A stretch of DNA of 64,000 bases from positions 1-64,000 of IMG/VR virus record IMGVR_UViG_3300044716_001642; one strand, given 5' to 3'. The position numbers and the translations under genes are program-made. This document shows, one piece after another, positions 1 to 64,000 of the stretch; within the stretch, counting starts at the first letter, position 1, and every line of letters begins with the position of its first letter. The notes beneath the pieces are model-generated. The model searched no databases. It saw only the letters and a list, made by a program, of their open reading frames with translations, and was not told the DNA's origin. This DNA comes from a virus.

Positions 1-1
1 G

Positions 2-1033
2 TTGTCATATAGATCGAATTCTGCAATTTACGCCACTGCTCAAACGAATTTGCCCAACACGTTTAATACGAATCAAATACTCGATGTCTTTACTCAAATT
101 CCTGCTCTGCAAATTACACAAAGGGGGGCGGGTGAGGCTTTTAGAGTTGAAGATGAATCGTCAGATCCAACGCCTTTTATTATATCAAGCCATGGAAGGA
201 TTGGAATTGGGCAATATCCAGATGTATCCGGTGGTGCCGCTTTATCTATTGACGCTGGTGGAATAAAATTTAACGATGGATCTATACAGACTACTGCCGC
301 TACGGGTTATATTACAAATTCCCAGACTGGTGCATTTTACGCCGCTTCAAATCCAAGCGGCTATATTCGCAACACTCAGACTGGTGCATTTTACGCCGCT
401 TCAAATCCAAGCGGCTATATTCGCAACACTCAGACTGGTGCATTTTACGCCGCTTCAAATCCAAGTGGTTTCATTACTGGCATAAATCTTTCTAATTACG
501 TTACCACTTCGCAAACTGGAATTTTTGCAACAACTACGAGCCTTAACAACTTAGTTTCAATAACTGGAGCGCAAACCATCAGCGGGATTAAAACTTTTGC
601 ATCAAAGCCAACTGTTAATGGAACTCCAGTTTTAATTAGTGGTGAAGTTGCAAGTAGCATCAGTCGCGGAACCGCAAGTGTCACAACAACTTCTATTGCC
701 GCAAGCGGTACATTCAATACTGGTGTTGATTTTGGATGTAAATCTTACGGGCTTCTTTCTGTAAGTGGAGTTTCCGGAGCTTGGGTGAAACTCTATTACG
801 ATACAGCGAGTAGAACTAGCGATGCAACTCGTACTATAGATCAGGATCCATCTTCGAATGTTTCTTTAATAGCCGAATCTCTTTCTACTGGAAATGGTTT
901 AATAAGATTTGCTCCAGCAACTATTGGCTATAACGAAGGTACTAATAATTTAGTTCCAATTGCAATTACTAATACAAGAACAAGTGCGGCAACATATACC
1001 ATAGCATTTAACTTCTTAAAACTAGAAATATAA
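2..1033 (+). CDS. tail fibre-like structural protein (5' end probably outside window)
   Basis: The frame is open from the first bases and the only start at this end is a TTG at base 2, so the gene probably begins upstream. The visible 343 residues are rich in Ser, Thr, Gly and Ala and contain three tandem copies of an 18-residue unit (GAFYAASNPSGYIRNTQT, about residues 109-160) encoded by 54-bp DNA repeats. The segment GGIKFNDGSIQTTAA is typical of phage and secreted fibre shafts. A host-binding fibre or appendage is the likely role; the receptor is unknown. The stop overlaps the ATG of the protease gene (TAATG), so the two are probably co-translated. Confidence 0.6.
   Translation: MSYRSNSAIYATAQTNLPNTFNTNQILDVFTQIPALQITQRGAGEAFRVEDESSDPTPFIISSHGRIGIGQYPDVSGGAALSIDAGGIKFNDGSIQTTAATGYITNSQTGAFYAASNPSGYIRNTQTGAFYAASNPSGYIRNTQTGAFYAASNPSGFITGINLSNYVTTSQTGIFATTTSLNNLVSITGAQTISGIKTFASKPTVNGTPVLISGEVASSISRGTASVTTTSIAASGTFNTGVDFGCKSYGLLSVSGVSGAWVKLYYDTASRTSDATRTIDQDPSSNVSLIAESLSTGNGLIRFAPATIGYNEGTNNLVPIAITNTRTSAATYTIAFNFLKLEI
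323..472 (+). repeat. 54-bp tandem repeat inside fibre gene
   Basis: Two full units and one partial unit start at 323, 377 and 431, nearly identical and in frame. They encode the GAFYAASNPSG(Y/F)I units. Copy number changes would lengthen or shorten the fibre shaft without a frameshift. Confidence 0.9.
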
Positions 1034-2676
1034 TGGCTGAAGACCTAAAAGAATACATCATATCAGTTGAAAATAAAGACCAACTTGACACTCTCTATGA
1101 AAAAATGGAGTCCAAGGGCGGCAGTGAATTTATTCCTGATAGAAAAGTTGAAGTAGCTCATCGTAGACCAATGAGTAGAAATACTCATTATATGCTAACC
1201 CAAAGCGAGGCTGAAAATTTAAAAAATGAAATCGGCATTATTAATGTAGAGCTTTCGCCTAAAGACATAGGCGCACGCCCAAGACCGCATTGGATACAAA
1301 GATCTTCGGATTGGGATAGGTGCGGCAGTGGAAATACTAATGATATTAATTGGGGACTACTTAGATCAAGTTTAATTCAAAATATTGATTCCTGGGGCGC
1401 GTCTTTTTGTACGCCTGGTGATAAAGAAATTATTAGCTCTAGTGACGGTTTAAATGTAGATGTGGTTATTTCAGACGGAATGGTAAATCCAGCGCATCCA
1501 GAAATGGCATTAAATCCAAATGGTACTGGTGGCGCTAGAGTAGTACAATATAATTGGCTTAGGCATAGATTAGAAGTGGAGGGGACCGCTAATGGAACCT
1601 ATATTTATACTCCATATAACGATACGAATAATGCTGACCGAACTAGTGATAATAATCACGGCATGCACGTTGCTGGAACGGTTGCTGGCAATAGACAGGG
1701 CTGGGCAAAAAGAGCTAATATATACAATATTAATCCATATGAAACCGATATAAATAGTATAAATGATTTATTCCATTTTGATTACATAAGGGCTTTTCAT
1801 AGGGCAAAAACTGCAAATCCAGCAACTAGAGTAATCAATCCAACAGTTGTAAACGCTAGCTGGGGCTATTCATCAGCAGTAAACGTATCAAATATACAGC
1901 AAATTAGATTTCAGGGAACCACTTTTAATAGTCCATTCAATATTAGTCAATTATTTAGTCTGTACAATTTAGCAAATGACGAGGTTAGCGAAGTATATTT
2001 ACCATTTAGATACACAGCTTTAGAAATAGATATTCAAGATGCTATCAATGAGGGTATTATAATTGTCAGTTCCGCTGGAAATGACACCATGAAAATAGAC
2101 GTGTTAAATGGAACATCTTGGAATGATGAAGTTAAGGCTGGGAATGTGTGGTATCAATATCACAGGGGGTCAAGCCCAAGCGCTGATGCGAATGTAATAT
2201 GTGTTGGCGCTGTTGGTAATTATTCTCTAGATACAGAAACAAAAGCCTACTACAGCAACTACGGTCCTAGAATAAATGTCTGGGCACCGGGCAGTTCTAT
2301 TATAAGTTCTGTTCATACGAATGGAACAGCTGATCCAAGAAATAGCAATTTCTTATTGGATATATATAGCGGAACAAGTATGGCTTCACCCCAGGTATGC
2401 GGAGTAATTGCTTGTTTATTACAAAAATATCCAAGCCTTAAACAGGCGGATGTATTAAAATTTTTAAATGAAAAGTTGTCTATAATAGATGGCTTAAGCG
2501 ATGATGATTCAGATTTATATGGAATCATAGATGGAGCTACAACTAGATATTTATATAACTACCCGCATAAAAAATATACTGGACAAACAGTTCCTGATTT
2601 TAACTATAATTTAAGACAGAATAATCAAGTTAAATATCCTAGAACAAAAATCCACAGAAAAGTCATTAACACTTAA
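1033..2676 (+). CDS. subtilisin-like serine protease (peptidase S8)
   Basis: This 547-residue protein carries the subtilase catalytic set in the usual order: Asp148 in VVISDGM, His209 in NNHGMHVAGTVAG, oxyanion Asn350 in SSAGND, and Ser449 in SGTSMASPQVCG. About 130 residues precede the catalytic domain, and no signal peptide is visible, so it may be a virion-associated or intracellular maturation protease. It is coupled to the fibre gene by a TAATG overlap, which suggests it processes that protein or is a component of the same appendage. Asp148 lies in a divergent context (SDGMVNP rather than D-T/S-G). The family assignment is firm; the substrate is inferred. Confidence 0.9.
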   Translation: MAEDLKEYIISVENKDQLDTLYEKMESKGGSEFIPDRKVEVAHRRPMSRNTHYMLTQSEAENLKNEIGIINVELSPKDIGARPRPHWIQRSSDWDRCGSGNTNDINWGLLRSSLIQNIDSWGASFCTPGDKEIISSSDGLNVDVVISDGMVNPAHPEMALNPNGTGGARVVQYNWLRHRLEVEGTANGTYIYTPYNDTNNADRTSDNNHGMHVAGTVAGNRQGWAKRANIYNINPYETDINSINDLFHFDYIRAFHRAKTANPATRVINPTVVNASWGYSSAVNVSNIQQIRFQGTTFNSPFNISQLFSLYNLANDEVSEVYLPFRYTALEIDIQDAINEGIIIVSSAGNDTMKIDVLNGTSWNDEVKAGNVWYQYHRGSSPSADANVICVGAVGNYSLDTETKAYYSNYGPRINVWAPGSSIISSVHTNGTADPRNSNFLLDIYSGTSMASPQVCGVIACLLQKYPSLKQADVLKFLNEKLSIIDGLSDDDSDLYGIIDGATTRYLYNYPHKKYTGQTVPDFNYNLRQNNQVKYPRTKIHRKVINT

Positions 2677-3164
2677 CCTGGCCCGTTTTATTTTTTGTAT
2701 TCTCGGCTTTTTCACTTTTTTCGCATCCCCGGCCCCGGCCTAACGGGCTTGAGCTATTTTTTATCAATTTTTATTCTATTTTTTTGAAAAATAACGGGTA
2801 CCCCTGGTGTCCTGCGGACGCGGTACTCTTCGAGTACGGGGATAGATGGGGTTTTATTATTTATTTATTATTTTTATTATTATTATTTTATATAGGGAAT
2901 ACAGAAAGACAGAAAGACAGAAAGACAGATATATGTATTTTGTATTGTATTTTGTTTTTTTGTTTTATTATTATTATATTGCATTGTTATGATCATTGCG
3001 TGATATTAATTTAATTTAATATATTTTGTTTGGGGAGACTGAATTTTAAGACCCCCGCACGCTTTTTGGGCCCATGGCTGCCTAAAATTCGAAAAATTGG
3101 GGGGGGTGTCAAGGGAAATCTTTCGAGCGTCGAAAATAAATTAAAAAAAATTCAAAAAAAATCC
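2677..3164. other. gene-free low-complexity spacer
   Basis: About 490 bases with no convincing gene. It contains GC-rich patches near 2722-2750, a T-rich stretch with three AGAAAGAC microsatellite units at about 2901-2928, and GGGCCC near 3068. An open frame at 2784-3014 has no ribosome-binding site or promoter and mostly translates T-runs, so it is not called. Confidence 0.5.
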
Positions 3165-3192
3165 TTGCGCTCCTCCTATTCTGTGGTAGATT
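3165..3192 (+). promoter_or_regulatory. leaderless-type sigma70 promoter
   Basis: TTGCGC at 3165-3170, 16-bp spacer, TAGATT at 3187-3192, then six bases to the ATG at 3199. A run of A lies upstream. Confidence 0.75.
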
Positions 3193-3198
3193 AGAAAC

Positions 3199-3402
3199 AT
3201 GAAAGACACCATCACCCTCAGCCTCGAAATTCCACAGCAAATCGTCATCGTTCGCGCCTTGATCAATCGGGTCGAAAAACTTTTCACTATTCGCCACGAC
3301 ATGAACGGAAAACTTGACAAGTGGACAGCAAACGAAATTCGCTCTGCAATTAAGCTGGTTCGCTTGGCAAGAAAAGCCCATGAGATGAAATTCTCCCTGT
3401 AA
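3199..3402 (+). CDS. small hypothetical early protein
   Basis: A 67-residue, Lys/Arg-rich, largely helical protein with no recognised domain. The start is fixed by its promoter: the -10 box ends six bases before the ATG, so the transcript probably begins at or next to the start codon. It is the first of a string of short genes each with its own promoter. Function unknown. Confidence 0.7.
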   Translation: MKDTITLSLEIPQQIVIVRALINRVEKLFTIRHDMNGKLDKWTANEIRSAIKLVRLARKAHEMKFSL

Positions 3403-3410
3403 AATAATCC

Positions 3411-3438
3411 TTGCAATCAAATTCAATTCCACTATACT
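3411..3438 (+). promoter_or_regulatory. leaderless-type sigma70 promoter
   Basis: TTGCAA 3411-3416, 16-bp spacer, TATACT 3433-3438, six bases (AAAACC) to the ATG at 3445. AAAATAATCC precedes the -35 box, as in several other promoters here. Confidence 0.8.
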
Positions 3439-3444
3439 AAAACC

Positions 3445-3804
3445 ATGATACCAATAAACACCATCCCCCTCCACGCTGTCACTCACCCGCAGCACTTCGT
3501 CAAATTCAGCGCAACGCGCATCTCAAACAGCCGTGGCACTCACGACTCTGGACAATTCCAGATTCACTCCTCGACTCGCTTGTTCCATGTGTTCGCCGTG
3601 AAACAGCCCGATGGCACTTTCATCGGCAACTACCACGGTACGGAAGAGACTCGCCTTGAACTGGTTAAGGAGAAGGCTAAAAAGCTCTCTTTCATCTGTG
3701 GTATGTATGGCATTGGCGGTCAATCACTTACCTGTGATGATGGAGTCAAGCTGGAAGATGGCTCTTTCCTCTACAACGGCAGCTACGACTGCTGGAGCGA
3801 CTAG
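3445..3804 (+). CDS. hypothetical early protein
   Basis: A 119-residue soluble protein with no family I recognise. It has a central beta-like stretch (FHVFAVKQPDGTFIGNY), a helix rich in Lys/Glu and a C-terminal part with Cys (TCDDG, YDCWSD). The gene starts directly behind a consensus-like promoter and is followed by two sigma54-like motifs and the first 69-nt palindromic element, which mark the end of its transcription unit. Confidence 0.7.
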   Translation: MIPINTIPLHAVTHPQHFVKFSATRISNSRGTHDSGQFQIHSSTRLFHVFAVKQPDGTFIGNYHGTEETRLELVKEKAKKLSFICGMYGIGGQSLTCDDGVKLEDGSFLYNGSYDCWSD

Positions 3805-3807
3805 GCC

Positions 3808-3857
3808 TGGCATAGGTCTTGCTATGCGTGTCAGGGAAACTTGGCACGCTTTTTGCT
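3808..3857 (+). promoter_or_regulatory. two sigma54-like -24/-12 motifs
   Basis: TGGCAT-N5-TTGCTA at 3808-3824 and TGGCAC-N5-TTGCT at 3842-3857. Both keep GG and GC at the -24/-12 spacing. Whether they are active promoters is unknown; no gene starts directly downstream. Confidence 0.5.
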
Positions 3858-3875
3858 ATCCAGAAGCCAATCGGC

Positions 3876-3944
3876 GTAACTCCTTCAGTATCAACCACTT
3901 AGGGGCCCCTCGGGCCCGTAAGGCATTGCTGTTCAACACTTTAC
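3876..3944 (+). repeat. 69-nt palindromic intergenic element, copy 1
   Basis: Two 25-nt imperfect inverted repeats flank the GC core GGGGCCCCTCGGGCCC. Same layout as the other copies, at the 3' end of a transcription unit. Confidence 0.9.
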
Positions 3945-3947
3945 ACT

Positions 3948-4030
3948 TGGCGCGCTTCTTGAATACCTACTCACCGGGCCTGGCACGCTTCTTGATTGGC
4001 GCGTTACCTGGCCTGGCATGACGCCTGCTT
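3948..4030 (+). promoter_or_regulatory. three sigma54-like motifs
   Basis: TGGCGC-N5-TTGA at 3948, TGGCAC-N5-TTGA at 3981 and TGGCAT-N5-CTGCTT at 4014. The last, GC-type site lies just upstream of the A-rich tract of the next sigma70 promoter. Confidence 0.5.
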
Positions 4031-4070
4031 ACATCCCAAAAAAATAATTCAAAAAAAATAGAAATAATTC

Positions 4071-4098
4071 TTGCCTTCTTTGTGATCTGTGGTATCTT
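4071..4098 (+). promoter_or_regulatory. leaderless-type sigma70 promoter
   Basis: TTGCCT 4071-4076, 16-bp spacer, TATCTT 4093-4098, six bases to the ATG at 4105. AT-rich UP-like tract upstream. Confidence 0.8.
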
Positions 4099-4104
4099 AA
4101 AAAC

Positions 4105-4437
4105 ATGACAACGAACAACACCACCGCAGTAAACCCGAACGAAATCCCAGCCTCCACGACCCTCGTGAAGTTTACCTATGCCAAACCGCTTAAAGGCGGC
4201 GGCGTGAGTGTAACCCAGCGCGTCATCCGCATGGGGCGCGAGGTCATCCTGCCACTTCTCGCAGGCGGCTCGACTTGGGGCAAGAGCAACAACGGAAACC
4301 GCTTTGTGGCTCTCTATAAGAAGGACACAGAACAACGCCGCGAATACCTGCAAGGGGTTGAGGAGCAGGAGGATGGACGCCTCAAGATCAAGCGTTTCGA
4401 CTTCGGCTACATCAGCGATCTCCAAGTGCTGGCGTAA
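4105..4437 (+). CDS. early protein, AGGxxWGK paralogue family (copy A)
   Basis: A 110-residue protein with a Thr/Asn-rich N-terminus followed by a domain holding LAGGSTWGKSNNGN and YLQGVEE...KIKRFDF. The protein at 9327-9662 shares LAGG(S/T)xWGK, YLQGV and KRF in the same order and spacing, so the two are paralogues within the window. No external family is recognised. The GK in WGKS is not a full Walker A motif. Its promoter places the -10 box six bases from the ATG. Confidence 0.75.
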   Translation: MTTNNTTAVNPNEIPASTTLVKFTYAKPLKGGGVSVTQRVIRMGREVILPLLAGGSTWGKSNNGNRFVALYKKDTEQRREYLQGVEEQEDGRLKIKRFDFGYISDLQVLA

Positions 4438-4458
4438 GCCAGCCGAAATGAGCGACTT

Positions 4459-4515
4459 ATGCTAATCTTTACAGCAGGAATAATCATCGGAATAATCTTA
4501 ATTAAAAACTCTTAA
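4459..4515 (+). CDS. single-helix membrane microprotein
   Basis: The frame encodes only 18 residues (MLIFTAGIIIGIILIKNS), almost all hydrophobic with a central GxxxG-like GIIIG and a polar Lys-Asn end. Similar 18-26-residue frames with the same design occur at 6468, 9209, 16562, 24753 and 26411. It lies between two early genes in one direction. Translation is not proven, but the recurrence argues for a real class of membrane peptides. Confidence 0.45.
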   Translation: MLIFTAGIIIGIILIKNS

Positions 4516-4523
4516 TAAATACT

Positions 4524-4727
4524 ATGAAATCTATACTTAAAGCCAAAGTTCCACCCACAGTTAAACTCGGAAGCTGCACATTAGCAGGAATTTGTAGCCT
4601 TTACGAAACCCATAAGCAAAATATTCTCTGGGCATATAATAAAATGCTGGAAAGCGAAGGATATCAACCAGTTAGGCGTATGCCAGTTGGCACAAAATAC
4701 CAGTTTGTGGCTGGGTTTGGCTTCTGA
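4524..4727 (+). CDS. small hypothetical protein
   Basis: 67 residues, with VKLGSCTLAGICSLYETHK and YQPVRRMPVGTKYQF. No domain recognised. The N-terminal half could form a helix and the C-terminal half a short beta hairpin. It follows the microprotein frame by eight bases and is probably on the same transcript; the next 69-nt element follows its stop by about ten bases. Confidence 0.6.
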   Translation: MKSILKAKVPPTVKLGSCTLAGICSLYETHKQNILWAYNKMLESEGYQPVRRMPVGTKYQFVAGFGF

Positions 4728-4737
4728 TAAATAACCC

Positions 4738-4806
4738 GTAAGTCGCTGAGTATCAACGACTTAGGGGCCCCTCGGGCCCGTAAATCATTGTCAATCAACG
4801 GGTTAC
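4738..4806 (+). repeat. 69-nt palindromic intergenic element, copy 2
   Basis: Contains the perfect hairpin TAAGTCG...CGACTTA, the GGGGCCCCTCGGGCCC core and a second 25-nt arm ending GTTAC. Confidence 0.9.
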
Positions 4807-4810
4807 AACT

Positions 4811-4860
4811 TGGCACGGAAATTGAATACTAGAAACGAGGGCCTGGCATGGCGTTTGCTT
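4811..4860 (+). promoter_or_regulatory. two sigma54-like motifs
   Basis: TGGCAC-N5-TTGA at 4811 and TGGCAT-N5-TTGCTT at 4844, directly after the 69-nt element. Confidence 0.5.
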
Positions 4861-4901
4861 GCGGAGAAAAATAAAAATGAAAAAAAAATCGAAAAAATAT
4901 C

Positions 4902-4930
4902 TGGACAAAATTAGAGTTTTAGACTACATT
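4902..4930 (+). promoter_or_regulatory. leaderless-type sigma70 promoter
   Basis: TGGACA 4902-4907, 17-bp spacer, TACATT 4925-4930, six bases to the ATG at 4937. This promoter decides the start of the downstream gene. Confidence 0.75.
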
Positions 4931-4936
4931 AAAACC

Positions 4937-5092
4937 ATGAAGCAAGAAATGGTATCCAGATACGAGTGGGCAAAAGCAAGATTTGAAAATGGCTTGATCT
5001 CTCAAGATGAATGGTTCAAACTCTGCTTTGAAATCCTTGGTGAAATCATGGAGGAGAATAAAGATGTCCTCATCCGCCTCAAGAATCGCTGA
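4937..5092 (+). CDS. small hypothetical early protein
   Basis: 51 residues, charged and helical (VSRYEWAKARFENGLISQDEWFKLCFEILGEIMEEN). The frame is open further upstream to 4859, but the promoter -10 box at 4925-4930 fixes the ATG at 4937. The phrase 'ARFENGLISQDEW' resembles short-helical linker regions of phage regulatory proteins, but I recognise no family. Confidence 0.65.
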   Translation: MKQEMVSRYEWAKARFENGLISQDEWFKLCFEILGEIMEENKDVLIRLKNR

Positions 5093-5100
5093 AATAATCC

Positions 5101-5128
5101 TTGCAATAAAAATCTCAACCAATACAAT
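5101..5128 (+). promoter_or_regulatory. leaderless-type sigma70 promoter
   Basis: TTGCAA 5101-5106, 16-bp spacer, TACAAT 5123-5128, seven bases to the ATG at 5136. Confidence 0.75.
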
Positions 5129-5135
5129 TAAAACC

Positions 5136-5255
5136 ATGAAAGCAATAAACGCCATCGAAAAACTCATCCCCTACTTGTTCGCCTCTGTCTTCGCCCTTGC
5201 CATGTTCAATCTTTTCTTTGCATTCGCTGAATATGTCGAACGCCACGGGCTTTAA
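5136..5255 (+). CDS. small membrane protein
   Basis: A 39-residue protein with one hydrophobic segment (about residues 10-30, LIPYLFASVFALAMFNLFFA) between short polar ends, so a single-pass membrane protein is likely. The frame extends upstream, but the promoter places the start at 5136. It has its own promoter and precedes the 5301 gene by 45 bases. Function unknown. Confidence 0.6.
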   Translation: MKAINAIEKLIPYLFASVFALAMFNLFFAFAEYVERHGL

Positions 5256-5300
5256 TCTCTCAATCACCAACCAACAAAAAACAAAAAACAAAAAAACACC

Positions 5301-5483
5301 ATGACAAAAAAACACTTCACAGAAATTGCAAAGAGCATCAATCTTCAATACGCGCAAGCTGCTACAACCCAAGAGCTTAAATTGATTGAAAACATTGTGG
5401 ATGATCTCTGCTCTACCTTCAAAAATCTCAACAACTTGTTCGACAAGAATCGTTTCAAACAAGCCTGTGGAATAGAAAAATAA
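5301..5483 (+). CDS. small hypothetical early protein
   Basis: 60 residues, predicted all-helical, with leucine-rich heptads (LKLIENIVDDLCSTFKNLNNLF) that could form a short coiled coil. The leader is A/C-rich (CACCAACCAACAAAAAAC type) and has no Shine-Dalgarno sequence. A 69-nt element follows within six bases of the stop. No family recognised. Confidence 0.65.
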   Translation: MTKKHFTEIAKSINLQYAQAATTQELKLIENIVDDLCSTFKNLNNLFDKNRFKQACGIEK

Positions 5484-5488
5484 AGCGC

Positions 5489-5557
5489 GCAAACCCCTGA
5501 GTATCAACGACTTAGGGGCCCGTCGGGCCCGCAAGTCCTTACACCTCAACGCTTTAC
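5489..5557 (+). repeat. 69-nt palindromic intergenic element, copy 3
   Basis: Same two-arm layout; core GGGGCCCGTCGGGCCC with one base change in the loop. Confidence 0.9.
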
Positions 5558-5561
5558 AACT

Positions 5562-5611
5562 TGGCACACTTTTTGAATACCAGAAACGAGGGCCTGGCAT
5601 GTTCCATGCTT
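5562..5611 (+). promoter_or_regulatory. two sigma54-like motifs
   Basis: TGGCAC-N5-TTGA at 5562 and TGGCAT-N5-ATGCTT at 5595. Confidence 0.45.
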
Positions 5612-5640
5612 GTGCCTGAAAAATAAATTAAAAAAATATC

Positions 5641-5669
5641 TGGACAAAAACGAGAGAATCGACTACCCT
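5641..5669 (+). promoter_or_regulatory. leaderless-type sigma70 promoter
   Basis: TGGACA 5641-5646, 17-bp spacer, TACCCT 5664-5669, six bases to the ATG at 5676. Confidence 0.7.
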
Positions 5670-5675
5670 AAAACC

Positions 5676-5882
5676 ATGAAAAAATACCTCAACCAAGACG
5701 AACTGATCGACCGCCTCTCTGACTATGCAGGGGAAAACCTCTACAACAAATATGACCGCTTCATGGAGCAAGCTGGCGGCAATGTCTGGCTCGCTGAAAG
5801 CCTCGCGCAAGAGGACGCAATCCTAAAGCGTATCGCCCGCGAACAGGCAAGAGAGCTGAAGGAAACTGAACGCTTCGACTAA
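5676..5882 (+). CDS. small helical early protein
   Basis: 68 residues, acidic/basic patterned helices (LIDRLSDYAGENLYNKYDRF, LAQEDAILKRIAREQAREL). No recognised domain. The frame is open upstream to 5610, but the promoter fixes the start at 5676. It is followed after a few bases by the promoter of the next gene. Confidence 0.65.
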   Translation: MKKYLNQDELIDRLSDYAGENLYNKYDRFMEQAGGNVWLAESLAQEDAILKRIAREQARELKETERFD

Positions 5883-5889
5883 AAATAAT

Positions 5890-5918
5890 CCTTGACGCGC
5901 TCGCCACTAACCACTAAA
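5890..5918 (+). promoter_or_regulatory. sigma70-like promoter
   Basis: TTGACG about 5890-5895, 17-bp spacer, TAAACT. Unlike its neighbours it is followed by a leader of about 25 nt before the ATG at 5946. Confidence 0.6.
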
Positions 5919-5945
5919 CTAAAAACTCAATCAAATAACCTCACC

Positions 5946-6446
5946 ATGAAATTCACTAAAAAAACAGACCCTCTAAACTTCATCCAAGCAAAAGCTGTCC
6001 TTCAAAAGATCGAAGATCAAAAGCCCTACTTCTCTCTGACTGGGCGCATTGTTGAAAATGGGCGCGAATCTGTGAGCGGCGCAATTCACGATGAAATTCT
6101 TGCCGCCTTTCCAGAACTCGATGACCTTGTTGCCATGCACCTTTCCGACATTGACGGCAGACCCATGAACTCTTTTGAAAATGGCAAATACTGGGCAGGA
6201 TTTACAAAATGGGAAAACGGCAACGCTGAAATTCTCGCAAATCATTTTAGGATTGGAAAACAAAGATCGCAAGACCTTATGTATGAGACTCTTGTTGATA
6301 AATGCAATGACATTAAAGCTGATACTGGCGAGGATGTTCTTCCAGAAACTCTCTTCAAAGAGTTCCACGATAGGCAGTTAAGAAGATGGAAACAAGAGGC
6401 TGATAATGTCATTAAAAAATACTCTCTCGAAATCGTTGCAGATTAA
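5946..6446 (+). CDS. hypothetical early protein
   Basis: 166 residues, no recognised family. It has an N-terminal helix (DPLNFIQAKAVLQKIEDQK), a middle region with LDDLVAMHLSDIDGRPMNSFENGKYWAGFTKWENGNAEIL and a C-terminal helical part. The ATG at 5946 is preceded by an A/C-rich leader. It lies upstream of a microprotein and a lipoprotein gene in the same unit. Confidence 0.7.
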   Translation: MKFTKKTDPLNFIQAKAVLQKIEDQKPYFSLTGRIVENGRESVSGAIHDEILAAFPELDDLVAMHLSDIDGRPMNSFENGKYWAGFTKWENGNAEILANHFRIGKQRSQDLMYETLVDKCNDIKADTGEDVLPETLFKEFHDRQLRRWKQEADNVIKKYSLEIVAD

Positions 6447-6467
6447 CAGATTAAGGAGAATATAAAA

Positions 6468-6527
6468 ATGGAAATCACTCTACTTCTCGGCTTGGCTCTT
6501 GGCGTCTTTCTTGTGGCAAATAATTAA
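6468..6527 (+). CDS. single-helix membrane microprotein
   Basis: 19 residues (MEITLLLGLALGVFLVANN). It is preceded by AAGGAG at the right distance, one of the few clear Shine-Dalgarno sequences in this region, which supports translation. Its sequence closely parallels the frame at 9209 (ME-x-T-x-x-LG-x-x-LG-x-F), and both sit in the same position relative to early genes. Confidence 0.6.
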   Translation: MEITLLLGLALGVFLVANN

Positions 6528-6544
6528 ATTAAAAACAAAATAAA

Positions 6545-6754
6545 ATGAAAAACAAAATCATCCTCATCTCATTCTCTCTCAACCTCTTACTGGCAATGAC
6601 TTCCTGCTCATTCTATACTCTTGCCACAATTAAACAAAACGAGAATGATCAAGTAAAAAAAGCCGCTACGCAAGTCTTTGACTTTCCAGAGATTAAGAGC
6701 GAAGAAACGCCAAAAACCCTGCCAAAGAAAAAACAGAAAGCGCGCCAATCTTAA
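6545..6754 (+). CDS. small lipoprotein
   Basis: 69 residues with a lipoprotein signal: basic start (MKNK), hydrophobic core (IILISFSLNLLLAM) and the lipobox-like MTSC with Cys near residue 21. The mature part is hydrophilic and Lys-rich at its end (KKKQKARQS). It would be anchored in the host envelope; phage lipoproteins of this size often act in superinfection exclusion or lysis, but nothing here shows which. Confidence 0.65.
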   Translation: MKNKIILISFSLNLLLAMTSCSFYTLATIKQNENDQVKKAATQVFDFPEIKSEETPKTLPKKKQKARQS

Positions 6755-6763
6755 ACGGCACGC

Positions 6764-6832
6764 GTAAGTCCCTGAGTCTCAACGACTTAGGGGCCCCTCG
6801 GGCCCGCAAGTGATTGGTAATCAACAAGTTAC
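6764..6832 (+). repeat. 69-nt palindromic intergenic element, copy 4
   Basis: Both arms well kept: TAAGTCC...GACTTA and TAAC/GTTAC type second arm; perfect GGGGCCCCTCGGGCCC core. Confidence 0.9.
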
Positions 6833-6836
6833 AAGT

Positions 6837-6886
6837 TGGCACGCTTCTTGAATACTCCGATTCGAGGCCTGGCACGGCGTCTGCTT
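6837..6886 (+). promoter_or_regulatory. two sigma54-like motifs
   Basis: TGGCAC-N5-TTGA at 6837 and TGGCAC-N5-CTGCTT at 6870. Confidence 0.5.
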
Positions 6887-6914
6887 ACATGGCAAAAATA
6901 AATTAAAAAATATC

Positions 6915-6943
6915 TTGCACTTTTTTGGGACTTGGAGTATCTT
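6915..6943 (+). promoter_or_regulatory. leaderless-type sigma70 promoter
   Basis: TTGCAC 6915-6920, 17-bp spacer, TATCTT 6938-6943, six bases (TTAACC) to the ATG at 6950. Confidence 0.8.
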
Positions 6944-6949
6944 TTAACC

Positions 6950-7246
6950 ATGAACACGACCACCACCACCACCGACAACGAAATCATCAGCCTCGCCAGC
7001 GTGACTTGCGAGGAACTTGACGATACTTACTTTCAATTCGCCGACGGACTACGCGAAGAACAGGAAAGCGAGCAATACGATTCTTACCAAATCGACGACG
7101 ACAACGACGACGATCATCACGGCTTCAACCGCGAACCCCGCGAGGACAACTTCCGTGATGATGTGGACGCGGACGCAAACGCCTTGGCTGGAGCCGGTTA
7201 CGGCACGGACGAGGATTACGGATACTTCGGGGGCGACGAGTGGTGA
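6950..7246 (+). CDS. strongly acidic small early protein
   Basis: 98 residues, dominated by Asp and Glu (for example DDDNDDDHHGF and DDVDADANALAG) with Gly/Tyr/Trp at the end (YGYFGGDEW). The start is fixed by the promoter. Highly acidic early phage proteins often mimic DNA to block restriction or repair enzymes (Ocr, Arn, DMP19 are established examples), but there is no sequence similarity to those and much of this protein may be disordered. Confidence 0.65.
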   Translation: MNTTTTTTDNEIISLASVTCEELDDTYFQFADGLREEQESEQYDSYQIDDDNDDDHHGFNREPREDNFRDDVDADANALAGAGYGTDEDYGYFGGDEW

Positions 7247-7248
7247 GC

Positions 7249-7317
7249 GTAAACCCCTGAGTCTCAACGACTTAGGGGCCCCTCGGGCCCGCAAGTGGTT
7301 GGCGTTCAACGCTTTAC
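7249..7317 (+). repeat. 69-nt palindromic intergenic element, copy 5
   Basis: Starts three bases after the upstream stop codon; perfect GGGGCCCCTCGGGCCC core. Confidence 0.9.
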
Positions 7318-7320
7318 GAT

Positions 7321-7370
7321 TGGCACGATTCTTGAATACCTCAAATTGCAACTTGGCACGCCACCTGCTT
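7321..7370 (+). promoter_or_regulatory. two sigma54-like motifs
   Basis: TGGCAC-N5-TTGA at 7321 and TGGCAC-N5-CTGCTT at 7354. Confidence 0.5.
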
Positions 7371-7410
7371 ACAGGGAAAAATAAAAATAAATAAAAATTA
7401 AAAATAATTC

Positions 7411-7438
7411 TGGACATTAAGAAACCTTGTGATACCTT
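7411..7438 (+). promoter_or_regulatory. leaderless-type sigma70 promoter
   Basis: TGGACA 7411-7416, 16-bp spacer, TACCTT 7433-7438, six bases to the ATG at 7445. Confidence 0.75.
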
Positions 7439-7444
7439 AAATCC

Positions 7445-7684
7445 ATGACAACAACACCAACCACCACGAAAGCAATGAAGAAAAAGACAACAAACCGCTG
7501 GAGGCTGTCTATAACTTACCCGTCTGGGCATGGCATAGCCGAAACATTCGCAGTTGGCGCAACTAAACAGCAAACTCTGTATAGATGGTTTCTGCAATTT
7601 TATTGTGGCAGTGTTCCATCTGGCGCTCGCATCCCTAAAAATGCAATCTCTATCACTTGGATGAAAATTTTTCCTTCAAAATAA
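7445..7684 (+). CDS. small hypothetical early protein
   Basis: 79 residues, basic, with a Thr/Lys-rich N-terminus (MTTTPTTTKAMKKKTTN) and WRLSITYPSGHGIAETFAVGATKQQTLYRWF behind it. The latter reads like a small beta-hairpin plus helix module. No family recognised. Leaderless promoter directly upstream; the -35 box of the next promoter begins right behind the stop. Confidence 0.65.
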   Translation: MTTTPTTTKAMKKKTTNRWRLSITYPSGHGIAETFAVGATKQQTLYRWFLQFYCGSVPSGARIPKNAISITWMKIFPSK

Positions 7685-7687
7685 TCC

Positions 7688-7716
7688 TTGACACCATCAA
7701 CTTTAACCATTAAATT
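7688..7716 (+). promoter_or_regulatory. sigma70-like promoter
   Basis: TTGACA, 17-bp spacer, TAAATT; a leader of about 14 bases (AAAACTCAAAAC) then leads to the ATG at 7730. Confidence 0.65.
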
Positions 7717-7729
7717 AAAAACTCAAAAC

Positions 7730-8230
7730 ATGAATACAACAAACACCCAAACCCAAAACTCCAACCTCATCATCTCGCTCTACGGCTCTGAAATTGCCGT
7801 TGGCATCGAAGGAACACGCGAGGAAATCAACCAGCAATTCAACCGCTTTTTCAACATGGGAGGGGCAGCACCAAACTGCACTGCCGCTTTCTGCTCTGAA
7901 GACTCTGACGCTGGCGACAATTACATTCACTTCTTGAGCGACCGCTTCGCTTACTTCCTCTCTGACGAAGAGGCAATGATTAAAGCCCTTGAGACTGAAC
8001 AACTTATGATTGCAAACTCCAAACCCAATCCCGAACATAAAGGCAAGAAAGACGGCATTCTTAATGAGGTAAAAACTTTAGCCAAAGATCTTTACAAAAG
8101 TATCAAGCGCGAGAACTTCATGCTTTACAAAACCTCGGAACAGGTTGCGTTCAAGAAACTTGACGGCGGCGCACCTTCGCTGGATATGTCATCGCTCAAC
8201 TTCTTCTCGACTCACGCCCATGTGAGTTGA
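7730..8230 (+). CDS. hypothetical early protein
   Basis: 166 residues. An Asn/Thr/Gln-rich start is followed by LIISLYGSEIAVGIEGTREEINQQFNRFF, a Cys/Asp-rich middle (CTAAFCSEDSDAGDNYIHFLSDRF) and a Lys-rich helical part. No recognised family. The frame is open upstream to 7688 but overlaps the promoter, so 7730 is the start. A 69-nt element follows the stop. Confidence 0.7.
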   Translation: MNTTNTQTQNSNLIISLYGSEIAVGIEGTREEINQQFNRFFNMGGAAPNCTAAFCSEDSDAGDNYIHFLSDRFAYFLSDEEAMIKALETEQLMIANSKPNPEHKGKKDGILNEVKTLAKDLYKSIKRENFMLYKTSEQVAFKKLDGGAPSLDMSSLNFFSTHAHVS

Positions 8231-8240
8231 GGAAATCCCC

Positions 8241-8309
8241 TTAAGTTGCTGAATATCAACGACTTAGGGGCCCCTCGGGCCCGCAAGGCCTTGCTACTCA
8301 ACGCTTTAC
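8241..8309 (+). repeat. 69-nt palindromic intergenic element, copy 6
   Basis: TTAAGTTG...CAACGACTTA first arm, perfect core, second arm ending in CTTTACA. Confidence 0.9.
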
Positions 8310-8313
8310 AACT

Positions 8314-8397
8314 TGGCACGAGAATTGAATAGCCCGATCTAAAACTTGGCACGCTTTTTGAATATCTCAATCAGAGGCCTGGCACGCTTCTTGAATA
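8314..8397 (+). promoter_or_regulatory. three sigma54-like motifs
   Basis: TGGCAC-N5-TTGA at 8314, 8347 and 8380, evenly spaced by 33 bases. The 33-base spacing of neighbouring motifs recurs at the other copies. Confidence 0.5.
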
Positions 8398-8452
8398 GCT
8401 GTGAGAGGGTTAAAAATAAAAATGAAAAAAAATAAAAAAAATCCCTTGCCTA

Positions 8453-8482
8453 TTCTGTCAAATAAGACTATTCTCTTTCTTG
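8453..8482 (+). promoter_or_regulatory. sigma70-like promoter
   Basis: TTGCCT, 17-bp spacer, TATTCT, preceded by an A-run; a leader of about 25 A/C-rich bases precedes the ATG at 8504. Confidence 0.6.
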
Positions 8483-8503
8483 TAATCAACACCACCAAAC
8501 ACC

Positions 8504-9175
8504 ATGACATTACTTGCCACCAATACCAAACTCGAAAAAGGAACCAAACTCGACTGGACGACAAAAGGTCTGTCCCTCGCTCCTGCTAACCTCTCTGGAA
8601 AACAGCTCTGCCCTCACCGCTCCGCTGGCTGTGAACTCGCCTGCCTCAACACCGCTGGCATGGGCGTATTCTCCAATGTTCAAGAGGCTCGAATCAATAA
8701 AACCCGCTTTCTGATCGAGAAACGCGCCGACTTTCTAGCGGCTCTCAACAAGGAACTCGTCAACCTCAACAAACGAGCAGGCAAGGGTCAGAAAATTGCT
8801 GTGCGCCTCAATGTTCTTTCCGATCTGCCTTGGCATAACATGATCGACATGAAGAGCTTCGAGAATCTTCATTTTTATGATTATACTCCTAACATGGGTC
8901 GCATGATCCAATTCTTAAATGGAGAACTCCCTGCAAACTATCACCTTACATTCAGCCGCAAAGAAAATAATCAGGCTAAGGTTGAATTGATCGTTGCAAT
9001 GGGCGGCAATGTCGCGGTCGTGTTCGACAAACTCCCCGAAAGCTATCTCGGCAAGCAAGTTGTGGACGGTGACGCAACCGACTTGCGATTCCTTGATGCT
9101 AAAGGGGTTATCGTCGGGCTGAAAGCCAAGGGCAAGGGCAAAAAAGACACATCGGGCTTCGTAGTAAAAACATAA
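8504..9175 (+). CDS. GP88-family phage protein
   Basis: 223 residues matching the phage 'gene product 88' family: APANLSGKQLCPHRSAGCELACLNTAG with Cys36, Cys43 and Cys47, followed by SNVQEARINKTRFL and FYDYTPNMGRMI. The three conserved Cys look like a metal or Fe-S site; the biochemical role of the family is not established to my knowledge. The leader is A/C-rich without a Shine-Dalgarno sequence. The start is the first ATG after the promoter and gives the family's usual N-terminus. Confidence 0.8.
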   Translation: MTLLATNTKLEKGTKLDWTTKGLSLAPANLSGKQLCPHRSAGCELACLNTAGMGVFSNVQEARINKTRFLIEKRADFLAALNKELVNLNKRAGKGQKIAVRLNVLSDLPWHNMIDMKSFENLHFYDYTPNMGRMIQFLNGELPANYHLTFSRKENNQAKVELIVAMGGNVAVVFDKLPESYLGKQVVDGDATDLRFLDAKGVIVGLKAKGKGKKDTSGFVVKT

Positions 9176-9208
9176 CATGAAAGGACATACAACAAAAACA
9201 AACTATAA

Positions 9209-9274
9209 ATGGAACTCACTATCATTCTTGGCTTTATACTTGGCATTTTTATGCTCTACTCTTCTAAAAATTAA
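9209..9274 (+). CDS. single-helix membrane microprotein
   Basis: 21 residues beginning MELTIILGFILGIFML and ending in Ser-Lys-Asn. It is a near-twin of the frame at 6468 at both protein and DNA level. It lies between the GP88 gene and the promoter of the next gene. Confidence 0.55.
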   Translation: MELTIILGFILGIFMLYSSKN

Positions 9275-9290
9275 ATCAAAAAAAATTAAC

Positions 9291-9319
9291 TTGACAAAAC
9301 AAACCAAAAAACCTATAAA
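9291..9319 (+). promoter_or_regulatory. leaderless-type sigma70 promoter
   Basis: TTGACA 9291-9296, 17-bp spacer, TATAAA 9314-9319, seven bases to the ATG at 9327. Near-consensus. Confidence 0.8.
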
Positions 9320-9326
9320 TAATAAT

Positions 9327-9662
9327 ATGATTAACCTCACTAAAACCAACAAAACCAACAACATGAACACAAACAACCGCAAAGCTCAACAACTCGCTTC
9401 ACTCATCACTGAAATCGTAATTAACAAGGGAACCTGCTTTGCAGGATTCACTTACAACGGCAAACGCCGCAACCTCACCCTCGGCGCAAAAATGGCTGGT
9501 CGCCTCGCTGGCGGCACTTCATGGGGCAAGACATACGCCAATGGCGCGATTGTAGAGCATAATAATAATCTTTATCTCCAAGGCGTTCCTAATAATGAGG
9601 ATACGACTGCCGTGGTGAAGCGGTTCAAACTCGCCGAAGTTGATAACTTTGTAATTGGTTAG
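9327..9662 (+). CDS. early protein, AGGxxWGK paralogue family (copy B)
   Basis: 111 residues from the ATG set by the promoter (a second ATG at 9363 gives 99 residues). LAGGTSWGKTYANGA, YLQGVPN and VVKRFKL align with the 4105-4437 protein, marking an in-window duplication with strong divergence. No external family recognised. It is followed by a classical intrinsic terminator and then element copy 7. Confidence 0.75.
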   Translation: MINLTKTNKTNNMNTNNRKAQQLASLITEIVINKGTCFAGFTYNGKRRNLTLGAKMAGRLAGGTSWGKTYANGAIVEHNNNLYLQGVPNNEDTTAVVKRFKLAEVDNFVIG

Positions 9663-9682
9663 TGGTCAGGGTATAAGGGTAG

Positions 9683-9715
9683 AAACGCGCCTTGTGGTGG
9701 GGCGCGTTTCTTTTT
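9683..9715 (+). terminator. intrinsic terminator
   Basis: Perfect 9-bp stem AAACGCGCC/GGCGCGTTT (9683-9691 with 9701-9709), nine-base loop, then CTTTTT. Confidence 0.85.
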
Positions 9716-9733
9716 GCCCAGAAGCCTTTCCTC

Positions 9734-9802
9734 GTAAGTTGCTCAGCATCAACGACTTACGGGCCCCTCGGGCCCCTAAAGCATTGACGATCAACGAGTT
9801 AC
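9734..9802 (+). repeat. 69-nt palindromic intergenic element, copy 7
   Basis: Core variant CGGGCCCCTCGGGCCC. It follows a separate intrinsic terminator, so the element is not simply the terminator itself. Confidence 0.9.
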
Positions 9803-9806
9803 AACT

Positions 9807-9824
9807 TGGCATGGATCATGCTTG
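9807..9824 (+). promoter_or_regulatory. sigma54-like motif
   Basis: TGGCAT-N5-ATGCTT; last of the series on the plus strand. Confidence 0.4.
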
Positions 9825-9853
9825 CATGGCAGAATAAAAATTAAAAAAATATC

Positions 9854-9882
9854 TTGACCAATAATCAAGGAGCTTGTAAGAT
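9854..9882 (+). promoter_or_regulatory. sigma70-like promoter
   Basis: TTGACC 9854-9859, 17-bp spacer, TAAGAT 9877-9882, ten bases to the ATG at 9893. Confidence 0.65.
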
Positions 9883-9892
9883 CAATACTGTA

Positions 9893-10060
9893 ATGAATAA
9901 AGTTTATATTGTTTTCAAAGAAGAAGATTATGCAGCAGATAGATTGTTGTCTATTCATGCCACAGAAGAAGGAGCCAAAAAAGAATGCCAAATACGCTTT
10001 GAGCGTCTCGGTGGCGCAATAGATCCTTACTATTGGGAAGAAACAGAAGTTCAACCATAA
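9893..10060 (+). CDS. DUF7336-like small phage protein
   Basis: 55 residues: MNKVYIVFKEEDYAADRLLSIHATEEGAKKE matches the pattern of small phage proteins (DUF7336 type) that begin with K-V-Y-I-V, then a loop and a helix with 'S-T-E-E-A'. Function not known. The frame extends upstream into the promoter; 9893 is the promoter-consistent start. Confidence 0.6.
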   Translation: MNKVYIVFKEEDYAADRLLSIHATEEGAKKECQIRFERLGGAIDPYYWEETEVQP

Positions 10061-10068
10061 AAATATCC

Positions 10069-10097
10069 TTGACCATTGTATAAAATTATAGCATACT
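10069..10097 (+). promoter_or_regulatory. sigma70-like promoter with conserved spacer
   Basis: TTGACC 10069-10074, spacer starting ATTGTATAAAATT, CATACT 10092-10097, ten bases to the ATG at 10108. The spacer sequence recurs at 12589, 19366 and 27732. Confidence 0.65.
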
Positions 10098-10107
10098 CTT
10101 TTCTGTT

Positions 10108-10323
10108 ATGAACACCATCACTCGAACACCACAAATCAACATCGGCGACGACATCACCTTGAACGACGAGAAGGAGGGACGCGTTCTCTCCAAGACCATC
10201 GCGGGAATCTTGACCAACATTTTTGATGGCGAGGGCTACATTCGCAAAGTAAAGCCAACCGAAATCATTGCGCTTCGTCGTGGTAGCAATTTCTTCAAAG
10301 TCTCAATCAAGTCAAACATTTAA
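10108..10323 (+). CDS. small hypothetical early protein
   Basis: 71 residues with alternating hydrophobic pattern (INIGDDITLNDEKEGRVLSKTIAGILTNIFDGEGYIRKV) suggesting a small beta barrel, like many phage 'KOW/SH3-like' proteins, but no clear family. Followed after 45 bases, with an ACCAAC-repeat leader, by the next gene. Confidence 0.65.
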   Translation: MNTITRTPQINIGDDITLNDEKEGRVLSKTIAGILTNIFDGEGYIRKVKPTEIIALRRGSNFFKVSIKSNI

Positions 10324-10368
10324 TCTCATTTTAATTCAACCAACAAACCAACAAACCAACCAAACAAA

Positions 10369-10596
10369 ATGAAAATCACACGCAAATCACCATTGACAGG
10401 AATCACCCGCACCAAAGAAATTGATGTCACGATTGAGCAAATCTTAGCATGGGAAGAGGGCGAACTCATCCAGAACGCAATGCCGCAACTCTCGGCGGAC
10501 GACAGGGAGTTCGTAAAGACAGGGATCACAGGGGAAGAGTGGGATCAACTCTTTGGCGGCTCTGAGGAAGCAGAACAGGAGGAGGAACTTGTATGA
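10369..10596 (+). CDS. small acidic hypothetical protein
   Basis: 75 residues, ending in an acidic tail (GGSEEAEQEEELV). ITRKSPLTGITRTKEIDVTIEQILAWEEGELIQNAMPQLSADDREFVKTGIT is a pattern I have seen in phage hypothetical proteins (DUF-type, 'L.WE.G.LIQ.A.P.L...ERE.I.TG.T'); no function known. The leader is an ACCAAC repeat without a Shine-Dalgarno sequence. Its stop overlaps the next start (ATGA). Confidence 0.7.
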   Translation: MKITRKSPLTGITRTKEIDVTIEQILAWEEGELIQNAMPQLSADDREFVKTGITGEEWDQLFGGSEEAEQEEELV

Positions 10597-10892
10597 GAAA
10601 TACAACCTCACAAGATAAGTGGCTAATGGTCTTAAACTTAGCTGGACAACTGCATGATGTTCTCTTTGATGGAAAAGATGTTTATGACTACAATTTTCCA
10701 ACAGAAAAAATTCATAAGATTAAAACTCTCTGCGGATTAGTCATTGACCATGATACACTTGCAAAAATTTGTTCAGAGAAAATGATTGGTAAGAAAGTTG
10801 TATCTTCTGCATTTGATGGTAGATGGATGACAGAGGATGTGAATACGCCTTTCACTCTCTCGGTAGCTTCTGAAACCTACTGGTCTTCATAA
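10593..10892 (+). CDS. hypothetical protein
   Basis: 99 residues, start overlapping the previous stop by four bases (translational coupling). It has WLMVLNLAGQLHDVLFDGKDVYDYNF and a C-terminal part ending TYWSS. No family recognised. A 69-nt element starts four bases behind the stop. Confidence 0.65.
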   Translation: MRNTTSQDKWLMVLNLAGQLHDVLFDGKDVYDYNFPTEKIHKIKTLCGLVIDHDTLAKICSEKMIGKKVVSSAFDGRWMTEDVNTPFTLSVASETYWSS

Positions 10893-10895
10893 AGC

Positions 10896-10956
10896 GTTAA
10901 GCCCCAGCGGTTTAGGGGCCCCTCCGGCCCGTAAGTGGTTGGTATTGAACATGTTA
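10896..10956 (+). repeat. palindromic intergenic element, copy 8 (shortened)
   Basis: About 61 nt; the first arm is shorter (GTTAAGCCCCAGCGGTTTA) but the GGGGCCCCTCCGGCCC core and second arm are kept. Confidence 0.8.
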
Positions 10957-11092
10957 TGCATGCGTATACATATACCCATAAGTGTATGCAGAACTATCCC
11001 CGCCCTCATTATTTGCATTATTTACGGCCACCTAGGCCGCTATTTGCCCAAATTTTTTTTCTTTTTTTTGAATTTTTATTTTGAAATTTTTA

Positions 11093-11121
11093 TTGACAAT
11101 GGTGTAAAAAGACACTATATT
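11093..11121 (+). promoter_or_regulatory. strong sigma70 promoter for the large RNA and tRNAs
   Basis: TTGACA 11093-11098, 17-bp spacer, TATATT 11116-11121, preceded by about 50 bases of T/A-rich sequence. A second match (TTGACA 11201, 16 bp, TAGATA 11223-11228) lies inside the transcript. Confidence 0.75.
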
Positions 11122-11127
11122 AGTTTT

Positions 11128-11731
11128 ATAAGGTAGTTGGTTCCCGATGATCCAATGGGACTGGGCTTACTCGGTCGAAAACAAAATCGGAAATTGATTT
11201 TTGACATTTTATTTTTGTTTGGTAGATAGAGTAGTAATACCTATCCCTGTGCAATCGAAAGAGGAGTGGTGCTTAATAAGGCGTTTCGTGTGCATTCGTA
11301 TGCATCGCAGCCGCTTGCCAAATAGATTTTTAGTAGACCCGCCATGCCTCTCACTTGCAATGAGTAGTTTCTAAAGTACACGGCAACTAAGTAAGTTGAT
11401 GCACACTTTGGCGGGTGTTCTTTTACCAAGCGCAGATGCTCGCAAAGCTCTACCGCGATGGGCGACAATGCAATGTTTCCGGAAACAACATTTAACCCAT
11501 AGGGAACTTCAGAAGAAGTCTTGGTAATAATTCTAAAACTGGAATGTTAGCTTAGAGGCAGCTATCATCTAAGGAGTGGGACTGGACGTGGAGAACTGGT
11601 AATTAGTATGGACACAATTCAAATAAGCCATACATCCTATTTATAGGTGCGGAGATGACCGTGAATTGCGTTTCACAGGACGAAGAAATTCGTAACCCCT
11701 TTGGCGTAAAAGCACACCAGTAAATTTTATA
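11128..11731 (+). ncRNA. large structured RNA of unknown class, with 23S L11-domain-like module
   Basis: About 600 bases without a usable reading frame lie between a near-consensus promoter and two tRNA genes. Hairpins visible in the sequence include an 8-bp stem ACCCGCCA/TGGCGGGT (11337-11344 with 11409-11416), GTGAA/TTCAC (11661-11665/11672-11676) and ACGAA-GAAA-TTCGT with a GNRA tetraloop (11680-11693). Positions 11545-11575 match E. coli 23S rRNA 1058-1088, the L11-binding GTPase-associated region, in 26 of 31 bases. Size and position next to phage tRNAs recall the GOLLD and ROOL RNAs, known large ornate phage RNAs, but I cannot confirm membership. Ends are inferred from the promoter and the first tRNA. 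Confidence 0.6.
11545..11575 (+). other. L11-binding-region-like RNA motif
   Basis: Contains TGTTAGCTTAGAGGCAGC and ATCATCTAAGGA. Compared with E. coli 23S 1058-1088, five bases differ, all transitions. Two of them, G1062 to A and C1076 to U, are partners and keep the helix-43 pair as A-U. The thiostrepton-site base A1067 is kept. Confidence 0.6.
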
Positions 11732-11817
11732 TGCGGGTTAGACTAGAGGTCAAAGTCAACGGGCTCATATCCCGTAGTCTAATATAGACACGTTTGGTTC
11801 AATTCCAACACCCGCAA
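11732..11817 (+). tRNA. class II tRNA with CAU anticodon
   Basis: Acceptor TGCGGGT/ACCCGCA, D-arm GAC...GTC with GG in the loop, anticodon arm ACGGG-CTCATAT-CCCGT (anticodon CAU), a long variable arm with perfect hairpin GTCTA-ATA-TAGAC, and a T-arm with TTCAATT and one bulged base. Long variable arms are normal for Leu, Ser and Tyr tRNAs, not for CAU tRNAs, so its charging identity is open. Confidence 0.75.
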
Positions 11818-11826
11818 ATTTTTTAA

Positions 11827-11899
11827 CGAATAGTGGCCTAATGGCTAAGGCACCCCGTTTGGGGCGGAGGGATTGGAAGTTCAAGTCTTCCCTATTCGA
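11827..11899 (+). tRNA. tRNA-Pro (UGG)
   Basis: Acceptor CGAATAG/CTATTCG, D-stem GCC/GGC, anticodon loop TTTGGGG (anticodon TGG with G37), T-arm GGAAG-TTCAAGT-CTTCC. One C-A mismatch in the anticodon stem. Confidence 0.85.
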
Positions 11900-11904
11900 T
11901 TGAC

Positions 11905-12426
11905 TTAAATCTTCTCCGTAATTTTATTCTTTATTATGGGTGCTATTTTAGTTTCAAATGCTTCATCCATAATCTGTTTTTGTTTTTTTCTACTGCTTAC
12001 TTCTGAGACATTTATAATAAAAAAAGAATAGTTCATATCACACAGCTCTCTAAATTTTATACTATCTTTAAGTTTTACATCCTCAAGCTTCTTCTCTCCG
12101 AATATTGGGAAATAGTGAACTGGTCCATTTACTTCTACCGCTAAAGATATTTCTGGTATGCAAATATCTATCTCAAGACCAGATTGTAAGGTTTTCCTAT
12201 CTGACTGAATGACATTCAAAGAGGGAAATACTTCTTTTATTTTTAAGAGAAGATAATCCTCTGGAAAGCTTATATTTCTTTTGCAACCTTTATTGATATG
12301 AAAATTTTTATTAAAATACCTCATACGGCAAGATTTGCTACAGAATCTTTGATTATGCTTTGCCTTGTTGTGCTTCCTATCTTTCAAGGGTTTAAATAAT
12401 ACATTACATTCTGGACAGTTTATCAT
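11905..12426 (-). CDS. zinc-finger PDDEXK homing endonuclease-like protein
   Basis: 173 residues. The N-terminus has a four-Cys zinc finger (CPEC...CSKSCRMRYF). The C-terminal part has GLEIDICIPEISLAVEVNGPVHY, the signature of the Vsr-like / EDxHD group of PDDEXK nucleases that includes phage homing enzymes such as I-Bth0305I. It lies on the opposite strand only five bases from tRNA-Pro, a typical landing place for such mobile endonuclease genes. AT-rich compared with its early-region neighbours, consistent with transfer. Confidence 0.7.
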   Translation of the reverse strand: MINCPECNVLFKPLKDRKHNKAKHNQRFCSKSCRMRYFNKNFHINKGCKRNISFPEDYLLLKIKEVFPSLNVIQSDRKTLQSGLEIDICIPEISLAVEVNGPVHYFPIFGEKKLEDVKLKDSIKFRELCDMNYSFFIINVSEVSSRKKQKQIMDEAFETKIAPIIKNKITEKI

Positions 12427-12485
12427 ATGCTTATGATTAATTACACTTTTACATAAGCTATTAGACTTGAAAAATATCAGTCACG

Positions 12486-12553
12486 CAAACTTCTCATAAT
12501 CAATAACTTAAGGGCCCATCCGGCCCGTAAAGCCCTCTGCGTCAACAGGTTAT
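12486..12553 (+). repeat. palindromic intergenic element, copy 9 (diverged)
   Basis: CTTAAGGGCCCATCCGGCCCGTAAAG core; arms weaker than in copies 1-7. Directly upstream of the next promoter. Confidence 0.75.
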
Positions 12554-12582
12554 ATTAAATGAATTTTTATTCAAAATAATTC

Positions 12583-12611
12583 TTGACCATTGTATAAAAT
12601 TCCTATACATT
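12583..12611 (+). promoter_or_regulatory. sigma70-like promoter with conserved spacer
   Basis: TTGACC 12583-12588, spacer ATTGTATAAAATTCCTA, TACATT 12606-12611, ten bases to the ATG at 12622. Confidence 0.65.
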
Positions 12612-12621
12612 GATAGATGTT

Positions 12622-13167
12622 ATGAGCAACCTTGTTTCACCACTACTTGTCCCATCAGATATAAGGGAGTTTGCCGAAAATAATGTTAAGAAAGCTCTCG
12701 CCATTGGAGCATCAAAATTAAATATCCACATCCCATTTGAGGGTGTGCAATTTTTCAAAAAGAGCAGGACAGCAGGATATGTCCAACCAATGACCAGTAG
12801 CCTTGTCTATTTGAATCTTGAACTTGTCAAGCAGAATCGCCAGCATTTTGAGAAAGACACGATCCCGCATGAGGTAGCTCACCTGTTTGCAAGAAAACTT
12901 CAAGTGTTGAAGAACCTTCCAGTAGAAGGGGCGCACGGCAAAACTTGGAAAATGGTTATGCGGCGCGTGTATGGTCTTGAGCCAACTCGTTGTCATTCTT
13001 TAGACACGACTGGAATAGGAAAATGCGTTTCGCGCTTCCGATATATCTGTAATTGCAAGAAGCATGAGTTTACTGCAATCCGACATAATAAAGTTCAAAG
13101 CGGCAAGCAGTCTTATCGTTGCGGCTCTTGCAAATCTCGTTTGACATTTCTTTCAAAAATTGATTAA
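12622..13167 (+). CDS. SprT-like zinc metalloprotease
   Basis: 181 residues. HEVAH (residues 83-87) with the downstream GAHGKTWK and RVYG...PTRCHSLD give the SprT/Spartan zinc-metalloprotease core. A C-terminal zinc ribbon follows (two Cys pairs, CNCKKH and RCGSCKSRL). SprT-family proteins cleave proteins crosslinked to DNA; phage members are common but their substrates are unknown. A TTG at 12610 is possible, but the ATG at 12622 fits the promoter spacing and is preferred. Confidence 0.85.
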   Translation: MSNLVSPLLVPSDIREFAENNVKKALAIGASKLNIHIPFEGVQFFKKSRTAGYVQPMTSSLVYLNLELVKQNRQHFEKDTIPHEVAHLFARKLQVLKNLPVEGAHGKTWKMVMRRVYGLEPTRCHSLDTTGIGKCVSRFRYICNCKKHEFTAIRHNKVQSGKQSYRCGSCKSRLTFLSKID

Positions 13168-13207
13168 ATATAAAAGTAGAAAACAACCAACAAACCAAAA
13201 TAAAACC

Positions 13208-13663
13208 ATGCCTAACCATTGCTATAATCAACTCAAAATCTCAAGCGAAGAAGATATTCTAAATGTTCTTAATCCTTACTTGGTATTCAAGGGAGATAAC
13301 GAATACAGCTTTGACTTCAACAAGATCATTCCAGAGCCAGAAACAAATAATGGGGAAGATTGGTATTACTGGAGAATAGAGAACTGGGGGACGAAATGGG
13401 GCGGATATGATGGGAGGCTAAATGAAGATGGTTCAATGTTTTGTTTCAACACAGCTTGGTCCGCTCCGCTTCCAGTAATTAAGAAACTTGCAGAAATCAC
13501 AGGGCTGACTTTCGTTCTTGAATATATTGAAGAGGGATGTTTTTTCTGTGGTCGCTACACGGCTGGAAAAGATGGGGATTACGATGAGTTTTACAATGAG
13601 ATTGGAACAGCCCCGCAAGAACTTCTCGATAGCGTTGGCTACGAGCCATACCAAGAAGAGTGA
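13208..13663 (+). CDS. Api92-like ferredoxin-fold protein (DUF1281 type)
   Basis: 151 residues. It begins MPNHCYNQL and has WRIENWGTKWGGYDG...FNTAWSAPLPVIKKLAEITGLTF, the hallmark of the Api92-like / DUF1281 phage and plasmid family with a ferredoxin-like fold. Their function is not established. The ATG at 13208 follows an ACCAAC-type leader and gives the family's N-terminus. A 69-nt element lies downstream. Confidence 0.8.
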   Translation: MPNHCYNQLKISSEEDILNVLNPYLVFKGDNEYSFDFNKIIPEPETNNGEDWYYWRIENWGTKWGGYDGRLNEDGSMFCFNTAWSAPLPVIKKLAEITGLTFVLEYIEEGCFFCGRYTAGKDGDYDEFYNEIGTAPQELLDSVGYEPYQEE

Positions 13664-13668
13664 TCAAC

Positions 13669-13737
13669 ATAAACCCCTGCGAGTCAATGACTTGCAGGCC
13701 CGTCGGGCCCGTAAGTTCCTGGCGCGCAACGGTTTAT
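13669..13737 (+). repeat. 69-nt palindromic intergenic element, copy 10
   Basis: Core CAGGCCCGTCGGGCCC with both arms present; followed by the promoter TTGCCT...TATAAA of the next gene. Confidence 0.85.
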
Positions 13738-13765
13738 ATTTTTTTAATTTTTATTCAAAATAGTT

Positions 13766-13794
13766 CTTGCCTATTGTCTAAAATAGTTCTATAA
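13766..13794 (+). promoter_or_regulatory. sigma70-like promoter
   Basis: TTGCCT, spacer starting ATTGTCTAAAATAG, TATAAA; similar spacer to the conserved ATTGTATAAAA promoters. The leader ends ACCAACC before the ATG at 13821. Confidence 0.6.
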
Positions 13795-13820
13795 AAGAAT
13801 TATCAACCAAACAACCAACC

Positions 13821-13970
13821 ATGAAAATCAAACCATTCAAAATCGAGGTTGCAAAACCCAAAGCGCGGAAGAAAGCTGTGCCGCCCACCAAAGTAATCAA
13901 AGACAAGAAACAATACAGCAGAAAACAAAAGTATGCTCTATCTTTTCTCCAATGGGGGTATGAACTATGA
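13821..13970 (+). CDS. very basic small protein
   Basis: 49 residues, about one third Lys/Arg (MKIKPFKIEVAKPKARKK...). Probably nucleic-acid binding by charge; no family recognised. The stop overlaps the ATG of the next gene by four bases, indicating coupled translation. Confidence 0.6.
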   Translation: MKIKPFKIEVAKPKARKKAVPPTKVIKDKKQYSRKQKYALSFLQWGYEL

Positions 13971-14200
13971 CTGCCAGCCTCAAACAGAAAGCCTTCTGGT
14001 TTCACTACAATAAGCCGCTATCGCTTCAGCAGAAGAAAAACATACTAACCATCCACTTTGACGGGGCTTGTCATTTTGTGGAGGGATTAGACTGTCGAGT
14101 TCCTATCAAGACAAGAAACAGAAAAATTCAGCCGCGCTGTGTCATGGCAGGAAAAGCAACCGAGATCAAAGTAGAAAACGAAACCGCAATTATTATTTAA
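13967..14200 (+). CDS. conserved phage hypothetical protein
   Basis: 77 residues: KAFWFHYNKPLSLQQKKN, then TIHFDGACHFVEGLDCRVPI and RNRKIQPRCVMAGKA. This arrangement (WFHYNKP ... H ... C.VP...R..QP..VM.G) is familiar from short proteins of many phages and prophages but has no assigned function. Coupled to the preceding gene by ATGA overlap. Confidence 0.7.
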   Translation: MTASLKQKAFWFHYNKPLSLQQKKNILTIHFDGACHFVEGLDCRVPIKTRNRKIQPRCVMAGKATEIKVENETAIII

Positions 14201-14209
14201 TTAAATAAA

Positions 14210-14398
14210 ATGAAATTAGATACATTAGAAGTAGCCATATTATCAGTAATGGCATTCACCTTTGGATGCCTCATAACGCTCTTTGGGGTTCAGATAATCG
14301 TAACCGATCCACTCCGAACAGAAGCTATCCAAAAAGGATATGCCTCTTGGGAAGTAATCGACCAGTCAACAGGAAAAACTGAATTCAAATTCAAATGA
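14210..14398 (+). CDS. small single-pass membrane protein
   Basis: 62 residues with a hydrophobic segment at about residues 7-30 (VAILSVMAFTFGCLITLFGVQIIV) and a polar C-terminal domain ending EFKFK. Membrane location is likely; function unknown. Overlaps the next start (ATGA). Confidence 0.6.
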   Translation: MKLDTLEVAILSVMAFTFGCLITLFGVQIIVTDPLRTEAIQKGYASWEVIDQSTGKTEFKFK

Positions 14399-14646
14399 AA
14401 ACACAACTAAAACTAATACCAGAGCTAATACCAGAGCAAGAATACAAAATCCAAACGCGCACTCTTTGGGGATGGGGTGACTTGAAGTTTAGCGAAGATG
14501 GTCATAATTACTATACCGAAACCTTTGTTTCAAAAGAAGACGCTGAGACTGAAATAGAGGATATTGTCGAGTCTCTCGAAGAGTCAGACGAACTCTACCG
14601 AGTTGTTGTAGCCGAAGAGGTGGAAGACATAAACATCTATTGTTAG
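14395..14646 (+). CDS. small acidic hypothetical protein
   Basis: 83 residues, with TLWGWGDLKFSEDGHNYYTETFVSKEDAETEIEDIVES; the K-x-D-A-E-x-E-I pattern resembles phage proteins that transform a queried angle of hypothetical 'KEDAEK' helices, but no family is named. Coupled to the upstream membrane-protein gene by a four-base overlap. Last gene of the plus-strand early block. Confidence 0.6.
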   Translation: MKTQLKLIPELIPEQEYKIQTRTLWGWGDLKFSEDGHNYYTETFVSKEDAETEIEDIVESLEESDELYRVVVAEEVEDINIYC

Positions 14647-14648
14647 AC

Positions 14649-14717
14649 TATAAGTGCTTGTAGCTCAATGAGTTACAGGCCCGAGGGGCCCGTAAGTTGT
14701 TCACTTACAAGCCTTTG
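14649..14717 (-). repeat. 69-nt palindromic intergenic element, copy 11
   Basis: Read on the minus strand: CTTACGGGCCCCTCGGGCCTGTAAC core. It lies between the convergent ends of the plus and minus early blocks. Confidence 0.85.
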
Positions 14718-14721
14718 CATT

Positions 14722-14880
14722 TTACTTTTTAATTGAAAACTTTTCGATCTCTCCTGTGCGGAAGAGCATTTGTATATATGTCTCTTCACCAAAGAGATAC
14801 AACGGGCGAGGGTCTGGCTCTCTAAACGGGAAGATGATGCTCAATACTTTATTTAGAATTTTTTTAATTAGCTTTTCCAT
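14722..14880 (-). CDS. small hypothetical protein
   Basis: 52 residues beginning MEKLIKKILNKVLSIIFPF, an amphipathic or membrane-associated helix, followed by a polar region (REPDPRPLYLFGEETYIQMLF). The longer frame upstream overlaps the next membrane-protein gene, so this inner ATG, one base past that gene's stop, is the likely start. Function unknown. Confidence 0.5.
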   Translation of the reverse strand: MEKLIKKILNKVLSIIFPFREPDPRPLYLFGEETYIQMLFRTGEIEKFSIKK

Positions 14881-14881
14881 A

Positions 14882-15079
14882 TTATTTATTTGATTTAATT
14901 TTAATCGATCCAAGAAGAAGGAAGGCGGCAAGCCATGTCCAGAAGGTGAATGGTATCCCAAGACGGAATAACTCATTCAATGACCAGATAATTGCAAGCG
15001 GCACAATGGCTGAATAAGCCGCCACAAATAAAAATCCTCCAAATAACATTCCTAAAACTTCTGCTATATCTTTTTTCAT
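14882..15079 (-). CDS. small two-helix membrane protein
   Basis: 65 residues with two hydrophobic stretches (about residues 7-32 and 39-57) and a basic C-terminus (KIKSNK). Probably an inner-membrane protein of the early operon; no family recognised. Confidence 0.6.
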   Translation of the reverse strand: MKKDIAEVLGMLFGGFLFVAAYSAIVPLAIIWSLNELFRLGIPFTFWTWLAAFLLLGSIKIKSNK

Positions 15080-15092
15080 TTTAGTTCTTCTC

Positions 15093-15413
15093 CTATGCTT
15101 CTATCTGCAAATTGCGTACATCGGATTCGCCAGCTTGCCTTATCATATACCACTCTTCGGTTTGCGCTGTGCCGTTTTTAAGATTATACTCGATGTTGTC
15201 GCCGTAGCTGTTGCCATCACCAGCTCCAGAATAATCGTAAACCTCCCATACCCAATCTTCGATTTCTGTGGCAAAGGACTCGATAAACTTTGGCGTCATG
15301 CCAACCTCAAGATAGCCATTATCGTCGCCTCCGCTGAAGTTAAGGACGATGGTTTCGATTCCAAGCTCTTTGGCTTTGTTGTAGATTGCTTTGCTTAATG
15401 GTTTGATGTTCAT
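15093..15413 (-). CDS. hypothetical phage protein
   Basis: 106 residues: IETIVLNFSGGDDNGYLEVGM and VYDYSGAGDGNSYGDNIEYNL are alternating Gly/Asp motifs seen in phage proteins of DUF6878-like type. The assignment is tentative. The region is acidic and probably beta-rich. Confidence 0.55.
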   Translation of the reverse strand: MNIKPLSKAIYNKAKELGIETIVLNFSGGDDNGYLEVGMTPKFIESFATEIEDWVWEVYDYSGAGDGNSYGDNIEYNLKNGTAQTEEWYMIRQAGESDVRNLQIEA

Positions 15414-15432
15414 AATGGTATTTTTTCTATTT

Positions 15433-15792
15433 TTATTTTATTTCGAGGGTTTGTGTTTTGGTTGTTTTTCCGACTTGTAGCATCCACTTTTCTGGATGTT
15501 TTGTCAAGGGGGAAAGATAATCTTTTGGAGTTGGGATGAATCCGCAATCCTCCATGAGATGCTGTTCAGATAAAAGTTTTGTAGGAATTTTTTGACCCTT
15601 GGAGTTGGTGATCGTATGTCCAAACTTTTCGATTGACCATTGGATGCCAGCAGAGTGATGCCTCAATGCCCTATGTGTCCAGTCCCCTGTGAATGCTTTG
15701 GTTTCGTCAAACCAGTCGTGCAGGGCGATGTAATCTTCTGGCTCACCTCCCCATTTGGCGGCAGAACTTTGAGCGTGTTTGTATGGCGTCAT
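15433..15792 (-). CDS. DUF6915-family protein
   Basis: 119 residues: TPYKHAQSSAAKWGGEPEDY, HDWFDETKAFTGDWTHRALRHH, TITNSKGQKIPTKLLSEQHLMEDCGFIPT. This matches the DUF6915 phage/bacterial family, with several conserved His that could bind metal. Biochemistry unknown. The frame continues upstream into the next gene, so the ATG next to that gene's stop (overlap of coupled genes) is taken as the start. Confidence 0.8.
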   Translation of the reverse strand: MTPYKHAQSSAAKWGGEPEDYIALHDWFDETKAFTGDWTHRALRHHSAGIQWSIEKFGHTITNSKGQKIPTKLLSEQHLMEDCGFIPTPKDYLSPLTKHPEKWMLQVGKTTKTQTLEIK

Positions 15793-15793
15793 T

Positions 15794-16060
15794 TTAGTTC
15801 CTTTCAAAGCAAATAAAAGCAGGAGTGCTTTCTCCCACCCAAGCTCCCTCAACATTAAATTGGAAGTATTCTTCGGCTTCATCATAAGACATATCTTTTG
15901 CAAGAATGTCGATGCACTTGGCGCGATCATAGACGGCAAAGACGCTGTTGAATTGAGTGGCGATGCCAACAAAGGCATCTTCGTAGCCAGTGGCTAAAGT
16001 AATTTCTTGATCCTCGCCCAAGCAAGAATCAATAGCATTTTGAATTTTGGTGGTTGACAT
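15794..16060 (-). CDS. conserved phage hypothetical protein
   Basis: 88 residues, containing VYDRAKCIDILAKDMSYDEAEEYFQFNVEGAWVGESTPAFI, a recurrent short phage protein signature (Y-D-R...C-I...L...EEAEEYFEFNV.GA.VG..TP.F). No function assigned. It has its own promoter with an ACCAAC-type leader. Confidence 0.75.
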   Translation of the reverse strand: MSTTKIQNAIDSCLGEDQEITLATGYEDAFVGIATQFNSVFAVYDRAKCIDILAKDMSYDEAEEYFQFNVEGAWVGESTPAFICFERN

Positions 16061-16081
16061 GGTTTGGTTGGTTGAGTATCC

Positions 16082-16110
16082 AATGTAGGGTAATTTTATT
16101 AACTTGTCAA
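16082..16110 (-). promoter_or_regulatory. sigma70 promoter
   Basis: Minus strand: TTGACA (16110-16105), 17-bp spacer, TACATT (16087-16082), then a 21-base ACCAACC leader to the ATG at 16060. Confidence 0.75.
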
Positions 16111-16126
16111 GCGGATTTTATACTAC

Positions 16127-16195
16127 ATAACTTGTTGCCGCCCAGGTACTTGCGGGCCGGAGGGGCCCCTAAGTCGCTGATACTCAACAACTTAA
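16127..16195 (-). repeat. 69-nt palindromic intergenic element, copy 12
   Basis: Minus-strand orientation, between the 16227 gene and the promoter of the 16060 gene. Core AGGGGCCCCTCCGGCCCG. Confidence 0.9.
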
Positions 16196-16226
16196 GGGTT
16201 GGCTTACTTGTTTTTATTAATTTGCT

Positions 16227-16493
16227 TTAGTAATCTATTTCAATGTAGATGAGCTGTCCTTCTTTGGCAAGGTTTTTATATTTCTCTTTGATCTCTGGCG
16301 TGTCCTTGTATGTGTCTTGGACTTTCCATACCTCATCGAAGTTTTCTTCTGTGAGTGTTTTTACTTCGTAAGATTCGCAGGAATTTTCATAATCAGAGAA
16401 GTGATCCTCCAGTTGGCTCAATAGTTTCTGAATGTATTCAGATTTGGTTTTGCCTTCTGGAATCCGTTTGATTTGTGTTTCGAGCATCCCCAT
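16227..16493 (-). CDS. hypothetical protein
   Basis: 88 residues, highly charged and helical (LETQIKRIPEGKTKSEYIQKLLSQLEDHF...VWKVQDTYKDTPEIKEKYKNL). No family recognised. Upstream is a TTGACA-17-TAGATT promoter (16556-16528) with a long ACC-rich leader and no Shine-Dalgarno sequence. Confidence 0.65.
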   Translation of the reverse strand: MGMLETQIKRIPEGKTKSEYIQKLLSQLEDHFSDYENSCESYEVKTLTEENFDEVWKVQDTYKDTPEIKEKYKNLAKEGQLIYIEIDY

Positions 16494-16527
16494 TTTAGGT
16501 TTAGTTTGGTTGTATTGTCGGTTGAGT

Positions 16528-16557
16528 ATTTAATCTAATTTAAATTTATTGTTTTGT
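16528..16557 (-). promoter_or_regulatory. sigma70 promoter
   Basis: Minus strand: TTGACA, 17-bp AT-rich spacer, TAGATT; leader of about 35 bases to the ATG at 16493. Confidence 0.65.
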
Positions 16558-16561
16558 CAAG

Positions 16562-16636
16562 CTACCATTTTATGAAGGTTGATAGAATGATTCCAAGAAT
16601 TACGATTAGTGCGAATGACGGGTTTGTTGTTTCCAT
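16562..16636 (-). CDS. single-helix membrane microprotein
   Basis: 24 residues: METTNP followed by a hydrophobic helix (FALIVILGIILSTF) and Ile-Lys-Trp. Same design as the 18-26-residue frames elsewhere. Lies directly behind the DNA glycosylase gene. Confidence 0.5.
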   Translation of the reverse strand: METTNPSFALIVILGIILSTFIKW

Positions 16637-16662
16637 TTTGGTTTGTTGTTTTGGTTTTGTTG

Positions 16663-17373
16663 TTAGTATTGAATCTCATCTGTAAAGTCTCCCTCCTCAA
16701 GAACATAAGACCAGTAGCGCGAGTTTGTATAGCCTTGTTTTCTATCCCAATAAATGCAACGCGCAACATAGCAGGAAACATTATACTCGAAACACATTCT
16801 GACCCAATGATGCTCGATCTCTTGATATTTGTTTCTGTGCTTTGTTTGATCCAGTCCGTAAAGTTGGAATAGGTGAGTATCAAGGCAAGTGATCTCTGCT
16901 TCTGATGGGTAGAGCATCTCGATGCTGAAGCTGGATTTTGCCATACCCAAACCAAGAATAGTATCCTCGATACGATTGCGATATTCAGTCCAAGACTCGC
17001 CTTCTGCTTTCTTGTAGAAGGATGGGTTGCTCCAATACTTGATTGAGAACTGCTTGATAAACTTTACGCGATTGTTATACAGCCCTGCGCCACTCTCCCT
17101 CAAGCGATCCTCAAGAGCCTGCCAGTTGTTCATCCACTCCCACCAGTTTTTGATGAGAGAATACGCTTTGATATTGGACTCCCAAGAGGTATGGACGCTT
17201 GTAAAGGCGAAAAGGAAACGCTGAAAAATTTCCGTATCGTTGATTGGCTTGAGAGCAGACCAGTAAGCGGTCTGGAAGTCGATCTCATTTTTTGTCAATG
17301 AAGCAAAGAAAGCCTCTGCTTCGGTTGCGTCTATTCGGGCGATTGTGGTTGTTGGTAGTGTAGTGGTTGACAT
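16663..17373 (-). CDS. HhH-type DNA glycosylase-like protein
   Basis: 236 residues. The centre carries a helix-hairpin-helix signature TILGLGMAKSSFSIEML (residues 138-154), where Lys146 sits at the position of the Schiff-base Lys of Ogg-type enzymes, followed by CLDTHLFQLYG with Asp165 at the position of the catalytic Asp. This fits a bifunctional base-excision glycosylase/lyase; the damaged base is not predictable. A TTG six bases upstream is possible, but the ATG at 17373 is eight bases from the -10 box. Confidence 0.7.
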   Translation of the reverse strand: MSTTTLPTTTIARIDATEAEAFFASLTKNEIDFQTAYWSALKPINDTEIFQRFLFAFTSVHTSWESNIKAYSLIKNWWEWMNNWQALEDRLRESGAGLYNNRVKFIKQFSIKYWSNPSFYKKAEGESWTEYRNRIEDTILGLGMAKSSFSIEMLYPSEAEITCLDTHLFQLYGLDQTKHRNKYQEIEHHWVRMCFEYNVSCYVARCIYWDRKQGYTNSRYWSYVLEEGDFTDEIQY

Positions 17374-17381
17374 ACTCAATC

Positions 17382-17410
17382 AAGGTATGCGTTTTTGATG
17401 GATGCGTCAA
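17382..17410 (-). promoter_or_regulatory. near-leaderless sigma70 promoter
   Basis: Minus strand: TTGACG (17410-17405), 17-bp spacer, TACCTT (17387-17382), eight bases to the ATG at 17373. Confidence 0.75.
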
Positions 17411-17436
17411 TGAATTTTTTATAGAATATTCCTCGT

Positions 17437-17505
17437 GCAAGTTGTTCAACCAGAAGTACTTGCGGGCCGGAGGGGCCCGTAACTCACTGAGTTACAAGGC
17501 TTTGC
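17437..17505 (-). repeat. 69-nt palindromic intergenic element, copy 13
   Basis: Minus orientation; ends one base before the 17507 gene stop, at the end of that transcription unit. Confidence 0.9.
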
Positions 17506-17506
17506 G

Positions 17507-17698
17507 TCATGAATTATACTGCAACCAATCTAAGATTTCTTGATAGTAATTATCATAAAGGAGAGCCCTTGCCTCTTCCAGCTCGCAGGTATTAACCAAA
17601 TCCAATACAAAATCAAAATTCTCTACATTAGGCATTTGACTTGATGTCAAATAAACTATAGCCTTCTTAACGCTTGAATTGATTAGATGTTGTTGCAT
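17507..17698 (-). CDS. small hypothetical protein
   Basis: 63 residues, acidic helical (FDFVLDLVNTCELEEARALLYDNYYQEILDWLQYN). No family recognised. A 16-base poly-A tract on its coding strand (17701-17718 region) separates it from the upstream gene. Confidence 0.55.
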   Translation of the reverse strand: MQQHLINSSVKKAIVYLTSSQMPNVENFDFVLDLVNTCELEEARALLYDNYYQEILDWLQYNS

Positions 17699-17772
17699 AT
17701 TTTTTTTTTTTTTAATTTAAATCTGGCGTTTTATTTTGACAGGATGACGCCCAACCCCCAATCCTCAAATTC

Positions 17773-18354
17773 TCAAGATAGCTTGAATACTCGGGCTGGC
17801 TTGCCCTTGCCTTGTGGCTTTGTGCCAACAATCTGTATTGTGTCTGGATTCTCGCGCTGAATCTTTGCAATCTCATTATTGATAACGAACTTCTTTACTC
17901 CAAGTTTAGCAGCGATATGCCCTACTGTAAACTCTTCATGGCGAGGCAATTGAATTGCGTGCTTCTTTGGGCGACCCGCGCCCACTTTTGTATGTTTAAC
18001 ATTCTCAATGCTCATTTTCTTTACTTTCTTTGTTTTAGGTTTTACTTCTTTTTCTTCTTCTTTTTTTTCATTTAAAATTGTATTTAAAATTTCTTTTGGA
18101 ATTGTTATCATGCCCTCCTTATTGATTGGTAGCTTTTGCCTCCCCACATCATAAGAGACCATTGTGGCTGGAGCGAAGAAGTCAACGAATGGTGAATAGC
18201 CCCCTGCATCTGTTTGTTTGTATCCCTGCACCTTGCAGGTTGACTCGCCGCCTCTGATGAGATACATTAGCTTGAATGTATCTTTAAGAGATTCTACGAT
18301 GAACGGAGCACCATCTTGCAGATTTTGCAATTGAGTTGTTCTACGCTGTTGCAT
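17773..18354 (-). CDS. putative DNA-binding protein with HTH and AT-hook-like motif
   Basis: 193 residues from the inner ATG. The N-terminal half has APFIVESLKDTFKLMYLIRGGEST; a Lys/Glu-rich linker follows (KEEEKEVKPKTKKVKK); then GAGRPKKH (AT-hook-like), and a helix-turn-helix-like segment FTVGHIAAKLGVKKFVINNEIAKIQRE, ending basic. Probably a transcription or replication accessory factor. It overlaps the end of the RuvB-like helicase gene, suggesting co-transcription. Confidence 0.6.
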   Translation of the reverse strand: MQQRRTTQLQNLQDGAPFIVESLKDTFKLMYLIRGGESTCKVQGYKQTDAGGYSPFVDFFAPATMVSYDVGRQKLPINKEGMITIPKEILNTILNEKKEEEKEVKPKTKKVKKMSIENVKHTKVGAGRPKKHAIQLPRHEEFTVGHIAAKLGVKKFVINNEIAKIQRENPDTIQIVGTKPQGKGKPARVFKLS

Positions 18355-19351
18355 CAGTAAACCCTCCCTCATTCTTGAAAACATACTTGCGGAGATACTC
18401 TTTGCCGTTTGCTGTGATCTCCCTGCCGCCAGCTTTAATCTGCATCAGACCTTTCTTGACAAGATAGGACTCAAACTCAAGCATGATGGCTTGCCGTGTG
18501 AACCCTGTCTTTGCTGACAAGTTGTTGAGGGAGCAACCAGTAGGGAACTCGCTCAATGCCTTGAGAACTTGAACCTCGGAACTCTCAAGACCCATAGGCA
18601 TGATACCAAGAACCTCGCAGAGAGTTTCCCAATGTTTCTGGCAAAGTTTTGAAACCTTGCCGCCCTTCATATACTGGACGATGTTATCCTTTGCCATCAA
18701 TACAGCGTTACGCGCATTGCCACGGCATACCGAAGCAACATGAGGCATTACATCTTCTGGAATCTCCAAGCCCTCATCAAGATTCTCGCGGACAATCCTT
18801 CCAAGGTCTGAATACTCGTATTCGTCCATGTGAAGAATACGGCAACGATCTTTGAAAGGCCCCACCAATTTTTGCGGATCAGTAGTGGCGAATACAAAGC
18901 TCACCTTCTTGAAGTCAAAAAGAATTTCTGAATCTTCATATCGAAACAAGTTACTATTCTTCTTGTTTGGATTAAGGATTGTAAGCAGTGAAGTTTGAAC
19001 GCTTTCTGGAAGAGCATGACACTCATCAAAAAAAACTGTCAAAGTTTGGTCATTAACATACTTGAGAACAATGTCTTCCACGAATTGTCTCACATTCTTA
19101 ACTGTGCTGGAATTGACTGTCAGCAAAGGCTTTGGGCGACCTCCCATAGCGTCGAGTCGAAGATTCCTTGCGAGGGAAACAGCGAACTCTGTTTTGCCAG
19201 AACCTCTACCGCCTACCAAAAGAATGGTTGGCAGAATTTGAGTCTCGCGGAAAGAGTTGAGATAAAAGCGAAGTTGCGCTTTCAATTTGTTCTGTCCGAT
19301 CAAGTGGGCGAAATGATCTTTCTCTTCTTGGGTTGTGTTTGTATCGTTCAT
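18341..19351 (-). CDS. RuvB-like AAA+ ATPase (Holliday junction helicase type)
   Basis: 336 residues. Walker A GGRGSGKT (47-54), Walker B VFFDECHA (106-113), sensor 1 FVFATTDP, arginine-finger region FKDRCRI, and a C-terminal winged helix (GLESSEVQVLKALSEFPTG...FESYLVKKGLMQ) typical of RuvB. RuvB drives branch migration on Holliday junctions; no RuvA is seen here, so it may use a host partner or act alone. Promoter TTGACT-17-TACTAT sits eight bases from the ATG. Confidence 0.85.
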   Translation of the reverse strand: MNDTNTTQEEKDHFAHLIGQNKLKAQLRFYLNSFRETQILPTILLVGGRGSGKTEFAVSLARNLRLDAMGGRPKPLLTVNSSTVKNVRQFVEDIVLKYVNDQTLTVFFDECHALPESVQTSLLTILNPNKKNSNLFRYEDSEILFDFKKVSFVFATTDPQKLVGPFKDRCRILHMDEYEYSDLGRIVRENLDEGLEIPEDVMPHVASVCRGNARNAVLMAKDNIVQYMKGGKVSKLCQKHWETLCEVLGIMPMGLESSEVQVLKALSEFPTGCSLNNLSAKTGFTRQAIMLEFESYLVKKGLMQIKAGGREITANGKEYLRKYVFKNEGGFTDATA

Positions 19352-19359
19352 GGTTTAAT

Positions 19360-19388
19360 ATAGTAGTTGGTTTTTATACAATAGTCAA
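19360..19388 (-). promoter_or_regulatory. near-leaderless sigma70 promoter with conserved spacer
   Basis: Minus strand: TTGACT (19388-19383), spacer beginning ATTGTATAAAA, TACTAT (19365-19360), eight bases to the ATG at 19351. Confidence 0.7.
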
Positions 19389-19415
19389 ATAATTTTATTC
19401 TAAATCCGAATAATT

Positions 19416-19724
19416 TTATAGATTGATTGTCGCGTCTAATAGAGACTCATACTTCTTCCATGCCCTGCCCAATGCAATTGAATTTCCAACTTTCCTGCTG
19501 TAGTTTTCCTGCTCAGAGCAAACTGCCTTGCCAGACACATTGAATGTTTTATCTGGACTGGTTAGCTGAATTTCGGTAATGCCCCCCTTGGCTGAAACCT
19601 CGGAAGAACTTCCATTAAAGCGATCACGCAAAAAATAATTGCGCTGATGCAGGACGCGAACTTTCCAGCCGCGCTGCCGTAGATTTTTGATTGACAATGT
19701 TGAGTTTGGTATTTCTGGTTTCAT
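19416..19724 (-). CDS. conserved phage hypothetical protein
   Basis: 102 residues, basic N-terminal half (LRQRGWKVRVLHQRNYFLRDRF) and GGITEIQLTSPDKTFNVSGKAVCSEQENYSRKVGNSIALGRAWKKY. The pattern (G-W-K-V-R-V-x-H ... GG-x-T-E-I ... A-x-C-S ... N-Y-x-R-K-x-G-N-x-I-A-L-G-R-A) is common to short phage proteins of unknown function. Confidence 0.7.
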   Translation of the reverse strand: MKPEIPNSTLSIKNLRQRGWKVRVLHQRNYFLRDRFNGSSSEVSAKGGITEIQLTSPDKTFNVSGKAVCSEQENYSRKVGNSIALGRAWKKYESLLDATINL

Positions 19725-19736
19725 ATTTTTATTTAA

Positions 19737-20066
19737 TTAAAATGGGTTTTCGTCAAATGTTTCCAGCTCTGCCTGTGGGGAAATATGGTCGTCATCCTTT
19801 GGCTCTTCTTTTACTTTGTTAGCCTTTGGAGAATCCGGCTCATCATTTCCGAAGTCAACAAGTTGCATCTCTGCCTTACCGCTACTCACGCAATGCGTGA
19901 CAACATCCAAGTTAGAACTAACAGCCTTCCCGTTAAGTCCAACAAGTTGTGCGTATCGGATAGACAAAATGACTTTTGCATCTGGTTTCAATACTCTGTT
20001 TAGTTCACTCAGTTCAACTTGCATGAAGCTAACTGACCCTGGCTTTCTTCCTCGTTGTTTTGACAT
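19737..20066 (-). CDS. conserved phage hypothetical protein
   Basis: 109 residues, beginning MSKQRGRKPGSVSFMQVELSEL with a GRKPGS basic loop, a middle AKVILSIRYAQLVGL and an acidic disordered tail (KEEPKDDDHISP). An ATG six bases upstream exists, but it abuts the -10 box (20078-20073), so the second ATG, six bases behind the box, is the promoter-consistent start. Confidence 0.65.
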   Translation of the reverse strand: MSKQRGRKPGSVSFMQVELSELNRVLKPDAKVILSIRYAQLVGLNGKAVSSNLDVVTHCVSSGKAEMQLVDFGNDEPDSPKANKVKEEPKDDDHISPQAELETFDENPF

Positions 20067-20072
20067 ACCCAT

Positions 20073-20101
20073 AATATAAATGAATTTTAATGTGAATGCA
20101 A
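20073..20101 (-). promoter_or_regulatory. leaderless-type sigma70 promoter
   Basis: Minus strand: TTGCAT (20101-20096), 17-bp spacer, TATATT (20078-20073), six bases to the ATG at 20066. Confidence 0.75.
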
Positions 20102-20119
20102 GTATAAAGTATAGGATTG

Positions 20120-20188
20120 TTAAGTTATTGATACTGAGGCGCTTGCGGGCCGGAGGGGCCCGTAACCTGTTGATATTGAATGACTTAT
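20120..20188 (-). repeat. 69-nt palindromic intergenic element, copy 14
   Basis: Minus orientation, between the rIIB terminator and the promoter of the 20066 gene. Confidence 0.9.
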
Positions 20189-20225
20189 AAAGGTGCCAGT
20201 TTGCAACCTTAAAGAATAAAAATAC

Positions 20226-20256
20226 AAAAAAAATGGGAGGCTTGCGCCCCCCATTT
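20226..20256 (-). terminator. intrinsic terminator of rIIB
   Basis: Minus strand: AAATGGGGGGC-GCAA-GCCTCCCATTT followed by a run of T (A-run at 20226-20233 on the plus strand). Confidence 0.85.
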
Positions 20257-20280
20257 CTTTCTTCAGTATGAGTTTATCTC

Positions 20281-21174
20281 TCAATCTTCTTCCTCGTCCC
20301 ACGCAAGTTCATTGTAGGCATCCTCATATCCTTTGCTGTATGCCTCGTCCAAGTCGTTTTCGGTGTAGAGAGGTTCACCATCAGAGGAAACAACAGAGTG
20401 CGAAAACTCTTCTGCCTCAACCTTGCGGTCTGTGTATTCGCGCAAGACCTCCATCTGGCAAACGCGCATCTTGGCGTTGTTGTAGTCTTTGGGAACTGCG
20501 ATAACATCAGCAGGATTCACCTTGACAATAACAATTCGATCAGTCGAATCGGAGTTAGAACCGAAGTGTGGCAGGTAGCTCCATCCCGCACAATGCAATC
20601 CATTTGAGCAAGTCCTGTCTCGGTCTGGATCAACCTCGTTGCGCTTCATCGTTGGCGTTGCGCCAACAGAGTAGTCAACAGAGTTGGAGTGAATGTCCTT
20701 CCAGTTGCCGCGAATCTTTTTCCACGCGAGGAAGTGACCATCCTCGGTGATTGGGATTTGGTTTGCCTCAAGGAACAAGTAGAGTTCTTGAACTGCCGTG
20801 TAGGATGGATTCTCCATCACATTCTCAAGGAACTTGACAAGTCCCGTTGCGTCCAGTCCCTCGCGCATAATGTCGAGGATGCGTTCGCACATAACATTGT
20901 GGAGAGGCTTGCCATCATACAAAACCTCGCCGCCAACAACTTCGACGCTACCATCGAAGGTCTGGTTGATCTGATTCTTGATTGTGGCGAGTCCTGCCGC
21001 TTCTGCATACTTGCCCTCTTTGCAGAGTTGGAGAATGTCGTTGAACTTGGGGTTTGAGTTGTCGATGACCGCAGTATCCTCGGAGAAGATAAGCGTGATT
21101 TGCTCCTTGGACACGAAGCGTCCGATGAGAGCTTGAGTTGCGTATGGGTTGGTCTGGTTGTTAGTTGTGTTCAT
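20281..21174 (-). CDS. rIIB: rIIB-like protein
   Basis: 297 residues. The C-terminal half has FLENVMENPSYTAVQELYLFLE, ITEDGHFLAWKKIRGNWKDIHS and DRTCSNGLHCAGWSYLPHFG, which match the T4-type rIIB family. It ends with a very acidic tail. In T4, rIIA and rIIB act at the membrane in superinfection exclusion and lysis inhibition; their exact activity is not settled. It follows rIIA in the same direction but has its own promoter and terminator. The frame is open upstream through a 69-nt element; the ATG at 21174 follows the promoter. Confidence 0.85.
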   Translation of the reverse strand: MNTTNNQTNPYATQALIGRFVSKEQITLIFSEDTAVIDNSNPKFNDILQLCKEGKYAEAAGLATIKNQINQTFDGSVEVVGGEVLYDGKPLHNVMCERILDIMREGLDATGLVKFLENVMENPSYTAVQELYLFLEANQIPITEDGHFLAWKKIRGNWKDIHSNSVDYSVGATPTMKRNEVDPDRDRTCSNGLHCAGWSYLPHFGSNSDSTDRIVIVKVNPADVIAVPKDYNNAKMRVCQMEVLREYTDRKVEAEEFSHSVVSSDGEPLYTENDLDEAYSKGYEDAYNELAWDEEED

Positions 21175-21183
21175 AACAAAACC

Positions 21184-21212
21184 AATATGCACCTTTTTGA
21201 TTGGCGTGTCAA
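21184..21212 (-). promoter_or_regulatory. sigma70 promoter of rIIB
   Basis: Minus strand: TTGACA (21212-21207), 17-bp spacer, CATATT (21189-21184), nine bases to the ATG at 21174. Confidence 0.75.
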
Positions 21213-21238
21213 ATTTTTTTTCAAGTTTTTTTTCAATA

Positions 21239-21308
21239 CGTAAGTTGTTGGTAGCCAAGGACTTGCGGGCCGGAGGGGCCCGTAACTCGTTGGCGTTGAT
21301 ATACTTAC
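21239..21308 (-). repeat. 69-nt palindromic intergenic element, copy 15
   Basis: Minus orientation, between the rIIA terminator and the rIIB promoter; well kept arms. Confidence 0.9.
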
Positions 21309-21328
21309 ATGAGCTGGGCGAAAAGCAA

Positions 21329-21360
21329 AAAGAAGGGGCGCGGCAACCACTCCGCGCCCC
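21329..21360 (-). terminator. intrinsic terminator of rIIA
   Basis: Minus strand: GGGGCGCGG/CCGCGCCCC perfect 9-bp stem (21360-21352 with 21343-21335), then TTCTTTTT. Confidence 0.85.
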
Positions 21361-21398
21361 CAACCACCACTAACCATGATTTTTATTTAATTTTAATT

Positions 21399-23516
21399 CT
21401 ACAACGCATCAATCATGTTGATATAATCTGTGAGCGCTTTCTTGTAAGTGTCTGGATTGTATTCGTCTGAAACTGGCAAGACGAGAGGATACTTTTTAAT
21501 GATCTCGTTTACAAGATTCGTAAACTCACTCATTTCCTTGTCGATAGATGCTTGAGCATCAGCAATGAATGACTTATTGGCAAGGCGAATGAGGCTAATA
21601 GTTTTACTATCCATGCACTTCGATTGATCTTGAATGATTGGCTTGATTGTAGCCATTGCTTTGCCAACAATATGATTGGCAGGGAGAAGCGTAACCAATG
21701 ACTTGAGAGTTTCTGGCAACCCGCGCATTTCCCAGTTTTTAGAAAAATCGCGGAACTTACTCTTGAAGTTGTCCCAAGAAATAGCATTGATTCCCTTGTT
21801 GATCTGGTCTTGAAATTTTTTGTCTTGAACAAGATTGCAGAACTTAACAACAGGCTTGCCGTCGAAAGTCGAATCATTGAACTTGTCATAATCGGCTTTT
21901 GGAAGGAACAAGGCGGCAGTCTTCTGCTTTGATTCGTCAGAGAGAATCGCAATGATCGGGTCAACATAATTTGCTTGAAGTTGATCGTAAACCTTATTCG
22001 ATACCGAGGGGAACAGGATGAACTTTTCTGTGTCCTTGTGCGAGGCGGCGTTGTAAAACTCAACGCAATCGTGAAACCCATAGTTGCGACCAGAGCGCAT
22101 ACGGAATGTGCCTTTGGCAGTTGCGCCAGTTGAAGTCGAGGTCTTACCCTTGCTTGGAACTTTAGGCAGGGAACTTGTCAACACGAACTCTCCCACCCAT
22201 CCAGTTTCTTGAATGAACTTGGCTTTTTCAGAATCCTTGAGGATGTAGAAAGCGTATGAGGCATAGCTATCATTCTTTTTCTTTTCGAGGATGACTTGCT
22301 TTGCGCGACCAACGCCGCCCACCTTCAAATCGTCCAAGAATAAAAATGCTTTTTTATTCGGCTCAACATTCTTCTCTCCCTCGCTAACATTGATTTTCTT
22401 GTTCCATGATGCCGTGGCATACAGATTAACCTTTGCATCCTTAACCTGCATTGCAGTTGCGGTCAAAGGCTTGCCGTTCCAGTTGAGCTTGAGCGTATCT
22501 GGTAGGAAGGTGAAAGATTCGCGGAGGCTTTTCAGCTTGAGCTTTGCTTCCCAAGTGTTGCCCTTGAAAGCGTCCATGTCGGCTTGCATTTTTGGCAGGA
22601 AGGAGTCAACGATCTGTTCCAGCTTGGTGAACATCCTTGTCATCGTGAGGTCATCCAGTTGGATTGCCTCGCGGGATGGAGTGATGCTGTATTCACCGAT
22701 TGGAACATGGATAACAAGATTGCATCGGAGAAGTCTATCGAACTTGGCGAACTTTTTATTCTCCAAGAGAGTTTGAACAGGTAGGCTGTAACCCACGCCT
22801 CCCATGACAATGACAGGAGAACCACTGCCCTCGTAGATTGCGAAGTTGCTTGTGCCGCCATCAAAGGTCATAGCTTGAGGCGTGAAGTTGATATTCTTGG
22901 CAATGCCATCACAGAAAACTCGCGGCTTGATTGAGAAGAATCGGTAAGCTCTTTCGACCTTCTCGTTGAATTGAGAAACATGACGATCAGGGCAAAGGAA
23001 CTTTACCTCAAAGCCATTGCGTTCAGTAGTTGCCTCGCTCTTAATCAGTCGAATGTCGGGAAGTCCATTTGATTGCAGGGAGATGAAGTATTGCGACTTT
23101 GTGCCATTGAATCGGGAGATTGCTTGGAAGTTATTCACAAGCGAGCAAAGCGACCACTTGCCAACGCCGAACCCGCCAATGAGGTCATTGTTGCCGCGCT
23201 TGCTGGATGCCCCAATGATTGAGTAAATGCGGATCATTTGATCGTGAGAGATACCCACGCCATTGTCAACGAAACGAACATTGCCGTCGAGTCGTGAGGG
23301 AAGATGCAATTCCCATCCGAGGTCTTGTGTCCCTGCCTCGATAGTAGCATCAACGCAATTTGCACCCACTTCACGAAGGACTGCCATCGTTGGGTCTTGA
23401 TAGAGATTGGCAATCATGCGGAAGAAGTGAGCGATGTTCTTCTCGTCGATACCTACGGAAATAGTCTCGAAGTTGCCGTTGAATTGAACTTTGTTGGTTT
23501 TGTCTGCGATAATCAT
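21399..23516 (-). CDS. rIIA: rIIA-like protein with GHKL ATPase fold
   Basis: 705 residues. The N-terminus has the GHKL/Hsp90-type ATP-binding motifs: REVGANCVDATIEAG (N-box), VRFVDNGVGIS (G1 box) and GGFGVGKWS (G2 box). The overall architecture and its partner rIIB identify a T4-type rIIA homologue. T4 rIIA is a membrane-associated protein needed in lambda lysogens and involved in lysis timing. The leader is 30 bases of ACCAACC-type sequence without a Shine-Dalgarno sequence. Confidence 0.85.
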   Translation of the reverse strand: MIIADKTNKVQFNGNFETISVGIDEKNIAHFFRMIANLYQDPTMAVLREVGANCVDATIEAGTQDLGWELHLPSRLDGNVRFVDNGVGISHDQMIRIYSIIGASSKRGNNDLIGGFGVGKWSLCSLVNNFQAISRFNGTKSQYFISLQSNGLPDIRLIKSEATTERNGFEVKFLCPDRHVSQFNEKVERAYRFFSIKPRVFCDGIAKNINFTPQAMTFDGGTSNFAIYEGSGSPVIVMGGVGYSLPVQTLLENKKFAKFDRLLRCNLVIHVPIGEYSITPSREAIQLDDLTMTRMFTKLEQIVDSFLPKMQADMDAFKGNTWEAKLKLKSLRESFTFLPDTLKLNWNGKPLTATAMQVKDAKVNLYATASWNKKINVSEGEKNVEPNKKAFLFLDDLKVGGVGRAKQVILEKKKNDSYASYAFYILKDSEKAKFIQETGWVGEFVLTSSLPKVPSKGKTSTSTGATAKGTFRMRSGRNYGFHDCVEFYNAASHKDTEKFILFPSVSNKVYDQLQANYVDPIIAILSDESKQKTAALFLPKADYDKFNDSTFDGKPVVKFCNLVQDKKFQDQINKGINAISWDNFKSKFRDFSKNWEMRGLPETLKSLVTLLPANHIVGKAMATIKPIIQDQSKCMDSKTISLIRLANKSFIADAQASIDKEMSEFTNLVNEIIKKYPLVLPVSDEYNPDTYKKALTDYINMIDAL

Positions 23517-23546
23517 GGTTTGGTTTGGTTGGTTGGTTGAGTCTCT

Positions 23547-23575
23547 AATATGCAGGTTTTTTATATCGAGGTCAA
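23547..23575 (-). promoter_or_regulatory. sigma70 promoter of rIIA
   Basis: Minus strand: TTGACC (23575-23570), 17-bp spacer, CATATT (23552-23547). Confidence 0.75.
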
Positions 23576-23613
23576 GGGATTTTCTTAAAAAAGTTTTAGA
23601 ATCTTTTGCTCGC

Positions 23614-23682
23614 GTAAGTTGCTATCGTTCAAGGACTTGCGGGCCGGACGGGCCCCTAAAATGCTGATAATCAACAACTTAA
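23614..23682 (-). repeat. 69-nt palindromic intergenic element, copy 16
   Basis: Last copy, minus orientation, upstream of the rIIA promoter. Core variant GGGGCCCGTCCGGCCC. Confidence 0.9.
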
Positions 23683-23990
23683 AAAATCAAGTCAATAATT
23701 TATCCTATAATATACTATACTTACATCATTCTACAAAATCCTATTAATCTTTTTTTATTAAACCTCCTATGGTTTTTCTTTATTCTCCCATATGGGATAC
23801 GGAACGTCCGTAGATCGAACGACTTGTGTGCTAGCGTTACCCATAATTAAATTTGAATTAATTGTTGTAAGTTGGGGTTTCGTAAACCATTGAGAATCAG
23901 GGACTTACGTATACGTATAAATGTGCGCACAGGCTGGTGGGCGATTGGGCGGATGATCGTGCGCCGGATCGGGCGTATCCATATACATAT
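23683..23990. other. gene-free boundary region
   Basis: About 310 bases between the early block and the AT-rich half. It contains the perfect hairpin TACGGA-ACG-TCCGTA (23798-23812), itself bracketed by TATGGG (23791) and CCCATA (23840), and a degenerate half of a palindromic element near 23866-23915. No gene is supported. Confidence 0.5.
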
Positions 23991-24089
23991 TATTTGGCGA
24001 CTTCGCGTTCGCAAATACCATATATTATTTGGCGACTTCGAGTTCGTAAATCTGACCTATATTATTTCGGGCCAAATCATTCGCAAATA
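23991..24089 (-). repeat. three 27-nt TATTTG/CAAATA hairpins
   Basis: Copies at 23991-24017, 24026-24051 (last base changed) and 24063-24089, just downstream of the 24102 gene. TATTTGGCGA...TCGCAAATA forms a stem with one bulged G. Confidence 0.75.
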
Positions 24090-24101
24090 CAGCATTCATT
24101 T

Positions 24102-24710
24102 TCAATAATCTATATTGAATATCTCAGGCCATATTCTTTCTATGCTCCATGGCATATGAGTATTCCAATTATATGAATTCAAAAGATCCATATAAAATTC
24201 CCTTGGTCTATTCAGTATGTTTTGTTTATGAACTATGTACTGTGCTCCTGAAGCGTAAACGAAATATTGTTTTGAACTATTGAAGGTTTTATAATGTAAG
24301 TCTTCAGCATAAACACCTAAGCCTGAAAGAAAAGATTGATCTTCTTTCAATATTCGATTAGCCAATGAATAACAACCCTCTGAGAATTTATTCAATTCGC
24401 CGGCGCATTGTGGAAAATCATTCACCAATCTAATAACTTCTGGACAATGATCAAATGGATTACCTTGAAGAAATATATTCCAAGTAGCAAGATTATTATA
24501 GTTATTAACTATGTGATGTAAATAAGTATGAGCTTCTCTTCCAATATTTTCTAGATGATAAACTTTTAGCTGATAAAGTTCTCTACCTTCTTTCAGAGAC
24601 AAGGCTTGTTCATCTAATGCAGATCCCTTATTGTAAATTACTACATTAGTAAATATACCATCTAGCCAAAGCAAATCTTCATTGTATCTTGAGACAATAG
24701 TAGTAACCAT
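24102..24710 (-). CDS. DUF3431-family protein
   Basis: 202 residues: TTIVSRYNEDLLWLDGI at the N-terminus, then ENIGREAHTYLHHIVNNYNNLATWNIFLQGNPFDH. N-(I/V)-G-R-E-(A/G)-H-T-Y-L with F-x-Q-G-x-P-x-D-H is the DUF3431 signature, a family related to glycosyltransferase-like enzymes acting on surface glycans. A second member lies at 43637-44581. Acts presumably on virion or host glycans; substrate unknown. Confidence 0.75.
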   Translation of the reverse strand: MVTTIVSRYNEDLLWLDGIFTNVVIYNKGSALDEQALSLKEGRELYQLKVYHLENIGREAHTYLHHIVNNYNNLATWNIFLQGNPFDHCPEVIRLVNDFPQCAGELNKFSEGCYSLANRILKEDQSFLSGLGVYAEDLHYKTFNSSKQYFVYASGAQYIVHKQNILNRPREFYMDLLNSYNWNTHMPWSIERIWPEIFNIDY

Positions 24711-24752
24711 AAAATTAATCTAATCAACTTTATGTATTACACGGAAATTTAT

Positions 24753-24833
24753 TTAAAGAAACAACTGAAAACAAATCCAAAAAATTAATCCAAGAATATA
24801 ATATACTACATCTTCATTAGCATTGTTAATCAT
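24753..24833 (-). CDS. single-helix membrane microprotein
   Basis: 26 residues: MINNANEDV then a hydrophobic helix (VYYILGLIFWICFQLFL). No ribosome-binding site visible; called because of recurrence of such frames. Confidence 0.4.
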   Translation of the reverse strand: MINNANEDVVYYILGLIFWICFQLFL

Positions 24834-24874
24834 AATACTTATATTTGTCTTTATATGTTATAATCAAAAAGAAA

Positions 24875-24989
24875 GGGACCAGGTCGGGACGGCTACCACC
24901 CCGCCCAACACAGTGGGAACCATATATGGCAACAACCACGGAGCCATACCAACCACCCCACCGTCGCCAAAGAACCTGGCGCTGGTCCC
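24875..24989 (+). ncRNA. GC-rich structured segment, candidate small RNA
   Basis: About 115 bases of more than 60% GC in an AT-rich setting, closed by a perfect 8-bp stem GGGACCAG/CTGGTCCC (24875-24882 with 24982-24989). A TATAAT at 24859-24864 is well placed for plus-strand transcription, though no -35 box is clear. On the minus strand the segment is followed by a T-rich tract and holds a GG-rich run that could form a two-tier quadruplex. Strand and function are undecided. Confidence 0.35.
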
Positions 24990-24998
24990 AAATTAAAA

Positions 24999-25619
24999 TT
25001 ACCTGCTGCCGAATCCTTGTGTTTTTATATTCAAGGATTGTAAGCTATTTGTATTTCCGCATTGCCCATCGGGAAAAACATTGAATGCTATTGTATATCT
25101 TGGCGTATCTGATTGATGCACCAGAACTTTATGCAAAAGATTAGATGGGAAAAGTATCAATGCGCCAGCTTCGGGTCTTACTGTAATAACGTCATCATGT
25201 CGGGATAAAAATGGAGACTTGTACCAAATCGGAATATTATTGGTAAAAAATTCAGTTTCTCCTCCTTCGCCAGGTTTCGCGGAGGTAAAATAAAATACTC
25301 CGCTCATGAATGAGTTAGGATGAGAGTGCAAATGGTGAGACTCTCCCTTGGTTGATTTATTAGCCCATGACTGAGTAATGACCAGGTTTTCTACTTCTAG
25401 GAATGCTATGTCTGATTTCGCTTCTTGAATGCAGTCAAGAAACCACAAATGTATATCTTTAAATCCTTCATGATTGTATAGGTCATAAATTTTTGAGTAA
25501 GAGTTTAGTTTATTCTCTTGCCAATCTGTTAATTTGATTAACTCAAATGCCTCTGCATACATTTCGGGCTTAGCATTAAATTTATATATGCTATTATGAT
25601 AATAAGAAATTTTTTTCAT
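24999..25619 (-). CDS. 2-oxoglutarate/Fe(II) oxygenase-like protein
   Basis: 206 residues. HHLHSHPNSFMSGVFYF, a distal His in FPSNLLHKVLVHQSDTPRYTIAFNVFP and the Arg after it match the double-stranded beta-helix of the phage 2OG-Fe(II) oxygenase group (TIGR02466 type). Such enzymes hydroxylate proteins, nucleic acids or sugars; the target here is unknown. One of four such genes in the window. Confidence 0.8.
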   Translation of the reverse strand: MKKISYYHNSIYKFNAKPEMYAEAFELIKLTDWQENKLNSYSKIYDLYNHEGFKDIHLWFLDCIQEAKSDIAFLEVENLVITQSWANKSTKGESHHLHSHPNSFMSGVFYFTSAKPGEGGETEFFTNNIPIWYKSPFLSRHDDVITVRPEAGALILFPSNLLHKVLVHQSDTPRYTIAFNVFPDGQCGNTNSLQSLNIKTQGFGSR

Positions 25620-25627
25620 TTTAATTA

Positions 25628-25909
25628 TTATCTACTATAGTCTACTTTGCATTTATGGCTACCAGATGTTTGAATATATCCTACTCCTTTTACAAATTCA
25701 TGCTTTGCAGATCCATTGAAGTTTACTTTTTCAATCTTTGCTCCGTACGGCAGGTTTTGAATTGCCGAAGCCAATGAGTCACCTTTACTGTTTCCAGCGC
25801 CGATAACATAATCATAATACCTATAGTCTCCGGCTGCTGAAGCCGCTGCCGTTGATGCGAGTAGCGCCGCCGCTAGAAGTTTTACTGTAGACTTGGTCAA
25901 TGCTTTCAT
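25628..25909 (-). CDS. small secreted protein
   Basis: 93 residues with a clear signal peptide (MKALTKSTVKLLAAALLASTAAASA, cut after ASA). The mature part is DYRYYDYVIGAGNSKGDSLASAIQNLPYGAKIEKVNF..., about 68 residues with one Cys. The promoter places the -10 box seven bases from the ATG. The function in the periplasm or outside is unknown. Confidence 0.65.
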   Translation of the reverse strand: MKALTKSTVKLLAAALLASTAAASAAGDYRYYDYVIGAGNSKGDSLASAIQNLPYGAKIEKVNFNGSAKHEFVKGVGYIQTSGSHKCKVDYSR

Positions 25910-25916
25910 ATATAAC

Positions 25917-25945
25917 ACTATATACCATCTTTCAAATGTTGTCAA
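25917..25945 (-). promoter_or_regulatory. leaderless-type sigma70 promoter
   Basis: Minus strand: TTGACA (25945-25940), 17-bp spacer, TATAGT (25922-25917), seven bases to the ATG at 25909. Confidence 0.75.
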
Positions 25946-26052
25946 ATGAATAAAATTATATTCGTTATTTTTTATTGTATTCTATTATAGTACAAGATAG
26001 TATTAGATCTCTTGTTATTTAATTAAATTAATTTAAACTAATTTTTATTTGG

Positions 26053-26124
26053 CTCCCAGGGTAAGATTCGAACTTACGACCAACCCGTTAACAGCGGGCC
26101 GCTCTACCTCTGAGCTACCTGGGA
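26053..26124 (-). tRNA. tRNA-Asn (GUU)
   Basis: Acceptor TCCCAGG/CCTGGGA, D-arm GCTC...GAGC, anticodon loop CTGTTAA, T-arm with TTCGAAT. Canonical. Confidence 0.92.
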
Positions 26125-26131
26125 TCTTATT

Positions 26132-26158
26132 TATTTGGCGACTTCACGTTCGCAAATA
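26132..26158 (-). repeat. 27-nt hairpin between tRNA-Glu and tRNA-Asn
   Basis: TATTTGGCGACTTCACGTTCGCAAATA type; same stem as the copies at 23991-24089. Confidence 0.75.
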
Positions 26159-26161
26159 TGG

Positions 26162-26233
26162 CATCTCCAATGGGGATTGAACCCATGCTCCCACCGTGAA
26201 AGGGTAGTGTGCTAACCGCTACACTATGGAGAC
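26162..26233 (-). tRNA. tRNA-Glu (UUC)
   Basis: Acceptor GTCTCCA/TGGAGAT, anticodon arm CTACC-CTTTCAC-GGTGG, T-arm ATGGG-TTCAATC-CCCAT. Confidence 0.9.
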
Positions 26234-26256
26234 AAAAATTTTTCGGGCGCTTATAT

Positions 26257-26283
26257 TATTTGGCAAAAAATGGTTCGCAAATA
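26257..26283 (-). repeat. 27-nt hairpin between tRNA-Thr and tRNA-Glu
   Basis: TATTTGGC...TTCGCAAATA; outer 6-bp stem kept, inner part A-rich. Confidence 0.7.
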
Positions 26284-26287
26284 CTGG

Positions 26288-26358
26288 AGGTCAATCAGAG
26301 AATCGAACTCTGCTCTCAACTTTACAAAAGTCGTGCATCACCACAATGCTTAAAGACC
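26288..26358 (-). tRNA. tRNA-Thr (UGU)
   Basis: Anticodon arm CGACT-TTTGTAA-AGTTG, T-arm CAGAG-TTCGATT-CTCTG, acceptor GGTCTTT/ATTGACC with two U-U mismatches. Confidence 0.85.
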
Positions 26359-26364
26359 GAGCTT

Positions 26365-26391
26365 TATTTGGCAAAAAATCATTCGCAAATA
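26365..26391 (-). repeat. 27-nt hairpin upstream of tRNA-Thr
   Basis: TATTTGGC...TTCGCAAATA, between the microprotein frame and tRNA-Thr. Confidence 0.7.
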
Positions 26392-26410
26392 CAGTAAATA
26401 TACTATACAC

Positions 26411-26482
26411 TTATTTATTAATTTTGTCAATGGGTAAGAGTCCTATGATGGCTCCTAATAAGATCATGAATATTATTTCCAT
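26411..26482 (-). CDS. single-helix membrane microprotein
   Basis: 23 residues: MEIIFMILLGAIIGLLPI then Asp-Lys-Ile-Asn-Lys. Same ME-x... start and GxxxG-type helix as the frames at 6468 and 9209. Lies inside the tRNA cluster between two 27-nt hairpins. Confidence 0.45.
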   Translation of the reverse strand: MEIIFMILLGAIIGLLPIDKINK

Positions 26483-26517
26483 GAAGTTATTATATTAGAT
26501 AATTGGCCGGCTTATAT

Positions 26518-26544
26518 TATTTGGGATTTTTTTGTTCGCAAATA
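26518..26544 (-). repeat. 27-nt hairpin downstream of HNH gene
   Basis: TATTTGGG...TTCGCAAATA, nine bases behind the stop of the HNH endonuclease gene. Confidence 0.65.
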
Positions 26545-26552
26545 CAGGATTA

Positions 26553-26984
26553 CTATTCTGGATAATTACAGAATTCTAAACCAACATTATCGGCGTTTTT
26601 TATTCTTCTATTGAATGTTCTGTTCTTGTGACAATTACTGCAGACTACTTCGCATTTTTGAATCTCTTCTTTTACCCTATCAAGAGAGATGGTATGAATT
26701 CTATGTTGAGAAATATTAAATTCTTTATTGCCCAAATGATCAAATTCTAAAATCCAATATGGATAATTCTCTTTGCAATCTGCGCAAGATTTACTTGACT
26801 TATATTCTTGTATGTATCTTGTTATCTTGCCTCTTGCATCTATCCTTCTTTTGTCCACTTTATCTTTTTGACCCACTCCCAAATGATAAGAGATGGTCCC
26901 CTTAGAGCAGTTCAATTCTTTTTGAATATCCCTATAAGAATAACCTTCTTTCTTTAGTTTGAAAATTTCATCTTTTAATTTCAT
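26553..26984 (-). CDS. HNH homing endonuclease
   Basis: 143 residues. An N-terminal helix-turn-helix (YSYRDIQKELNCSKGTISYHL) precedes an HNH zinc-binding core: CADCKENYPYWILEFDHLG and CEVVCSNCHKNRTF, with two CxxC pairs and the His/Asn residues of the motif. It lies between the two tRNA-Ser genes and the Thr/Glu/Asn cluster, a usual position for mobile endonucleases. Probably a self-spreading element rather than a gene serving the phage. Confidence 0.85.
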   Translation of the reverse strand: MKLKDEIFKLKKEGYSYRDIQKELNCSKGTISYHLGVGQKDKVDKRRIDARGKITRYIQEYKSSKSCADCKENYPYWILEFDHLGNKEFNISQHRIHTISLDRVKEEIQKCEVVCSNCHKNRTFNRRIKNADNVGLEFCNYPE

Positions 26985-27019
26985 TTAAATTATTTATTCT
27001 AATATTCAACTTGAAGAGT

Positions 27020-27105
27020 CGGGTGGCTGAAGTGCCGACCTCCATACCATTCCTGGTACCGCTAGTTTTCAAGACTAGGTCTAGAGCCGTCTAGATTAAC
27101 CACCC
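27020..27105 (-). tRNA. tRNA-Ser (UGA), unusual T-loop
   Basis: Class II. Acceptor GGGTGGT/GCCACCC, anticodon arm CTAGT-CTTGAAA-ACTAG, variable-arm stem TACC/GGTA. The T-loop reads GTCGGCA rather than TTCRANN, and the D-arm contains the palindrome TCTAGA twice. Confidence 0.8.
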
Positions 27106-27119
27106 ATATATAATAAACT

Positions 27120-27204
27120 CAGGCCGGGAAGGATTCGAACCTTCGGAACCTTTCGGTTCTGCAGTTTAGTAAACTGCTGCAATCGGCCGCTCTGCCACCG
27201 ACCC
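27120..27204 (-). tRNA. tRNA-Ser-like, anticodon ACU
   Basis: Class II. Acceptor GGGTCGG/CCGGCCT, anticodon arm GCAGT-TTACTAA-ACTGC giving ACU, variable arm GAACC-GAAA-GGTTC, T-arm GAAGG-TTCGAAT-CCTTC. Bacterial AGY-reading tRNA-Ser normally has GCU, so A34 is unusual. Confidence 0.8.
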
Positions 27205-27273
27205 ATGAACTATTAAATTAATTTTTATTTATTCAAACTTATTGTACTTCTTCATTACACTCATTTATTATAC

Positions 27274-27456
27274 TCAGTCTTCTTTATTAGTCCAAATTTT
27301 ATTCCCACCAAGATCATCATACTTGATTGAGAGAAGCATGCAGTTATGATAAAGGTGGTAGGCAAAGCCGGCCGGGATTCTCCAAAAAATGTCCCCAAGA
27401 TAATAGAATAGATAAGCTAATAGAGTATAGTATAAAGAAGATATAGGTTTCAACAT
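27274..27456 (-). CDS. small phage membrane-associated protein
   Basis: 60 residues: MLKPISSLYYTLLAYLFYYLGDIFWRIPAGFAYHLYHNCMLLS, hydrophobic in its first 25 residues, followed by a polar tail (IKYDDLGGNKIW). The design (Y-Y-L-G-D...A-Y-x-L-Y...) is known from short hypothetical proteins of marine and enteric phages; no function. Confidence 0.6.
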   Translation of the reverse strand: MLKPISSLYYTLLAYLFYYLGDIFWRIPAGFAYHLYHNCMLLSIKYDDLGGNKIWTNKED

Positions 27457-28145
27457 ATTTTTTTAATTTTAATTCTTTTTATTTAATTTAAATTAATTTT
27501 AATTCGAGTTTATGAGGTTTTGCGTATAGAGGCCGTATCGGCCCTAGGGAAAAAGTTCATTCGCCGCCATGAATTTTCTATTTTAATTAATTTTTATTCA
27601 GGTTTATTCAGTAAAGTTCCGCCCACTTTAGCACTATAAAGGCTTTTTAGCTGTAGGTAAAGAAGAAAATGCCGTAGGATAAGAAGAATATTCTTTTGTA
27701 TAAAATTATTTTTGGTATTTTTTGCTTGACTATTGTATAAAATTATAAAAATCGAAATATTATTAATCAATTTTTATTATTTACATTAGTATATAACATT
27801 ATCTTGTTTATTCTCTATTATTCTCTATACTTATACTCTCTTTTATTTGTGTTTATTTTGCCCTATAATTTTGTGCTATTTTCCCTAGTGTAGAGGGGTA
27901 TTTTTGGTGTTGAATTTTGTGGTATTTTTCTTAGGGTTTTCCGTAGGCTTTTCCTATCGAAATAGGGTGGCTATATTGTGGCAAAATGTGGATAAAAAAT
28001 AATACAGCGGCGAAGTTTTTAAATTTATACAAATAAAATCTTTTATATATATAGTAAGCGGTTGTATTATATATTTTAATTAATTGATTTATACGTTATA
28101 ATATGTGTAATTGGTGATATACCTCTTCAATAAACGCATTTACAT
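27457..28145. other. gene-free region at a strand switch, candidate origin
   Basis: About 690 bases of AT-rich sequence with no gene, between minus-strand genes on the left and plus-strand genes on the right. It holds a perfect DnaA-box (TGTGGATAA at 27987-27995), a TTGACTATTGTATAAAATT motif at 27726-27744 shared with early promoters, and T-rich, strand-biased tracts at 27781-27960. Confidence 0.4.
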
Positions 28146-28727
28146 ATGATATATAATTTAAACCATTTAACTCAGTTGCCAGACCAAGATGTAGTAGGTC
28201 CGATTCAAGATGATGAAGCTTTAACATTATTTGGCATAATTAAAGTAATGAGACTGAAACGCATTGTTGAAATCGGTGCTCACTCAGGGTATTCAGCTAA
28301 AAATTTTTTGGAAGCAGTTGGTGATGGTGGACACGTTATTGGAATTGATATTTTTCCGACGCCAAAGTGGAGCGAAAATCACACCACTATTATTAAAGAC
28401 GCGAGATTAGTTACATCGGAAGAGATTCCTTGGGAAATCGATTTATTATTTTATGACTGTCACGATTTGGAAGCCTCCATGCAGTTTCATTCAAATATGG
28501 TAAAAAATAACAAGATTACCAAAAGAACAATTTTAGCACTGCATGATACAAATTTACATCCTGGAGGAGTAATGCATCAACCTGTTGAAAGAAAAATGGT
28601 GAATTTGCTAGTGGAGCAAGGATGGAGCGCTATATGTTTGCATACAAGATCAGAAGATCATGACGCATCACTTCCATTTCGTCATGGGCTCACCTTAATG
28701 CAGCAATTTGTACCGCTTGAAACATGA
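28146..28727 (+). CDS. class I SAM-dependent methyltransferase
   Basis: 193 residues. IVEIGAHSGYSAKNFLEAV (motif I), HVIGIDIFP (motif II), and WEIDLLFYDCHDLEASMQF fit the Methyltransf_24 / sugar O-methyltransferase group. Its stop overlaps the start of the glf gene (ATGA), so the two are co-translated and probably work on the same glycan, perhaps capping or modifying a galactofuranose-containing sugar. Confidence 0.75.
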   Translation: MIYNLNHLTQLPDQDVVGPIQDDEALTLFGIIKVMRLKRIVEIGAHSGYSAKNFLEAVGDGGHVIGIDIFPTPKWSENHTTIIKDARLVTSEEIPWEIDLLFYDCHDLEASMQFHSNMVKNNKITKRTILALHDTNLHPGGVMHQPVERKMVNLLVEQGWSAICLHTRSEDHDASLPFRHGLTLMQQFVPLET

Positions 28728-29713
28728 AGGTAAAAATCGTAGGATGTGGGCTTTCTGGAATAACTGCTGCTATAATAGCCAAGCGCGCTGGGCATGATGT
28801 TGAGATTTTTGAATCCCGACCTCATATTGGCGGCAATTGTTATGATAGTAGTACAAATGGCGTACTATTGCATAATTATGGACCTCATATATTTCATACT
28901 GATGATGAGGAAGTATTCTCTTTTTTGAGTAGATATACTGAATGGACTCCTTTTCTGCTTAGGCCAGTTGGCAATACTTATCTTGGAAAGATATCACTAC
29001 CCTATAGTAAAAAAACTATTCAACAAATAGGTAGAGAATTAAATGAAAAAGAAATTGTTGAATTTTTATTCAAAGACTACTCTGAAAAACAATGGGGGGT
29101 TCCATTTGAGAAAATTTCCTCCGCGATTACTGGAAGAATACCAAAAACAAAAGACTGCGAAGATCCAACTTGGTTTGAGGGACAGAAGTATCAATGTATA
29201 CCTAAGAATGGATACACCTACATGATGAATAATATGCTTGACGGCATAAAGGTCAACCTTGGCGTTGAGCAATCAGAATGGAGAAAACACAAAGCCGATT
29301 TAACTATCTATACTGGAAAGATAGATGAGTATTATGGAAATCAATACGGGCAACTTCCCTACCGGTCTTTAACCTTCAATCATACCGTCACCAGCAAAAA
29401 GCAAGAGACTTTTGTTATTAATGATAATACAAAGTATAATGACTATACAAGAAAATATGATCATAGCTATTTTACTCCTGATCATAAGGGTGTTACTATA
29501 ATTACCAGAGAGTTTCCAAAAGTCTATGAGGAAGGCGATATTCCTTTTTATCCGATTACCTTTGGAGATGGGGTTAAAACTTACGGAAAATACAAAGAGC
29601 TTGCTGATTCTGAAAAAGATGTATTATTCTTGGGAAGATTGGCTACTTATAAATATTTAGATATGTGGATGGCTATTAAGCAGGTGATGGTCAAGTTAGA
29701 AGGATTAAATTAA
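28724..29713 (+). CDS. glf: UDP-galactopyranose mutase
   Basis: 329 residues. FAD-binding GCGLSG (7-12), ESRPHIGGNCYD, NYGPHIFHT, SEKQWGVPFEKI, RIPKTKD and the C-terminal FLGRLATYKYLDM are the family signatures. The enzyme interconverts UDP-galactopyranose and UDP-galactofuranose using reduced FAD. The presence in a phage with several glycosyltransferases implies that galactofuranose is added to a virion or host glycan. Slightly shorter than typical bacterial Glf (about 370-390). Confidence 0.95.
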   Translation: MKVKIVGCGLSGITAAIIAKRAGHDVEIFESRPHIGGNCYDSSTNGVLLHNYGPHIFHTDDEEVFSFLSRYTEWTPFLLRPVGNTYLGKISLPYSKKTIQQIGRELNEKEIVEFLFKDYSEKQWGVPFEKISSAITGRIPKTKDCEDPTWFEGQKYQCIPKNGYTYMMNNMLDGIKVNLGVEQSEWRKHKADLTIYTGKIDEYYGNQYGQLPYRSLTFNHTVTSKKQETFVINDNTKYNDYTRKYDHSYFTPDHKGVTIITREFPKVYEEGDIPFYPITFGDGVKTYGKYKELADSEKDVLFLGRLATYKYLDMWMAIKQVMVKLEGLN

Positions 29714-29714
29714 T

Positions 29715-30254
29715 TTAAATTCTTTTAAATGTATGTCCCTTATGTGACTTTGCCCGCCCATTTACGCAACGATAAACTGAAACATTACAAAACCCTTCGC
29801 TTTCAATGTTTGTTCTGCCCTTTAGTACTTTTACCAATTCGCCATTTTTATAAACCTCTATAGCCCCCTTGTAAACTTTGCTAGATTCACCAAATTGAAA
29901 TAGGTCTAAAAGATTATTTTGAACGGCATGTTTATGGTTTTCTTCAAAAGTATTCCACTCTAAATTTTGTATCCTATTGTCAGTCTTTATTGCGTTTTTA
30001 TGATTTACCGTTTCTTTATTGGAAGGATTAGGGATGTATTGTTTAGCAACAATTCTATGCAATGGGGTTCTATTACATTTATTACCATTTATCCTATATA
30101 GGCTGAAACAAAGATAGCCAGCATCTAAGTAGGGTTTTAATATTTTTAATTTTGTTTTGCTCCTCACTTGGACATAAGGACTTTCATCAATCATCTTGAT
30201 TTCATATCTGCCTTCATGTCCTACAATATCTGACCATTCTTCTGGATTGTTCAT
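29715..30254 (-). CDS. NUMOD4/HNH homing endonuclease
   Basis: 179 residues. EEWSDIVGHEGRYEI is a NUMOD4 motif; LHRIVAKQYIPNPSNKETVNHKNAIKTDNRIQNLEWNTFEENHKHA is the HNH core; a NUMOD1-like C-terminal DNA-recognition segment follows (IEVYKNGELVKVLKGRTN...). It lies antisense to glf with only one base between the stops. Mobile gene. Confidence 0.9.
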   Translation of the reverse strand: MNNPEEWSDIVGHEGRYEIKMIDESPYVQVRSKTKLKILKPYLDAGYLCFSLYRINGNKCNRTPLHRIVAKQYIPNPSNKETVNHKNAIKTDNRIQNLEWNTFEENHKHAVQNNLLDLFQFGESSKVYKGAIEVYKNGELVKVLKGRTNIESEGFCNVSVYRCVNGRAKSHKGHTFKRI

Positions 30255-30267
30255 AATAAGAGGGTGA

Positions 30268-30510
30268 TTATTCTGATTGAGAGATTTTTTTATATGGACA
30301 AATTTGTGTTTTGCATTTTTGAAATTTACTACAAAATTGACATAGTGGATCTGCTTGTTCAGAAAAATTATACATATTAACGGCGGCAGTGAAGTTTTTA
30401 AAATCTTTACCGACTTGGTTCGCTGTTTCGCAACCTGTAAATGTGGCTGATACGATGAGCAGAGTTACAATTTTTTTAATACTATTTGTAGTTTGTGATT
30501 TTAATTTCAT
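30268..30510 (-). CDS. small Cys-rich lipoprotein
   Basis: 80 residues. Signal: basic start, IVTLLIVSATF and the lipobox TGC (Cys near 27). The mature part ends with a Cys cluster (CQFCSKFQKCKTQICPYKK) that could bind metal or form disulfides. Envelope-anchored; role unknown. Its weak promoter (TTGACA, 17 bp, TAAAAA) ends six bases from the ATG. Confidence 0.65.
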   Translation of the reverse strand: MKLKSQTTNSIKKIVTLLIVSATFTGCETANQVGKDFKNFTAAVNMYNFSEQADPLCQFCSKFQKCKTQICPYKKISQSE

Positions 30511-30516
30511 GTATTA

Positions 30517-30545
30517 TTTTTAAAACTAATTGCGCCGATTGTCAA
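30517..30545 (-). promoter_or_regulatory. possible leaderless promoter
   Basis: Minus strand: TTGACA (30545-30540), 17-bp spacer, TAAAAA (30522-30517), six bases to the ATG at 30510. Confidence 0.5.
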
Positions 30546-30600
30546 GGGTTATTGATAAGGATAAAATAGAAATGTAGCTTAGTGTGGTGTAATATAGAGT

Positions 30601-31377
30601 ATGGATAAACTTCAATTAATAAAACTGGTAGAAGAGGGTTCGACTCACAGAGAAATTGCACAAAAAATGAACTGCGCGCAAAGCACGGTTAGACATTGGA
30701 TGAAAAAGTATGATCTGAAGAGTAAAAACTTTAAAGTCGGTGACAAAGAGTTTTATTCTACTGAAAGATTTTTGAATATGAATAGATTAGGTTCCAATAG
30801 AGATTTGTCATATATCCAATCATTATACGATAGCGGTTTAAGTTGGAGAGAAGTCAGTAAGGTTGGAAAAATTTCTTGTGCAACTATCTATGAAAAAGTG
30901 AGAAGTAATGAATTAAAAAGTAGAAACTTGTCGGACTCCATTAAACTAACGGCAGTTAAAAAACCAAGAAAACATTCAGAAGAAACGAAAAATAAAATAT
31001 CGCTAGCGAGAAAAAAATATTTGAAAGAAAATGGCGAGAATCCATGGAAATACAAGTCATCAGTTCATTCCTCTGTTCCGTGTGAAAAATTTAAATCATT
31101 CTTGAAAAAAAGGGGAATAGATTTTTCTGAAGAATACTTGCCACTTATTGAAAAGGGTAGATTTTTTAGAATAGACATAGCATTTCCAGATAAGAAAATA
31201 GGAATAGAGATCAACGGGAATCAACATTATAATCCAGACTCTTCTTTAAAACCATACTATGAAGAAAGACATAATTTGATTGTTGAAGAGGGTTGGATTT
31301 TGCTCGAAATCCCATCTAAAAGATGTTTTTCTGAAGCGAGTATGGAAGAGATTATCAAAAATATTGATTTTAAGTAA
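30601..31377 (+). CDS. PDDEXK (EDxHD-type) homing endonuclease with HTH and NUMOD3
   Basis: 258 residues. Two helix-turn-helix segments at the start (THREIAQKMNCAQSTVRHWM, SWREVSKVGKISCATIYEKV), a NUMOD3-like segment (HSEETKNKISLARKKYLKENG), then the nuclease domain with FRIDIAFPDKKIGIEINGNQHY. This is the Vsr-fold homing endonuclease design. It ends five bases from tRNA-Arg, like the related gene next to tRNA-Pro at 11905. Confidence 0.8.
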   Translation: MDKLQLIKLVEEGSTHREIAQKMNCAQSTVRHWMKKYDLKSKNFKVGDKEFYSTERFLNMNRLGSNRDLSYIQSLYDSGLSWREVSKVGKISCATIYEKVRSNELKSRNLSDSIKLTAVKKPRKHSEETKNKISLARKKYLKENGENPWKYKSSVHSSVPCEKFKSFLKKRGIDFSEEYLPLIEKGRFFRIDIAFPDKKIGIEINGNQHYNPDSSLKPYYEERHNLIVEEGWILLEIPSKRCFSEASMEEIIKNIDFK

Positions 31378-31381
31378 AAAA

Positions 31382-31453
31382 TGTCTCAAGAAAGAGTCGA
31401 ACTTTCATTAAAGGCTTAGAAGGCCCTTGTCCTATCCATTGAACGATTGAGAC
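31382..31453 (-). tRNA. tRNA-Arg (UCU)
   Basis: Acceptor GTCTCAA/TTGAGAC, anticodon arm AGGGC-CTTCTAA-GCCTT, T-arm GAAAG-TTCGACT-CTTTC. Confidence 0.9.
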
Positions 31454-31464
31454 TTATGAAGTGG

Positions 31465-31536
31465 TAGGGGCGATGGGAGTCAAACCCACTTTCCTTCCGT
31501 TATGAGCAGAGCGCATGATCGATATGCTTCACCCCT
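31465..31536 (-). tRNA. tRNA-Met (CAU) lacking G18G19 and C56
   Basis: Class I. Acceptor AGGGGTG/CGCCCCT, D-stem GCAT/ATGC with loop ATCGATC (no GG), anticodon loop CTCATAA, T-arm with TTTGACT, so C56 is U. The D-loop/T-loop G19-C56 pair cannot form. Confidence 0.8.
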
Positions 31537-31575
31537 ATAAATTGATAAGTTGCAAAATTGGTGGATCAAATTTGG

Positions 31576-31658
31576 TAGTCGAGGAGGAACTCGAATCCTC
31601 ACGCCATTACTGGCAACGGATTTTAAGTCCGTTGTGTCTGCCATTCCACCACTCGACC
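31576..31658 (-). tRNA. tRNA-Leu (UAA)
   Basis: Class II. Acceptor GGTCGAG/CTCGACT, anticodon arm ACGGA-CTTAAAA-TCCGT, variable arm TGCC/GGCG, T-arm GAGGA-TTCGAGT-TCCTC. Confidence 0.9.
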
Positions 31659-31764
31659 ATTGAATTATATCCCGTCAAAAATCTTTTCCATTTATTTTTA
31701 TAAGGTCTGGATGACCTTGTATGTGGCGCAACTCCCTCTTTTGGGCTGTTGCCGTACTTCAAAT

Positions 31765-31793
31765 ATACTACGCGCTTTTTATGCAGCTGTCAA
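31765..31793 (-). promoter_or_regulatory. promoter of tRNA-Leu/Met/Arg cluster
   Basis: Minus strand: TTGACA (31793-31788), 17-bp spacer, TAGTAT (31770-31765), about 100 bases upstream of tRNA-Leu. Confidence 0.75.
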
Positions 31794-31925
31794 ATATTTT
31801 TCGAGATGAAAATCGGAAGTGTATAAAGCGAACCGCAACGCTTGTGTAAAATTACGTCGTAACCCAAAAAGCCAATCTCCTAAAACACTTATAATCCCCG
31901 CGCAAACTCTCAGTATTAATGCGCT

Positions 31926-32996
31926 TTAACTAGAAGGGGTATATGTTGCAGTCAGCGTTGACGAAGAAGTGTTGGTGTATCCGTCGCTGCCCTGCCATCC
32001 GGGGCACCACGTTCCAAAAGCAGGAAGATTTTCACCGTCCACTGTTATACTGACGGATGTAGGGTATCCACACTGCGAAGATTCAGCCTCAGAGGTAGCT
32101 TCGTGAGCCGTTCCAGAAAGTTTTACAAAATAAAGGTCATTTTCAACATCATGACTTAATGAATAGCTTATGCTGCATGAAATTGTATATTCAGAAGGAC
32201 CGCCAGGTGGATATGTGACGGTAGCTGTTCCTTGAGCAGATACGTATCCAGAGCATCCATTTGTATCCCCGCTTCCGGATATGCTTCCGCCACCATTCGA
32301 AGATCTACCATCAGCAGCTGATTCGGTTTCTGAAAAAGCACTGGTTAAAGTCCATGTTCCTCCTCTTAAATACGCATAGTATTTTTCTTTGCTTATTTCG
32401 AAAACATTTTGACCAGAGGTGGGTCCATTGCACGGCTCGCAGCAGCCGCAATAAACATACGGCCTATATTCATCATCGTCTGTTTTCAAAACGGGTAGAG
32501 TAAAATCTATCCCAACTGGGCAATTATTTATATAAAATTCCCATTTATTTTCATATAATTTTGTAACAAGCTCTGATTCTTTATCTTTTAAAATGTCTTT
32601 TGAATCTTCCGTGATTGTTAACGTATCTATATCATAAGTGTACTGCGAAACTCTATTATTTGTTGATGTAATATCATTTGCGTCTTTTATTTTTGGCTTG
32701 GCATGACTCATTCTCCAAAAAACTTGAAATAACTGATCAAATGTAAATTTGTAACTATATTCAGGTGATAAAACCGAAACCAGATTATCACTTGATTTAC
32801 TTGGTATACTTTCGTAAGTTGTTTCTAAATCCCAATCAGAAAAAGTATTGTTTTCTTGGTCCTTTTCCAAGATTGGAAAAGGAAAACGATTGAATTTACT
32901 AGAATTGTAGGCGTCCCATCCAGATTGACTGAATTCGGCAGTTTTCCCTTCGCTATCTTTCCAATTTGTTGTTGCAAATGCTACTTTATCTGGCAT
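31926..32996 (-). CDS. putative structural protein
   Basis: 356 residues. N-terminal and middle parts are mixed; the C-terminal third is rich in Ser, Thr and Gly (GRSSNGGGSISGSGDTNG, SGYVSAQGTATVTYPPGG) with spaced Cys, like virion surface or fibre domains. It also contains CGCCEPCNG. No family recognised. It follows a 69-residue gene in the same direction, probably the same operon. Confidence 0.55.
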   Translation of the reverse strand: MPDKVAFATTNWKDSEGKTAEFSQSGWDAYNSSKFNRFPFPILEKDQENNTFSDWDLETTYESIPSKSSDNLVSVLSPEYSYKFTFDQLFQVFWRMSHAKPKIKDANDITSTNNRVSQYTYDIDTLTITEDSKDILKDKESELVTKLYENKWEFYINNCPVGIDFTLPVLKTDDDEYRPYVYCGCCEPCNGPTSGQNVFEISKEKYYAYLRGGTWTLTSAFSETESAADGRSSNGGGSISGSGDTNGCSGYVSAQGTATVTYPPGGPSEYTISCSISYSLSHDVENDLYFVKLSGTAHEATSEAESSQCGYPTSVSITVDGENLPAFGTWCPGWQGSDGYTNTSSSTLTATYTPSS

Positions 32997-33035
32997 AATC
33001 TTGAATTGGTCAAGGTTTTTTTTTTATTTTTTTTG

Positions 33036-33245
33036 TTATAATCCGGTAACTGGATCTCTCAGTACGGAACCGTCCGCGCTATTATAGATTGGTTGACCGT
33101 TTCCATTGTCATATGGAAAAAATTTATCAAAAACTAAATCAAATTCTTTATAGCCCGCAGCTGACATAGGAAAATGTGCGCCGGTAATGGTAAAATTTTT
33201 ATTTAAATTACCATTGGCATTTTCTACTTTAATATTGAAGTCCAT
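33036..33245 (-). CDS. small putative virion-associated protein
   Basis: 69 residues: MDFNIKVENANGNLNKNFTITGAHFPMSAAGYKEFDLVFDKFFPYDNGNGQPIY... ending DPVTGL. Asn/Gly-rich and beta-like. Lies upstream of the 31926 gene with a short T-rich gap. Function unknown. Confidence 0.5.
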   Translation of the reverse strand: MDFNIKVENANGNLNKNFTITGAHFPMSAAGYKEFDLVFDKFFPYDNGNGQPIYNSADGSVLRDPVTGL

Positions 33246-33339
33246 AATGTTTTTTTTGAATTTTCTATATACCTAATATATACTTATATAAGAATATTTA
33301 TATTTTTTTTAAAAAAAACTAATACCCAGCTTATTATAT

Positions 33340-34443
33340 ATGATGCAGCAAAATTATATTCTTATTCCGCATTTTTATCGCTTGAACTGGGCGAGAGAAA
33401 TGAGCGAGTTCTTGAAAAATTCTGGACGTTTCCAATGTTATGGCAAGGACTTCCAATATGGAAATTACTCCAAAGCGGGCAAATTGAGAGATGAATATTT
33501 AAATTCTTTATTAGATAATTCTGCTAAAATACAAGGCGGTGCGCTATTTTTTGTAAATCTGAATGATTATATTTACTTCAATAGAAGAACTGAACTTAAA
33601 GAAAAATTCAAAATAGCAGGTTTTATGAGAGGCTCAAGATACTTCGAAGGAGAGCCTGGAAATGCTTCTATTGGAAAAGATTCATTAGTTGATATGCAAA
33701 ATTTAGAAGGCGAGGCTTTGAAAGAGGTTGATCAACTTTTTTTAGGAAGTAAAGCTTTCTGTTCTTTTTTAACAAGTAAAGTAACAAATTTAGACATTGG
33801 CAAAATAAACATACTCGGAATACCAATTTTTATACCGCCGTATTATTTAGGAAAAACTCATGAAGAGGTAAAAAGTTTTCAAATACAAAAAAGTAAAGAC
33901 CTGATTATCTGGAATCATAGATTGCAGAAGCAGAAGAATCCTTGGGTGCTGTTTGCACTCGACCAGTTTGTAAAAGAGAGGATAGCTGTTTGTACGCCAG
34001 AAGCTTTAAGTGCAGCTTATTCAGTTGAGATGAAGCATCATGAATTAACCTTCAATAAAATTGTTAGAGACAACGGCAAAAAGCGTGACTCATATCTTGA
34101 GTGCTTGAAGAAGTCGAGTTTTGTCCTGAGTTTTGCAGAGCATGAAACTTGGGGGAACTCTATGATAGAGGCTATCATGCAAGGAGCAACTCCTCTTGCT
34201 CCAGATGGCGAATTGTGCGCGTATAAAGATTTATACCCAAAAGAGTTCCTGTATCCCGCCTCTTGGATTAAAAAAGAAAAAAATATCGACAAAAGAAAAG
34301 AGAATATGAAAAAGCTGTCAACACATATAGATAACTTTATGAAATATGATCATTCTCTTTTATTGAATGATTCACAGGATGATTTATGGTCAAAATACAA
34401 TAAAGACCAATGGTTGAAAAATTTAGTAAATCTTTTAAATTAA
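33340..34443 (+). CDS. GT-B fold glycosyltransferase
   Basis: 367 residues. The C-terminal half carries SFVLSFAEHETWGNSMIEAIMQGATPLAPDGELCAYKDLYP, the donor-binding pattern (E-x7-E) of GT4-like enzymes. The N-terminal half (IPHFYRLNWAREMSEFL) would bind the acceptor. It lies in the glycan island with glf and two other glycosyltransferases. Donor and acceptor cannot be predicted. Confidence 0.8.
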   Translation: MMQQNYILIPHFYRLNWAREMSEFLKNSGRFQCYGKDFQYGNYSKAGKLRDEYLNSLLDNSAKIQGGALFFVNLNDYIYFNRRTELKEKFKIAGFMRGSRYFEGEPGNASIGKDSLVDMQNLEGEALKEVDQLFLGSKAFCSFLTSKVTNLDIGKINILGIPIFIPPYYLGKTHEEVKSFQIQKSKDLIIWNHRLQKQKNPWVLFALDQFVKERIAVCTPEALSAAYSVEMKHHELTFNKIVRDNGKKRDSYLECLKKSSFVLSFAEHETWGNSMIEAIMQGATPLAPDGELCAYKDLYPKEFLYPASWIKKEKNIDKRKENMKKLSTHIDNFMKYDHSLLLNDSQDDLWSKYNKDQWLKNLVNLLN

Positions 34444-34449
34444 AAAAAA

Positions 34450-34758
34450 TTACCAAACGCATTCAAAGCCAGCATAAAAAGCGGTGGTTTGAGCATTTTC
34501 AATAAAAATTTCCTTTATAGGGCCACCTTTTATCCAATAATCGTGAAAGGTTTTTGCTAAAATATCACCGGAATAATGTAGCGCATTTTCATTATTTGAG
34601 AAAAGTTGTGCCTTTAATTCCCCGTGATCGTTTGTCATCTGTCTTAATTTATTAGAGAAGTCAATAAAGTTGAACCTACCTGCGTTTAGGCATCTACCGG
34701 CATTTAATTTTAAGTCAGCAGGAATTGATTTTTCTATGTTTTTTAAAATATCTTCCAT
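34450..34758 (-). CDS. hypothetical protein
   Basis: 102 residues, helical, with MEDILKNIEKSIPADLKL, NKLRQMTNDHGELKAQLF and FYAGFECVW. No family recognised. It is the third of a three-gene minus-strand run (35667 to 34450) of unknown function, convergent with the 33340 glycosyltransferase. Confidence 0.6.
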   Translation of the reverse strand: MEDILKNIEKSIPADLKLNAGRCLNAGRFNFIDFSNKLRQMTNDHGELKAQLFSNNENALHYSGDILAKTFHDYWIKGGPIKEIFIENAQTTAFYAGFECVW

Positions 34759-34765
34759 ATTCTCA

Positions 34766-35023
34766 TTAGCCCTCCCAGCTTTTTGCTGTTTCTATTGCGA
34801 GAAATAATTTGTCAGTATCGAAATCTGGAGTGAGTGCTAAAATTCTTAAATCTTTTTCATCTATTAAAACCCTAAGCGCCGAATTAATTTTAGAAATTGC
34901 CTTGTTTTCCTCGCCTTTTTCGCATCGTAAAACTATAACATCTTTTTCATTAATTTTTGAATATGGTACAATTTCCACTAATGGAGAAAGATTATATTCT
35001 TTATCAAAATTTATATTATTCAT
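34766..35023 (-). CDS. hypothetical protein
   Basis: 85 residues with alternating alpha/beta pattern: KDVIVLRCEKGEENKAISKINSALRVLIDEKDLRILALTPDFD. The segment resembles small RRM- or ferredoxin-like phage proteins, but no match is recognised. Ends seven bases before the next start. Confidence 0.6.
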   Translation of the reverse strand: MNNINFDKEYNLSPLVEIVPYSKINEKDVIVLRCEKGEENKAISKINSALRVLIDEKDLRILALTPDFDTDKLFLAIETAKSWEG

Positions 35024-35040
35024 ATTGCGAATCTTTGTTT

Positions 35041-35667
35041 TTACTTTTTGTTTTTTTGTTGTCTTGATTTCCTTGGAACTTTTTTAGTTTTCTTTATATT
35101 CTTTTTTGATTCTTCTTCATAAGTGAGTAATTCTCGCAAATTTTGAATTGCGTCATGGTCTTGGAAATATAGTTCAGTAAATTGCAACAGCTTCAAAGAT
35201 GTCCAATCCTGCATTAATTTTATTATCTCAGAGGCGTTTCCATTTAAATCCTGAACATATGATTCAAAGATTTGTTTATCATGTTCGTCTGGACTGAACA
35301 TATTATTTACATCTCTTATCATAGAGATAATTTCTTCATTATTGTAAAATCCATATACAGGAGAAGTCTCCGACTGTTGATCGCCTATTTGGGAGAATAA
35401 TTGAAAGTAAAAATAGTTTTTATTTTCTTGATTTAAATCTTCTATCTTCAAACAATAACATATATAAAAATATCTGAAGGATTTTAAAACTTTTTCAATT
35501 TGCGTTTTAGACCCGCATTCTTTTATTATTGAATTTATTTCTTCATTACTTTGTAGGAGGCTATAAGATGGAAACAACGCTTTAGATGGGCAAAACGCAA
35601 AATTCAAGGAAGCTGAAAATTGATTGAGATTTGGATTTTTATTTTCGTTATTTGATATTTTTTTCAT
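35041..35667 (-). CDS. hypothetical protein with basic tail
   Basis: 208 residues. Asn-rich start, a helical middle (LFSQIGDQQSE, IISMIRDVNNMFSPDEHDK, LKLLQFTELYFQDHDAIQNLREL) and a strongly basic tail (KKNIKKTKKVPRKSRQQKNKK) that suggests nucleic-acid contact. Diverges from the 35740 oxygenase across a 72-bp AT-rich promoter region. Confidence 0.6.
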   Translation of the reverse strand: MKKISNNENKNPNLNQFSASLNFAFCPSKALFPSYSLLQSNEEINSIIKECGSKTQIEKVLKSFRYFYICYCLKIEDLNQENKNYFYFQLFSQIGDQQSETSPVYGFYNNEEIISMIRDVNNMFSPDEHDKQIFESYVQDLNGNASEIIKLMQDWTSLKLLQFTELYFQDHDAIQNLRELLTYEEESKKNIKKTKKVPRKSRQQKNKK

Positions 35668-35739
35668 TTTCCGTGTATACGTGATATAATATATTATACT
35701 TTTAATTATTTAACAAGCAAAAAAAATATAAAAAAACAT

Positions 35740-36357
35740 ATGGAAATTAGCAATAATCAAATTCACTCAATGGAAAAAACTTTTTTTAAAAATTCTGATG
35801 AATTGCCTCGTTTAACTACGCTTGGTTTTGAAGTGAAGCGTGTTCCTGTTGAAATTTTTAATATAATTAAAGATGCGTATAATTCTCTTAAAGATTCTGC
35901 TCGTGATGAGAATGCAGGTTTGGGTTTTATAAAAAACGCTTCTGGAAGCATTGCTACAGAGATTATGTCTTTGGATCAATTTCCAGAGATTCGAGAGTCG
36001 ATACTTCAAGGATTGCTTTCTGAGCATGAAGCTTGGGCTGACGTTGATTTGAGTCCAATAGCATGTTATGGAATAAGAAGTTACAAAAATGGCTCTACAT
36101 TAAAGATGCATAAGGACAAGGTAGAAACCCACCATATTTCTTGTATCATCATTGTGGATGAAGACGGTGAAAAATGGCCTTTAGATATAAAAGACCATAC
36201 TGGAAAGCTGCATCATGTTTACGCCAAGCCTGGCGATATGATTATGTATGAGTCAGCAGTTTGCGAGCATGGAAGAACAACTCCGTATCCTGGAAATTTT
36301 TTCAGAAATATGTTTGTGCATTATAGTTTTAAGAACTTGATTTACAAACCGGAATAA
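35740..36357 (+). CDS. prolyl 4-hydroxylase-like 2OG/Fe(II) oxygenase
   Basis: 205 residues. YGIRSYKNGSTLKMHKDKVETH (His-x-Asp pair), CIIIVDED, then AKPGDMIMYESAVCEHGRTTPYPGNFFRNMFVHY with distal His and Arg. This is the P4H-like group of 2OG oxygenases, which hydroxylate peptide side chains. Together with the glycosyltransferases it could prepare hydroxyl groups for glycosylation; that link is inference. The 3' end overlaps the convergent 36329 gene. Confidence 0.8.
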   Translation: MEISNNQIHSMEKTFFKNSDELPRLTTLGFEVKRVPVEIFNIIKDAYNSLKDSARDENAGLGFIKNASGSIATEIMSLDQFPEIRESILQGLLSEHEAWADVDLSPIACYGIRSYKNGSTLKMHKDKVETHHISCIIIVDEDGEKWPLDIKDHTGKLHHVYAKPGDMIMYESAVCEHGRTTPYPGNFFRNMFVHYSFKNLIYKPE

Positions 36358-37720
36358 TCGGTTTAGAATAAATTGTATCTTTATTGGTCGTGTTATCTTT
36401 TATCTCGTCGTTAAAAAGTAAACGCCATCTCATTCTTTGAAAGTTGCTATTGCAATGAAAACTCCATAAGGAATTAATAAGTTCTTTTTTTGTAATATTT
36501 TTTCTTTCATCAATCAGGTCTAAAACTTTATCGTATTTAGCAGGGACATTGCCAATTTTATTTTTAATTGATTCTATTATTTTCGTGTTAAATACTGAGT
36601 CATCAGGTACAAATAATGTTTTCAACTTTGGACTAGAATATATTGTTGATGTTCCAATTTTATCGCGGTCAAGTAGTAAAATAATTTTATTTTTTAACTC
36701 TAAAGCATTTTTATGAAAAAAAACTGGGGCATGCTCGTATTCCTTAAACATGTCTATATAAACTTCTCTTTCAGGAATAAGAGTATAACACCCGTTGTAT
36801 ATCGCATCCAAAGCCGCCATATTCCAAGTGGAATATCCTTTGTGATTGCAAACTGCAAAGTGGCTTTGCTGCATTAAATATCCATAATTTTCAAATGGAA
36901 GTTGCTCAATGTGAACGAATGGATACTTTTTAGCTATTTCGGAGCTTTCCTTGTTCGCGGCATCGGTTATCCACAAAACAAAATCTTGTCGTGTTTGATA
37001 TATCTCTTCGAATATTTTAACAACTTCTTTCCATTGAGTTGTTTGATTTAATCTATGATTGAATAAAACTATTTTTTTACCAGAAAATTTTGACAAATCT
37101 ACTGGATCATTTCCAAATTTAGTTGCCGATGGTCTAAAATATAAAACTTTGTCGTCTTTGATTTCTTCTATATCTTTACCATTTTCGCCAAACCTGGATT
37201 TAAATTCATTTTTAAATAGGGAAAAAGCATAATCATTATGGAATGCTGAATAGTCTGCGTCAATGAACCCCTCCGCTTCTCTATAAAAATATCCCCCAAG
37301 ATCTTCACCAAATTTTCTAGATTCTTGGCAGTCTATCCAGTGGAAAAAATTAATTATTATAGGCTTTTCTCTTTTCGCTGTATCAAATAAAGTTCTTAAT
37401 GAGCCGGTTACTTCCGGCTGATTATTGAGAATAAAGTCAATATCAGTAGTGTAAGGTATAGCGTCCAGTATATTTCTGCCATAGAAATCATATCTGTTCC
37501 TATGTATGCTAGTAGGATAGGGATAGTAAATGAAATCAATATTTGGATGTGCATCAAGAAACCATTGCTGTTCGTTTTTTTTAAAAACCTGCTCTGGAAC
37601 AATCCAAGTAAATCTATAATCTTTTGGAAAACTCTTGAGAAGCTGCTTTACATATATAAATCCGCTGTCTTTGTAGTAATAAAATTTTTTGCTGATCTTA
37701 TCTATGACCAGCGGATTCAT
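36329..37720 (-). CDS. glycosyltransferase-like protein
   Basis: 463 residues from the inner ATG. FSGKKIVLFNHRLNQTTQWKEVVKIFEEI starts the C-terminal Rossmann domain, followed by DFVLWITDAAN, V-HIEQLPFENYGYLMQQSHFAVCNHKGYSTWNMAALDAIYNGCYTLIP, a GT-B donor-site pattern. The N-terminal domain (FTWIVPEQVF...DAHPNIDFIYYPYP) is the acceptor half. Overlaps convergently with the oxygenase gene by about 28 bases. Confidence 0.75.
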   Translation of the reverse strand: MNPLVIDKISKKFYYYKDSGFIYVKQLLKSFPKDYRFTWIVPEQVFKKNEQQWFLDAHPNIDFIYYPYPTSIHRNRYDFYGRNILDAIPYTTDIDFILNNQPEVTGSLRTLFDTAKREKPIIINFFHWIDCQESRKFGEDLGGYFYREAEGFIDADYSAFHNDYAFSLFKNEFKSRFGENGKDIEEIKDDKVLYFRPSATKFGNDPVDLSKFSGKKIVLFNHRLNQTTQWKEVVKIFEEIYQTRQDFVLWITDAANKESSEIAKKYPFVHIEQLPFENYGYLMQQSHFAVCNHKGYSTWNMAALDAIYNGCYTLIPEREVYIDMFKEYEHAPVFFHKNALELKNKIILLLDRDKIGTSTIYSSPKLKTLFVPDDSVFNTKIIESIKNKIGNVPAKYDKVLDLIDERKNITKKELINSLWSFHCNSNFQRMRWRLLFNDEIKDNTTNKDTIYSKPIIPVCKSSS

Positions 37721-37750
37721 GTAAATTAAACCTCTAAGCATTCTATAAAA

Positions 37751-37945
37751 TTATCCCAAATGCAAAAGTTTTAGTATGAGCTTTTTAAGCCATTGCAATT
37801 TGGATTCTGGCTTGGATCTAGTTTCTGATTTGTGACAATCCTTGTCGCAACTTCTGTTGCAACTTTTATCGCAACTTTTACCACAATTTTTTCGTGTTGT
37901 ATTTTTTCTTCTATTAAGAATATTTCTTGTTTGTCTTGTTTTCAT
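37751..37945 (-). CDS. Cys/Lys-rich small protein
   Basis: 64 residues, basic throughout, with five Cys at regular spacing (CGKSCDKSCNRSCDKDCHKS; C-x3-C repeated) and a basic C-terminal helix. The regular spacing suggests metal binding or a disulfide ladder. No family recognised. Lies between a glycosyltransferase and the UV-repair gene. Confidence 0.55.
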   Translation of the reverse strand: MKTRQTRNILNRRKNTTRKNCGKSCDKSCNRSCDKDCHKSETRSKPESKLQWLKKLILKLLHLG

Positions 37946-37954
37946 AATATGATA

Positions 37955-38866
37955 TTATATTTCTTTTAACAAGTTTTTATACTCAAAAATTGCTAGATTT
38001 TTTGCTTTTGCTTCTACTTCTATATCTACGTTGTATAGTGAGAAAATTTTAGGAATGTGCTTTATGTAGTCTGAATGCGCCCTGTCGTCAGTTTTAGACT
38101 TTCCTTCTGAATGATGAAAGACTGGATTAACATTTTTCCAAGTTAGGGTTGCAGATTTAAAAGCATCGTCAAATGACAAAAGCGCATCTGGATTGCAAAT
38201 ATAATGAAGAGAATCAAAAACAACTGGAACATTGGGAAAATAAGAACGAATGTTTGAAACGGTCCAAAAGCCGGAATGCTCATTCTCAAACGTGAGTCTG
38301 TTAAGAACATTTGGTTTTAACTTTGCAAGTGACTCTTTAAAAAATGGAAGCAGTGGGATTGGATCTTTACCATTGCTGAGGTGAATATTTATATGGGCTG
38401 AGTGATCCTGCGGCAAACCAAGTTTGTCCATAAAATCTGCATGATGAATTAAGTTTTTGATTGAATTTTCCCTAACACTTGGATTGGAAGATCCGATGCT
38501 GCAGAACTGACCTGGATGCGTGGAGCATCTGCCGCCCATCTCATAATACTTTTCTAAACAAATTTTTGCAGAATCCCATTCTGATTGATTTGAATAAAAA
38601 CTGTCGTAGACATGTGAAAAATCTGGATGATCTCCAAGCGGAAAAAGATCAGAGGAGATGCGGTAAATCCAAATTTTTTTATCTATACAGTAGTTGATTA
38701 CTTTTTTTAGCTCTAACAGGTTGTTTTTATATATATCGACAAGTTTTTTTGGTGCTTGAGACTTATTTTTAGTACACCATGATAGTGTTGTGGATTTGAA
38801 TTTAGTGCCAATGTAATTTTCGTGCGGAAGCGAGATACAGCAAAAACCAATTCTTTGTTTAGTCAT
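37955..38866 (-). CDS. uvdE: UV damage endonuclease (UvdE/UvsE family)
   Basis: 303 residues. RIGFCCISL, WIYRISSDLFPLGDHPDF, GGRCSTHPGQFCSIGSSNP, HINIHLSNGKD, RLTFENEHSGFW, VVFDSLHY and VFHHSEGKSKTDDRAHSDYI form the metal-binding TIM-barrel of the UvdE family. The enzyme nicks DNA 5' of UV photoproducts and some other lesions, starting an excision pathway independent of UvrABC. Four bases separate it from the dCMP deaminase gene; both serve phage DNA metabolism. Confidence 0.93.
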   Translation of the reverse strand: MTKQRIGFCCISLPHENYIGTKFKSTTLSWCTKNKSQAPKKLVDIYKNNLLELKKVINYCIDKKIWIYRISSDLFPLGDHPDFSHVYDSFYSNQSEWDSAKICLEKYYEMGGRCSTHPGQFCSIGSSNPSVRENSIKNLIHHADFMDKLGLPQDHSAHINIHLSNGKDPIPLLPFFKESLAKLKPNVLNRLTFENEHSGFWTVSNIRSYFPNVPVVFDSLHYICNPDALLSFDDAFKSATLTWKNVNPVFHHSEGKSKTDDRAHSDYIKHIPKIFSLYNVDIEVEAKAKNLAIFEYKNLLKEI

Positions 38867-38869
38867 ATT

Positions 38870-39286
38870 TTATATATATGATATTTTTATTGGGCAGTCA
38901 ATCTGTATTAGCTCTATTCCTAATTTTTCAGCTAATTCTAATGAGGAACTGTCCTTATCGTATACATCAGCATAAATAACCTTTTTAATTCCATATGACG
39001 ATAGGGATTTTAGACAATCATTGCATGGAAGTAATGTAGTAGCGGCTAAGTAGCATTCATCTGGTCTGATGTATCTTAATGCATTTTGCTCTGCATGCAC
39101 CACAAATTTCCTTCTCCTGTCTCTATCAGTCCAATCTTCCTCTATTCCGGCTGGAAATCCATTAAAACCATGCGCCGCGACTGTGTTATTGTGTCTCAAT
39201 AGGGTACAACCAACCTTAACATATGGATCTTTTGATTTTAAAGATGCCACAGATGCTAAGGCTAGTGCATGTTGCTCCCAAGTCAT
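38870..39286 (-). CDS. dCMP deaminase
   Basis: 138 residues. VVHAEQNAL (His64, Glu66) and LPCNDCLKSLS (Cys88, Cys91) form the zinc site of the cytidine/deoxycytidylate deaminase fold; DPYVKVGCTLLRHNN and NGFPAGIEEDW are typical of dCMP deaminases. It turns dCMP into dUMP, the substrate of ThyX, also encoded here. Downstream of a phosphoesterase gene in the same direction. Confidence 0.9.
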   Translation of the reverse strand: MTWEQHALALASVASLKSKDPYVKVGCTLLRHNNTVAAHGFNGFPAGIEEDWTDRDRRRKFVVHAEQNALRYIRPDECYLAATTLLPCNDCLKSLSSYGIKKVIYADVYDKDSSSLELAEKLGIELIQIDCPIKISYI

Positions 39287-39288
39287 TT

Positions 39289-40365
39289 TTAAAGATTAAA
39301 ATAAATCTTGTGAACCAGTCCCATTTCCTTATCAAAGAGGGAAGATTCTACTCCTCTTGTGTTGCCGACATATCCCTTCTTCTTGTGCCAGAAGTCGCTG
39401 GCGGAAAGAGATGGCTTCCAGCATACTCGAACTCCTTGCAATTCCCTTTGTTGCATCATATGATAGTGACCAAGATGCCAGAAACGATGCTTGCAGTCAG
39501 CCCACAATCTTGATTCTTCAGTTGCCATAATACCAACCAAGTCAGCAACCTTTTCCTCATTTCCATGGGTATATCCGATCAAATTCTTTCCATAGCTGTA
39601 ATACTTTCTAGTCATTGGAGAATTATTGACCGTGACATTCTTATCATGCTCATACTTTACTTCAAGCAGATCGCCAAGCATAAATTCAGAAAGATGACCG
39701 TGATTACCAGAAACAATCACAACATCCACTGGCGCAACAGTTTTCAATTTTTCAATTGTCTCAATTACGATCTTTCGACCCTCTCGCAAGATTTTCTTGA
39801 ACCTTGAGTCGGTGTCTTGATGAGTTCCAGCCGTTGTGGTATTTTGCTCATTGTCAATCTGGAAGAAGTCATTGCCGAACGGAAATACAATCTTATTAAC
39901 TGGAAACTTAGAAACAGCATTGAGAGTATAATCAATTGATTTATTCAAAGCCATCGCAGCTTCCTTCATATCATAATGTTCCCCAGCTTCCTCAGCCCAT
40001 GCGAGTTTGCCCCAATGTAGATCGAATGGTGCAAATTCTAGAAGCATTCCGTTCTCCCTGTTTTTATACTTAATAGGTGATGATTTTTGAACATAACTTG
40101 AAAGCTCCCTCTTCAACTCGCTAATGTCTTGCCCAAGAATAGTCTTCTTCTTCAGATAAACTTTAAAATTATAGCCTCTTGTGTTTTCTTCAATGGTGTA
40201 ATGATCAACACTCCATTTTGATTCATCCACTCCACAAGCCTTCAAGGTTTGCTCTAAACTCTTACCTTCCGAGCATGGCATTGAAATTGATCCATCATCG
40301 GATACTGTATCTTCGAATGTTGGTTTTTTACTTTTCGCGCTTTTTGTCATTTTGTTGTTGTTCAT
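39289..40365 (-). CDS. calcineurin-like metallophosphoesterase
   Basis: 358 residues. APFDLHWGK (D-x-H), PFGNDFFQIDN (G-N-D), IVSGNHGHLSE (G-N-H), GYTHGNEEK and HLGHYHMM (G-H-x-H) are the five metal-binding motifs. This is the phage-type relative of SbcD/Mre11 and other phosphoesterases found beside replication genes in many phages. It may be a nuclease or nucleotide phosphatase. The N-terminal 90 residues are an extra, family-specific part. Confidence 0.8.
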   Translation of the reverse strand: MNNNKMTKSAKSKKPTFEDTVSDDGSISMPCSEGKSLEQTLKACGVDESKWSVDHYTIEENTRGYNFKVYLKKKTILGQDISELKRELSSYVQKSSPIKYKNRENGMLLEFAPFDLHWGKLAWAEEAGEHYDMKEAAMALNKSIDYTLNAVSKFPVNKIVFPFGNDFFQIDNEQNTTTAGTHQDTDSRFKKILREGRKIVIETIEKLKTVAPVDVVIVSGNHGHLSEFMLGDLLEVKYEHDKNVTVNNSPMTRKYYSYGKNLIGYTHGNEEKVADLVGIMATEESRLWADCKHRFWHLGHYHMMQQRELQGVRVCWKPSLSASDFWHKKKGYVGNTRGVESSLFDKEMGLVHKIYFNL

Positions 40366-40371
40366 TTTAAA

Positions 40372-40569
40372 TTATTTTTTATTGCTCAACTTTTTAATCT
40401 TCAGCTTTGTTTTTTTTGATCCATGATGTTCCGACCATGAAAAGGGGGACATTGCGTCAAAGTCTTCATTTGTGGTATGAATATATTTCAATAAATTTTT
40501 AGAATCTTCGTTTTTAAATTTTTCAGATTCTACAAGTAAGGCAATTAGGATTTTCTCTTTCTTCGTCAT
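40372..40569 (-). CDS. small basic hypothetical protein
   Basis: 65 residues with MTKKEKILIALLVESEKF and a basic tail (GSKKTKLKIKKLSNKK). No family recognised. It lies between the MoxR-type ATPase and the phosphoesterase in the same direction. Confidence 0.6.
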   Translation of the reverse strand: MTKKEKILIALLVESEKFKNEDSKNLLKYIHTTNEDFDAMSPFSWSEHHGSKKTKLKIKKLSNKK

Positions 40570-40606
40570 TTTTTATGAAACTGTCAAGATTATTTTTATT
40601 TTTTTA

Positions 40607-41668
40607 TTAATTTGTGAGTTCTAGGTTCTCTATGTTTTTAAGAGATTTGTTCAATAGGTTTTTAATGTAACCGTCGCATGAGTCAGCGTTTTTAATTTGA
40701 ATTAGAGCTTCTTTAAAGTATAAAGGGTTTCTTAGGGCATAGCTTTTAACCTCTTCGTATTTGAAAAATAAGGATATGAATCTTTCCTCAGAAAGCACAG
40801 GCAAGAAAAATCTAAGAAATTCTTTGTTTTTAGTGATGAAGGGAATCGAGCTTTGATAGGTATTCTCCACTGACAGAAAATTTTGAGCTTGTTTGAAATC
40901 TGATTTTTGAAAAATTTCTTTGAGTTTGTCTTCAACATTGCCAATGGAAATGGAAGTAATCAGTTTCGAAGGATTAGATTCGAGCGGAAGAACATCAAAA
41001 ACATCGCCGCCAAGATTATACATCTCTATTGCGTAGTCAAGACGCCTCGGGGAAACTAATAGTTGGGTTGATTTATTCAGTCCATTCCACCATTCGATTG
41101 CTGCTTTTCCGATTTCTGCGCCAAATTTTTTTGAAAAATAACTTAAGTCAGCCTGATATGGGAGTTTTATTTGGACCTGGAAACGATCCAATTGGGCAGG
41201 GTCAAGCTGCTCAACATCATAAGACTGATCAATCTCATCGTCACTGAATGGGTTAATGCCAACCCATACGGTTTTTAACGAAGGAAATTTTTTACCATTG
41301 ATGCTTTTAAATTGAATAAGTTCCATTGAGCCATTTCTGACTTTTTTATGTGTTCTATTGTACTCATCAATAAAAATTGCCTTTATGTTTTTTGTAACAA
41401 AATGCTTTGGCAGTACGAAATCAAGATAATTATTTCCATTTTCGTCTTTCTGCTCTCTTGGAACTCCTACAAAATCTATAAATGGGTCCATGGTTGAACC
41501 GGAAAGATAAAGCCAATTCCCCTCCCCAAACTCTTCATTGAAGACTTGAGTGATGATTGTTGTTTTTCCAGTTCCGGCTCTTCCTTCCAAGAGCACATTT
41601 TGATCATGTTTTAGATAGAACTTAAGTTTTGCTATTAACTTTTGGTAGTCGAAATTATGCTTTGACAT
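40607..41668 (-). CDS. MoxR-type AAA+ ATPase
   Basis: 353 residues. Walker A GRAGTGKT (29-36), Walker B IFIDEYNR (98-105), sensor 1 WVGINPF and arginine-rich LDRFQV fit MoxR-type AAA+ ATPases. These usually act with a VWA-domain protein to remodel or insert cofactors in targets; such a partner lies at 44644-45984. The promoter leaves six bases between -10 and ATG. Confidence 0.8.
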   Translation of the reverse strand: MSKHNFDYQKLIAKLKFYLKHDQNVLLEGRAGTGKTTIITQVFNEEFGEGNWLYLSGSTMDPFIDFVGVPREQKDENGNNYLDFVLPKHFVTKNIKAIFIDEYNRTHKKVRNGSMELIQFKSINGKKFPSLKTVWVGINPFSDDEIDQSYDVEQLDPAQLDRFQVQIKLPYQADLSYFSKKFGAEIGKAAIEWWNGLNKSTQLLVSPRRLDYAIEMYNLGGDVFDVLPLESNPSKLITSISIGNVEDKLKEIFQKSDFKQAQNFLSVENTYQSSIPFITKNKEFLRFFLPVLSEERFISLFFKYEEVKSYALRNPLYFKEALIQIKNADSCDGYIKNLLNKSLKNIENLELTN

Positions 41669-41674
41669 GAAAAA

Positions 41675-41703
41675 AACATACGTAATTTTTTTCGGTATGT
41701 CAA
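41675..41703 (-). promoter_or_regulatory. leaderless-type sigma70 promoter
   Basis: Minus strand: TTGACA (41703-41698), 17-bp spacer, TATGTT (41680-41675), six bases to the ATG at 41668. Confidence 0.75.
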
Positions 41704-41704
41704 G

Positions 41705-43582
41705 TCATTTCAGAAAATATTCACCAGCCTTTGGATATGGCAAGCGAGTAAATTTATCTTCGGACAAATTGAATACATCGCAATTGTTGTCTTTTGCTAT
41801 TTTTTCAAATCTTTTGTATATGTTTTCTAAATAATTGGGGTCATTTTTTCCTCTTACTTTGACCATATAATCAGGATCTGACATTCCTCTATTTTTTATA
41901 TCTATTCCAATTCCATAGAAATGCGTATTTCCATTTTCATCTGGAATGTAACTCATATCAGCGCCCAAATAATATATCTGTTTTGGATTAAGATTATCTA
42001 AAGCCCAGTACGAAGCATTCAACATAATAGAAAATCCACATTCGCCTATGCCTCCGTATTTTCTGAGTGATGGTCCGTATATATTTGCATTTATTTCGAC
42101 CTGATTTTCCTTTATTAGATCCGGCTTAGAACCTTCGTAATCGTTTGGATGAATCCAATATGTCCATTTTTCAGTTAGAGCCCAAGCATTATTGACGGCA
42201 ATAATTGAATTGAAATATTTTTCATACTTTGAGACATCTAATCCGCTTTTTCCGCTTCCAATAATAAGGATTTTATCTTTTTCATTGCTTCTTCGAGTTA
42301 AAATTTTGTATTTTTTTAAAACATTGTCGGAAACAGCTTCTGTCTTTTTTAAATTTTCTATAGGGAATAATGGGCTTTTTTTCATCCATTTCTTAGATTT
42401 AGAATAAGGCCAAATTACAAAACTTTTTGGTTCTTGGTATGGGTGATAATAATTTATTTCGAACTCTGTTTCGTTTAATTTTTTGTTTAAAAAGTCAGGA
42501 GATTTTTTTATATTTAAATTTTTTCTTTCAATCGTATTTTCATTTGAATCTTTAATAAAAAAAGCTAAAAACGAAATATCATCCGCATAATCTACCAAAT
42601 TTATATCCCAAGTAAGCTTTACAGTAATTTTTTTCTTTATTAGTGACCACGAATCCGGGTCTGGATCAACTGGAGGCTCGTTGCACTCTACCGCGTCTTT
42701 ATGAAGAATATTTCTTTCGAAATCTATGCCTGAATAATTTTTATAATCTTCTAAGGTTCTCTCTGTTCCTAATGAAAAATTTTTAAGATCATAATCGGAA
42801 TTAAAGCCAAGTAAGCATTTCAATCTGTTTCTTGATTTAGACGATAAGACTGCGCTACTGTGATCCTTCCAATGCTTTGAGTATTCGTTTCTTATGTAAA
42901 AATGCCAAAGGAAAAAATCCACTGGATGATATATGTTATAACCACGAGTATAGAGCCTGATGAAAAGAGACGTTTCTTCCCCAGAAAAATAAAATTCTGG
43001 ATCGTATGGGACATCTTTTATAAGAAAACCTCTTCCAAAGAGGAAACCTGCAGCTAAATGTCTGGCTAAATATGGTTTTTTTCTAATTTCCCAATTGTCC
43101 AAAGTTTTTGGTCTCTGTTTTGTCATGCCGTTTTGAATAGCATAAACATGGATCACGTAAGTTTTTTTTTCCCAATCCTTTTCCTCGCTTGACGGATTGT
43201 ATGGGGGCGGATAAGACGTGTAAATAGCCTTATCATCATTAAGCGACTTCCAAGAGTCTATTAACTTTGAGTCCCAGTGTTTTATAAATCTAGAATGCGA
43301 GTCTATTTGTAAAGTGTATTCTTCGTCGGCATACATTTCATTAGTTTTGCTTCTAGCCCAACAAGCGCCAAGAGACTCCTTAAATGGAATATTTAAAATT
43401 TTGAATCTATTATCATTTTCATAACGATTGACTTCTAGAGAAAATTCGTCTTCCTCGCAGTATTGATTAACGATTGCAAATGTTAAATTTTCTGGAAATT
43501 CAGATTTAGAGATGCAGTCATCAATTGTTTTGCATAATTCGGGATCCCTATAAGATGCAATTTGAATAAATATTTTTGACAT
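41705..43582 (-). CDS. two-domain glycosyltransferase (GlcNAc-transferase type N-domain)
   Basis: 625 residues. The N-terminal half has IFIQIASYRDPELCKTIDDC, LQIDSHSRFIKHWDSKLI (DxH) and FYFSGEETSLFIRLYTRGYNIYHP, the PF11397-type GlcNAc transferase pattern (as in Skp1 GlcNAc-transferase). After a beta-rich linker, the C-terminal third has ILIIGSGKSGLDVSKYEKYFNSIIAVNNAW...YWIHPNDY, resembling DUF115/sialyltransferase-like Rossmann domains. A fusion of two glycosyl-transfer modules is likely; the substrates are unknown. Confidence 0.75.
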   Translation of the reverse strand: MSKIFIQIASYRDPELCKTIDDCISKSEFPENLTFAIVNQYCEEDEFSLEVNRYENDNRFKILNIPFKESLGACWARSKTNEMYADEEYTLQIDSHSRFIKHWDSKLIDSWKSLNDDKAIYTSYPPPYNPSSEEKDWEKKTYVIHVYAIQNGMTKQRPKTLDNWEIRKKPYLARHLAAGFLFGRGFLIKDVPYDPEFYFSGEETSLFIRLYTRGYNIYHPVDFFLWHFYIRNEYSKHWKDHSSAVLSSKSRNRLKCLLGFNSDYDLKNFSLGTERTLEDYKNYSGIDFERNILHKDAVECNEPPVDPDPDSWSLIKKKITVKLTWDINLVDYADDISFLAFFIKDSNENTIERKNLNIKKSPDFLNKKLNETEFEINYYHPYQEPKSFVIWPYSKSKKWMKKSPLFPIENLKKTEAVSDNVLKKYKILTRRSNEKDKILIIGSGKSGLDVSKYEKYFNSIIAVNNAWALTEKWTYWIHPNDYEGSKPDLIKENQVEINANIYGPSLRKYGGIGECGFSIMLNASYWALDNLNPKQIYYLGADMSYIPDENGNTHFYGIGIDIKNRGMSDPDYMVKVRGKNDPNYLENIYKRFEKIAKDNNCDVFNLSEDKFTRLPYPKAGEYFLK

Positions 43583-43636
43583 AAAGCGTGTATTATATAA
43601 TATAATATAACATTATAATTAAATAATTAATTTTTT

Positions 43637-44581
43637 ATGAAAAAAGTTGCAGTTTTATCCAGATACAAAGAAAATAATAATTTTTGGCATGACTTGGTGT
43701 CTCAAAAATACGAAGTCATTGTTTACAATAAGCACAATGGGGACAACCTTCTTCCGAATATAGGCAGGGAAGGGCATACTTATCTAAATTATATAATTGA
43801 AAATTATGACAATTTGCCAGACGAATTACTATTTTCTCAATATGACCCAATTGATCATTTTAGCAAGAAAAGAAAAATTCCATTCGAGACCGAAATGAAT
43901 ATTTTCTTGAATAAAAATTTATTAGATTTTTGTGGGATAAGTCCGACTGACTTTGACATGATCGTGCGTAAAAGGACAATAAATTGGATTGGTTTTTCTA
44001 CAGAATTATACGGAAAATTTGAATCAAAAAAAATAAATGAATTACTTGCTTGTGGAGCAACGTTATACGGAATATTCAGAGTCTCTAAAAAGGCTATTTT
44101 AAGAAACAAAATTGATTTTTATAAAAAAGCTTTGGAAATGATTTCTAGAGGGGTTGATCCATATGAGGGGTATTACTTTGAAAGAATGTGGAAATTTATT
44201 TTTACAAAAATTGGATGTGAGCAAAAGCATTTGGAAATGTTTAATAATAAAATTTTTATGTTTGGATCGCTAGACCCCGATGCGCCATTTAGTAAAACTG
44301 AACAATGGAAATTAAATAATTATGGACATTTGAAGCTTTCTGAGGATGGAACATTAAGGTCAAATGGAAATATTTCATACTACTCTCACTTTAATGAAAG
44401 CTTTTGGACAACTAGAGACGGTTTTTTGTATCTGCTGGACGGATCTGGCGCAGCAACTTCCAGATTTCAAATACATGAAAGCGTTGATTTACAAGTGATG
44501 GTTGGCGACCAAAGTGTTGGGGGACCGAATGAATGGAGAGAAAGGATAATGAAATTATCTAAGCCATTTCTATTTATTTAA
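43637..44581 (+). CDS. DUF3431-family glycosyltransferase-like protein
   Basis: 314 residues. VAVLSRYKEN, LPNIGREGHTYLNYIIENYDNLPDELLFSQYDPIDHF is the DUF3431 signature, parallel to the 24102-24710 protein, which is 100 residues shorter. The C-terminal 110 residues (FNNKIFMFGSLDPDAPF...FWTTRDGFLYLLDGSG) are an extra beta-rich domain. Diverges from the 41705 glycosyltransferase, with about 55 bases of AT-rich promoter region between. Confidence 0.7.
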   Translation: MKKVAVLSRYKENNNFWHDLVSQKYEVIVYNKHNGDNLLPNIGREGHTYLNYIIENYDNLPDELLFSQYDPIDHFSKKRKIPFETEMNIFLNKNLLDFCGISPTDFDMIVRKRTINWIGFSTELYGKFESKKINELLACGATLYGIFRVSKKAILRNKIDFYKKALEMISRGVDPYEGYYFERMWKFIFTKIGCEQKHLEMFNNKIFMFGSLDPDAPFSKTEQWKLNNYGHLKLSEDGTLRSNGNISYYSHFNESFWTTRDGFLYLLDGSGAATSRFQIHESVDLQVMVGDQSVGGPNEWRERIMKLSKPFLFI

Positions 44582-44643
44582 AAAAATAATAATCTGAATT
44601 ATGGAAAAATTTGCCTTATGAATTTGTAGATCAATTTAAAAAA

Positions 44644-45984
44644 TTATTCAAAATCTTTCAATATGAAAGCATGCGAATCTTTTGGTATACAGGATTTGTT
44701 ATCTTCTGATAAAAACCAATACCATTTTTTCGCATCTTGAGGTTTTACATTTGTTCCATGCCCATCTGTCAAAACGAAAACAGCAGCAGGATATTTTTTC
44801 CCTTCTTTTTTAATTGATTTTTGGATGAAATTTTCTATTGAAATAAAACAAGTTCCTCCAAATCCATAAAGTTTTCCCGCGTTTACGTCGGCATCTTTCA
44901 GTTTATAAACCTGGGTATCAAAGCAATAATAGTGAACATTGAATTTTTCTTTTGGAAGTGAATTCGCTGCGCGCCAAAATCTTGGAGCTAAATCCGCACA
45001 TGAGCCTGAAGTGTCAAGCATCATCCAAACGTCTATTTTTTCATCTTTTGTTTTTTTGATTTCGTATTCGATTTCGGACGGAATAAAGAAATCGGTATTG
45101 ATTAAAGAGTTTCTGCGCGCCTTCACCAACCAGTGATTTTCTTCCCTTTCGGCTTTTCCGAATTTTAAACTCCACTTTTTAATAACGGTTTCCCATTTTT
45201 TCTTCTTTTTAGGTTTTACTTTTCCAAGCAATTTTACCATTCCGCCAGCCACATTACCTCTTGTTTTTGATTTTTCTTCTTTATTTTTAGACTCTTCATT
45301 TCTAGCCATTCTTTCGCATATATCTTTTAGGCTACCAGCTTCTTCTTCGGAAAGGGATTCAGCCAAGTCTTGAACCGCTTTTTCGCCATCTTCGCCATCG
45401 AAGGAATTAAGAGACTCATGCGAATTTGTTTCTAAATCTCCCTCTCCGGATTCTCCAGATCCCATGCCACAAATTGATATTTTTTCAACATCTGCATTTT
45501 CTTTTATTTTATTGAAATAAAATTCATACCCTTTATCATTTGGCACTTTTTCTTTTTTAAAGACGGTGTTTGCCCAGCAAAATTTATTTTTTGGATCTAT
45601 GTTTTTTCTATCAAAGCCAAAATATTTAACTAGCATTTCGTTAATTGGTATATCAAGGCAGGCATTTGTCAACTCTGGATTCAATTTGGTATTTATAGAG
45701 CAAGCCCTTTTCCCATGTTCAAGAATAACATGAAGACACTCATGACAAATAATAAAATTTTTCTTTTCTTGAGAAAGTTTATTCCAGAATTTTTTATTAA
45801 TCAAGAAGTCGATACATTGATTTTCTTTATTGAAGACTACGCAAGCAGTTGGAACATTTTTGGCGTTTGTATAAGATGGTCTAACTAGATCCCAAAATTT
45901 ATAGAAAACTCCGTGATGCTTGATAATGTCCCTAGATATTTCAGAAAATTCTGAATATTCAATTGGTTCATAAAAATCTTTCAT
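44644..45984 (-). CDS. VWA-domain metallopeptidase-like protein
   Basis: 446 residues. The N-terminal part has ICHECLHVILEHG (HExxH at 81-85), as in the DUF2201 putative metallopeptidases; after an acidic linker (about 175-235) a VWA domain follows with the MIDAS motif MLDTSGSCADL (324-328) and FVLTDGHG. This DUF2201-plus-VWA design pairs with MoxR-type ATPases, and one lies 3 kb away (40607). Likely a client-remodelling pair of unknown target. Confidence 0.8.
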   Translation of the reverse strand: MKDFYEPIEYSEFSEISRDIIKHHGVFYKFWDLVRPSYTNAKNVPTACVVFNKENQCIDFLINKKFWNKLSQEKKNFIICHECLHVILEHGKRACSINTKLNPELTNACLDIPINEMLVKYFGFDRKNIDPKNKFCWANTVFKKEKVPNDKGYEFYFNKIKENADVEKISICGMGSGESGEGDLETNSHESLNSFDGEDGEKAVQDLAESLSEEEAGSLKDICERMARNEESKNKEEKSKTRGNVAGGMVKLLGKVKPKKKKKWETVIKKWSLKFGKAEREENHWLVKARRNSLINTDFFIPSEIEYEIKKTKDEKIDVWMMLDTSGSCADLAPRFWRAANSLPKEKFNVHYYCFDTQVYKLKDADVNAGKLYGFGGTCFISIENFIQKSIKKEGKKYPAAVFVLTDGHGTNVKPQDAKKWYWFLSEDNKSCIPKDSHAFILKDFE

Positions 45985-46042
45985 ACAGGAAGACTATAAT
46001 CTATACATGTAATTTGATAGCTTGTCAAGTTAACAATTTTAG

Positions 46043-46588
46043 CTATTCGCAAGAATAATATTCAGTTTGTAGTTTTAAATTCACAGTAGAGGTATTGTCA
46101 GTAAAGCTTGAATCGTTGAATAAAACTTTATTGGTTGGCTGAATGGTTAATCTTCCATTGTGTAATTTTATAAATTTAAATTCCTTTGACTGCTCTGGTG
46201 CGTTTGAAAAACCGTCTCCAATAGGAGCAACTGTGAATAAATATTCACCATCTAGGAAATTATCTTTAATTTTGCATGAACAGCCTAGCCCTTTTAAATA
46301 GGTATACTCAACGCTTGTCCAATCATAACCGTAGCAATCCCATAATTGTGAGTCATCCGCCTTCCAAATTTTTTGCCTTGGGTTTTCTGAAAATGAAATT
46401 GTATGTGGGGGCAATGATCTGTAAACCGCGCCATTTTCAAACATTACATTCAAGCCCCAAGTCCTACCAGGAAAACTAACAAGTCCAAACCAAACCGCCC
46501 TTACAAATCCTGCAGAATTTTTATGAGTAAAATTGGAGTCAACCCAAATATACTGATGCTTAGGTATTGATCCAATTAAAGTATTCAT
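46043..46588 (-). CDS. hypothetical protein
   Basis: 181 residues. MNTLIGSIPKHQYIWVDSNFTH, GFVRAVWFGLVSFPGRTWGLNVMFENGAVYRSLPPH, W-DCYGYDWTSVEYTYL. Beta-rich with aromatic residues; this organisation is seen in phage proteins of unknown function. Overlaps the upstream 46585 gene by four bases. Confidence 0.6.
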   Translation of the reverse strand: MNTLIGSIPKHQYIWVDSNFTHKNSAGFVRAVWFGLVSFPGRTWGLNVMFENGAVYRSLPPHTISFSENPRQKIWKADDSQLWDCYGYDWTSVEYTYLKGLGCSCKIKDNFLDGEYLFTVAPIGDGFSNAPEQSKEFKFIKLHNGRLTIQPTNKVLFNDSSFTDNTSTVNLKLQTEYYSCE

Positions 46589-46848
46589 TTTTCAATATCA
46601 AAATCATCCACCTTACTTGTGAAGTCGTGCCGGTTTTCTACAATTAAATTGAATAAATTTAAAATTTCTTTTTCAAATTCTAATTGTTTATGATCTTCCA
46701 ATTTAGAAACCATAAAATCTATAATTGACACGCACATTCCTGCTACAGTCGCAGGGTCCAGACTTGCCGTATTAATTTGCCTACAAGCCGGCAATTCTTG
46801 ATCGACTATTCCCACTTCAAAAACTGGGAGAAAAGATACTTTATTCAT
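46585..46848 (-). CDS. small hypothetical protein
   Basis: 87 residues: VSFLPVFEVGIVDQELPACRQINTASLDPATVAGMCVSIIDFMVSKLEDHKQ. No family recognised. Probably co-translated with the gene behind it through a four-base overlap; both lie between the VWA protein and the epimerase gene. Confidence 0.6.
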   Translation of the reverse strand: MNKVSFLPVFEVGIVDQELPACRQINTASLDPATVAGMCVSIIDFMVSKLEDHKQLEFEKEILNLFNLIVENRHDFTSKVDDFDIEK

Positions 46849-46859
46849 GTTTTTTTTAT

Positions 46860-47447
46860 TTATTTTTCACAGCTTATCACCTTTTGACCATTAGAAAAAT
46901 TTATTTCATTTATTAAAACTTTATTCAAATCTCCTGGCGTAATACATTCAGTAACCTTTTTTTTAGAAGATGTCCAGTAATATTGTTCATTTTCTTTATA
47001 GAATCTATTAGTATTATCATTATCTCCTATTACGCACGTTGGTCTAACTATGCAGTTATTTTTATAGATTTCATTTACAAACTTCTCGCAAAGAGATTTA
47101 TTATACGCATAAGATTTCATAACCTCGTCTGCATATTCATGTAAAACAGAAATAGTGGATATGTATATATACTTATGACATCTTAAATATTTTGATATAT
47201 TAGACAATTGAATAACTTTGTAACCAGAAAAATCAAACACAAAATCATAGAAATCATTAAATATTATCTGGCAATCTTTTTCTAGGTTTCTGTCGCATTT
47301 TATTTTATTTAAATTTGAAAACAATTCAGGGTTAGATACTCCTCTATTGCATAGAGTTATCTTTTTGGTGTTTTGGCTACACTCTAGCTCCTCAACAAAG
47401 CTTCTACCAAGAAATTGCGTGCCTCCTAAAATTAATATATTTGACAT
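46860..47447 (-). CDS. NAD-dependent epimerase/dehydratase-like protein
   Basis: 195 residues. ILILGGTQFLGRSFVEEL is the Rossmann G-x-x-G-x-x-G motif; YIYISTISVLHEY and YAYNKSLCEKFV hold the Ser/Thr and Tyr-x3-Lys of extended SDR enzymes. At 195 residues it is shorter than typical (about 310), lacking most of the substrate domain, so it may be a reduced form. It fits the sugar-modification island. Confidence 0.65.
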   Translation of the reverse strand: MSNILILGGTQFLGRSFVEELECSQNTKKITLCNRGVSNPELFSNLNKIKCDRNLEKDCQIIFNDFYDFVFDFSGYKVIQLSNISKYLRCHKYIYISTISVLHEYADEVMKSYAYNKSLCEKFVNEIYKNNCIVRPTCVIGDNDNTNRFYKENEQYYWTSSKKKVTECITPGDLNKVLINEINFSNGQKVISCEK

Positions 47448-47461
47448 ATTTTATTTATAAA

Positions 47462-48415
47462 TTAGATAATATTTAAATCTTCTTTACTGGATATAAATTT
47501 CATTGGTTTTTTAAAAAAAACTTGATAATTCTTAGCTTTTTCCAAATTCCATGGATTTTTTGGATCCCAGTCTTCAAATAGGGGTAAACCATTCCTTATT
47601 TGATCTTCAAAGTCTTCGAAATTTTTATGTACAAATTGCACCGGATCAGAGTGAAACCAGTTGGTATTAACATACCTATTAAATGTGGCTGGCTGAACAC
47701 CATGATAAGATTTTTTCGATATTTTAAAAATAAATAAACTATTATTGATCGGCGGAATTGTTTTAATTATATTGCGACCACTCTCATGACTGTAAATAAA
47801 AGTTCCGCCGCCATCTTGCTCTTTTAAATCTTTCTTATTATTCAGATAAAATAAAAACGCTACTGATCTTACTGCATGCTCTACAGCATCTGGATCATAA
47901 TCCATATTAGTATGCGTATATAATCTATTATTAAATTGCATATTGTTTAAATAGTTGCTTTCGCTCTCGTTTTTTGTGAATTTACATACATTTAAATCGG
48001 TATGAGGCCAGCCTAGTACCGACGGATTGTCAATTTGCCCTTCGTGCAAATGGCAAGATGAAGAGAAAAATCTTGTTAATTGTAAATCAAAAATTCTGGA
48101 AATAAAGTTTTTAAAATTCTCAGATGTAAAAAAAGAATAGCCCGTGTTTTCAGCGGCTTTAGGATAAATATTTGCTATTTTGGCATATTTTTTTGAGGTT
48201 CCGCCCGCTGAATAACTATCATTACTAACTTTTGAACATAATTCATTTGCACGACCGCACATTTCTTGGTAAGTTTCTTCGTTAAATATATTAAAAAGCC
48301 TAATGTGTTCGTATGGGTAGGAGTAGTATTCACCACTAATATTGTTACTGAATATTCCAAGCCCTCTTAATGTATTTAGAAACTGCTGCAAAATGAAGTA
48401 TTTATTTATATTCAT
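47462..48415 (-). CDS. 2OG/Fe(II) oxygenase-like protein
   Basis: 317 residues. SVLGWPHTDLNVCKF (His-x-Asp), FLFYLNN..., GTFIYSHESGRNIIKTIPPINNSLFIFKISKKSYHGVQPATFNRYVNTNWFHSD with distal His and Arg form a double-stranded beta-helix oxygenase. The substrate is unknown. Directly downstream of the epimerase in the same orientation, so probably part of the same pathway. Confidence 0.7.
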   Translation of the reverse strand: MNINKYFILQQFLNTLRGLGIFSNNISGEYYSYPYEHIRLFNIFNEETYQEMCGRANELCSKVSNDSYSAGGTSKKYAKIANIYPKAAENTGYSFFTSENFKNFISRIFDLQLTRFFSSSCHLHEGQIDNPSVLGWPHTDLNVCKFTKNESESNYLNNMQFNNRLYTHTNMDYDPDAVEHAVRSVAFLFYLNNKKDLKEQDGGGTFIYSHESGRNIIKTIPPINNSLFIFKISKKSYHGVQPATFNRYVNTNWFHSDPVQFVHKNFEDFEDQIRNGLPLFEDWDPKNPWNLEKAKNYQVFFKKPMKFISSKEDLNII

Positions 48416-48486
48416 ATTTTTAATTCAAAATTTTACAACCCAAAAATAAATACATTGAGATTATTAAAGATAGAATCAATATTAAT

Positions 48487-48633
48487 TTAATTTTTATTTT
48501 CGTTGTCACTCTTTTTTTTATTCCAATTTATTTGGTCATAATTGTCATAATACTTTTTACTGATATTTCTTGGCTTGTCGCCTTTTCCGGCATCACTTTT
48601 TGATTTAAAAATAGAATCTTTATTGTTTGACAT
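48487..48633 (-). CDS. small conserved phage protein
   Basis: 48 residues: SKSDAGKGDKPRNISKKYYDNYDQINWN. K-G-D-(K/R)-P-R...Y-x-x-N-(Y/W)-D-x-I-(F/N)-(G/W) is a small protein pattern found in many tailed phages; function unknown. Too short to be seen by length alone but supported by this pattern and by its position at the head of the gene series. Confidence 0.6.
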   Translation of the reverse strand: MSNNKDSIFKSKSDAGKGDKPRNISKKYYDNYDQINWNKKKSDNENKN

Positions 48634-48637
48634 ATTA

Positions 48638-48835
48638 TTATTTTATATTTTTATTCAATTTCAATAATCTTTCGAATCCTCTTCTGCAAGCAATGTCTCC
48701 TATAGCCCAATCATCTCTTGAAGTTTGCTTTTTTGTCCAATCTTCAATAGTTTTAACAGCATTGATTACTTTTTTTGGAACAATTGTTGCTCTTACGTCT
48801 GTGTTTTTATTTTCTTTTGCGCTTTTCATTTTCAA
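48638..48835 (-). CDS. small basic hypothetical protein
   Basis: 65 residues, basic, with RATIVPKKVINAVKTIEDWTKKQTSRDDWAIGDIACRRGFERLLKL. The residues form two probable helices. No family recognised. Follows the phosphatase gene and precedes the 48487 gene in one direction. Confidence 0.6.
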   Translation of the reverse strand: MKMKSAKENKNTDVRATIVPKKVINAVKTIEDWTKKQTSRDDWAIGDIACRRGFERLLKLNKNIK

Positions 48836-48844
48836 AAATTATAT

Positions 48845-49399
48845 TTACCAAACCCATCCAGCTTTAGGAACGAATAAATTACCGCCTTGATGTTCTTTCC
48901 ATTGTTTGATTGGAGCAACTAAATCTTGATTGAGCCTTTGGGAAGCAAATCTTAAAATTCTTAAATTGGGCCACGCCATGGGTCTAACTTGGATAATTTC
49001 ATCAAGTGCTTCGACCGGAGTTTTACCCTGTAATACCCAAGCAATTATTCCTATTGCCGTTGATCTAGACACGCCAGCAAAGCAATTAATGCCAAGATTA
49101 TACACAGTACTGGAATCAACCAGCGGTTCGATAAAAGAAATAATATTGTTAACATGTTGTTCTTGTGGTCCTTGCTGCTCTATGTTTTTTTGAATGTATT
49201 CATCATTGTCTTCATCAGACCAATCATAAAAATATTGTGCAAAATGTTTAACATTTCTTTTGCATAAATTTCCTCTCATCATTCTGATTTTATTCTCGTC
49301 CTCTTCATCGACTGTAGAAATCCAAGCATTTTGCTTAAGTTCTTTGAAAGAACTGGATACAGCATCGGAAAGATCAGTTATCGTAACGCTATTTATCAT
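48845..49399 (-). CDS. dual-specificity-type protein phosphatase-like
   Basis: 184 residues. The P-loop is NCFAGVSRSTAIG, with Cys106 and Arg112 in the C-x5-R arrangement, preceded by the helix-strand pattern of DSP enzymes. The His usually before the Cys is Asn, a change seen in some divergent or weak members. It could dephosphorylate host proteins or nucleotides. Overlaps the upstream 49389 gene. Confidence 0.7.
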   Translation of the reverse strand: MINSVTITDLSDAVSSSFKELKQNAWISTVDEEDENKIRMMRGNLCKRNVKHFAQYFYDWSDEDNDEYIQKNIEQQGPQEQHVNNIISFIEPLVDSSTVYNLGINCFAGVSRSTAIGIIAWVLQGKTPVEALDEIIQVRPMAWPNLRILRFASQRLNQDLVAPIKQWKEHQGGNLFVPKAGWVW

Positions 49400-49598
49400 T
49401 AAATTTATTTAAAAATTGGCCAAGATCCCAACTATAAACGCCGTGATCGCCATCATCGAGTATGGGACAAGTCTTTCCTCTCATGAAATTATCCCATTCT
49501 TCTCGTAATTCATTTGGAATGTTTATCAAAATTTCGCTTTCTTTAATGGCTTGAGCCTCTAAAGTTTTTTCATTTAAAATTTTTACCCAATCTTTCAT
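49389..49598 (-). CDS. small hypothetical protein
   Basis: 69 residues: NEKTLEAQAIKESEILINIPNELREEWDNFMRGKTCPILDDGDHGVYSWDL. No family recognised. Overlaps the phosphatase start by 11 bases and the upstream gene stop by four, so it is part of a coupled series. Confidence 0.6.
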   Translation of the reverse strand: MKDWVKILNEKTLEAQAIKESEILINIPNELREEWDNFMRGKTCPILDDGDHGVYSWDLGQFLNKFNDK

Positions 49599-50080
49599 TT
49601 TATTAATGATAATGCTTTTTCAGTATTCAGAACGATTTGTTTGTATTCTTCTAGTTTATTAGCGAGGAAGTCTTTACCGACAATTGCTGGTTTCCCATGA
49701 TCTGTTACGACCAATTGGCAATCGATTCCCGTATTGATGATATAACCATATCCATCCATCTCCCATTGATGATTTAAAATTTCAAATTTATGAATAATTT
49801 TGCCAAATTCTTTTTCTATTTTTTTCTCAACCCCAGTTGAATGCGGCAAATCATCCCAAGATCCAATTATTTCTGGATACTTCACAGATGCTTCCATATA
49901 TTCATAATCATCAAGAGTGATGTTAAAATCCGTCGGGATATTTTCCATGGCTTCTTTAAAATTAAACTTACTTCCATCGCCGTAAGATGTTGTAAAATTA
50001 ATTTCCTGCAATTTGTTCTTTGCTTTAAGAAAAGCCACTTCTTTTTCTAATTCTTCTACTCGTTGTTCAATGTATTTCAT
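49595..50080 (-). CDS. hypothetical protein with N-terminal coiled coil
   Basis: 161 residues. The start (YIEQRVEELEKEVAFLKAKNKLQ) is a heptad coiled coil; the rest is alpha/beta with YGYIINTGIDCQLVVTDHGKPAIVGKDFL. No family recognised. Overlaps its upstream neighbour by 14 bases. Confidence 0.6.
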   Translation of the reverse strand: MKYIEQRVEELEKEVAFLKAKNKLQEINFTTSYGDGSKFNFKEAMENIPTDFNITLDDYEYMEASVKYPEIIGSWDDLPHSTGVEKKIEKEFGKIIHKFEILNHQWEMDGYGYIINTGIDCQLVVTDHGKPAIVGKDFLANKLEEYKQIVLNTEKALSLIK

Positions 50081-50219
50081 AATAATCTCCTATATCGTAC
50101 TGCGTCCAAGTGTGTTTGTCTACTAAAATTTCAATCAAGCCTTCTGATTCATCTTCAACATAAAATGAATAGCGTTTAAAAAACCAAAAGCCCCAAACAT
50201 CTTTATGGTAAATTTTCAT
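50067..50219 (-). CDS. small conserved phage protein
   Basis: 50 residues: MKIYHKDVWGFWFFKRYSFYVEDESEGLIEILVDKHTWTQYDIGDYY. The end W-T-Q-Y-x-I-G-D-(Y/W)-Y and aromatic content are typical of short phage proteins of unknown function. Overlaps both neighbours, and its start codon overlaps the 50216 stop. Confidence 0.6.
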   Translation of the reverse strand: MKIYHKDVWGFWFFKRYSFYVEDESEGLIEILVDKHTWTQYDIGDYYEIH

Positions 50220-50491
50220 TTATATTGCTCAAGACCTTTCTCCAGAAGATCTGAAATAACTTGATTAATTGAAACGTCTTTGTCACAAGACTCTTGGATA
50301 AGAAATTCTAGAATTTCTCTATCAACCTCATTCAAATCGATATCAATAGTAGCAAATTTTTCAAGTAAAATTCCTTCTTCTGTTTCTTTAATAGAAAACT
50401 TGTCTCCTTGCTTAATATTAAGTTGCGCAAGTTCATCTTCTGTGAATTTAACACAGACATCTCCTGTTGGTTCTACTGTTTTTTTAATCAT
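50216..50491 (-). CDS. AbrB-like DNA-binding protein (antitoxin-type fold)
   Basis: 91 residues. The N-terminal part (KKTVEPTGDVCVKFTEDELAQLNIKQGDKFSIKETEEGILLEK) is a SpoVT/AbrB-type swapped-hairpin domain; the C-terminal half (DREILEFLIQESCDKDVSINQVISDLLEKGLEQY) looks like a ribbon-helix-helix tail. Such proteins are usually transcription regulators or antitoxins. No toxin is obvious next to it, though the 50488 gene overlaps its start. Confidence 0.65.
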   Translation of the reverse strand: MIKKTVEPTGDVCVKFTEDELAQLNIKQGDKFSIKETEEGILLEKFATIDIDLNEVDREILEFLIQESCDKDVSINQVISDLLEKGLEQYK

Positions 50492-50829
50492 AAAAGTTTT
50501 TCTAGTAATTCTTTTTCGTTACAAACAAATTCACAATCAGTCCAGTCTCTGCTTTGAACGCTATTGTCTAATTTGTCATCTAAAATTGTGTGGGCGGTTT
50601 TTAGTGCTTTTTTTGCATCCTTACTCAACTTGCATTTCAATAGTGTTAAAATAGCTTCGACATCGTCATCATCCAAATCAAATCTTAGCTTACTACCATC
50701 ATACTTTGATCCATATCCAAAGTCAAGTATTAATTCTACATGAGGATCAAATTCTCCAAAACATTTTCCAGAGAAATCAGAATAATAAACTGCTTCTTCT
50801 CGCTGTGCTGGTCTAGTTGTTTTTTTCAT
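50488..50829 (-). CDS. hypothetical protein
   Basis: 113 residues: VELILDFGYGSKYDGSKLRFDLDDDDVEAILTLLKCKLSKDAKKALKTAHTIL. Acidic middle and helical C-terminus. Overlaps the AbrB-like gene start by four bases, so the two could be a regulatory pair; that is inference. No family recognised. Confidence 0.6.
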   Translation of the reverse strand: MKKTTRPAQREEAVYYSDFSGKCFGEFDPHVELILDFGYGSKYDGSKLRFDLDDDDVEAILTLLKCKLSKDAKKALKTAHTILDDKLDNSVQSRDWTDCEFVCNEKELLEKLL

Positions 50830-51122
50830 TTTAAATGTTCCTTAACTACCTCCCATAATGACGGAATATCATAACAAATTTCCTTGCCATTTTTATCTGT
50901 TGCTAAATTTACCTTATCGTTGAATCCGATTCGTTCGTATAGGTACCAATCAACCCATCCGCAACCCTCTTCATCGAAGACGCCCTTCATAAGAATATCA
51001 ATTATTTTAAAATAAGAATCTTCAAAATCTAAAAGATCTATATCTAATTTATACAGCGCCGATGAACGTTCCCTTACTTTTTCAATTGTTTCAATCAGGT
51101 CTTTGAATTGTTCGTATTCCAT
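50826..51122 (-). CDS. hypothetical protein
   Basis: 98 residues: FKDLIETIEKVRERSSALYKLDIDLLDFEDSYFKIIDILMKGVFDEEGCGWVDWYLYERIGF...VVKEHLK. A common short phage protein pattern (helical, ending K-D...S-L-W-E-V...). Overlaps the previous gene by four bases. Function unknown. Confidence 0.65.
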   Translation of the reverse strand: MEYEQFKDLIETIEKVRERSSALYKLDIDLLDFEDSYFKIIDILMKGVFDEEGCGWVDWYLYERIGFNDKVNLATDKNGKEICYDIPSLWEVVKEHLK

Positions 51123-51125
51123 ATA

Positions 51126-51383
51126 TTAAAATTCTATTTTTAGAGTCGTGAAAACATTAGTTTCTTTTATTTCATTTTTAAAACAATCAAGATCAACATT
51201 GATGGCATTTGAAATACTGATCAAAACCTTATGATCTTCATAAATCTTAAAAAGATGTTCGACTTTGCCGCTTGACGATAAGTGTTTGTCGTTTTGTTGC
51301 GAATAGTTTGTGTTACCATTAAAGTTTACCTGAGTAAAACTAACATTAGCACTTATTAAAATTAAAGCAAGTGCTAGTTTCAT
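51126..51383 (-). CDS. small secreted protein
   Basis: 85 residues with a signal peptide (MKLALALILISANVSFTQ, cleavage near residue 18). The mature part is Asn/Lys-rich (VNFNGNTNYSQQNDKHLSSSGKVEHLFKIYEDHKVLISISN...). No family recognised. Overlaps the 51380 gene by four bases. Confidence 0.6.
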   Translation of the reverse strand: MKLALALILISANVSFTQVNFNGNTNYSQQNDKHLSSSGKVEHLFKIYEDHKVLISISNAINVDLDCFKNEIKETNVFTTLKIEF

Positions 51384-51973
51384 AGTATGTTTCTGATGAT
51401 GAAATATCGAATAATATCAAAAAAGCGAGACGTTGAATAGCAGCGCTTTTCTATTTTCTTCCATAACCAAAACCAGCCAGAATATTTTCTAAGCTTGTAA
51501 CAGAAGCTATTTTGTTTGCTCTCGTAAGTCTTCCAATACTCATCCATTTTTACTTTACGGTTTTCGTATTTTTCAACCTTGGCTAATTCTAGTTTATCTA
51601 GCTTCCCATAAACGAAATAAGCGTCAAAGTCTACCCAAATAGATTCTTGATCATTTAAATCAAGAGTTTCATAAAAAACAATCTTGCCATGAAAATCTAC
51701 CTTCTTTGTTTCTTGTTTTACTATCTTTTGATCTTTGACAAGATTCCAAGGCTTGTGGTTTTTTTGCTTCTTTTCCTCTTCTGTATAATACGTGTACTCA
51801 TACTCTATTACCTCCTCCAACAGCTCTCCGTCTTCTGAGATAATATAAGTCTCCAAACAATTATCCAAATCTTTGGTTTGGTATTGCAATTCGTTCCACT
51901 TCACAGAAAGACCTTTTAGTTCTTCTGTAAGTGGTAATTCCTTTTTACATTTAATATATGAAAACATTCCCAT
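51380..51973 (-). CDS. conserved phage protein (MGMFxYIxC type)
   Basis: 197 residues beginning MGMFSYIKCKKELPL...FQTKDL-type, the typical N-terminus of a widespread phage family (M-G-M-F-D-Y-I-x-C). Function not known. A cluster of basic and aromatic residues lies in the C-terminal third. The promoter leaves seven bases between -10 and ATG. Confidence 0.7.
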   Translation of the reverse strand: MGMFSYIKCKKELPLTEELKGLSVKWNELQYQTKDLDNCLETYIISEDGELLEEVIEYEYTYYTEEEKKQKNHKPWNLVKDQKIVKQETKKVDFHGKIVFYETLDLNDQESIWVDFDAYFVYGKLDKLELAKVEKYENRKVKMDEYWKTYESKQNSFCYKLRKYSGWFWLWKKIEKRCYSTSRFFDIIRYFIIRNIL

Positions 51974-51980
51974 GAGTTTT

Positions 51981-52008
51981 AGTATAAATTATTATTTGTT
52001 TAGGTCAA
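51981..52008 (-). promoter_or_regulatory. leaderless-type sigma70 promoter
   Basis: Minus strand: TTGACC (52008-52003), 16-bp spacer, TATACT (51986-51981), seven bases to the ATG at 51973. Confidence 0.75.
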
Positions 52009-52010
52009 CA

Positions 52011-52649
52011 TTACAGCCAATTTAAAGCACAAGAAGTAACTGGAAATTCTTTAACAAAAATCTTTTTAATTTCTTCTGCAATAATTCTGTGCTCTTTTTG
52101 CGTATCTTCTTTTGTTCTTAGTTCCAAATAATGTATCCAAGAACGAATTGTACCAGACATAAACAATGTAGTGGATGTAGTCAAAGGCAGAACCATTCTA
52201 GCACATTCTTTAGCAATACCGTTTCCAATAAGCTTATCGTAAAGTTCTTTACAATTAGTTAAAGTAGCATCGACTTCGTATTTTAGCTCTGGTGACAAAT
52301 CTATTTCTTCGTCCCCAACTTGTCTATTTGTTTTACCCTGCATTCTCCATTCAATATCTTCAAAAGAAGTAGATTGGGAATATCTTTGTGAAAATTCTTG
52401 AAAACTAAAACTACGATGTCTAAGAATTTGTGCTGCAATGGCTCTTGAAGTTTTAATTTCTACGCACATATTGACCATCTCATACGGACTGAAATGTTTA
52501 TGAGTGATTAGATACTTTAGAAGCTTTGGAGCAGTTTCGACATTGAGTTGGTTTGATGGATTAGAAACTCTTGCACAATAAGATATCAAATCTTCGGCAG
52601 TTTTTAGTCCTTCTATGTTAGGTTGTGTGAGTGATATTAATTTGATCAT
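52011..52649 (-). CDS. thyX: flavin-dependent thymidylate synthase
   Basis: 212 residues. RHRSFSFQEFSQRYS (77-91) is the ThyX motif (R-H-R-x7-S). It makes dTMP from dUMP using FAD, NADPH and methylene-tetrahydrofolate. The dCMP deaminase at 38870 supplies dUMP. The stop of the upstream gene overlaps its start by four bases. Confidence 0.95.
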   Translation of the reverse strand: MIKLISLTQPNIEGLKTAEDLISYCARVSNPSNQLNVETAPKLLKYLITHKHFSPYEMVNMCVEIKTSRAIAAQILRHRSFSFQEFSQRYSQSTSFEDIEWRMQGKTNRQVGDEEIDLSPELKYEVDATLTNCKELYDKLIGNGIAKECARMVLPLTTSTTLFMSGTIRSWIHYLELRTKEDTQKEHRIIAEEIKKIFVKEFPVTSCALNWL

Positions 52650-53263
52650 GTCCAGAAATATTCTCTACGTTTAATAAGTTCAGTTAGAACTTCTGTATCT
52701 CGGTTTTTAATCTCTTCTTCGATTCTATTGACGTCCTTATATTTTACTTCATAAGGGATACCATCGTCTTTCATATATATTCTAGTTGTTCCGTCTTCTT
52801 GTGGAATGCGCTCAAACATTTCTTCAATTGGTTTGGAAGGAGGATAAGCATTTTGTAGATCAATTTCTAGTTGAGGTTTAATCTTAGTTACATATTCGTA
52901 AGCTTTTTCCAACCATTCCGCAAACTCTTTATGATGTTCTGTTGCTTCCCAATCTACAATATCAGCCTTGTATTCATCTTCGTAGAATGCTTTAATAAAT
53001 TCAAAATTAACACTCACTACCAATTCAGTAACATCAACCCAAGTACGAGGAATAGACTTTCTAATCTTTTGGTTTTGAGGTTTAATGATTGGTCTAATTT
53101 TATCGTAATATGTCATTCTCCAGCTATAAGGAAACAAATCCCAAGCATCCCAAAAGCCATATTTTTCAAAAATATAACTCCTTACTTTTCCAAATAGAGT
53201 TTCATCCTTTTTGGGAAAATCTTTCAAGCAGTGATTTTTAGCTATAAATTTTTCTTCGTTCAT
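52646..53263 (-). CDS. conserved phage hypothetical protein
   Basis: 205 residues: KVRSYIFEKYGFWDAWDLFPYSWRMTYYDKIRPI, PRTWVDVTELVVSVNFEFIKAFYEDE, DWEATEHHKEFAEWLEKAYEYVTKIKPQLE. The W-(D/V)-x-x-x-(L/F)-(F/Y)...(P/R)-x-x-W-x-D layout is shared by several phage hypothetical families of unknown role. Overlaps thyX by four bases. Confidence 0.65.
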   Translation of the reverse strand: MNEEKFIAKNHCLKDFPKKDETLFGKVRSYIFEKYGFWDAWDLFPYSWRMTYYDKIRPIIKPQNQKIRKSIPRTWVDVTELVVSVNFEFIKAFYEDEYKADIVDWEATEHHKEFAEWLEKAYEYVTKIKPQLEIDLQNAYPPSKPIEEMFERIPQEDGTTRIYMKDDGIPYEVKYKDVNRIEEEIKNRDTEVLTELIKRREYFWT

Positions 53264-53544
53264 TTTTTATTCATCCATTTGTTAAATTTTTCAGCAGTAT
53301 CTTGCAAGTGGTTTTCACAAGCAATTATAGCATCTTCTTCTGTCTTATAAAACTTATTAGAAATTTTTGTAATATCATCATCAAACTTTCCAAAGTATAA
53401 ACCTCCAATAAAGCCACAATGTTGCCCAAAATCATAATCACTATCTACAATATATTCCCAACCAATAACAGGTACTTTTGCAGAATACCAATAACCAGAT
53501 TTATCATCAAGCCATTTCTTCTTCCAATTTAATTTAGTTTTCAT
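53260..53544 (-). CDS. small hypothetical protein
   Basis: 94 residues from the inner ATG: TKLNWKKKWLDDKSGYWYSAKVPVIGWEYIVDSDYDFGQHCGFIGGLYFGKFDDD...TEEDAIIACENHLQDTAEKFN. A strand-rich body and a C-terminal helix ('A-x-x-A-C-x-x-H') fit a family of short phage proteins. The longer frame overlaps the upstream gene, so the inner start is preferred. Confidence 0.55.
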   Translation of the reverse strand: MKTKLNWKKKWLDDKSGYWYSAKVPVIGWEYIVDSDYDFGQHCGFIGGLYFGKFDDDITKISNKFYKTEEDAIIACENHLQDTAEKFNKWMNKK

Positions 53545-53951
53545 TTCAAGTTCAATAAATAGTCTATATGTTTTTGAAGATTTGTCAAGTCTTCTTCTAG
53601 GATTCCACAAACTTCTAATTTTGCTGTTGGTCCCGAATAACCTTCTCTGTCATGTAATTTTACTTCTGGATAGTATCTCAAATCAAATGTAAAATAATCT
53701 TCAAAAACTGGCATGAGTGCTTCTAGATGAAGTCTTTTAAATTTTTCATTTTTACTTTTAAATCCGAATTGCCACCATAATGAAGATTCCTCTATATCTG
53801 GTTTTTCTTTAGCAACCGACATATCTTTCCAGTTACCACAATAACGACCATCAGAATACCAAAGGCATTCAAGATTCTCAAAACCATGTTCTTTTAGAAC
53901 TTCGCGGAAAAAATCTACTTTTTTAATTATTTTAATTAATTCTGGACTCAT
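53541..53951 (-). CDS. hypothetical protein
   Basis: 136 residues from the inner ATG: MSPELIKIIKKVDFFREVLKEHGFENLECLWYSDGRYCGNWKDM, FDLRYYPEVKLHDREGYSGPTAKLEVC. Mixed alpha/beta with conserved aromatic residues, no family recognised. A longer start at 54020 overlaps the previous gene by 89 bases and is less likely. Confidence 0.55.
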   Translation of the reverse strand: MSPELIKIIKKVDFFREVLKEHGFENLECLWYSDGRYCGNWKDMSVAKEKPDIEESSLWWQFGFKSKNEKFKRLHLEALMPVFEDYFTFDLRYYPEVKLHDREGYSGPTAKLEVCGILEEDLTNLQKHIDYLLNLK

Positions 53952-54369
53952 ATGTTTTTTCCAAAAATGTTCTGGCAATTTGTCCCATACTTTTCCAATC
54001 TTCGTATGTATCATCACCATCTATATAGATATCTTCAATTTTCATTATTGCGTCTATTGCTGCGTCTCGTTCGCGGATTGCTTTTTCTTTTTCAGAAACA
54101 GCTTTTTCCGCTCCAGTATTTTCTGCGATTGATCTGTATTCTTCTAGCTCTATCAACGCCTCATCCCGTTCGCGTTCTGCTTTTATTTTGGCATTCAAGT
54201 ATTCATGGCACAGTTCTTGCGTCTGACGGAGAAATTCCTGAACCCCAATACGCTGAAATTCAAAGTTACTGCATTTTTCTTCAAGTTCTTCGATGTATCC
54301 TGTTGCAGTAGGATCTCCTGACCATTTTGCTATTAAAGCATCTGTTTCTAATGTTGGTCTGTTATTCAT
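53932..54369 (-). CDS. coiled-coil phage protein
   Basis: 145 residues. LIAKWSGDPTATGYIEELEEKC then heptad repeats (KIKAERERDEALIELEEYRSIAENTG...KEKAIRERDAAIDAIMKIED). Its repeat RERDAAID-A-I/L also occurs in the 54369 protein (RDAAMDVLSKV), suggesting related proteins. Phage Ea22-like proteins have similar coiled coils; no function known. Confidence 0.6.
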   Translation of the reverse strand: MNNRPTLETDALIAKWSGDPTATGYIEELEEKCSNFEFQRIGVQEFLRQTQELCHEYLNAKIKAERERDEALIELEEYRSIAENTGAEKAVSEKEKAIRERDAAIDAIMKIEDIYIDGDDTYEDWKSMGQIARTFLEKTYESRIN

Positions 54370-54818
54370 TATGCTTTTCCCAATACATGTGCATTTTTAT
54401 TTTGCCATTTGTTTATTCTATCTGTGCCTTCTATCTCATCCATAGCAAGCCAAGCTTCTTTTAATTCTTTGATTAAATTGGTTTTTTCTGCTTCCGCTAA
54501 ATCCCTCTCGCCACCAAGCCGGTTACTCAAGTCAACAAATCCATCAATGATTCTATCACCAAATTGTTTGGCGGTGGTGGTTTCGTCTCCAATCCCGCAA
54601 CTCAAAAAATGAGAAACTTTACTTAAAACATCCATTGCTGCGTCTCGTTGATTGCAAATTTTATTAACTTCCAGCATATTTTCTGTTGCAAGGGTGTCGT
54701 ATTTTTCTTGTAATTCGTTAAGTTCTTTTTCGACTGAAAGGAATTGTTCTAACGGAACAACAAAGGCAGATCTTTCATAATCTTGCGCTTCTTTGTATTC
54801 TGCTTGTATTTTTCTCAT
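54369..54818 (-). CDS. coiled-coil phage protein
   Basis: 149 residues. Heptads through most of the length (LEQFLSVEKELNELQEKYDTLATENMLEVNKICNQRDAAMDVLSKV ... RLGGERDLAEAEKTNLIKELKEAWLAMDEI). Starts one base before the 53932 start region ends and shares the R-D-A-A-M/I-D element with it. Function unknown. Confidence 0.6.
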   Translation of the reverse strand: MRKIQAEYKEAQDYERSAFVVPLEQFLSVEKELNELQEKYDTLATENMLEVNKICNQRDAAMDVLSKVSHFLSCGIGDETTTAKQFGDRIIDGFVDLSNRLGGERDLAEAEKTNLIKELKEAWLAMDEIEGTDRINKWQNKNAHVLGKA

Positions 54819-55120
54819 TTTAAAACCTTTTCTTTTTGTTTCAAAATTCTACCTTTTGCTTCAGACCAAAACTTTTGTCTCTCTTCGCTATCTTTATCAG
54901 TTTTAGGAGTATCGCAAAGTTTCCAGAATGTGCTATTGATCATTTTGTCTCTTTGAGCATCAGTAACAAACTCCCCGCTTCTGTGACTGTAGCTCCAATT
55001 ATCGGCATTCTCTACTAGCTCTCTAACTCCGTCATTATTGCCAGAAATACAAAACATATTAATCTTGTGCAGGAAAGCCTCATATTGGGCCACTTTTTGT
55101 TTAAGCGTCGGATTTTTCAT
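54815..55120 (-). CDS. small hypothetical protein
   Basis: 101 residues, charged and helical: KQKVAQYEAFLHKINMFCISGNNDGVRELVENADNWSYSHRSG. This short-protein pattern ('E-x-F-L-x-x-I-x-x-x-C-x-x-G-N') is common in T4-like phages. The perfect consensus promoter lies directly upstream. Overlaps the next gene by four bases. Confidence 0.65.
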   Translation of the reverse strand: MKNPTLKQKVAQYEAFLHKINMFCISGNNDGVRELVENADNWSYSHRSGEFVTDAQRDKMINSTFWKLCDTPKTDKDSEERQKFWSEAKGRILKQKEKVLK

Positions 55121-55121
55121 A

Positions 55122-55454
55122 TTATTGATTATAGAAGTCTTTTTCTACAATGTCAAGCCTATCTTTTAGCCAGGCACGCAATGCCCAATGGTAATGTGTA
55201 TAATTTGGATCCCTCTCGTAATGAAAGAAAGCGTGACCAACATCAAAATAAACATCAGCCGCGATTTTATTCTTTAATCCTTTAATATTTTTTATATTAA
55301 AATTATTTAAATTTACAGCGCCATCCATGCCAAAATCCCAAGTATAATACGCAACCTTGGCTTTTCGGTCTACATAATATACATCAACATAGATTGGTTC
55401 TTTGCAGCTTACTAAGCCAATTTCAACAAAATGTTTTTTAAGATAGAGTTTCAC
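55122..55454 (-). CDS. hypothetical protein
   Basis: 110 residues: KLYLKKHFVEIGLVSCKEPIYVDVYYVDRKAKVAYYTWDFGMDG..., then FDVGHAFFHYERDPNYTHYHWALRAWLKDRL. Beta-rich N-terminus and an aromatic, His-rich C-terminus. No family recognised. Overlaps the YopX-like gene by 17 bases. Confidence 0.6.
   Translation of the reverse strand: MKLYLKKHFVEIGLVSCKEPIYVDVYYVDRKAKVAYYTWDFGMDGAVNLNNFNIKNIKGLKNKIAADVYFDVGHAFFHYERDPNYTHYHWALRAWLKDRLDIVEKDFYNQ
55128..55156 (-). promoter_or_regulatory. leaderless-type promoter, perfect consensus
   Basis: Minus strand: TTGACA (55156-55151), 17-bp spacer, TATAAT (55133-55128), seven bases to the ATG at 55120. Confidence 0.9.
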
Positions 55455-55809
55455 GTTTTACCAGCTCTCCTTTTTCATCATACATATAATCTTCAATCAT
55501 ATTACCGAGTATTTCTAAAGAGTCAAATGCTATATTAGAAATTTCATGATACCAATCTACAACATAGCAGCAAAGATCATAACTATATATTACTTCTCCG
55601 ATTATATCAATTCCTTCTAAGCCATATGTGCCTTTTACTACGTCTCCCTCATAAACTTCTTTCATGCGTGAATCTAAAATTCCAAGAAATTGCTGAACCG
55701 AACATGAATGCTGAGAAAGCAAACGATCAGGAACAGTGATATTATTAAGATCAAAGTATTCAAACTTCTTCTGAATGTTGTCCCAAACTCTAAATTTTTT
55801 ATTGTTCAT
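55438..55809 (-). CDS. YopX-like protein (copy 1)
   Basis: 123 residues: KKFRVWDNIQKKFEYFDL, QFLGILDSRMKEVYEGDVVKG, GEVIYSYDLCCYVVDWY, EILGNMIEDYMY. The R-V-W-D...Q-F-x-G-x-x-D...V-Y-E-G-D...G-x-V...E-x-x-G-N pattern is the YopX fold found in many phages. Function not established. First of five paralogues between here and 59121. Confidence 0.8.
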   Translation of the reverse strand: MNNKKFRVWDNIQKKFEYFDLNNITVPDRLLSQHSCSVQQFLGILDSRMKEVYEGDVVKGTYGLEGIDIIGEVIYSYDLCCYVVDWYHEISNIAFDSLEILGNMIEDYMYDEKGELVKRETLS

Positions 55810-55937
55810 TTATTTTTTTGAATTTTATTAACCAACTTTTTTAGTCCTCGTTTTCCAAGTTTCAGAAAATTTGGATGATTTGCTACTTCGGTTGCTAAAT
55901 TTTTACCACCTTTAAGTTTTTTCAGTTCTTTGCTCAT
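55806..55937 (-). CDS. small basic protein
   Basis: 43 residues, one quarter Lys (MSKELKKLKGGKNLATEVANHPNFLKLGKRGLKKLVNKIQKNK). The inner ATG is set by the promoter, whose -10 box lies seven bases upstream. Function unknown; nucleic-acid binding is possible by charge. Confidence 0.55.
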   Translation of the reverse strand: MSKELKKLKGGKNLATEVANHPNFLKLGKRGLKKLVNKIQKNK

Positions 55938-55944
55938 GTTGATA

Positions 55945-55973
55945 ATATTAGAGAATATTTTCGGAAACGTCAA
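55945..55973 (-). promoter_or_regulatory. leaderless-type sigma70 promoter
   Basis: Minus strand: TTGACG (55973-55968), 17-bp spacer, TAATAT (55950-55945), seven bases to the ATG at 55937. Nearly identical to the promoter at 56608-56636. Confidence 0.8.
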
Positions 55974-56115
55974 TCTTTTTCTGCATAGCCTTCTCCATAT
56001 CACCATAGATACTATTTGAGATTTGATCTTCCCCTGCATCAAACAAAGCATCTATTGCTTTTTTTAGAAGTTTTGATAATTCCAACTCTAATTTTGTTAG
56101 GTTTTTAATGTTCAT
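55948..56115 (-). CDS. small hypothetical protein
   Basis: 55 residues: MNIKNLTKLELELSKLLKKAIDALFDAGEDQISNS..., helical. Its 3' end overlaps the promoter of the next gene. Called on length and position in the gene series only; no family recognised. Confidence 0.5.
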   Translation of the reverse strand: MNIKNLTKLELELSKLLKKAIDALFDAGEDQISNSIYGDMEKAMQKKIDVSENIL

Positions 56116-56302
56116 TAATCAAAGTTTTTCTTATTAAATCTATTAGATAATAATAACTCACGCTCGACACGCGACAAGTATAACGAGATTTCTTAATCTC
56201 GTAACTATCACCGTTTGCTACCGCAACTACATCGGCTTTATTATGCATATCCATCATTTCAGCTTTTTCGTATTCTTTTTGATTTTTGTATATAGTGATC
56301 AT
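56105..56302 (-). CDS. small hypothetical protein
   Basis: 65 residues: TIYKNQKEYEKAEMMDMHNKADVVAVANGDSYEIKKSRYTCRVSSVSYYYLIDLIRK. No family recognised. A possible TAATAC -10-like box lies in the end of the upstream gene, but it is not convincing. Overlaps the 55948 gene by 11 bases. Confidence 0.55.
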   Translation of the reverse strand: MITIYKNQKEYEKAEMMDMHNKADVVAVANGDSYEIKKSRYTCRVSSVSYYYLIDLIRKTLINEH

Positions 56303-56315
56303 GACAGTATTGGTA

Positions 56316-56597
56316 TTAGATATTATTGATTTTTTTCAGTAACTTGCTGGCTTCTTTAGTTCTTTCGATCTTAATCTTTTGTAGTTGCTTAATAAGATAG
56401 TCCGCGCCTAGAATTTCTCTATATAAGTCATTCAAGTCTAATACTTTTTCATGATGAGAAGTACTAATAAAAGACTTAGGTTCTGTGTAGTTGTCATTTG
56501 CGATGTCATGGAGAGTTGTATCAAGCAAGTCAAGAAGGTCTTCTTTCATCTCAAAAGAGATTTTGATTTTACTAGGTTGTTTATATGTTTTATTCAT
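56316..56597 (-). CDS. small hypothetical protein
   Basis: 93 residues, helical (KIKISFEMKEDLLDLLDTTLHDIANDNY, DLYREILGADYLIKQLQKIKIERTKEASKLLKKINNI). The frame is open upstream through the promoter -35 box read as TTG, so the ATG ten bases behind the -10 box is taken as the start. Confidence 0.6.
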   Translation of the reverse strand: MNKTYKQPSKIKISFEMKEDLLDLLDTTLHDIANDNYTEPKSFISTSHHEKVLDLNDLYREILGADYLIKQLQKIKIERTKEASKLLKKINNI

Positions 56598-56607
56598 ACT
56601 AGAAACG

Positions 56608-56636
56608 ATATTAGACAATATTTCTGGAAACGTCAA
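56608..56636 (-). promoter_or_regulatory. sigma70 promoter
   Basis: Minus strand: TTGACG (56636-56631), 17-bp spacer, TAATAT (56613-56608), ten bases to the ATG at 56597. Spacer sequence closely matches the promoter at 55945-55973. Confidence 0.75.
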
Positions 56637-56929
56637 TCTTTTTCTGCATCTTCTCCAAAAATTAATTTGTGTAATTTATCCAAACCTTTTTGATGAACTT
56701 CCCATTCTTTTTTAAGACCTAAACAATAGCAAATCTTTTCTGCTAAAGGATAAAGAAAGTCTTGTTCATATTTCAAGTATACATAAAGATAATGAGGCTT
56801 TCTGGTCTTAAGCAATCTCATCAACCACATGATTATATTTGCAATGAATTCAGAAAGTCTGAATAAACCACCTACTATTACGATACTAGCAATTTTTTGT
56901 TTGAGTGTCATTTGGATGCGTATTTTCAA
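56633..56929 (-). CDS. membrane-associated hypothetical protein
   Basis: 98 residues with a hydrophobic segment (IASIVIVGGLFRLSEFIANIIMWLMRLL, about residues 13-40) and a charged C-terminal half (EQDFLYPLAEKICYCLGLKKEWEVHQKG). Probably a membrane protein of the host envelope. Overlaps the previous gene by four bases. Confidence 0.6.
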   Translation of the reverse strand: MKIRIQMTLKQKIASIVIVGGLFRLSEFIANIIMWLMRLLKTRKPHYLYVYLKYEQDFLYPLAEKICYCLGLKKEWEVHQKGLDKLHKLIFGEDAEKD

Positions 56930-57117
56930 TTTTCATGAACAATAATTTCTTTACATGGATTATAATTCAGCCATGCTTTTGCTCTGAACAATGATTCAAA
57001 TGCCATATCAGATCCATGTAAATTCTCAAAATTGCGCCACCAAAATAAGAATTTATATTGCGGAAAATATCTTCTATTGTTTCTGCTGTCTACAACTTCA
57101 AGGATGCGCGTTTTCAT
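56926..57117 (-). CDS. small hypothetical protein
   Basis: 63 residues: KTRILEVVDSRNNRRYFPQYKFLFWWRNFENLHGSDMAFESLFRAKAWLNYNPC. This is a common phage motif set (Y-F-P-Q-Y-K, A-x-x-W-L). No function known. Overlaps the 56633 gene by four bases. Confidence 0.65.
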   Translation of the reverse strand: MKTRILEVVDSRNNRRYFPQYKFLFWWRNFENLHGSDMAFESLFRAKAWLNYNPCKEIIVHEN

Positions 57118-57150
57118 ATTAGGGACTTGTTGTTTTGTAGATTTGTATGT

Positions 57151-57507
57151 CTAAACAGCGTTCGCGTAACGGCAAAACCATTCCTGCCGCACAAAAACTG
57201 GTTTTCCGGCGCGAGTGATTTCTTCAAATCCAGAAACCATGAATCCATCGGCGTGCATCCAGTCGATCTGCGCTCGCTCCATTCTGCGGATGGCGCGTCT
57301 TCCATCTGCGTCCATCAGTAGTGCCATCCCGTTGTGTTGCACCGATACAGTGCATTGCCCTAGTTCTTTTAATGTTGGCTGTTGTTCGATACACCAAAAA
57401 GCGCGAACAGGCGCATCAACCGCAACGCCAGCCCGTTCAGAGTTTGAGTTTTTCTTTGATTTCATAGGTTTATTTGCAGCAGCGATGTTTTTTTCTTCGT
57501 TTGTCAT
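57151..57507 (-). CDS. hypothetical protein of foreign base composition
   Basis: 118 residues, more than 50% GC in a surrounding of about a third. WCIEQQPTLKELGQCTVSVQHNGMALLMDADGRRAIRRMERAQIDWMHADGFMVSGFEEITRAGKPVFVRQEWFCRY reads like a small metabolic or regulatory domain, but I recognise no family. The leaderless promoter fixes the start. The high GC content suggests recent transfer or import from another replicon. Confidence 0.6.
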   Translation of the reverse strand: MTNEEKNIAAANKPMKSKKNSNSERAGVAVDAPVRAFWCIEQQPTLKELGQCTVSVQHNGMALLMDADGRRAIRRMERAQIDWMHADGFMVSGFEEITRAGKPVFVRQEWFCRYANAV

Positions 57508-57514
57508 GATTTAG

Positions 57515-57543
57515 ATATTAGAGATTGTTTAAGGAAAGGTCAA
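57515..57543 (-). promoter_or_regulatory. leaderless-type sigma70 promoter
   Basis: Minus strand: TTGACC (57543-57538), 17-bp spacer, TAATAT (57520-57515), seven bases to the ATG at 57507. Confidence 0.8.
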
Positions 57544-57953
57544 GAATCTTTTTTAATAAATTGACAATCGCTCAACCAACAATCACAAACCAAACATTCT
57601 CCATTATGATCTGGATTGCAAGGTAATTGAAAAATATTTCCAACTACTTCAAAGTATTTCATATAATCCATCAAATCTTCAAATGTTTCAAAAGCATTTC
57701 CAGTCCTAACTCCAAATGATGCTCTGTCTTCAAGCCATATTACTTCCCCAAAGAAGTCTACATTTCCAGTATAACCAAATCTTACTCTGTCACCTTCATA
57801 GATTGGTTTTTTGTTCTTGTCGTAGAGTTCGGTGAATTGCTGAACGATGTACTTCTCATCTTCAAACAAATCAGTATATGAACATTCTTTGACATCAATC
57901 CAATTTAATTTTGTATCGTCCCATGCTCTGAATTTTAGTGTTCTATTTCTCAT
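57540..57953 (-). CDS. YopX-like protein (copy 2) with Cys-rich tail
   Basis: 137 residues: LKFRAWDDTKLNWIDV, VQQFTELYDKNKKPIYEGDRVRFG, GEVIWLEDRASFGVR, YFEVVGNIFQ are the YopX elements. The tail adds five Cys (CNPDHNGECLVCDCWLSDCQF) that could bind zinc. It is the longest of the five paralogues. Confidence 0.8.
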   Translation of the reverse strand: MRNRTLKFRAWDDTKLNWIDVKECSYTDLFEDEKYIVQQFTELYDKNKKPIYEGDRVRFGYTGNVDFFGEVIWLEDRASFGVRTGNAFETFEDLMDYMKYFEVVGNIFQLPCNPDHNGECLVCDCWLSDCQFIKKDS

Positions 57954-58386
57954 TGTTTAAAAGTTCTTTAGATTCGAAGATATTACCAATTACTTCATAA
58001 CTATAAGAAAGATATCGAAAATCATCCATATCATCATAACCTTTATAAGAAATTAAAAAGGTAGCTTTGGTTTCCAGCCAAATTATCTGTCCTGTCTCTA
58101 ACCCTCCATCAATTGTTTTATATTCTATTTTCCCATCCTTAACATAAGGACGAGTAAAACTTCTTTGGACATTAACTATATCTCCTTCATAGATTGGTTT
58201 TCCATTTTTGTCTTTTAATCCTGTGAATTGTTGAAAAATTATACTATCAAATGATTGCGATTCCCAGTAATTAAACCAAACTGCTTTGTCATATCCAATA
58301 GTTTCAAAAACAAAATCTATGGTTCTTAATTCTATAAATCTCTTTTCAACTTTATGCCAGACCCTATAATTTGGAATTCTATTCAT
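57943..58386 (-). CDS. YopX-like protein (copy 3)
   Basis: 147 residues from the inner ATG: NRIPNYRVWHKVEKRFIELRTIDFV, FQQFTGLKDKNGKPIYEGDIVNV, GQIIWLETKATFLIS, YEVIGNIFESKELL. YopX pattern. Its N-terminus is very close to copy 4, indicating a recent duplication. Overlaps copy 2 by 11 bases. Confidence 0.8.
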   Translation of the reverse strand: MNRIPNYRVWHKVEKRFIELRTIDFVFETIGYDKAVWFNYWESQSFDSIIFQQFTGLKDKNGKPIYEGDIVNVQRSFTRPYVKDGKIEYKTIDGGLETGQIIWLETKATFLISYKGYDDMDDFRYLSYSYEVIGNIFESKELLNNEK

Positions 58387-58747
58387 TATCAAATATATTT
58401 CCAATTACTTCAATATCATCTCCGCTCCATATACCTGTATATTCTTTTTCATTAATTTTTGAATGAAAGGCGGCGTCTATAAAAACTACTTCAGCTTCAT
58501 AATTGTCGTTAATAAATTCTTTGGAATATGATCTAATGATATCGCCTTCATAAATTTCTTTTTTGTTCTTATCATATTCTCCAGTCCATTGCTGAAAGAC
58601 GATCTCATCAAATTTAGCAACATCATAATAATGAGCTTCTCCTTGACAATCATAACCAATACTTTCTTGTTCAAAGTCTATGTTTCGCAAATCAACAAAA
58701 CGTTTTTCAATTTTGTGCCAGACTCTATAATTTGGTATTTTATTCAT
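58379..58747 (-). CDS. YopX-like protein (copy 4)
   Basis: 122 residues: NKIPNYRVWHKIEKRFVDLRNIDFEQESIGYD, FQQWTGEYDKNKKEIYEGDIIRS, AEVVFIDAAFHSK, IEVIGNIFDNE. Differs from copy 3 by only a few residues in the first 33 positions and more afterwards. Overlaps copies 3 and 5 by a few bases. Confidence 0.8.
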   Translation of the reverse strand: MNKIPNYRVWHKIEKRFVDLRNIDFEQESIGYDCQGEAHYYDVAKFDEIVFQQWTGEYDKNKKEIYEGDIIRSYSKEFINDNYEAEVVFIDAAFHSKINEKEYTGIWSGDDIEVIGNIFDNE

Positions 58748-59121
58748 TTATTTAAAAGTTCTCTAGATTCAAAAATATTTCCAACTACTTCAAAGTTTGG
58801 CAAATTGACTATTAGAGGTGTACTATATAATCTTGTATCTATCATCTCCCAACCATTATTACCCCACCCTACGGTTTGAGTATAAACAGTGCCATCTAGC
58901 TCATATCTTACTATGTCGCCTTCATAAATATCATTACTTTCATAGTCTTTTAGTCCAGTCCATTGCTGAACAACATATTCATCACCACCAGAACCATTCT
59001 GAAGGTTTTGAAATTGTCCATTCAAAGTAAGAACATAATGTCCTTGATATCCTTTATCTGGATAGGTGAATTGTTTTGCTAGTTTATCCCAAGCGCGAAA
59101 TTTAAGGGTTCTATTTTGCAT
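58744..59121 (-). CDS. YopX-like protein (copy 5)
   Basis: 125 residues: TLKFRAWDKLAKQFTYPDKGYQ, VQQWTGLKDYESNDIYEGDIVRYE, FEVVGNIFESRELL. YopX pattern. Starts the tandem run; overlaps the next gene upstream by 11 bases. Confidence 0.8.
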   Translation of the reverse strand: MQNRTLKFRAWDKLAKQFTYPDKGYQGHYVLTLNGQFQNLQNGSGGDEYVVQQWTGLKDYESNDIYEGDIVRYELDGTVYTQTVGWGNNGWEMIDTRLYSTPLIVNLPNFEVVGNIFESRELLNK

Positions 59122-59599
59122 AATAATCTAAAGCTTCTTGATATTGCTTTTCATTATATGATCCATCTTCATTGCTGTCAACATAAAAAGTTTTAGGTAT
59201 AAGAGGAAATTTGACATTCATTTTGGATTTTCCATTTGTGTAGCAATCTCCATCTGAATCTCTCCAAACTACAGCTTCTATGTAATATGCTGACCCATCT
59301 GAATTTTTAAATACTGCCCCATTTCTTATGTTTTGATATTTTGCATCATCTCCTAAACTAGAAATATCTCCCCATTCATCGTCTTCTCCAGTGAGAGGAG
59401 TTAATGTTTCAAAATTTGCTAAAGTTTTAAACATATTTGCAACATAGGGAGCACTGAAACCAGAATGTCCTTGTTTTGAAAATACTTCAATAAGCTCCAG
59501 AATACAATCATATGCTAATTTATTATATCCTTCTTTTAAATCTTCTTCTGAATAGATAAGACCAAGTTCTTTTTTTGCGTGTGTTATTAGGTTACTCAT
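59111..59599 (-). CDS. hypothetical protein
   Basis: 162 residues: KKELGLIYSEEDLKEGYNKLAYDCILELIEVFSKQGHSGFSAPYVANMFKTLANFETLTPLTGEDDEWGDIS. The start (LAYDCILELIEVFSKQGHSGFSAPYV...F..L) and W-x-D are a recurring phage and plasmid protein pattern of unknown function. Overlaps the YopX copy 5 start by 11 bases. Confidence 0.65.
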   Translation of the reverse strand: MSNLITHAKKELGLIYSEEDLKEGYNKLAYDCILELIEVFSKQGHSGFSAPYVANMFKTLANFETLTPLTGEDDEWGDISSLGDDAKYQNIRNGAVFKNSDGSAYYIEAVVWRDSDGDCYTNGKSKMNVKFPLIPKTFYVDSNEDGSYNEKQYQEALDYYAK

Positions 59600-59603
59600 A
59601 TTT

Positions 59604-59831
59604 TTAATTTGGTATATATTTTTTCCAATTTTTGATTAAAGTTATCGGAATTTCTCCGTTTGAATTCTCCCATTCTTTTTTGGTAACATAAATCCACGGA
59701 CTTCGGCAACCGCATGAATCACAGGATATTGCAGACGGTATTCCTTCTCTGTCTTCGCAATCAAACTGAACAGGAACAAAATTATGCTCGTCAGAAGTTC
59801 TGCAAAATGGGCAAGTTAAATTATATTTCAT
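59604..59831 (-). CDS. zinc-ribbon protein, Lar-like
   Basis: 75 residues: CPFCRTSDEHNFVPVQFD...ISCDSCGCRSPWIYVTKKE. Two Cys pairs, CPFC and CDSC, form a zinc ribbon like that of Lar, a restriction-alleviation protein of Rac/lambdoid phages, and of its many small phage relatives. The match is to the fold; restriction alleviation is not proven. The promoter leaves seven bases to the ATG. Confidence 0.6.
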   Translation of the reverse strand: MKYNLTCPFCRTSDEHNFVPVQFDCEDREGIPSAISCDSCGCRSPWIYVTKKEWENSNGEIPITLIKNWKKYIPN

Positions 59832-59838
59832 TTTTTAA

Positions 59839-59867
59839 ATACTATACTTTTTCCATCTTAAAGTCAA
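59839..59867 (-). promoter_or_regulatory. leaderless-type sigma70 promoter
   Basis: Minus strand: TTGACT (59867-59862), 17-bp spacer, TAGTAT (59844-59839), seven bases to the ATG at 59831. Confidence 0.75.
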
Positions 59868-60274
59868 GCTTCAAAATCTGCTAAAGAAAACCATTGTCTC
59901 TTGTTTCTCATTTCTTCAATCTTCCAATATGGAACTCCGTGTTCGTTTTGATATTCTCCTGTCATATGATGAATCTCTACATTATAGCCATATTTTCTTG
60001 TCAAGTCAATATAAGGTTTTGCTTCTTTTTTGGTAAGAGTAGTATTAGAGACAATAACATCTTCCCCTCTCTGCATAGACTCTTCTGTGCTTTTTTGGCA
60101 CTCTGCATGACAATAACCAAGCCTTTTGGGATTAAAAAAATAGTTGTCATAAAGATCAACCATCCATTGATCTGCTTCAAAATGATTTGTAATGCCTTTT
60201 TCTTTTTTAAGTTTATTGGCGAAAGTAGTTTTTCCCGAACCACTTGGACCGCAAATGAGATAAAGAGTTTTCAT
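59864..60274 (-). CDS. P-loop kinase-like protein
   Basis: 136 residues. ICGPSGSGKTTFANKL (Walker A), DQWMVDLYDNYFFNPKRLGYCHAECQKSTEESMQRGEDVIVSNTTLTKKEAKPYIDLTRKYGYNVEIHHM is the pattern of the polynucleotide-kinase-like / N4BP2L1-like P-loop family (Walker B-like V-I-V-S-N-T). It could phosphorylate nucleic-acid ends. Start codon overlaps the stop of the phosphoesterase gene. Confidence 0.7.
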   Translation of the reverse strand: MKTLYLICGPSGSGKTTFANKLKKEKGITNHFEADQWMVDLYDNYFFNPKRLGYCHAECQKSTEESMQRGEDVIVSNTTLTKKEAKPYIDLTRKYGYNVEIHHMTGEYQNEHGVPYWKIEEMRNKRQWFSLADFEA

Positions 60275-60960
60275 TAAAATGGATTTAAAGTGTCTTTAGT
60301 ATGATGGTCAAATGTTTTATTTTCTTTTTCTTTAAAGCGCATTCTAAGTTGAGGAAAACTTATAGGTTCACTAACTTCTTCTACTCCCACGTCTCTAATC
60401 TTACAATGTATGTATAGAGTTTTTCCAATATCACTATTCCACAAATTACCATGACAATGCCCATGAATCATCCAACTTCCTTTTGCCTGACCATTCCACG
60501 AAACTAATGGGTAATGAGAAAGCACAATAGGTTGACCGCAAATCATAATCTCTAAATAATTTGGAACAAAATAAACTCTTTTATTATCAAAATTAAGATA
60601 CCTAGTTCCATTTTCTTCCGATGATTTACTCAACAATTGTTTGTAACCAGCTGAATGATTGCCAGAAAAAAGATAAAGAGTCTTAAATGTCAACCTATTG
60701 AGAACATCTGTTAATCTTTCTTCTCCTTTAGTACCAAACATTATATCACCTAAATGAAAGATTTCAGATTCTTCTCCAAGATTATCATTCCACCTTTTAA
60801 TAAGAATTTCGTCATGTTCTTCAACAGAGTTAAAACCTCTATTTTTCCATAATGGAGTTTCCCAATGTTCGCACTTATGACCCAAGTGCATATCAGACCA
60901 AAACCAAACATTAGTATGTTCGATTTTAATTGGTTCCCAAAAATAGTTAGATAGTTTCAC
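60274..60960 (-). CDS. metallophosphoesterase
   Basis: 228 residues. FWSDMHLGHK (D-x-H), IFHLGDIMFG (G-D), YLFSGNHS (G-N-H), VLSHYPLVSWNG, MIHGHCHG (G-H-x-H) are the metallophosphoesterase motifs. Coupled with the kinase gene (stop and start overlap), it may form a nucleic-acid end-repair pair with the kinase; that is inference. Confidence 0.85.
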   Translation of the reverse strand: MKLSNYFWEPIKIEHTNVWFWSDMHLGHKCEHWETPLWKNRGFNSVEEHDEILIKRWNDNLGEESEIFHLGDIMFGTKGEERLTDVLNRLTFKTLYLFSGNHSAGYKQLLSKSSEENGTRYLNFDNKRVYFVPNYLEIMICGQPIVLSHYPLVSWNGQAKGSWMIHGHCHGNLWNSDIGKTLYIHCKIRDVGVEEVSEPISFPQLRMRFKEKENKTFDHHTKDTLNPF

Positions 60961-60963
60961 GTT

Positions 60964-61122
60964 TTAATTTCCGTATCCAAAAAAGTTATAAATTCTAAAA
61001 TAACCATCACTAAAGTTATTTTGTTTATGATATGAATTATAAGAAATTTTAGGTTTCCATGAACCTCTTTCAATTTGAAAATGCCAAGCAAAAAGTCTAA
61101 TGTTTATTATTGTGTTGTCCAT
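60964..61122 (-). CDS. small hypothetical protein
   Basis: 52 residues: MDNTIINIRLFAWHFQIERGSWKPKISYNSYHKQNNF...YRIYNFFGYGN. The aromatic-rich end and 'R-L-F-A-W-H-F' type start are known from small phage proteins. No family name. Starts inside the end of the next gene upstream. Confidence 0.5.
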   Translation of the reverse strand: MDNTIINIRLFAWHFQIERGSWKPKISYNSYHKQNNFSDGYFRIYNFFGYGN

Positions 61123-61327
61123 ATTTTTTAAATTTAAAACCGAAAATCCATTCCATCATCTTTCTGTGAAAGATATTAGGTGTTTTGGTAAGAAAGAATA
61201 TTACATCATCATTACCAAATGGTCTACATTCGCATTCACCTTTTTTTGGTTTATTGAAAAAATTGTCCTGTATATATGTTAAATCTCCTTTAACGGATGT
61301 CAATAGATATTTTGAATTATCATCCAT
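61097..61327 (-). CDS. small hypothetical protein
   Basis: 76 residues: YLLTSVKGDLTYIQDNFFNKPKKGECECRPFGNDDVIFFLTKTPNIFHRKMMEWIFGFKFKKY. Contains C-x-C and a hydrophobic C-terminal half. No family recognised. Confidence 0.55.
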   Translation of the reverse strand: MDDNSKYLLTSVKGDLTYIQDNFFNKPKKGECECRPFGNDDVIFFLTKTPNIFHRKMMEWIFGFKFKKYGQHNNKH

Positions 61328-61583
61328 ATTTCTTTCTCTCTAGTCTAACTTCTTTCCTCTTCAAGTCAAGTTTTTTGATTTGTTCTTCGAGTTTCTTATT
61401 TCTGTGTTTTCCAAAATCGAAACGAAAAGCCCCAGTGGAGATTACTCGCTCTTGGAGTCTTGAAATCTGTCTATCCAGCTTTTGTAATTTTTTAAAAATG
61501 GTCGAAAGTACACGACTCGAACGTGTGCCACTCGTACGTCTACGGCTGTTCTCTCCTCCTAAACTAACTTTCGAAATTTTCAC
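61320..61583 (-). CDS. small basic coiled-coil protein
   Basis: 87 residues, one quarter Arg/Lys (RRRTSGTRSSRVLSTIFKKLQKLDRQISRLQERVIST...KKLEEQIKKLDLKRKEVRLERKK). Helical and basic, so likely to bind nucleic acid. No family recognised. Overlaps both neighbours by four to eight bases. Confidence 0.6.
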   Translation of the reverse strand: MKISKVSLGGENSRRRTSGTRSSRVLSTIFKKLQKLDRQISRLQERVISTGAFRFDFGKHRNKKLEEQIKKLDLKRKEVRLERKKYG

Positions 61584-61960
61584 ACGTCTAAATCTTTTAA
61601 CTGGTTGCCGAGTTTATATTGCAACTCTATAATATTTTGTACAGATTTTTTAATCCTATGAACAATTTCAGAATCTTCGCGTTCTGTTTTTCTTTCATTT
61701 CCACAAGGCTCTAGATTAGGATGTTCATTGGGATTAGAAACCCATTCCAATCTTTCAATTAAAGTTTCTTGAAGTGCGGAAAGTTTTTCAATTGCATATT
61801 CCAATTCTGAGAGTTGTTCATAAACTGGAATTATTTTTACTTCCTCTGGATGAGGTTTTGGATAGTTGTTTTGTTTGTAGTATTTTTGATCCTCTGGATG
61901 AGGTTCTAGATAATTATTTTGTTTATCTTCGCTTCTTGCTTCGTAGTTGTATTTATTCAT
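61580..61960 (-). CDS. hypothetical protein with repeated acidic segments
   Basis: 126 residues. Two short repeats at the start (QNNYLEPHPEDQKYYK / QNNYPKPHPEEVKII), then heptad segments (LSELEYAIEKLSALQETLIERLEW...RIKKSVQNIIELQYKLGNQLKDL). Coiled coil; overlaps its neighbour by four bases. No family recognised. Confidence 0.55.
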   Translation of the reverse strand: MNKYNYEARSEDKQNNYLEPHPEDQKYYKQNNYPKPHPEEVKIIPVYEQLSELEYAIEKLSALQETLIERLEWVSNPNEHPNLEPCGNERKTEREDSEIVHRIKKSVQNIIELQYKLGNQLKDLDV

Positions 61961-61964
61961 AATG

Positions 61965-62186
61965 TTAATTTACTTTAATTTTCTGATAACCAATTTCTTC
62001 AATTACTTCACCATCTTTAAGCAAACGGTGCTTATAGTTCTGATTATAATAACTTTTCAACATAGCCCAAGCACCTTCCGCAAATGATTTTTGCATACAA
62101 TCATAAGGATATAAAAGTGACCATCGATTATGTTCGGGCGTATCAGGATATTCCCAAAATCTTTCTATTTTGTAAAGGCTTTTCAT
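61965..62186 (-). CDS. small hypothetical protein
   Basis: 73 residues: YKIERFWEYPDTPEHNRWSLLYPYDCMQKSFAEGAWAMLKSYYNQNYKHRLLKDG. Recurrent phage pattern (aromatic, K/R rich). No function known. Overlaps the 62183 gene by four bases. Confidence 0.6.
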   Translation of the reverse strand: MKSLYKIERFWEYPDTPEHNRWSLLYPYDCMQKSFAEGAWAMLKSYYNQNYKHRLLKDGEVIEEIGYQKIKVN

Positions 62187-62428
62187 ACTTCTCCCTTTGC
62201 TTTTTTCATTTTGTGAATGTTTTTATAATCTACAGTACCGATAGTATCTGAATGCTCAAACATTTGAACAACATAAGCATAAGCATCATAAAGACCTTCC
62301 GAATATCTCCTGTAATACTCGTCTCTCATCATATCATTTTTTAGACCCTCATTTAATTTTTTATGGTGAAGAGCCATATAATAGATGTTGTTTAAGAGTT
62401 TTTTGTTAGTCATGGTACATTTTTTCAT
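62183..62428 (-). CDS. small hypothetical protein
   Basis: 81 residues, helical: LLNNIYYMALHHKKLNEGLKNDMMRDEYYRRYSEGLYDAYAYVVQMF. No family recognised. It overlaps 61965 by four bases and abuts 62429, so these three form one unit. Confidence 0.6.
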   Translation of the reverse strand: MKKCTMTNKKLLNNIYYMALHHKKLNEGLKNDMMRDEYYRRYSEGLYDAYAYVVQMFEHSDTIGTVDYKNIHKMKKAKGEV

Positions 62429-62629
62429 TTAAAGTTTGAATTGCTTATCATTTCCAAAATGTATTGAACAAAGCATATCCACGCATCCATGAATTTCTCT
62501 CATTAAATTGGCATGAGGGTTGCTAAAAAGGCTTTCTGGGTAATCAAAACCAGTAGAAATAGAACGAACTGGTTCTAGTGTTTCAGAATCTTTTATTGTA
62601 ATTTCAATAAAGTATCTTTTATCCTTCAT
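62429..62629 (-). CDS. small hypothetical protein
   Basis: 66 residues: KRYFIEITIKDSETLEPVRSISTGFDYPESLFSNPHANLMREIHGCVDMLCSI. Alternating strand/helix pattern; the start is fixed by the promoter with six bases between -10 and ATG. No family recognised. Confidence 0.6.
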   Translation of the reverse strand: MKDKRYFIEITIKDSETLEPVRSISTGFDYPESLFSNPHANLMREIHGCVDMLCSIHFGNDKQFKL

Positions 62630-62635
62630 ATAACC

Positions 62636-62663
62636 AGTATAGATTATTTGTAGGAAAAGTCAA
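62636..62663 (-). promoter_or_regulatory. leaderless-type sigma70 promoter
   Basis: Minus strand: TTGACT (62663-62658), 16-bp spacer, TATACT (62641-62636), six bases to the ATG at 62629. Confidence 0.8.
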
Positions 62664-62676
62664 GCTTCTTTAAGAT

Positions 62677-63510
62677 TTAATGTTGTCCGCCTTCCCATGT
62701 GCTACCACACGGACCCCCGCTCTGATTAGCTTCAATCATGATATCTTCCCCTTCAGGAGTTATTAACGGAAGATAATGCTTGCTAATACGTTCTGTTGTT
62801 TTTGGAACATAATGGCAAATAAATGATCTGCGAAATCTGTCTTTGGATCGATTTGGTCCGGAGCCATGAATTGAAGAGCCATTAAAGAATAATGTATCTC
62901 CTGACTTCATAATACAGGGAACAGCTTTTTTTCCTTTTGGAGTTGGTACAAGATGCGTTGTAAATGACTCATTAGCATTAGCTTCTTTAGGACATATGAT
63001 CTCCTCTTCTGCTGTATCTGACACAAGGTACATTCCTCCGTTATCAGGATCAGCATCATCAATTGCTGTCCATGCTGCAACACACGTTTGCGGCTCAACT
63101 AAAAGATAGAAATTGTCTTGATGCATTGCTTGTCCCTTAGAACCAGGTGGTTTATAATAAAACATACTCTGTGCGGCAAGTACATCTTCTTGCATGAGGT
63201 CTTTCAAGCAAAAAAGAACACCCGAATGAACAAGATTCTTACGAGATACTGCGTTGAAACGGTGCGGTTGCATCACTCTTGGAAATTCTTTTAAAGGATC
63301 TCCGTTTGATTCTTCTTTGGACACAGGGTAAAAATAATCTTCAATAGTACCATTCTTTGCAATTTGATCAAAGGTATTTTTAATTTCCTCGACCTCCGCT
63401 TTGGAAAACAAGCCACGAGCAACAGCATATCCGTGTTGTTTAAATGATTCTCTCATTTCATCCAAATTAACAGATTCAGGAAGAATATAATTGTCGTTTG
63501 TTGTGCTCAT
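62677..63510 (-). CDS. phytanoyl-CoA dioxygenase-family protein
   Basis: 277 residues. HGYAVARGLFSKAEVEEIK, AMHQDNFYLLVEP (His-x-Asp), AWTAIDDADPDNGGMYLVSDT, FNGSSIHGSGPNRSKDRFRRSFICHYVP with distal His and Arg are the PhyH-family signature. It is a 2OG/Fe(II) oxygenase likely to act on small molecules or sugars. Composition is less AT-rich than its neighbours. Confidence 0.85.
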   Translation of the reverse strand: MSTTNDNYILPESVNLDEMRESFKQHGYAVARGLFSKAEVEEIKNTFDQIAKNGTIEDYFYPVSKEESNGDPLKEFPRVMQPHRFNAVSRKNLVHSGVLFCLKDLMQEDVLAAQSMFYYKPPGSKGQAMHQDNFYLLVEPQTCVAAWTAIDDADPDNGGMYLVSDTAEEEIICPKEANANESFTTHLVPTPKGKKAVPCIMKSGDTLFFNGSSIHGSGPNRSKDRFRRSFICHYVPKTTERISKHYLPLITPEGEDIMIEANQSGGPCGSTWEGGQH

Positions 63511-63534
63511 ATATATGATATTTATTTTAAATAA

Positions 63535-63867
63535 TTACACTAACTCCAGCCAATTTGTATCATCTGGCATTATTTCTACCTTCACTCCGGCTTCTTTGGA
63601 TTTTTCTATAATGTCATGTAAAACTCCGTGACCGTACATATTGGTTCCATAAGCATCTGTGTGACATTTATAAACAGAACCAGAATAGCCTTCAAACAAA
63701 TAGAAATTTTCTTCTTGTGTGGCTCTTGTGATGCCGCTATTCATCTTCCAAGAATCGCCATTCAAATAACCTCCATACCAACAAGCAAATACTTTATAAG
63801 TCAAAGGAAATTTTCCTCCCTCGATCTTAACAACTAGCCATTTATGAGGAATGTATTCGTTATTCAT
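63535..63867 (-). CDS. hypothetical protein
   Basis: 110 residues: HKWLVVKIEGGKFPLTYKVFACWYGGYLNGDSWKMNSGITRATQEENFYLFEGYSGSVYKCHTDAYG. Phage protein pattern with W-x-x-G-Y and 'Y-x-F-x-G-x-S-G-S-x-Y-x-C'; no function known. It overlaps the gene at the window edge by eight bases. Confidence 0.65.
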   Translation of the reverse strand: MNNEYIPHKWLVVKIEGGKFPLTYKVFACWYGGYLNGDSWKMNSGITRATQEENFYLFEGYSGSVYKCHTDAYGTNMYGHGVLHDIIEKSKEAGVKVEIMPDDTNWLELV

Positions 63868-64000
63868 TTAATGAAGATTCTTCTAATGCTTTTTTTGCAA
63901 CATTTTTATACCATTCGACGTTATTAAATGGTTCTTTATCAGAAGGAGCAAGGGCAATTTCATTCAATGCTTCTTGAAGAATAAAATATTGTTTGGTAAC
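63860..64000 (-). CDS. partial hypothetical protein (5' end outside window)
   Basis: The last 46 residues of a minus-strand gene: VTKQYFILQEALNEIALAPSDKEPFNNVEWYKNVAKKALEESSLNE. The C-terminal helix resembles the ends of Ea22-like and other short phage proteins. The start lies beyond the window edge. Confidence 0.6.
   Translation of the reverse strand, partial: VTKQYFILQEALNEIALAPSDKEPFNNVEWYKNVAKKALEESSLNE

Follow-up and report, generated by a model that had tools for sequence, protein, structure and literature searches.

RNA modules beside phage tRNA genes include a probable mimic of the 23S rRNA GTPase-associated centre

Introduction

Several RNAs of phages and bacteria invite comparison with the locus described here. 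GOLLD and ROOL are reported to lie often near tRNA islands (PMC12286853). In phage PhiTE, mimicry of the ToxI antitoxin provides a precedent for a phage RNA that stands in for an RNA antitoxin; there, the mimic is reported to be an antitoxin copy present in escape mutants (PMC3475682). The abiF RNA of C. difficile is an antitoxin that binds AbiF and acts both in cis and in trans (PMC12373285). Finally, the stable RNAs C and D of T4 are small stable RNAs in the tRNA cluster of that phage.

Here we describe a phage locus that shares some features with each of these. It is highly likely to be an array of separate RNA modules, not one RNA, and one of its modules is almost certainly a mimic of the GTPase-associated centre (GAC) of 23S rRNA. 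Unlike the PhiTE case, which concerns escape mutants, the arrays are those of wild-type phages and hold many modules, including the rRNA mimic. Phage decoy RNAs are known in kind, the PhiTE/ToxIN case being one of an antitoxin and not of rRNA (PMC3475682), whereas a copy of an rRNA centre and the arrays are new as far as we found. Our search, which covered Rfam 15 and open-access papers, returned no description of a trans-encoded viral copy of a ribosome functional centre, nor of cassette-like arrays of such RNAs.

Results

The locus lies on the plus strand of positions 1 to 64,000 of IMG/VR virus record IMGVR_UViG_3300044716_001642, a 64,000-nt stretch to which we refer as the window. An earlier note, made from the sequence alone, had described a near-consensus promoter leading into about 600 gene-free bases and two tRNA genes, and these elements were confirmed. 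The promoter is sigma-70-like (TTGACA-17-TATATT, 11093–11121) with 11 of 12 consensus matches, and the conserved leader begins about 16 nt 3′ of it; four promoter-like sites were found as against 2.6 ± 1.9 in shuffled sequences, so that the site by itself is weak evidence. The longest ATG/GTG/TTG open reading frame inside 11130–11730 is 75 aa, and tRNA searches placed tRNA-Met (CAT) at 11732–11817 and tRNA-Pro (TGG) at 11827–11899. Directly past the tRNAs, on the opposite strand, is a 173-aa open reading frame with CxxC pairs (11905–12426) that matched no Pfam family. Elsewhere on the minus strand of the window are a PhyH-family dioxygenase (62677–63510) and an rIIA-like ATPase protein (21399–23516); the best named relatives of the latter are in Vibrio phages, with 28.8% identity, and the window may therefore derive from a distant T4-like phage.

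The same note had described many hairpins. Folding energy gave no signal for the 601 nt from 11130 to 11730 (z-score 0.34; 13 of 20 shuffles folded at least as well), and the claim of structure must therefore rest on relatives. Such relatives were found, and comparison with them, through the covariation presented below, does support structured phage noncoding RNA adjoining tRNA genes; the suggestion of a new class is also supported. The proposed 8-bp long-range stem exists (ACCCGCCA/TGGCGGGT, 11337–11344 with 11409–11416) and belongs to an abiF-like RNA, whose stem it forms; for the proposed GNRA-capped stem, a GGAA that could cap a stem is present near 11185. An Rfam search of the region yielded nothing meaningful besides tRNA and a weak abiF match.

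The size of the region, its phage origin and its tRNA neighbourhood had suggested one large ornate RNA of the GOLLD or ROOL type, and the structured character of the array, its place in phages and its position by tRNAs are indeed shared with these RNAs. However, Infernal searches with the Rfam models of GOLLD and ROOL found neither, at gathering level over the whole window or at E ≤ 10 over 10900–12000, and the array is modular. In place of a single 600-nt RNA we found at least five recombining modules, which in the window are arranged as leader A, B, C, D and E, followed by tRNA-Met and tRNA-Pro. Module A (11137–11212), the leader, runs from TTGGTTCCCGATGATCCAA to CAAAATCGGAAATTG, and its pattern, TTGGTTCCCGATGANCCAA, is present in 32 IMG/VR stretches. 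Our array map comprises 30 leader regions; it omits the window itself (L001) and a near copy of it (L004), a cut region (L208), and a leader match within an unrelated repetitive stretch (L232). Behind the common leader the module sets differ, for example A-K-C-D-E-F in L216, A-L-C-D-E-F in L218 and A-G-F in L209. A tRNA can stand inside the array (A-C-D-tRNAThr-F in L214; A-C-tRNAAla-D-F in L224), and in L005 a phosphoribosyltransferase gene (Pribosyltran) is located between modules G and C. Modules C, D, E and F occur in 18, 18, 15 and 21 of the 30 leader regions, respectively, some rows being incomplete or from nearly the same phage. The modules are thus shuffled among phages. Together with the presence of module E, without the leader and the other modules, in many phages, these arrangements argue against one large GOLLD- or ROOL-type RNA, which we regard as very improbable.

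The folds predicted for modules B, D and F are plausible and show little covariation. Module B (11218–11324) is a predicted three-way-junction RNA closed by UUUGGU/GCCAAA, and two-sided changes were seen in three of its 28 predicted pairs, a weak result from five sequences. Module D (11423–11527) is predicted to be a branched RNA closed by UUACCAAG/CUUGGUAA, with two-sided changes in six of 34 predicted pairs among 10 sequences; for module F, the figure is two of 39. No Rfam family matched B, D or F in the five loci tried.

Module C (11337–11416) is a hairpin that resembles abiF RNA, its apical loop being enlarged by an insert of about 42 nt. It shares with abiF RNA (RF03085, the AbiF antitoxin) the stem and CCCGCCAUGCCUCU...GCACACUUUGGCGGGU, and differs from it in being a single copy, in the loop insert of the array phages, and in usually having no AbiF gene in the same record. 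The match of the window to RF03085 (29.8 bits, E 0.0047) is below the gathering threshold of 37, while the homologue in L003 exceeds that threshold with 49.6 bits. Of the 44 loci in which we examined the hairpin, 20 are unique and 27 are known only through its pattern. The Abi_2 family was found in two of 31 hairpin-bearing records and is absent from the record of the window; this absence is weak evidence because most abiF-bearing records are fragments. Module C stands an even chance of being a decoy for AbiF.

Module E (11538–11721), which the earlier note had missed, is the most telling part of the array and corresponds to helices 42–44 of the GAC, the L11 site. The likeness is seen at 11540–11575. 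In a blastn search of E. coli genomes, 23S rRNA was matched in two of 5426 genomes (32 nt, 87.5%, E 1); against E. coli and Paenibacillus rRNA the module scored 41.9 bits, more than any of 100 shuffles. None of the 13 other modules tried, the leader included, was clearly above chance in blastn against rRNA. A proposed imitation of the 16S 3′ region by module F, or of further parts of rRNA by the remaining modules, fared no better than shuffles; for module M, three of 100 shuffles reached the score. The helix 43 part (11544–11568), which we take to be E. coli positions 1057–1081, forms a hairpin with a UUAGAAGCAG-type loop (consensus GUUGGCUUAGAAGCAGCC), and 99.2% of the cells in helix 2 of the alignment are standard pairs. 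It is followed by an insert that is itself based on a helix and is absent from rRNA (11578–11699, 122 nt), and then by the helix 44 hairpin, GGCGUAAAAGC, with the 3′ strand of the closing stem (11700–11721). In the window 18 pairs were checked, and every one is standard. With the 23S GAC, module E shares the helix 43 sequence and pairs, the helix 44 hairpin, the closing stem and the 1082–1086 pair. Unlike the 23S GAC, it is free-standing with no other rRNA seen beside it, it carries the insert in helix 44, U1101 is replaced by A, and 20 of 89 cores do not keep A1067.

The same architecture recurs in other loci. The piece found 3′ of helix 43 is the helix 44 hairpin, TTTGGCGTANNAGCACACC or a sequence near it. 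When true 23S is set aside, 25 of the loci identified through helix 43 alone extend at least 595 nt downstream. In all 25, helix 43 is followed by the helix 44 hairpin GCGUANNAGC, as against 119 of 5800 stretches of 500 nt drawn at random from these loci. The ends of the insert between the two halves pair with each other, and its length in other loci ranges from about 50 to 440 nt. The sequence of the closing stem varies from phage to phage and pairing is kept, as in TTGCAAGG...CCTTGCAA (L011), TTTGAAGG...CCTTCAAA (L018) and TTATTATGG...CCATAATAA (L006). Inserts fall into recurrent classes (L007, L059, L060, L062, L117, L158 and others), one of which has GGTAAGGCTGAA at its end, directly ahead of the basal helix; other classes end in CCTTAGAG, GTGGA or AATATGA, which are possibly shared internal-loop motifs.

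The helix 43 pattern alone was present in 29 IMG/VR stretches, one of which (L027) is a true 23S gene while the remainder are not; L064 and L070 are the other true 23S sequences among the loci examined. Scanning IMG/VR for the helix 44 piece added to the survey at least 120 stretches, and scanning bacterial genome contigs yielded 27 more, both halves being present in 13 of these. An instance was required to have T1083 A1084 A1085, G1087 A1088, GGCGT and AGC, with at most 11/5 substitutions. By this filter, both halves of module E occur in at least 128 instances in phages, plasmids and bacterial contigs: at least 104 from IMG/VR, 13 genome contigs, seven named phages, three plasmids and the window. 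The named carriers, seven of the eight named phage regions fetched, are Pseudomonas phages pf16, UNO-G1W1 and Astolliot, Aeromonas phage 4_4572, Serratia phage BF, Xanthomonas phage XacN1 and Cronobacter phage GAP32, and none of the named phage regions has an annotated RNA at the site; the eighth, Paenibacillus phage Pd_22F, holds a true 23S piece instead. All three plasmid regions fetched carry the module. No Rfam 15 family for it was found in the window or in 18 other loci tested. Filtering the 109 unique cores among the matches listed to <85% identity left a non-redundant set of 89.

To evaluate conservation of the fold, we aligned 61 gapless cores of 83 columns, 60 diverse members of the 89 and the window. 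Seventeen of 21 pairs change on both sides. The covariation score was 0.624, compared with 0.137 for shuffled alignments (0 of 500 reached it) and at most 0.173 with partners slid, and 93.4% of the cells pair, compared with 67.7% after shuffling. Positions that change freely and yet stay paired include the closing stem, 1057–1081, 1058–1080 and the basal helix of the insert, in which all four pairs show two-sided changes; the freely varying columns were left unfixed by the searches, save for the loose substitution limit. The 1082–1086 pair, which we take to be a tertiary pair of the rRNA fold, is CG in 38, UA in 34 and AU in 9 cores, 81 of 89 altogether; its columns, too, were left unfixed by the searches apart from that limit. 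These data show conservation of module E at the RNA level, with the secondary structure of the GAC and a tertiary pair of the GAC type. The junction and core positions that are kept among the 89 cores are 1059–1060, 1072, 1079, 1083–1085, 1087–1088, 1091–1092 and 1098–1100; the searches fixed much of helix 44 and the filter fixed TAA (1083–1085), GA (1087–1088), GGCGT and AGC, so the invariance of helix 44 and the junction arises partly by construction. Only 69 of the 89 cores keep the A of A1067, where factors and thiopeptides presumably make contact; it is therefore unlikely that the factor site is copied in fully functional form.

The clear similarity to 23S rRNA raises the question of whether module E might be a decayed captured piece of 23S or a target-site copy left by a mobile element. 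The strong two-sided covariation contradicts this, as do the derived marks shared among helix-43-only loci (UUUGG before helix 44; AGCACAC for AGCUCAC). No rRNA family matched in the window and no further rRNA was seen beside the module in the flanks examined. We consider such an origin extremely improbable.

In the reciprocal direction, we built a covariance model, R1, from the 61 mimic cores with no rRNA row. R1 found the GAC of true 23S, giving 56.3 bits (E 7e-13) on the Paenibacillus phage record L064 and 48.7 bits (E 9e-11) on each of Salmonella 23S and L027, and its alignment to 23S shows a deletion exactly where the mimics carry the insert. The window itself gave two partial matches, 37.2 bits (E 1e-7) and 16.9 bits, a split that is due to the long insert. 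R1 also recovered, among the matches listed, 15 (E ≤ 0.01) of 24 IMG/VR loci submitted out of 28 that had failed the descriptor, and four of 13 submitted out of the 14 genome contigs without both halves (one with 32.4 bits, three with 21–23 bits). T4 RNAs C and D resemble module E as small stable RNAs of a phage tRNA cluster; unlike it, they are not recognized by R1, which had no match in the T4 tRNA region that holds them. The descriptor matched neither half inside the two RNAs, and they were rejected as members; a lone match with 8 substitutions in the T4 stretch falls outside them. Leptolyngbya phage Lbo-JY46, the best phage match, is alike in tRNA-Met only and had no R1 match in the stretch examined.

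Among the 89 non-redundant loci, 58 have a tRNA, which lies within 500 nt in 46 (31.4 are expected from random placement), and 31 have no tRNA in the stretches examined. In all 46 the nearby tRNA and module E are on the same strand, a rule that partly reflects operon-like gene order, and the distance is within 39 nt in 35. In its placement, module E is like a further member of phage tRNA operons. Other neighbours were recorded. In L199 (2522–4714) and L201 (2070–3593) they include a kinase–phosphatase–RNA ligase fusion (phrog_8238) and a DUF2828 protein (phrog_850), the latter listed as RNA-binding; in XacN1 the gene before module E encodes a 2′-5′ RNA ligase. tmRNA genes occur in the mimic or array loci L011, L090, L098 and L218. 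CTA-anticodon tRNAs, of the amber suppressor type and called Pyl by ARAGORN, are present in mimic loci L008, L011, L014, L077, L090 and L110; weakened RF1 termination without L11 would fit their presence, but many loci lack such tRNAs.

Cellular ribosomal-protein leaders often imitate rRNA sites, and module E could in principle be the cis-regulatory leader of a phage ribosomal-protein gene. We rejected this idea since none of 40 mimic-bearing records has an L11 family gene, whereas 14 of 14 control genomes were positive, and since the close neighbours are often tRNAs and not ribosomal-protein genes; its probability is close to nil. A second alternative is that module E is an RNP scaffold, on which bound uL11 and the stalk recruit translational GTPases or tether the variable insert to ribosomes. 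Such a function would account for a GAC junction that is invariant or nearly so while inserts of about 50–440 nt vary, and the L12 family was above the cut-off in two of the 40 mimic-bearing records (domain matches are at 96300–96383 in W03, which is UNO-G1W1, and at 131047–131247 in G035). However, the incomplete retention of A1067 and the lack of the L11 family in all 40 records speak against a scaffold, which we think quite improbable.

Discussion

The RNAs of the array are most likely decoys. By sequence comparison, two of the modules imitate protein-bound RNAs, and sequestration is the simplest explanation. Taken as a whole, an RNA-module array with decoys is, on balance, the probable explanation of the locus. 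From these comparisons we infer transcription, processing, L11 binding and an anti-defence purpose in the following way. One promoter would drive the leader and then a series of separate, stem-closed RNA domains and tRNAs, and the transcript would presumably be cut apart as tRNA transcripts are. Module E would fold as the 23S GAC and very probably present the same protein-binding surface, with which it could capture uL11, or the stalk and factor machinery that reads the GAC. The roles of the kept GAC positions and of A1067 in uL11 and factor binding are as we take them to be; on that assumption, the kept core and the loss of the factor-facing A1067 in some cores make it likelier that the module is bound by the RNA-binding domain of uL11 than that it imitates the factor site. 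That module E works by binding uL11 is a proposition we hold to be evenly balanced.

Capture by module E might blunt L11-dependent functions such as the activation of RelA, or it might draw off a host effector that is directed against ribosomes. With less free or ribosomal uL11, stringent signalling through RelA should be weaker and the use of release factors should shift, and either could be useful to a phage. Module C, for its part, may stand in as an RNA antitoxin that neutralizes AbiF-type toxins. An anti-defence or anti-stringent purpose for the array would be consistent with these activities, and we put it forward as a possibility about which we are rather doubtful.

Alternatively, module E might be bait for a defence enzyme of the host, an RNase or a modifying toxin, that attacks the GAC or docks there, with any binding of uL11 being incidental. 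The company of tRNAs and of an abiF-like antitoxin hairpin fits such a role, and some neighbours are concerned with RNA repair (the RNA ligase/kinase of L199 and the 2′-5′ RNA ligase of XacN1); these are uncontrolled observations in few loci, however. To our knowledge, no defence toxin has the GAC as its target, which also counts against bait of this kind, and we view it as unlikely.

Returning to the array of decoys that capture uL11 or the readers of the GAC, we tentatively propose, with somewhat less than even confidence, that phages carry interchangeable RNA-decoy arrays, an RNA counterpart of anti-defence islands. Each module would imitate a cellular RNA that is read by a host protein, and the most widespread would be a free-standing copy of the GAC that hijacks uL11 or its readers. 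The findings suggest that large phages handle translation through imitation of rRNA, besides carrying tRNAs. They name uL11 as a directly testable binding partner, and they make the arrays a way to find host RNA-binding defence proteins, each module being a bait for its target.

Follow-up and report, generated by a model that had tools for sequence, protein, structure and literature searches.

A family of phage RNAs predicted to mimic the GTPase-associated centre of 23S rRNA near phage tRNA genes

A short segment of a viral genome, at positions 11532–11727 of the stretch analysed, almost certainly folds as a complete L11-binding domain, or GTPase-associated centre (GAC; helices 42–44 of 23S rRNA), directly upstream of two tRNA genes. 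The window, that is, the whole stretch analysed, comprises 64,000 nucleotides (positions 1 to 64,000 of IMG/VR record IMGVR_UViG_3300044716_001642). Judged by sequence comparison, the element and its relatives form a previously undescribed family of RNAs whose mimicry is also of a new type, and we propose a candidate function for them.

Anatomy of the element and its match to 23S rRNA

The sequence-only reading of this DNA had noted that window positions 11545–11575 share 26 of 31 bases with E. coli 23S rRNA 1058–1088, and a recount gave the same figure. This is the top site in the 64-kb window, with a runner-up on the plus strand of 19/31, and the best score among 100 Markov-1 simulated sequences of 64 kb each was 22, so the short match is not due to chance. 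All five differences are indeed transitions, A1067 is retained (11554), and the replacement of the G1062–C1076 pair by A–U, a compensating change in helix 43, was also confirmed. A second compensating change was found at 1082–1086, a tertiary Watson–Crick pair of the L11-binding domain: C–G in the window replaces U1082–A1086, so that two separate pairs are altered in concert.

The extent given earlier, 11541–11612, needs correction to about 11532–11727. The hairpin ACT-GGTAATT-AGT, which had been likened to helix 44, is present in the window and sits in a variable, non-conserved insert; its identification as helix 44 was rejected, and the true helix 44 (11704–11713) lies 120 nt further on, after the inserted arm. 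It is contained in the second conserved block of the window, TTTGGCGTAAAAGCACACC (11700–11718), directly before the tRNAs. In E. coli 23S numbering, the family layout is helix 42 (1047–1055/1104–1112), helix 43 (1057–1081), the junction (1082–1090), the inserted arm P3 between positions 1090 and 1091, at the foot of helix 44, a UUUG linker, helix 44 (1091–1100) and the return strand of helix 42. The features of the region are given below, where R1 is a covariance model trained on 38 phage elements alone.

11093–11121, plus strand: sigma-70-like promoter, TTGACA-17-TATATT, 11/12 consensus; a pattern match alone, shuffles averaging 2.7 sites in the region
11338–11416, plus strand: abiF-type antitoxin RNA module (RF03085-like) with an enlarged loop; 29.8 bits, under the gathering threshold of 37; conserved in contigs L004, L028 and L046
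11532–11727, plus strand: whole predicted GAC-mimic RNA, equal to 23S 1045–1114 plus an insert; matched by R1 at E 2e-33, the window being among its 38 training sequences
11538–11542, plus strand: helix 42 (P1), 5′ strand, pairing with 11717–11721
11544–11568, plus strand: helix 43 hairpin (1057–1081)
11569–11577, plus strand: junction strand (1082–1090), with the tertiary pair of 1082 (11569) and 1086 (11573) and A1088 at 11575; A1084, A1085, G1087 and A1088 are invariant
11578–11699, plus strand: P3, an inserted arm of 122 nt that is not in rRNA; root stem 11578–11580 with 11697–11699, showing strong covariation
11700–11703, plus strand: family-specific UUUG linker from P3 to helix 44, each base 94–99% conserved across 145 elements; not in 23S rRNA
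11704–11713, plus strand: helix 44, GC-GUAAAA-GC (1091–1100), GCGTAAAAGC, with A1095 at 11708; R1 aligns the homologous place of E. coli 23S
11714, plus strand: A1101, family-specific; A in 144/145 phage elements, U in the 23S rRNAs compared
11717–11721, plus strand: helix 42 (P1), 3′ strand, identified by conservation across the 145 elements
11732–11817, plus strand: tRNA with CAT anticodon (ARAGORN and Rfam), directly downstream of the element
11827–11899, plus strand: tRNA-Pro (TGG) (ARAGORN and Rfam)

Minimum-free-energy folding was unremarkable, with z scores of −0.02 for the 641-nt region and −0.20 for the element alone, and it misfolded the domain; the evidence for the fold is therefore carried by covariation and not by energy.

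Covariation and conservation across the family

When IMG/VR was searched for exact copies of GYTTAGARGCAGCYAYCATYTAA, 48 contigs were found, of which only L040 runs on as real 23S rRNA. In the remaining contigs, a variable insert follows and then, where the contig extends far enough, a second conserved block, TTTGGCGTAATAGCACACC, which completes the domain and has the 23S counterpart GCGUAAUAGCUCACU. Complementary flanks around the two blocks form the equivalent of helix 42, as in contig L014 (GCATCGTGCTGG...CCAGCACGATGC). From IMG/VR, cultured phages and bacterial assemblies, at least 194 elements (145 non-redundant) were gathered, and the family extends beyond this set; L040 and Paenibacillus phage Pd_22F were left out as true 23S rRNA, as were Staphylococcus and Listeria 'phage' records that were small and lacked annotation. 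Homologues lacking the motif would have spoken against the earlier reading, but the opposite was found: the motif defines a large family. The record of Pd_22F (L132, MZ092003.1, about 83977–84012) is filed as a complete phage genome, yet this part of it is plain 23S rRNA and probably reflects misassembly or host DNA.

Cultured carriers include Serratia phage BF, the Erwinia SNUABM and Kaldavass phages, Cronobacter GAP32 and Pectobacterium CBB; others are Xanthomonas XacN1, XaC1 and XbC2, Aeromonas 4_4572, and Pseudomonas pf16, Milchi, Astolliot and UNO-G1W1. Further elements come from assemblies filed under the names Flintibacter, Clostridiaceae, Bdellovibrio, Parcubacteria and Propionibacterium. 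In the cultured-phage records the element lies in gaps or beneath small hypothetical ORFs, and none of the phage records inspected carries an RNA annotation for it. Element length in the collected set is about 130–445 nt, with inserted arms of 51–365 nt; a whole-region blastn search against phages and plasmids gave zero matches, conservation being limited to the two core blocks. Extra model matches in long-insert elements were read as one element split by the model. Two separate copies per record were observed in G011 (L063 and L087) and G017 (L055). The inserts of nine elements (L003, L005, L024, L042, L052, L061, L065, L133 and L137) share the sub-motif GGCACCCC-GAAA-GGTAAGGC, a small covarying hairpin, which indicates that the arms are not random.

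Analysis of base pairing revealed extensive compensatory change. Positions 1058–1080 pair in 144/145 non-redundant elements (UA, GC, AU and CG types), as do 1054–1105 (144/145; GC, AU and UA) and 1055–1104 (144/145, several pair types), and further helix 42 pairs covary, although these helix 42 and 43 figures are biased upward, since the pairing was scored during element collection. Neither the stem of the insert nor the tertiary pair had been a selection criterion: the first, second and third pairs of the stem form in 145, 142 and 134 of the 145 elements, respectively, and 1082–1086 is paired in 132 (UA 61, CG 49, AU 22) and in 38/38 sequences of alignment A2. In A2, 91.2% of cells pair, compared with 69.3% when shuffled and 33–50% when slid; double-changed cells number 222 versus 70 in shuffles, and the covariation score is 0.56 versus 0.14.

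The stems vary across the 145 elements while the tertiary-core residues stay, with U1060, G1059–C1079, G1071, C1072, A1084, A1085, G1087, A1088, G1093, U1094, A1098, G1099 and C1102 invariant or near so. The residues that mark helix 43 of the GAC fold are present throughout (G1059, C1079, U1060 and A1088 in 145/145, G1071 in 144/145), as are those of helix 44 (G1093, U1094 and A1098 in 145/145, C1092 and G1099 in 144/145); the tertiary pair 1082–1086 and the closing stem of helix 42 belong to the family as well. The exposed loops are laxer than is usual for rRNA: A1067 is retained in 90% (130), A1095 in 94% (136), A1096 in 77% and A1070 in 72%, the substitutions being A1070G (28%), A1096G (22%) and a base other than A at 1067 (10%).

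The relation to 23S rRNA was also recovered in the reverse direction. Model R1 found E. coli 23S at locus positions 1104–1173, equal to 23S 1045–1114, precisely the part that the model covers (53.5 bits, E 9e-15), and in eight bacterial assemblies it matched phage-type elements and the 70–71-nt GAC of 23S rRNA, and nothing else. Rfam LSU models match a few elements weakly at the same place (E 0.0008–0.01, none above gathering), no more than is expected for a GAC-like piece. Over 50 core positions, identity averages 85% to E. coli 23S and 87% among the elements. The elements do not continue into the rest of domain II or of LSU rRNA; P1 closes each unit, and the flanks are tRNA or coding genes. 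The existence and the predicted fold of the GAC-mimic RNA are well supported, and the earlier claim of an L11-binding-domain mimic inside a phage RNA gains strong backing from the compensatory changes in 145 non-redundant relatives, the tertiary pair included, and from the recovery of 23S rRNA by a phage-only model.

The tRNA setting and an abiF-type RNA upstream

Carried by many large phages, the family is closely associated with tRNA genes and usually sits among them. No tRNA lies on the stored stretch of 59/194 elements; where one does, the nearest is on the element's strand in 135/135. The distance to the nearest tRNA is at most 500 nt in 109/194 and at most 150 nt in 90/194, and among the first 96 loci, 49 elements lie within 500 nt of a tRNA, compared with 28 for a random-position control. 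A single transcript spanning the GAC-mimic RNA and the tRNAs in the window is plausible, and the promoter-like pattern at 11093–11121 could drive such an RNA operon.

Several further observations concern these clusters. The variable region of the window's CAT-anticodon tRNA is long, which is not usual in methionine tRNAs. ARAGORN detected tmRNA in the stretches of nine loci, and in the phage-type contigs L011, L013, L063 and L097 a tmRNA gene (Rfam) shares the tRNA cluster with the GAC mimic; in another phage-type contig, a group I intron lies inside the tRNA cluster (L096, 7079–7273). A hairpin-like intergenic repeat, GGGCCC(M)TCCGGCCCGTAA, is found at the ends of coding regions at window positions 10914–10936 and 12509–12530.

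Upstream of the element lies the abiF-type module. Its homologue in L004 (4814–4850) scores 49.6 bits for RF03085, above the gathering threshold of 37, and the modules in L046 (13451–13529) and L028 (10736–10814) have the longer loop of the window and score 29.8 bits. In the close relatives the module is on the same strand, about 115–130 nt upstream of the GAC mimic (5 nt in L046). A search for AbiF-type (Abi_2) genes in this group of records, some of them fragments, was negative, and no such module was found near elements outside the window's lineage. The AbiF antitoxin RNA neutralises its toxin through direct binding (PMC12373285). A phage antitoxin RNA without a toxin gene suggests counter-defence, and the module is possibly an anti-abortive-infection decoy RNA. 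By analogy, its place in the same presumed operon hints that the GAC mimic may be a decoy too.

Candidate functions and comparison with known systems

We consider it reasonably probable that the GAC mimic acts as a decoy or factor-capture RNA, and within this reading L11 itself is, by a small margin, our preferred target. With a little less confidence, we propose that the element is a phage-encoded, trans-acting structured RNA presenting a free GAC to host uL11 or to a GAC-directed factor. The RNA is probably transcribed together with the phage tRNAs, and in the infected cell the free GAC would bind host uL11, or a host factor or toxin acting at the GAC. Sequestration of L11 would blunt ribosome-dependent RelA activation, and phage translation would be protected if the RNA soaked up a defence effector directed at the GAC. 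Ribosomes lacking L11 (relC) are relaxed and activate RelA poorly, so the stringent response would be dampened by an RNA that traps L11. A search for the L11 gene was negative in 20 of 20 phage records tested and positive in all 14 control genomes; any such partner would thus have to be supplied by the host. The tertiary core, which L11 needs, is near-invariant while the exposed loops are less strict, which points to L11, or to some other protein that recognises the fold, in preference to a factor reading the loop bases alone, and weakens the case for contacts with translation GTPases or thiopeptides.

In the main rival explanation, which we hold to be doubtful, the RNA does not trap L11 but serves as a decoy for an anti-phage nuclease, a modification enzyme or an abortive-infection toxin of the host directed against the 23S GAC, much as phage tRNAs replace cleaved host tRNAs. 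The location of elements in tRNA clusters on the same strand would suit this, as would the abiF antitoxin-like RNA, lacking a toxin gene, that adjoins the element in the window's phage group; however, the confinement of this neighbour to one lineage counts against the decoy explanation, and no defence effector is known to us to act on the GAC. It is rather unlikely that the GAC fold has been reused as a compact junction in some bigger RNA with a structural role, such as a GOLLD/ROOL-like scaffold or cage, binding neither L11 nor GTPases. The better conservation of the tertiary core than of the exposed loops, the long and diverse insert arms, and the frequent location of ROOL near phage tRNA islands (PMC12286853) are compatible with such reuse, but A1067 and A1095 are still 90–94% conserved despite the divergence of the stems, P1 closes a short unit that often abuts tRNAs or coding genes, and the GOLLD model was silent in 10 element-bearing records, with its controls silent as well.

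Messenger RNA mimics of rRNA sites are the classical route by which ribosomal-protein operons are regulated, which lends some appeal to a cis-regulatory leader that would sense L11 for a neighbouring gene in the manner of ribosomal-protein leaders; we regard this as very improbable, since the L11 search was negative as described above, many elements lie between tRNA genes, and the downstream genes differ. A recent capture of host 23S, or contaminating rRNA, without function of its own is scarcely credible: some INPHARED records with the 5′ motif really are 23S rRNA (Pd_22F), but the extensive covariation and the family-wide marks (A1101, UUUG and the inserted arm, none of them in the 23S sequences examined) refute it, and elements differ from the 23S of the same assembly, as in Clostridiaceae strain 9, whose own 23S has A1062–U1076 where its phage-type element has G–C. 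The simplest history would begin with a single ancient capture, or with strong convergence, after which the element spread from phage to phage.

We lean modestly towards a widespread new class of viral RNA that mimics a ribosome domain in trans and captures L11 or GAC-directed factors. Translation factors and RelA contact the ribosome at the GAC, which is also the site of action of thiopeptide antibiotics. If the proposal is true, rRNA mimicry in trans would be a new mode of virus–host interaction in phages of Pseudomonadota, Bacillota and other hosts, and would offer a handle on phage control of the stringent response, of translation GTPases or of ribosome-targeting immunity. The GAC mimic would also help explain the RNAs within phage tRNA clusters. 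For structural work the element offers a naturally occurring GAC of minimal size onto which an arm has been grafted, and its presence in cultured phages makes it directly testable.

No published description of the element was found in the open-access literature. At the gathering threshold, the only Rfam 15 family in the window is tRNA, and related loci scanned gave only tRNA, tmRNA, group I intron and abiF. The T4 species 1 and 2 RNAs (rnaC and rnaD) are stable RNAs of unknown function from a phage tRNA cluster; they were rejected as relatives, there being no model match anywhere in the T4 genome. GOLLD (RF02032) and ROOL (RF03087) are also large structured phage RNAs, with no detected similarity to the element: GOLLD was absent from the Rfam scans, and ROOL gave no match in a whole-library cmscan of the window or in one of 10900–11950 at E up to 5. 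GOLLD has been reported ribosome-bound in pull-downs, and the consulted part of the source mentions no rRNA-like domain (PMC12286853). The abiF antitoxin (RF03085) and type III toxin–antitoxin RNAs neutralise a protein by binding it, whereas the GAC mimic has a different fold and no adjoining toxin gene. Leaders such as the L10 leader (RF00557) also mimic a protein-binding site of rRNA; they are cis-acting 5′ UTRs of ribosomal-protein genes, whereas the element in the window has tRNAs, and no ribosomal-protein gene, downstream. The closest counterpart is the GAC of 23S rRNA itself (helices 42–44, E. coli 1051–1108), with which the element shares the three helices, loops of the UAGAAGC and GUAAUA types and the tertiary pair 1082–1086; in contrast to the ribosomal domain, the element is free-standing, carries an arm of 51–365 nt between 1090 and 1091, the UUUG linker and A1101, and is closed by a helix 42 equivalent of about 5–9 bp.
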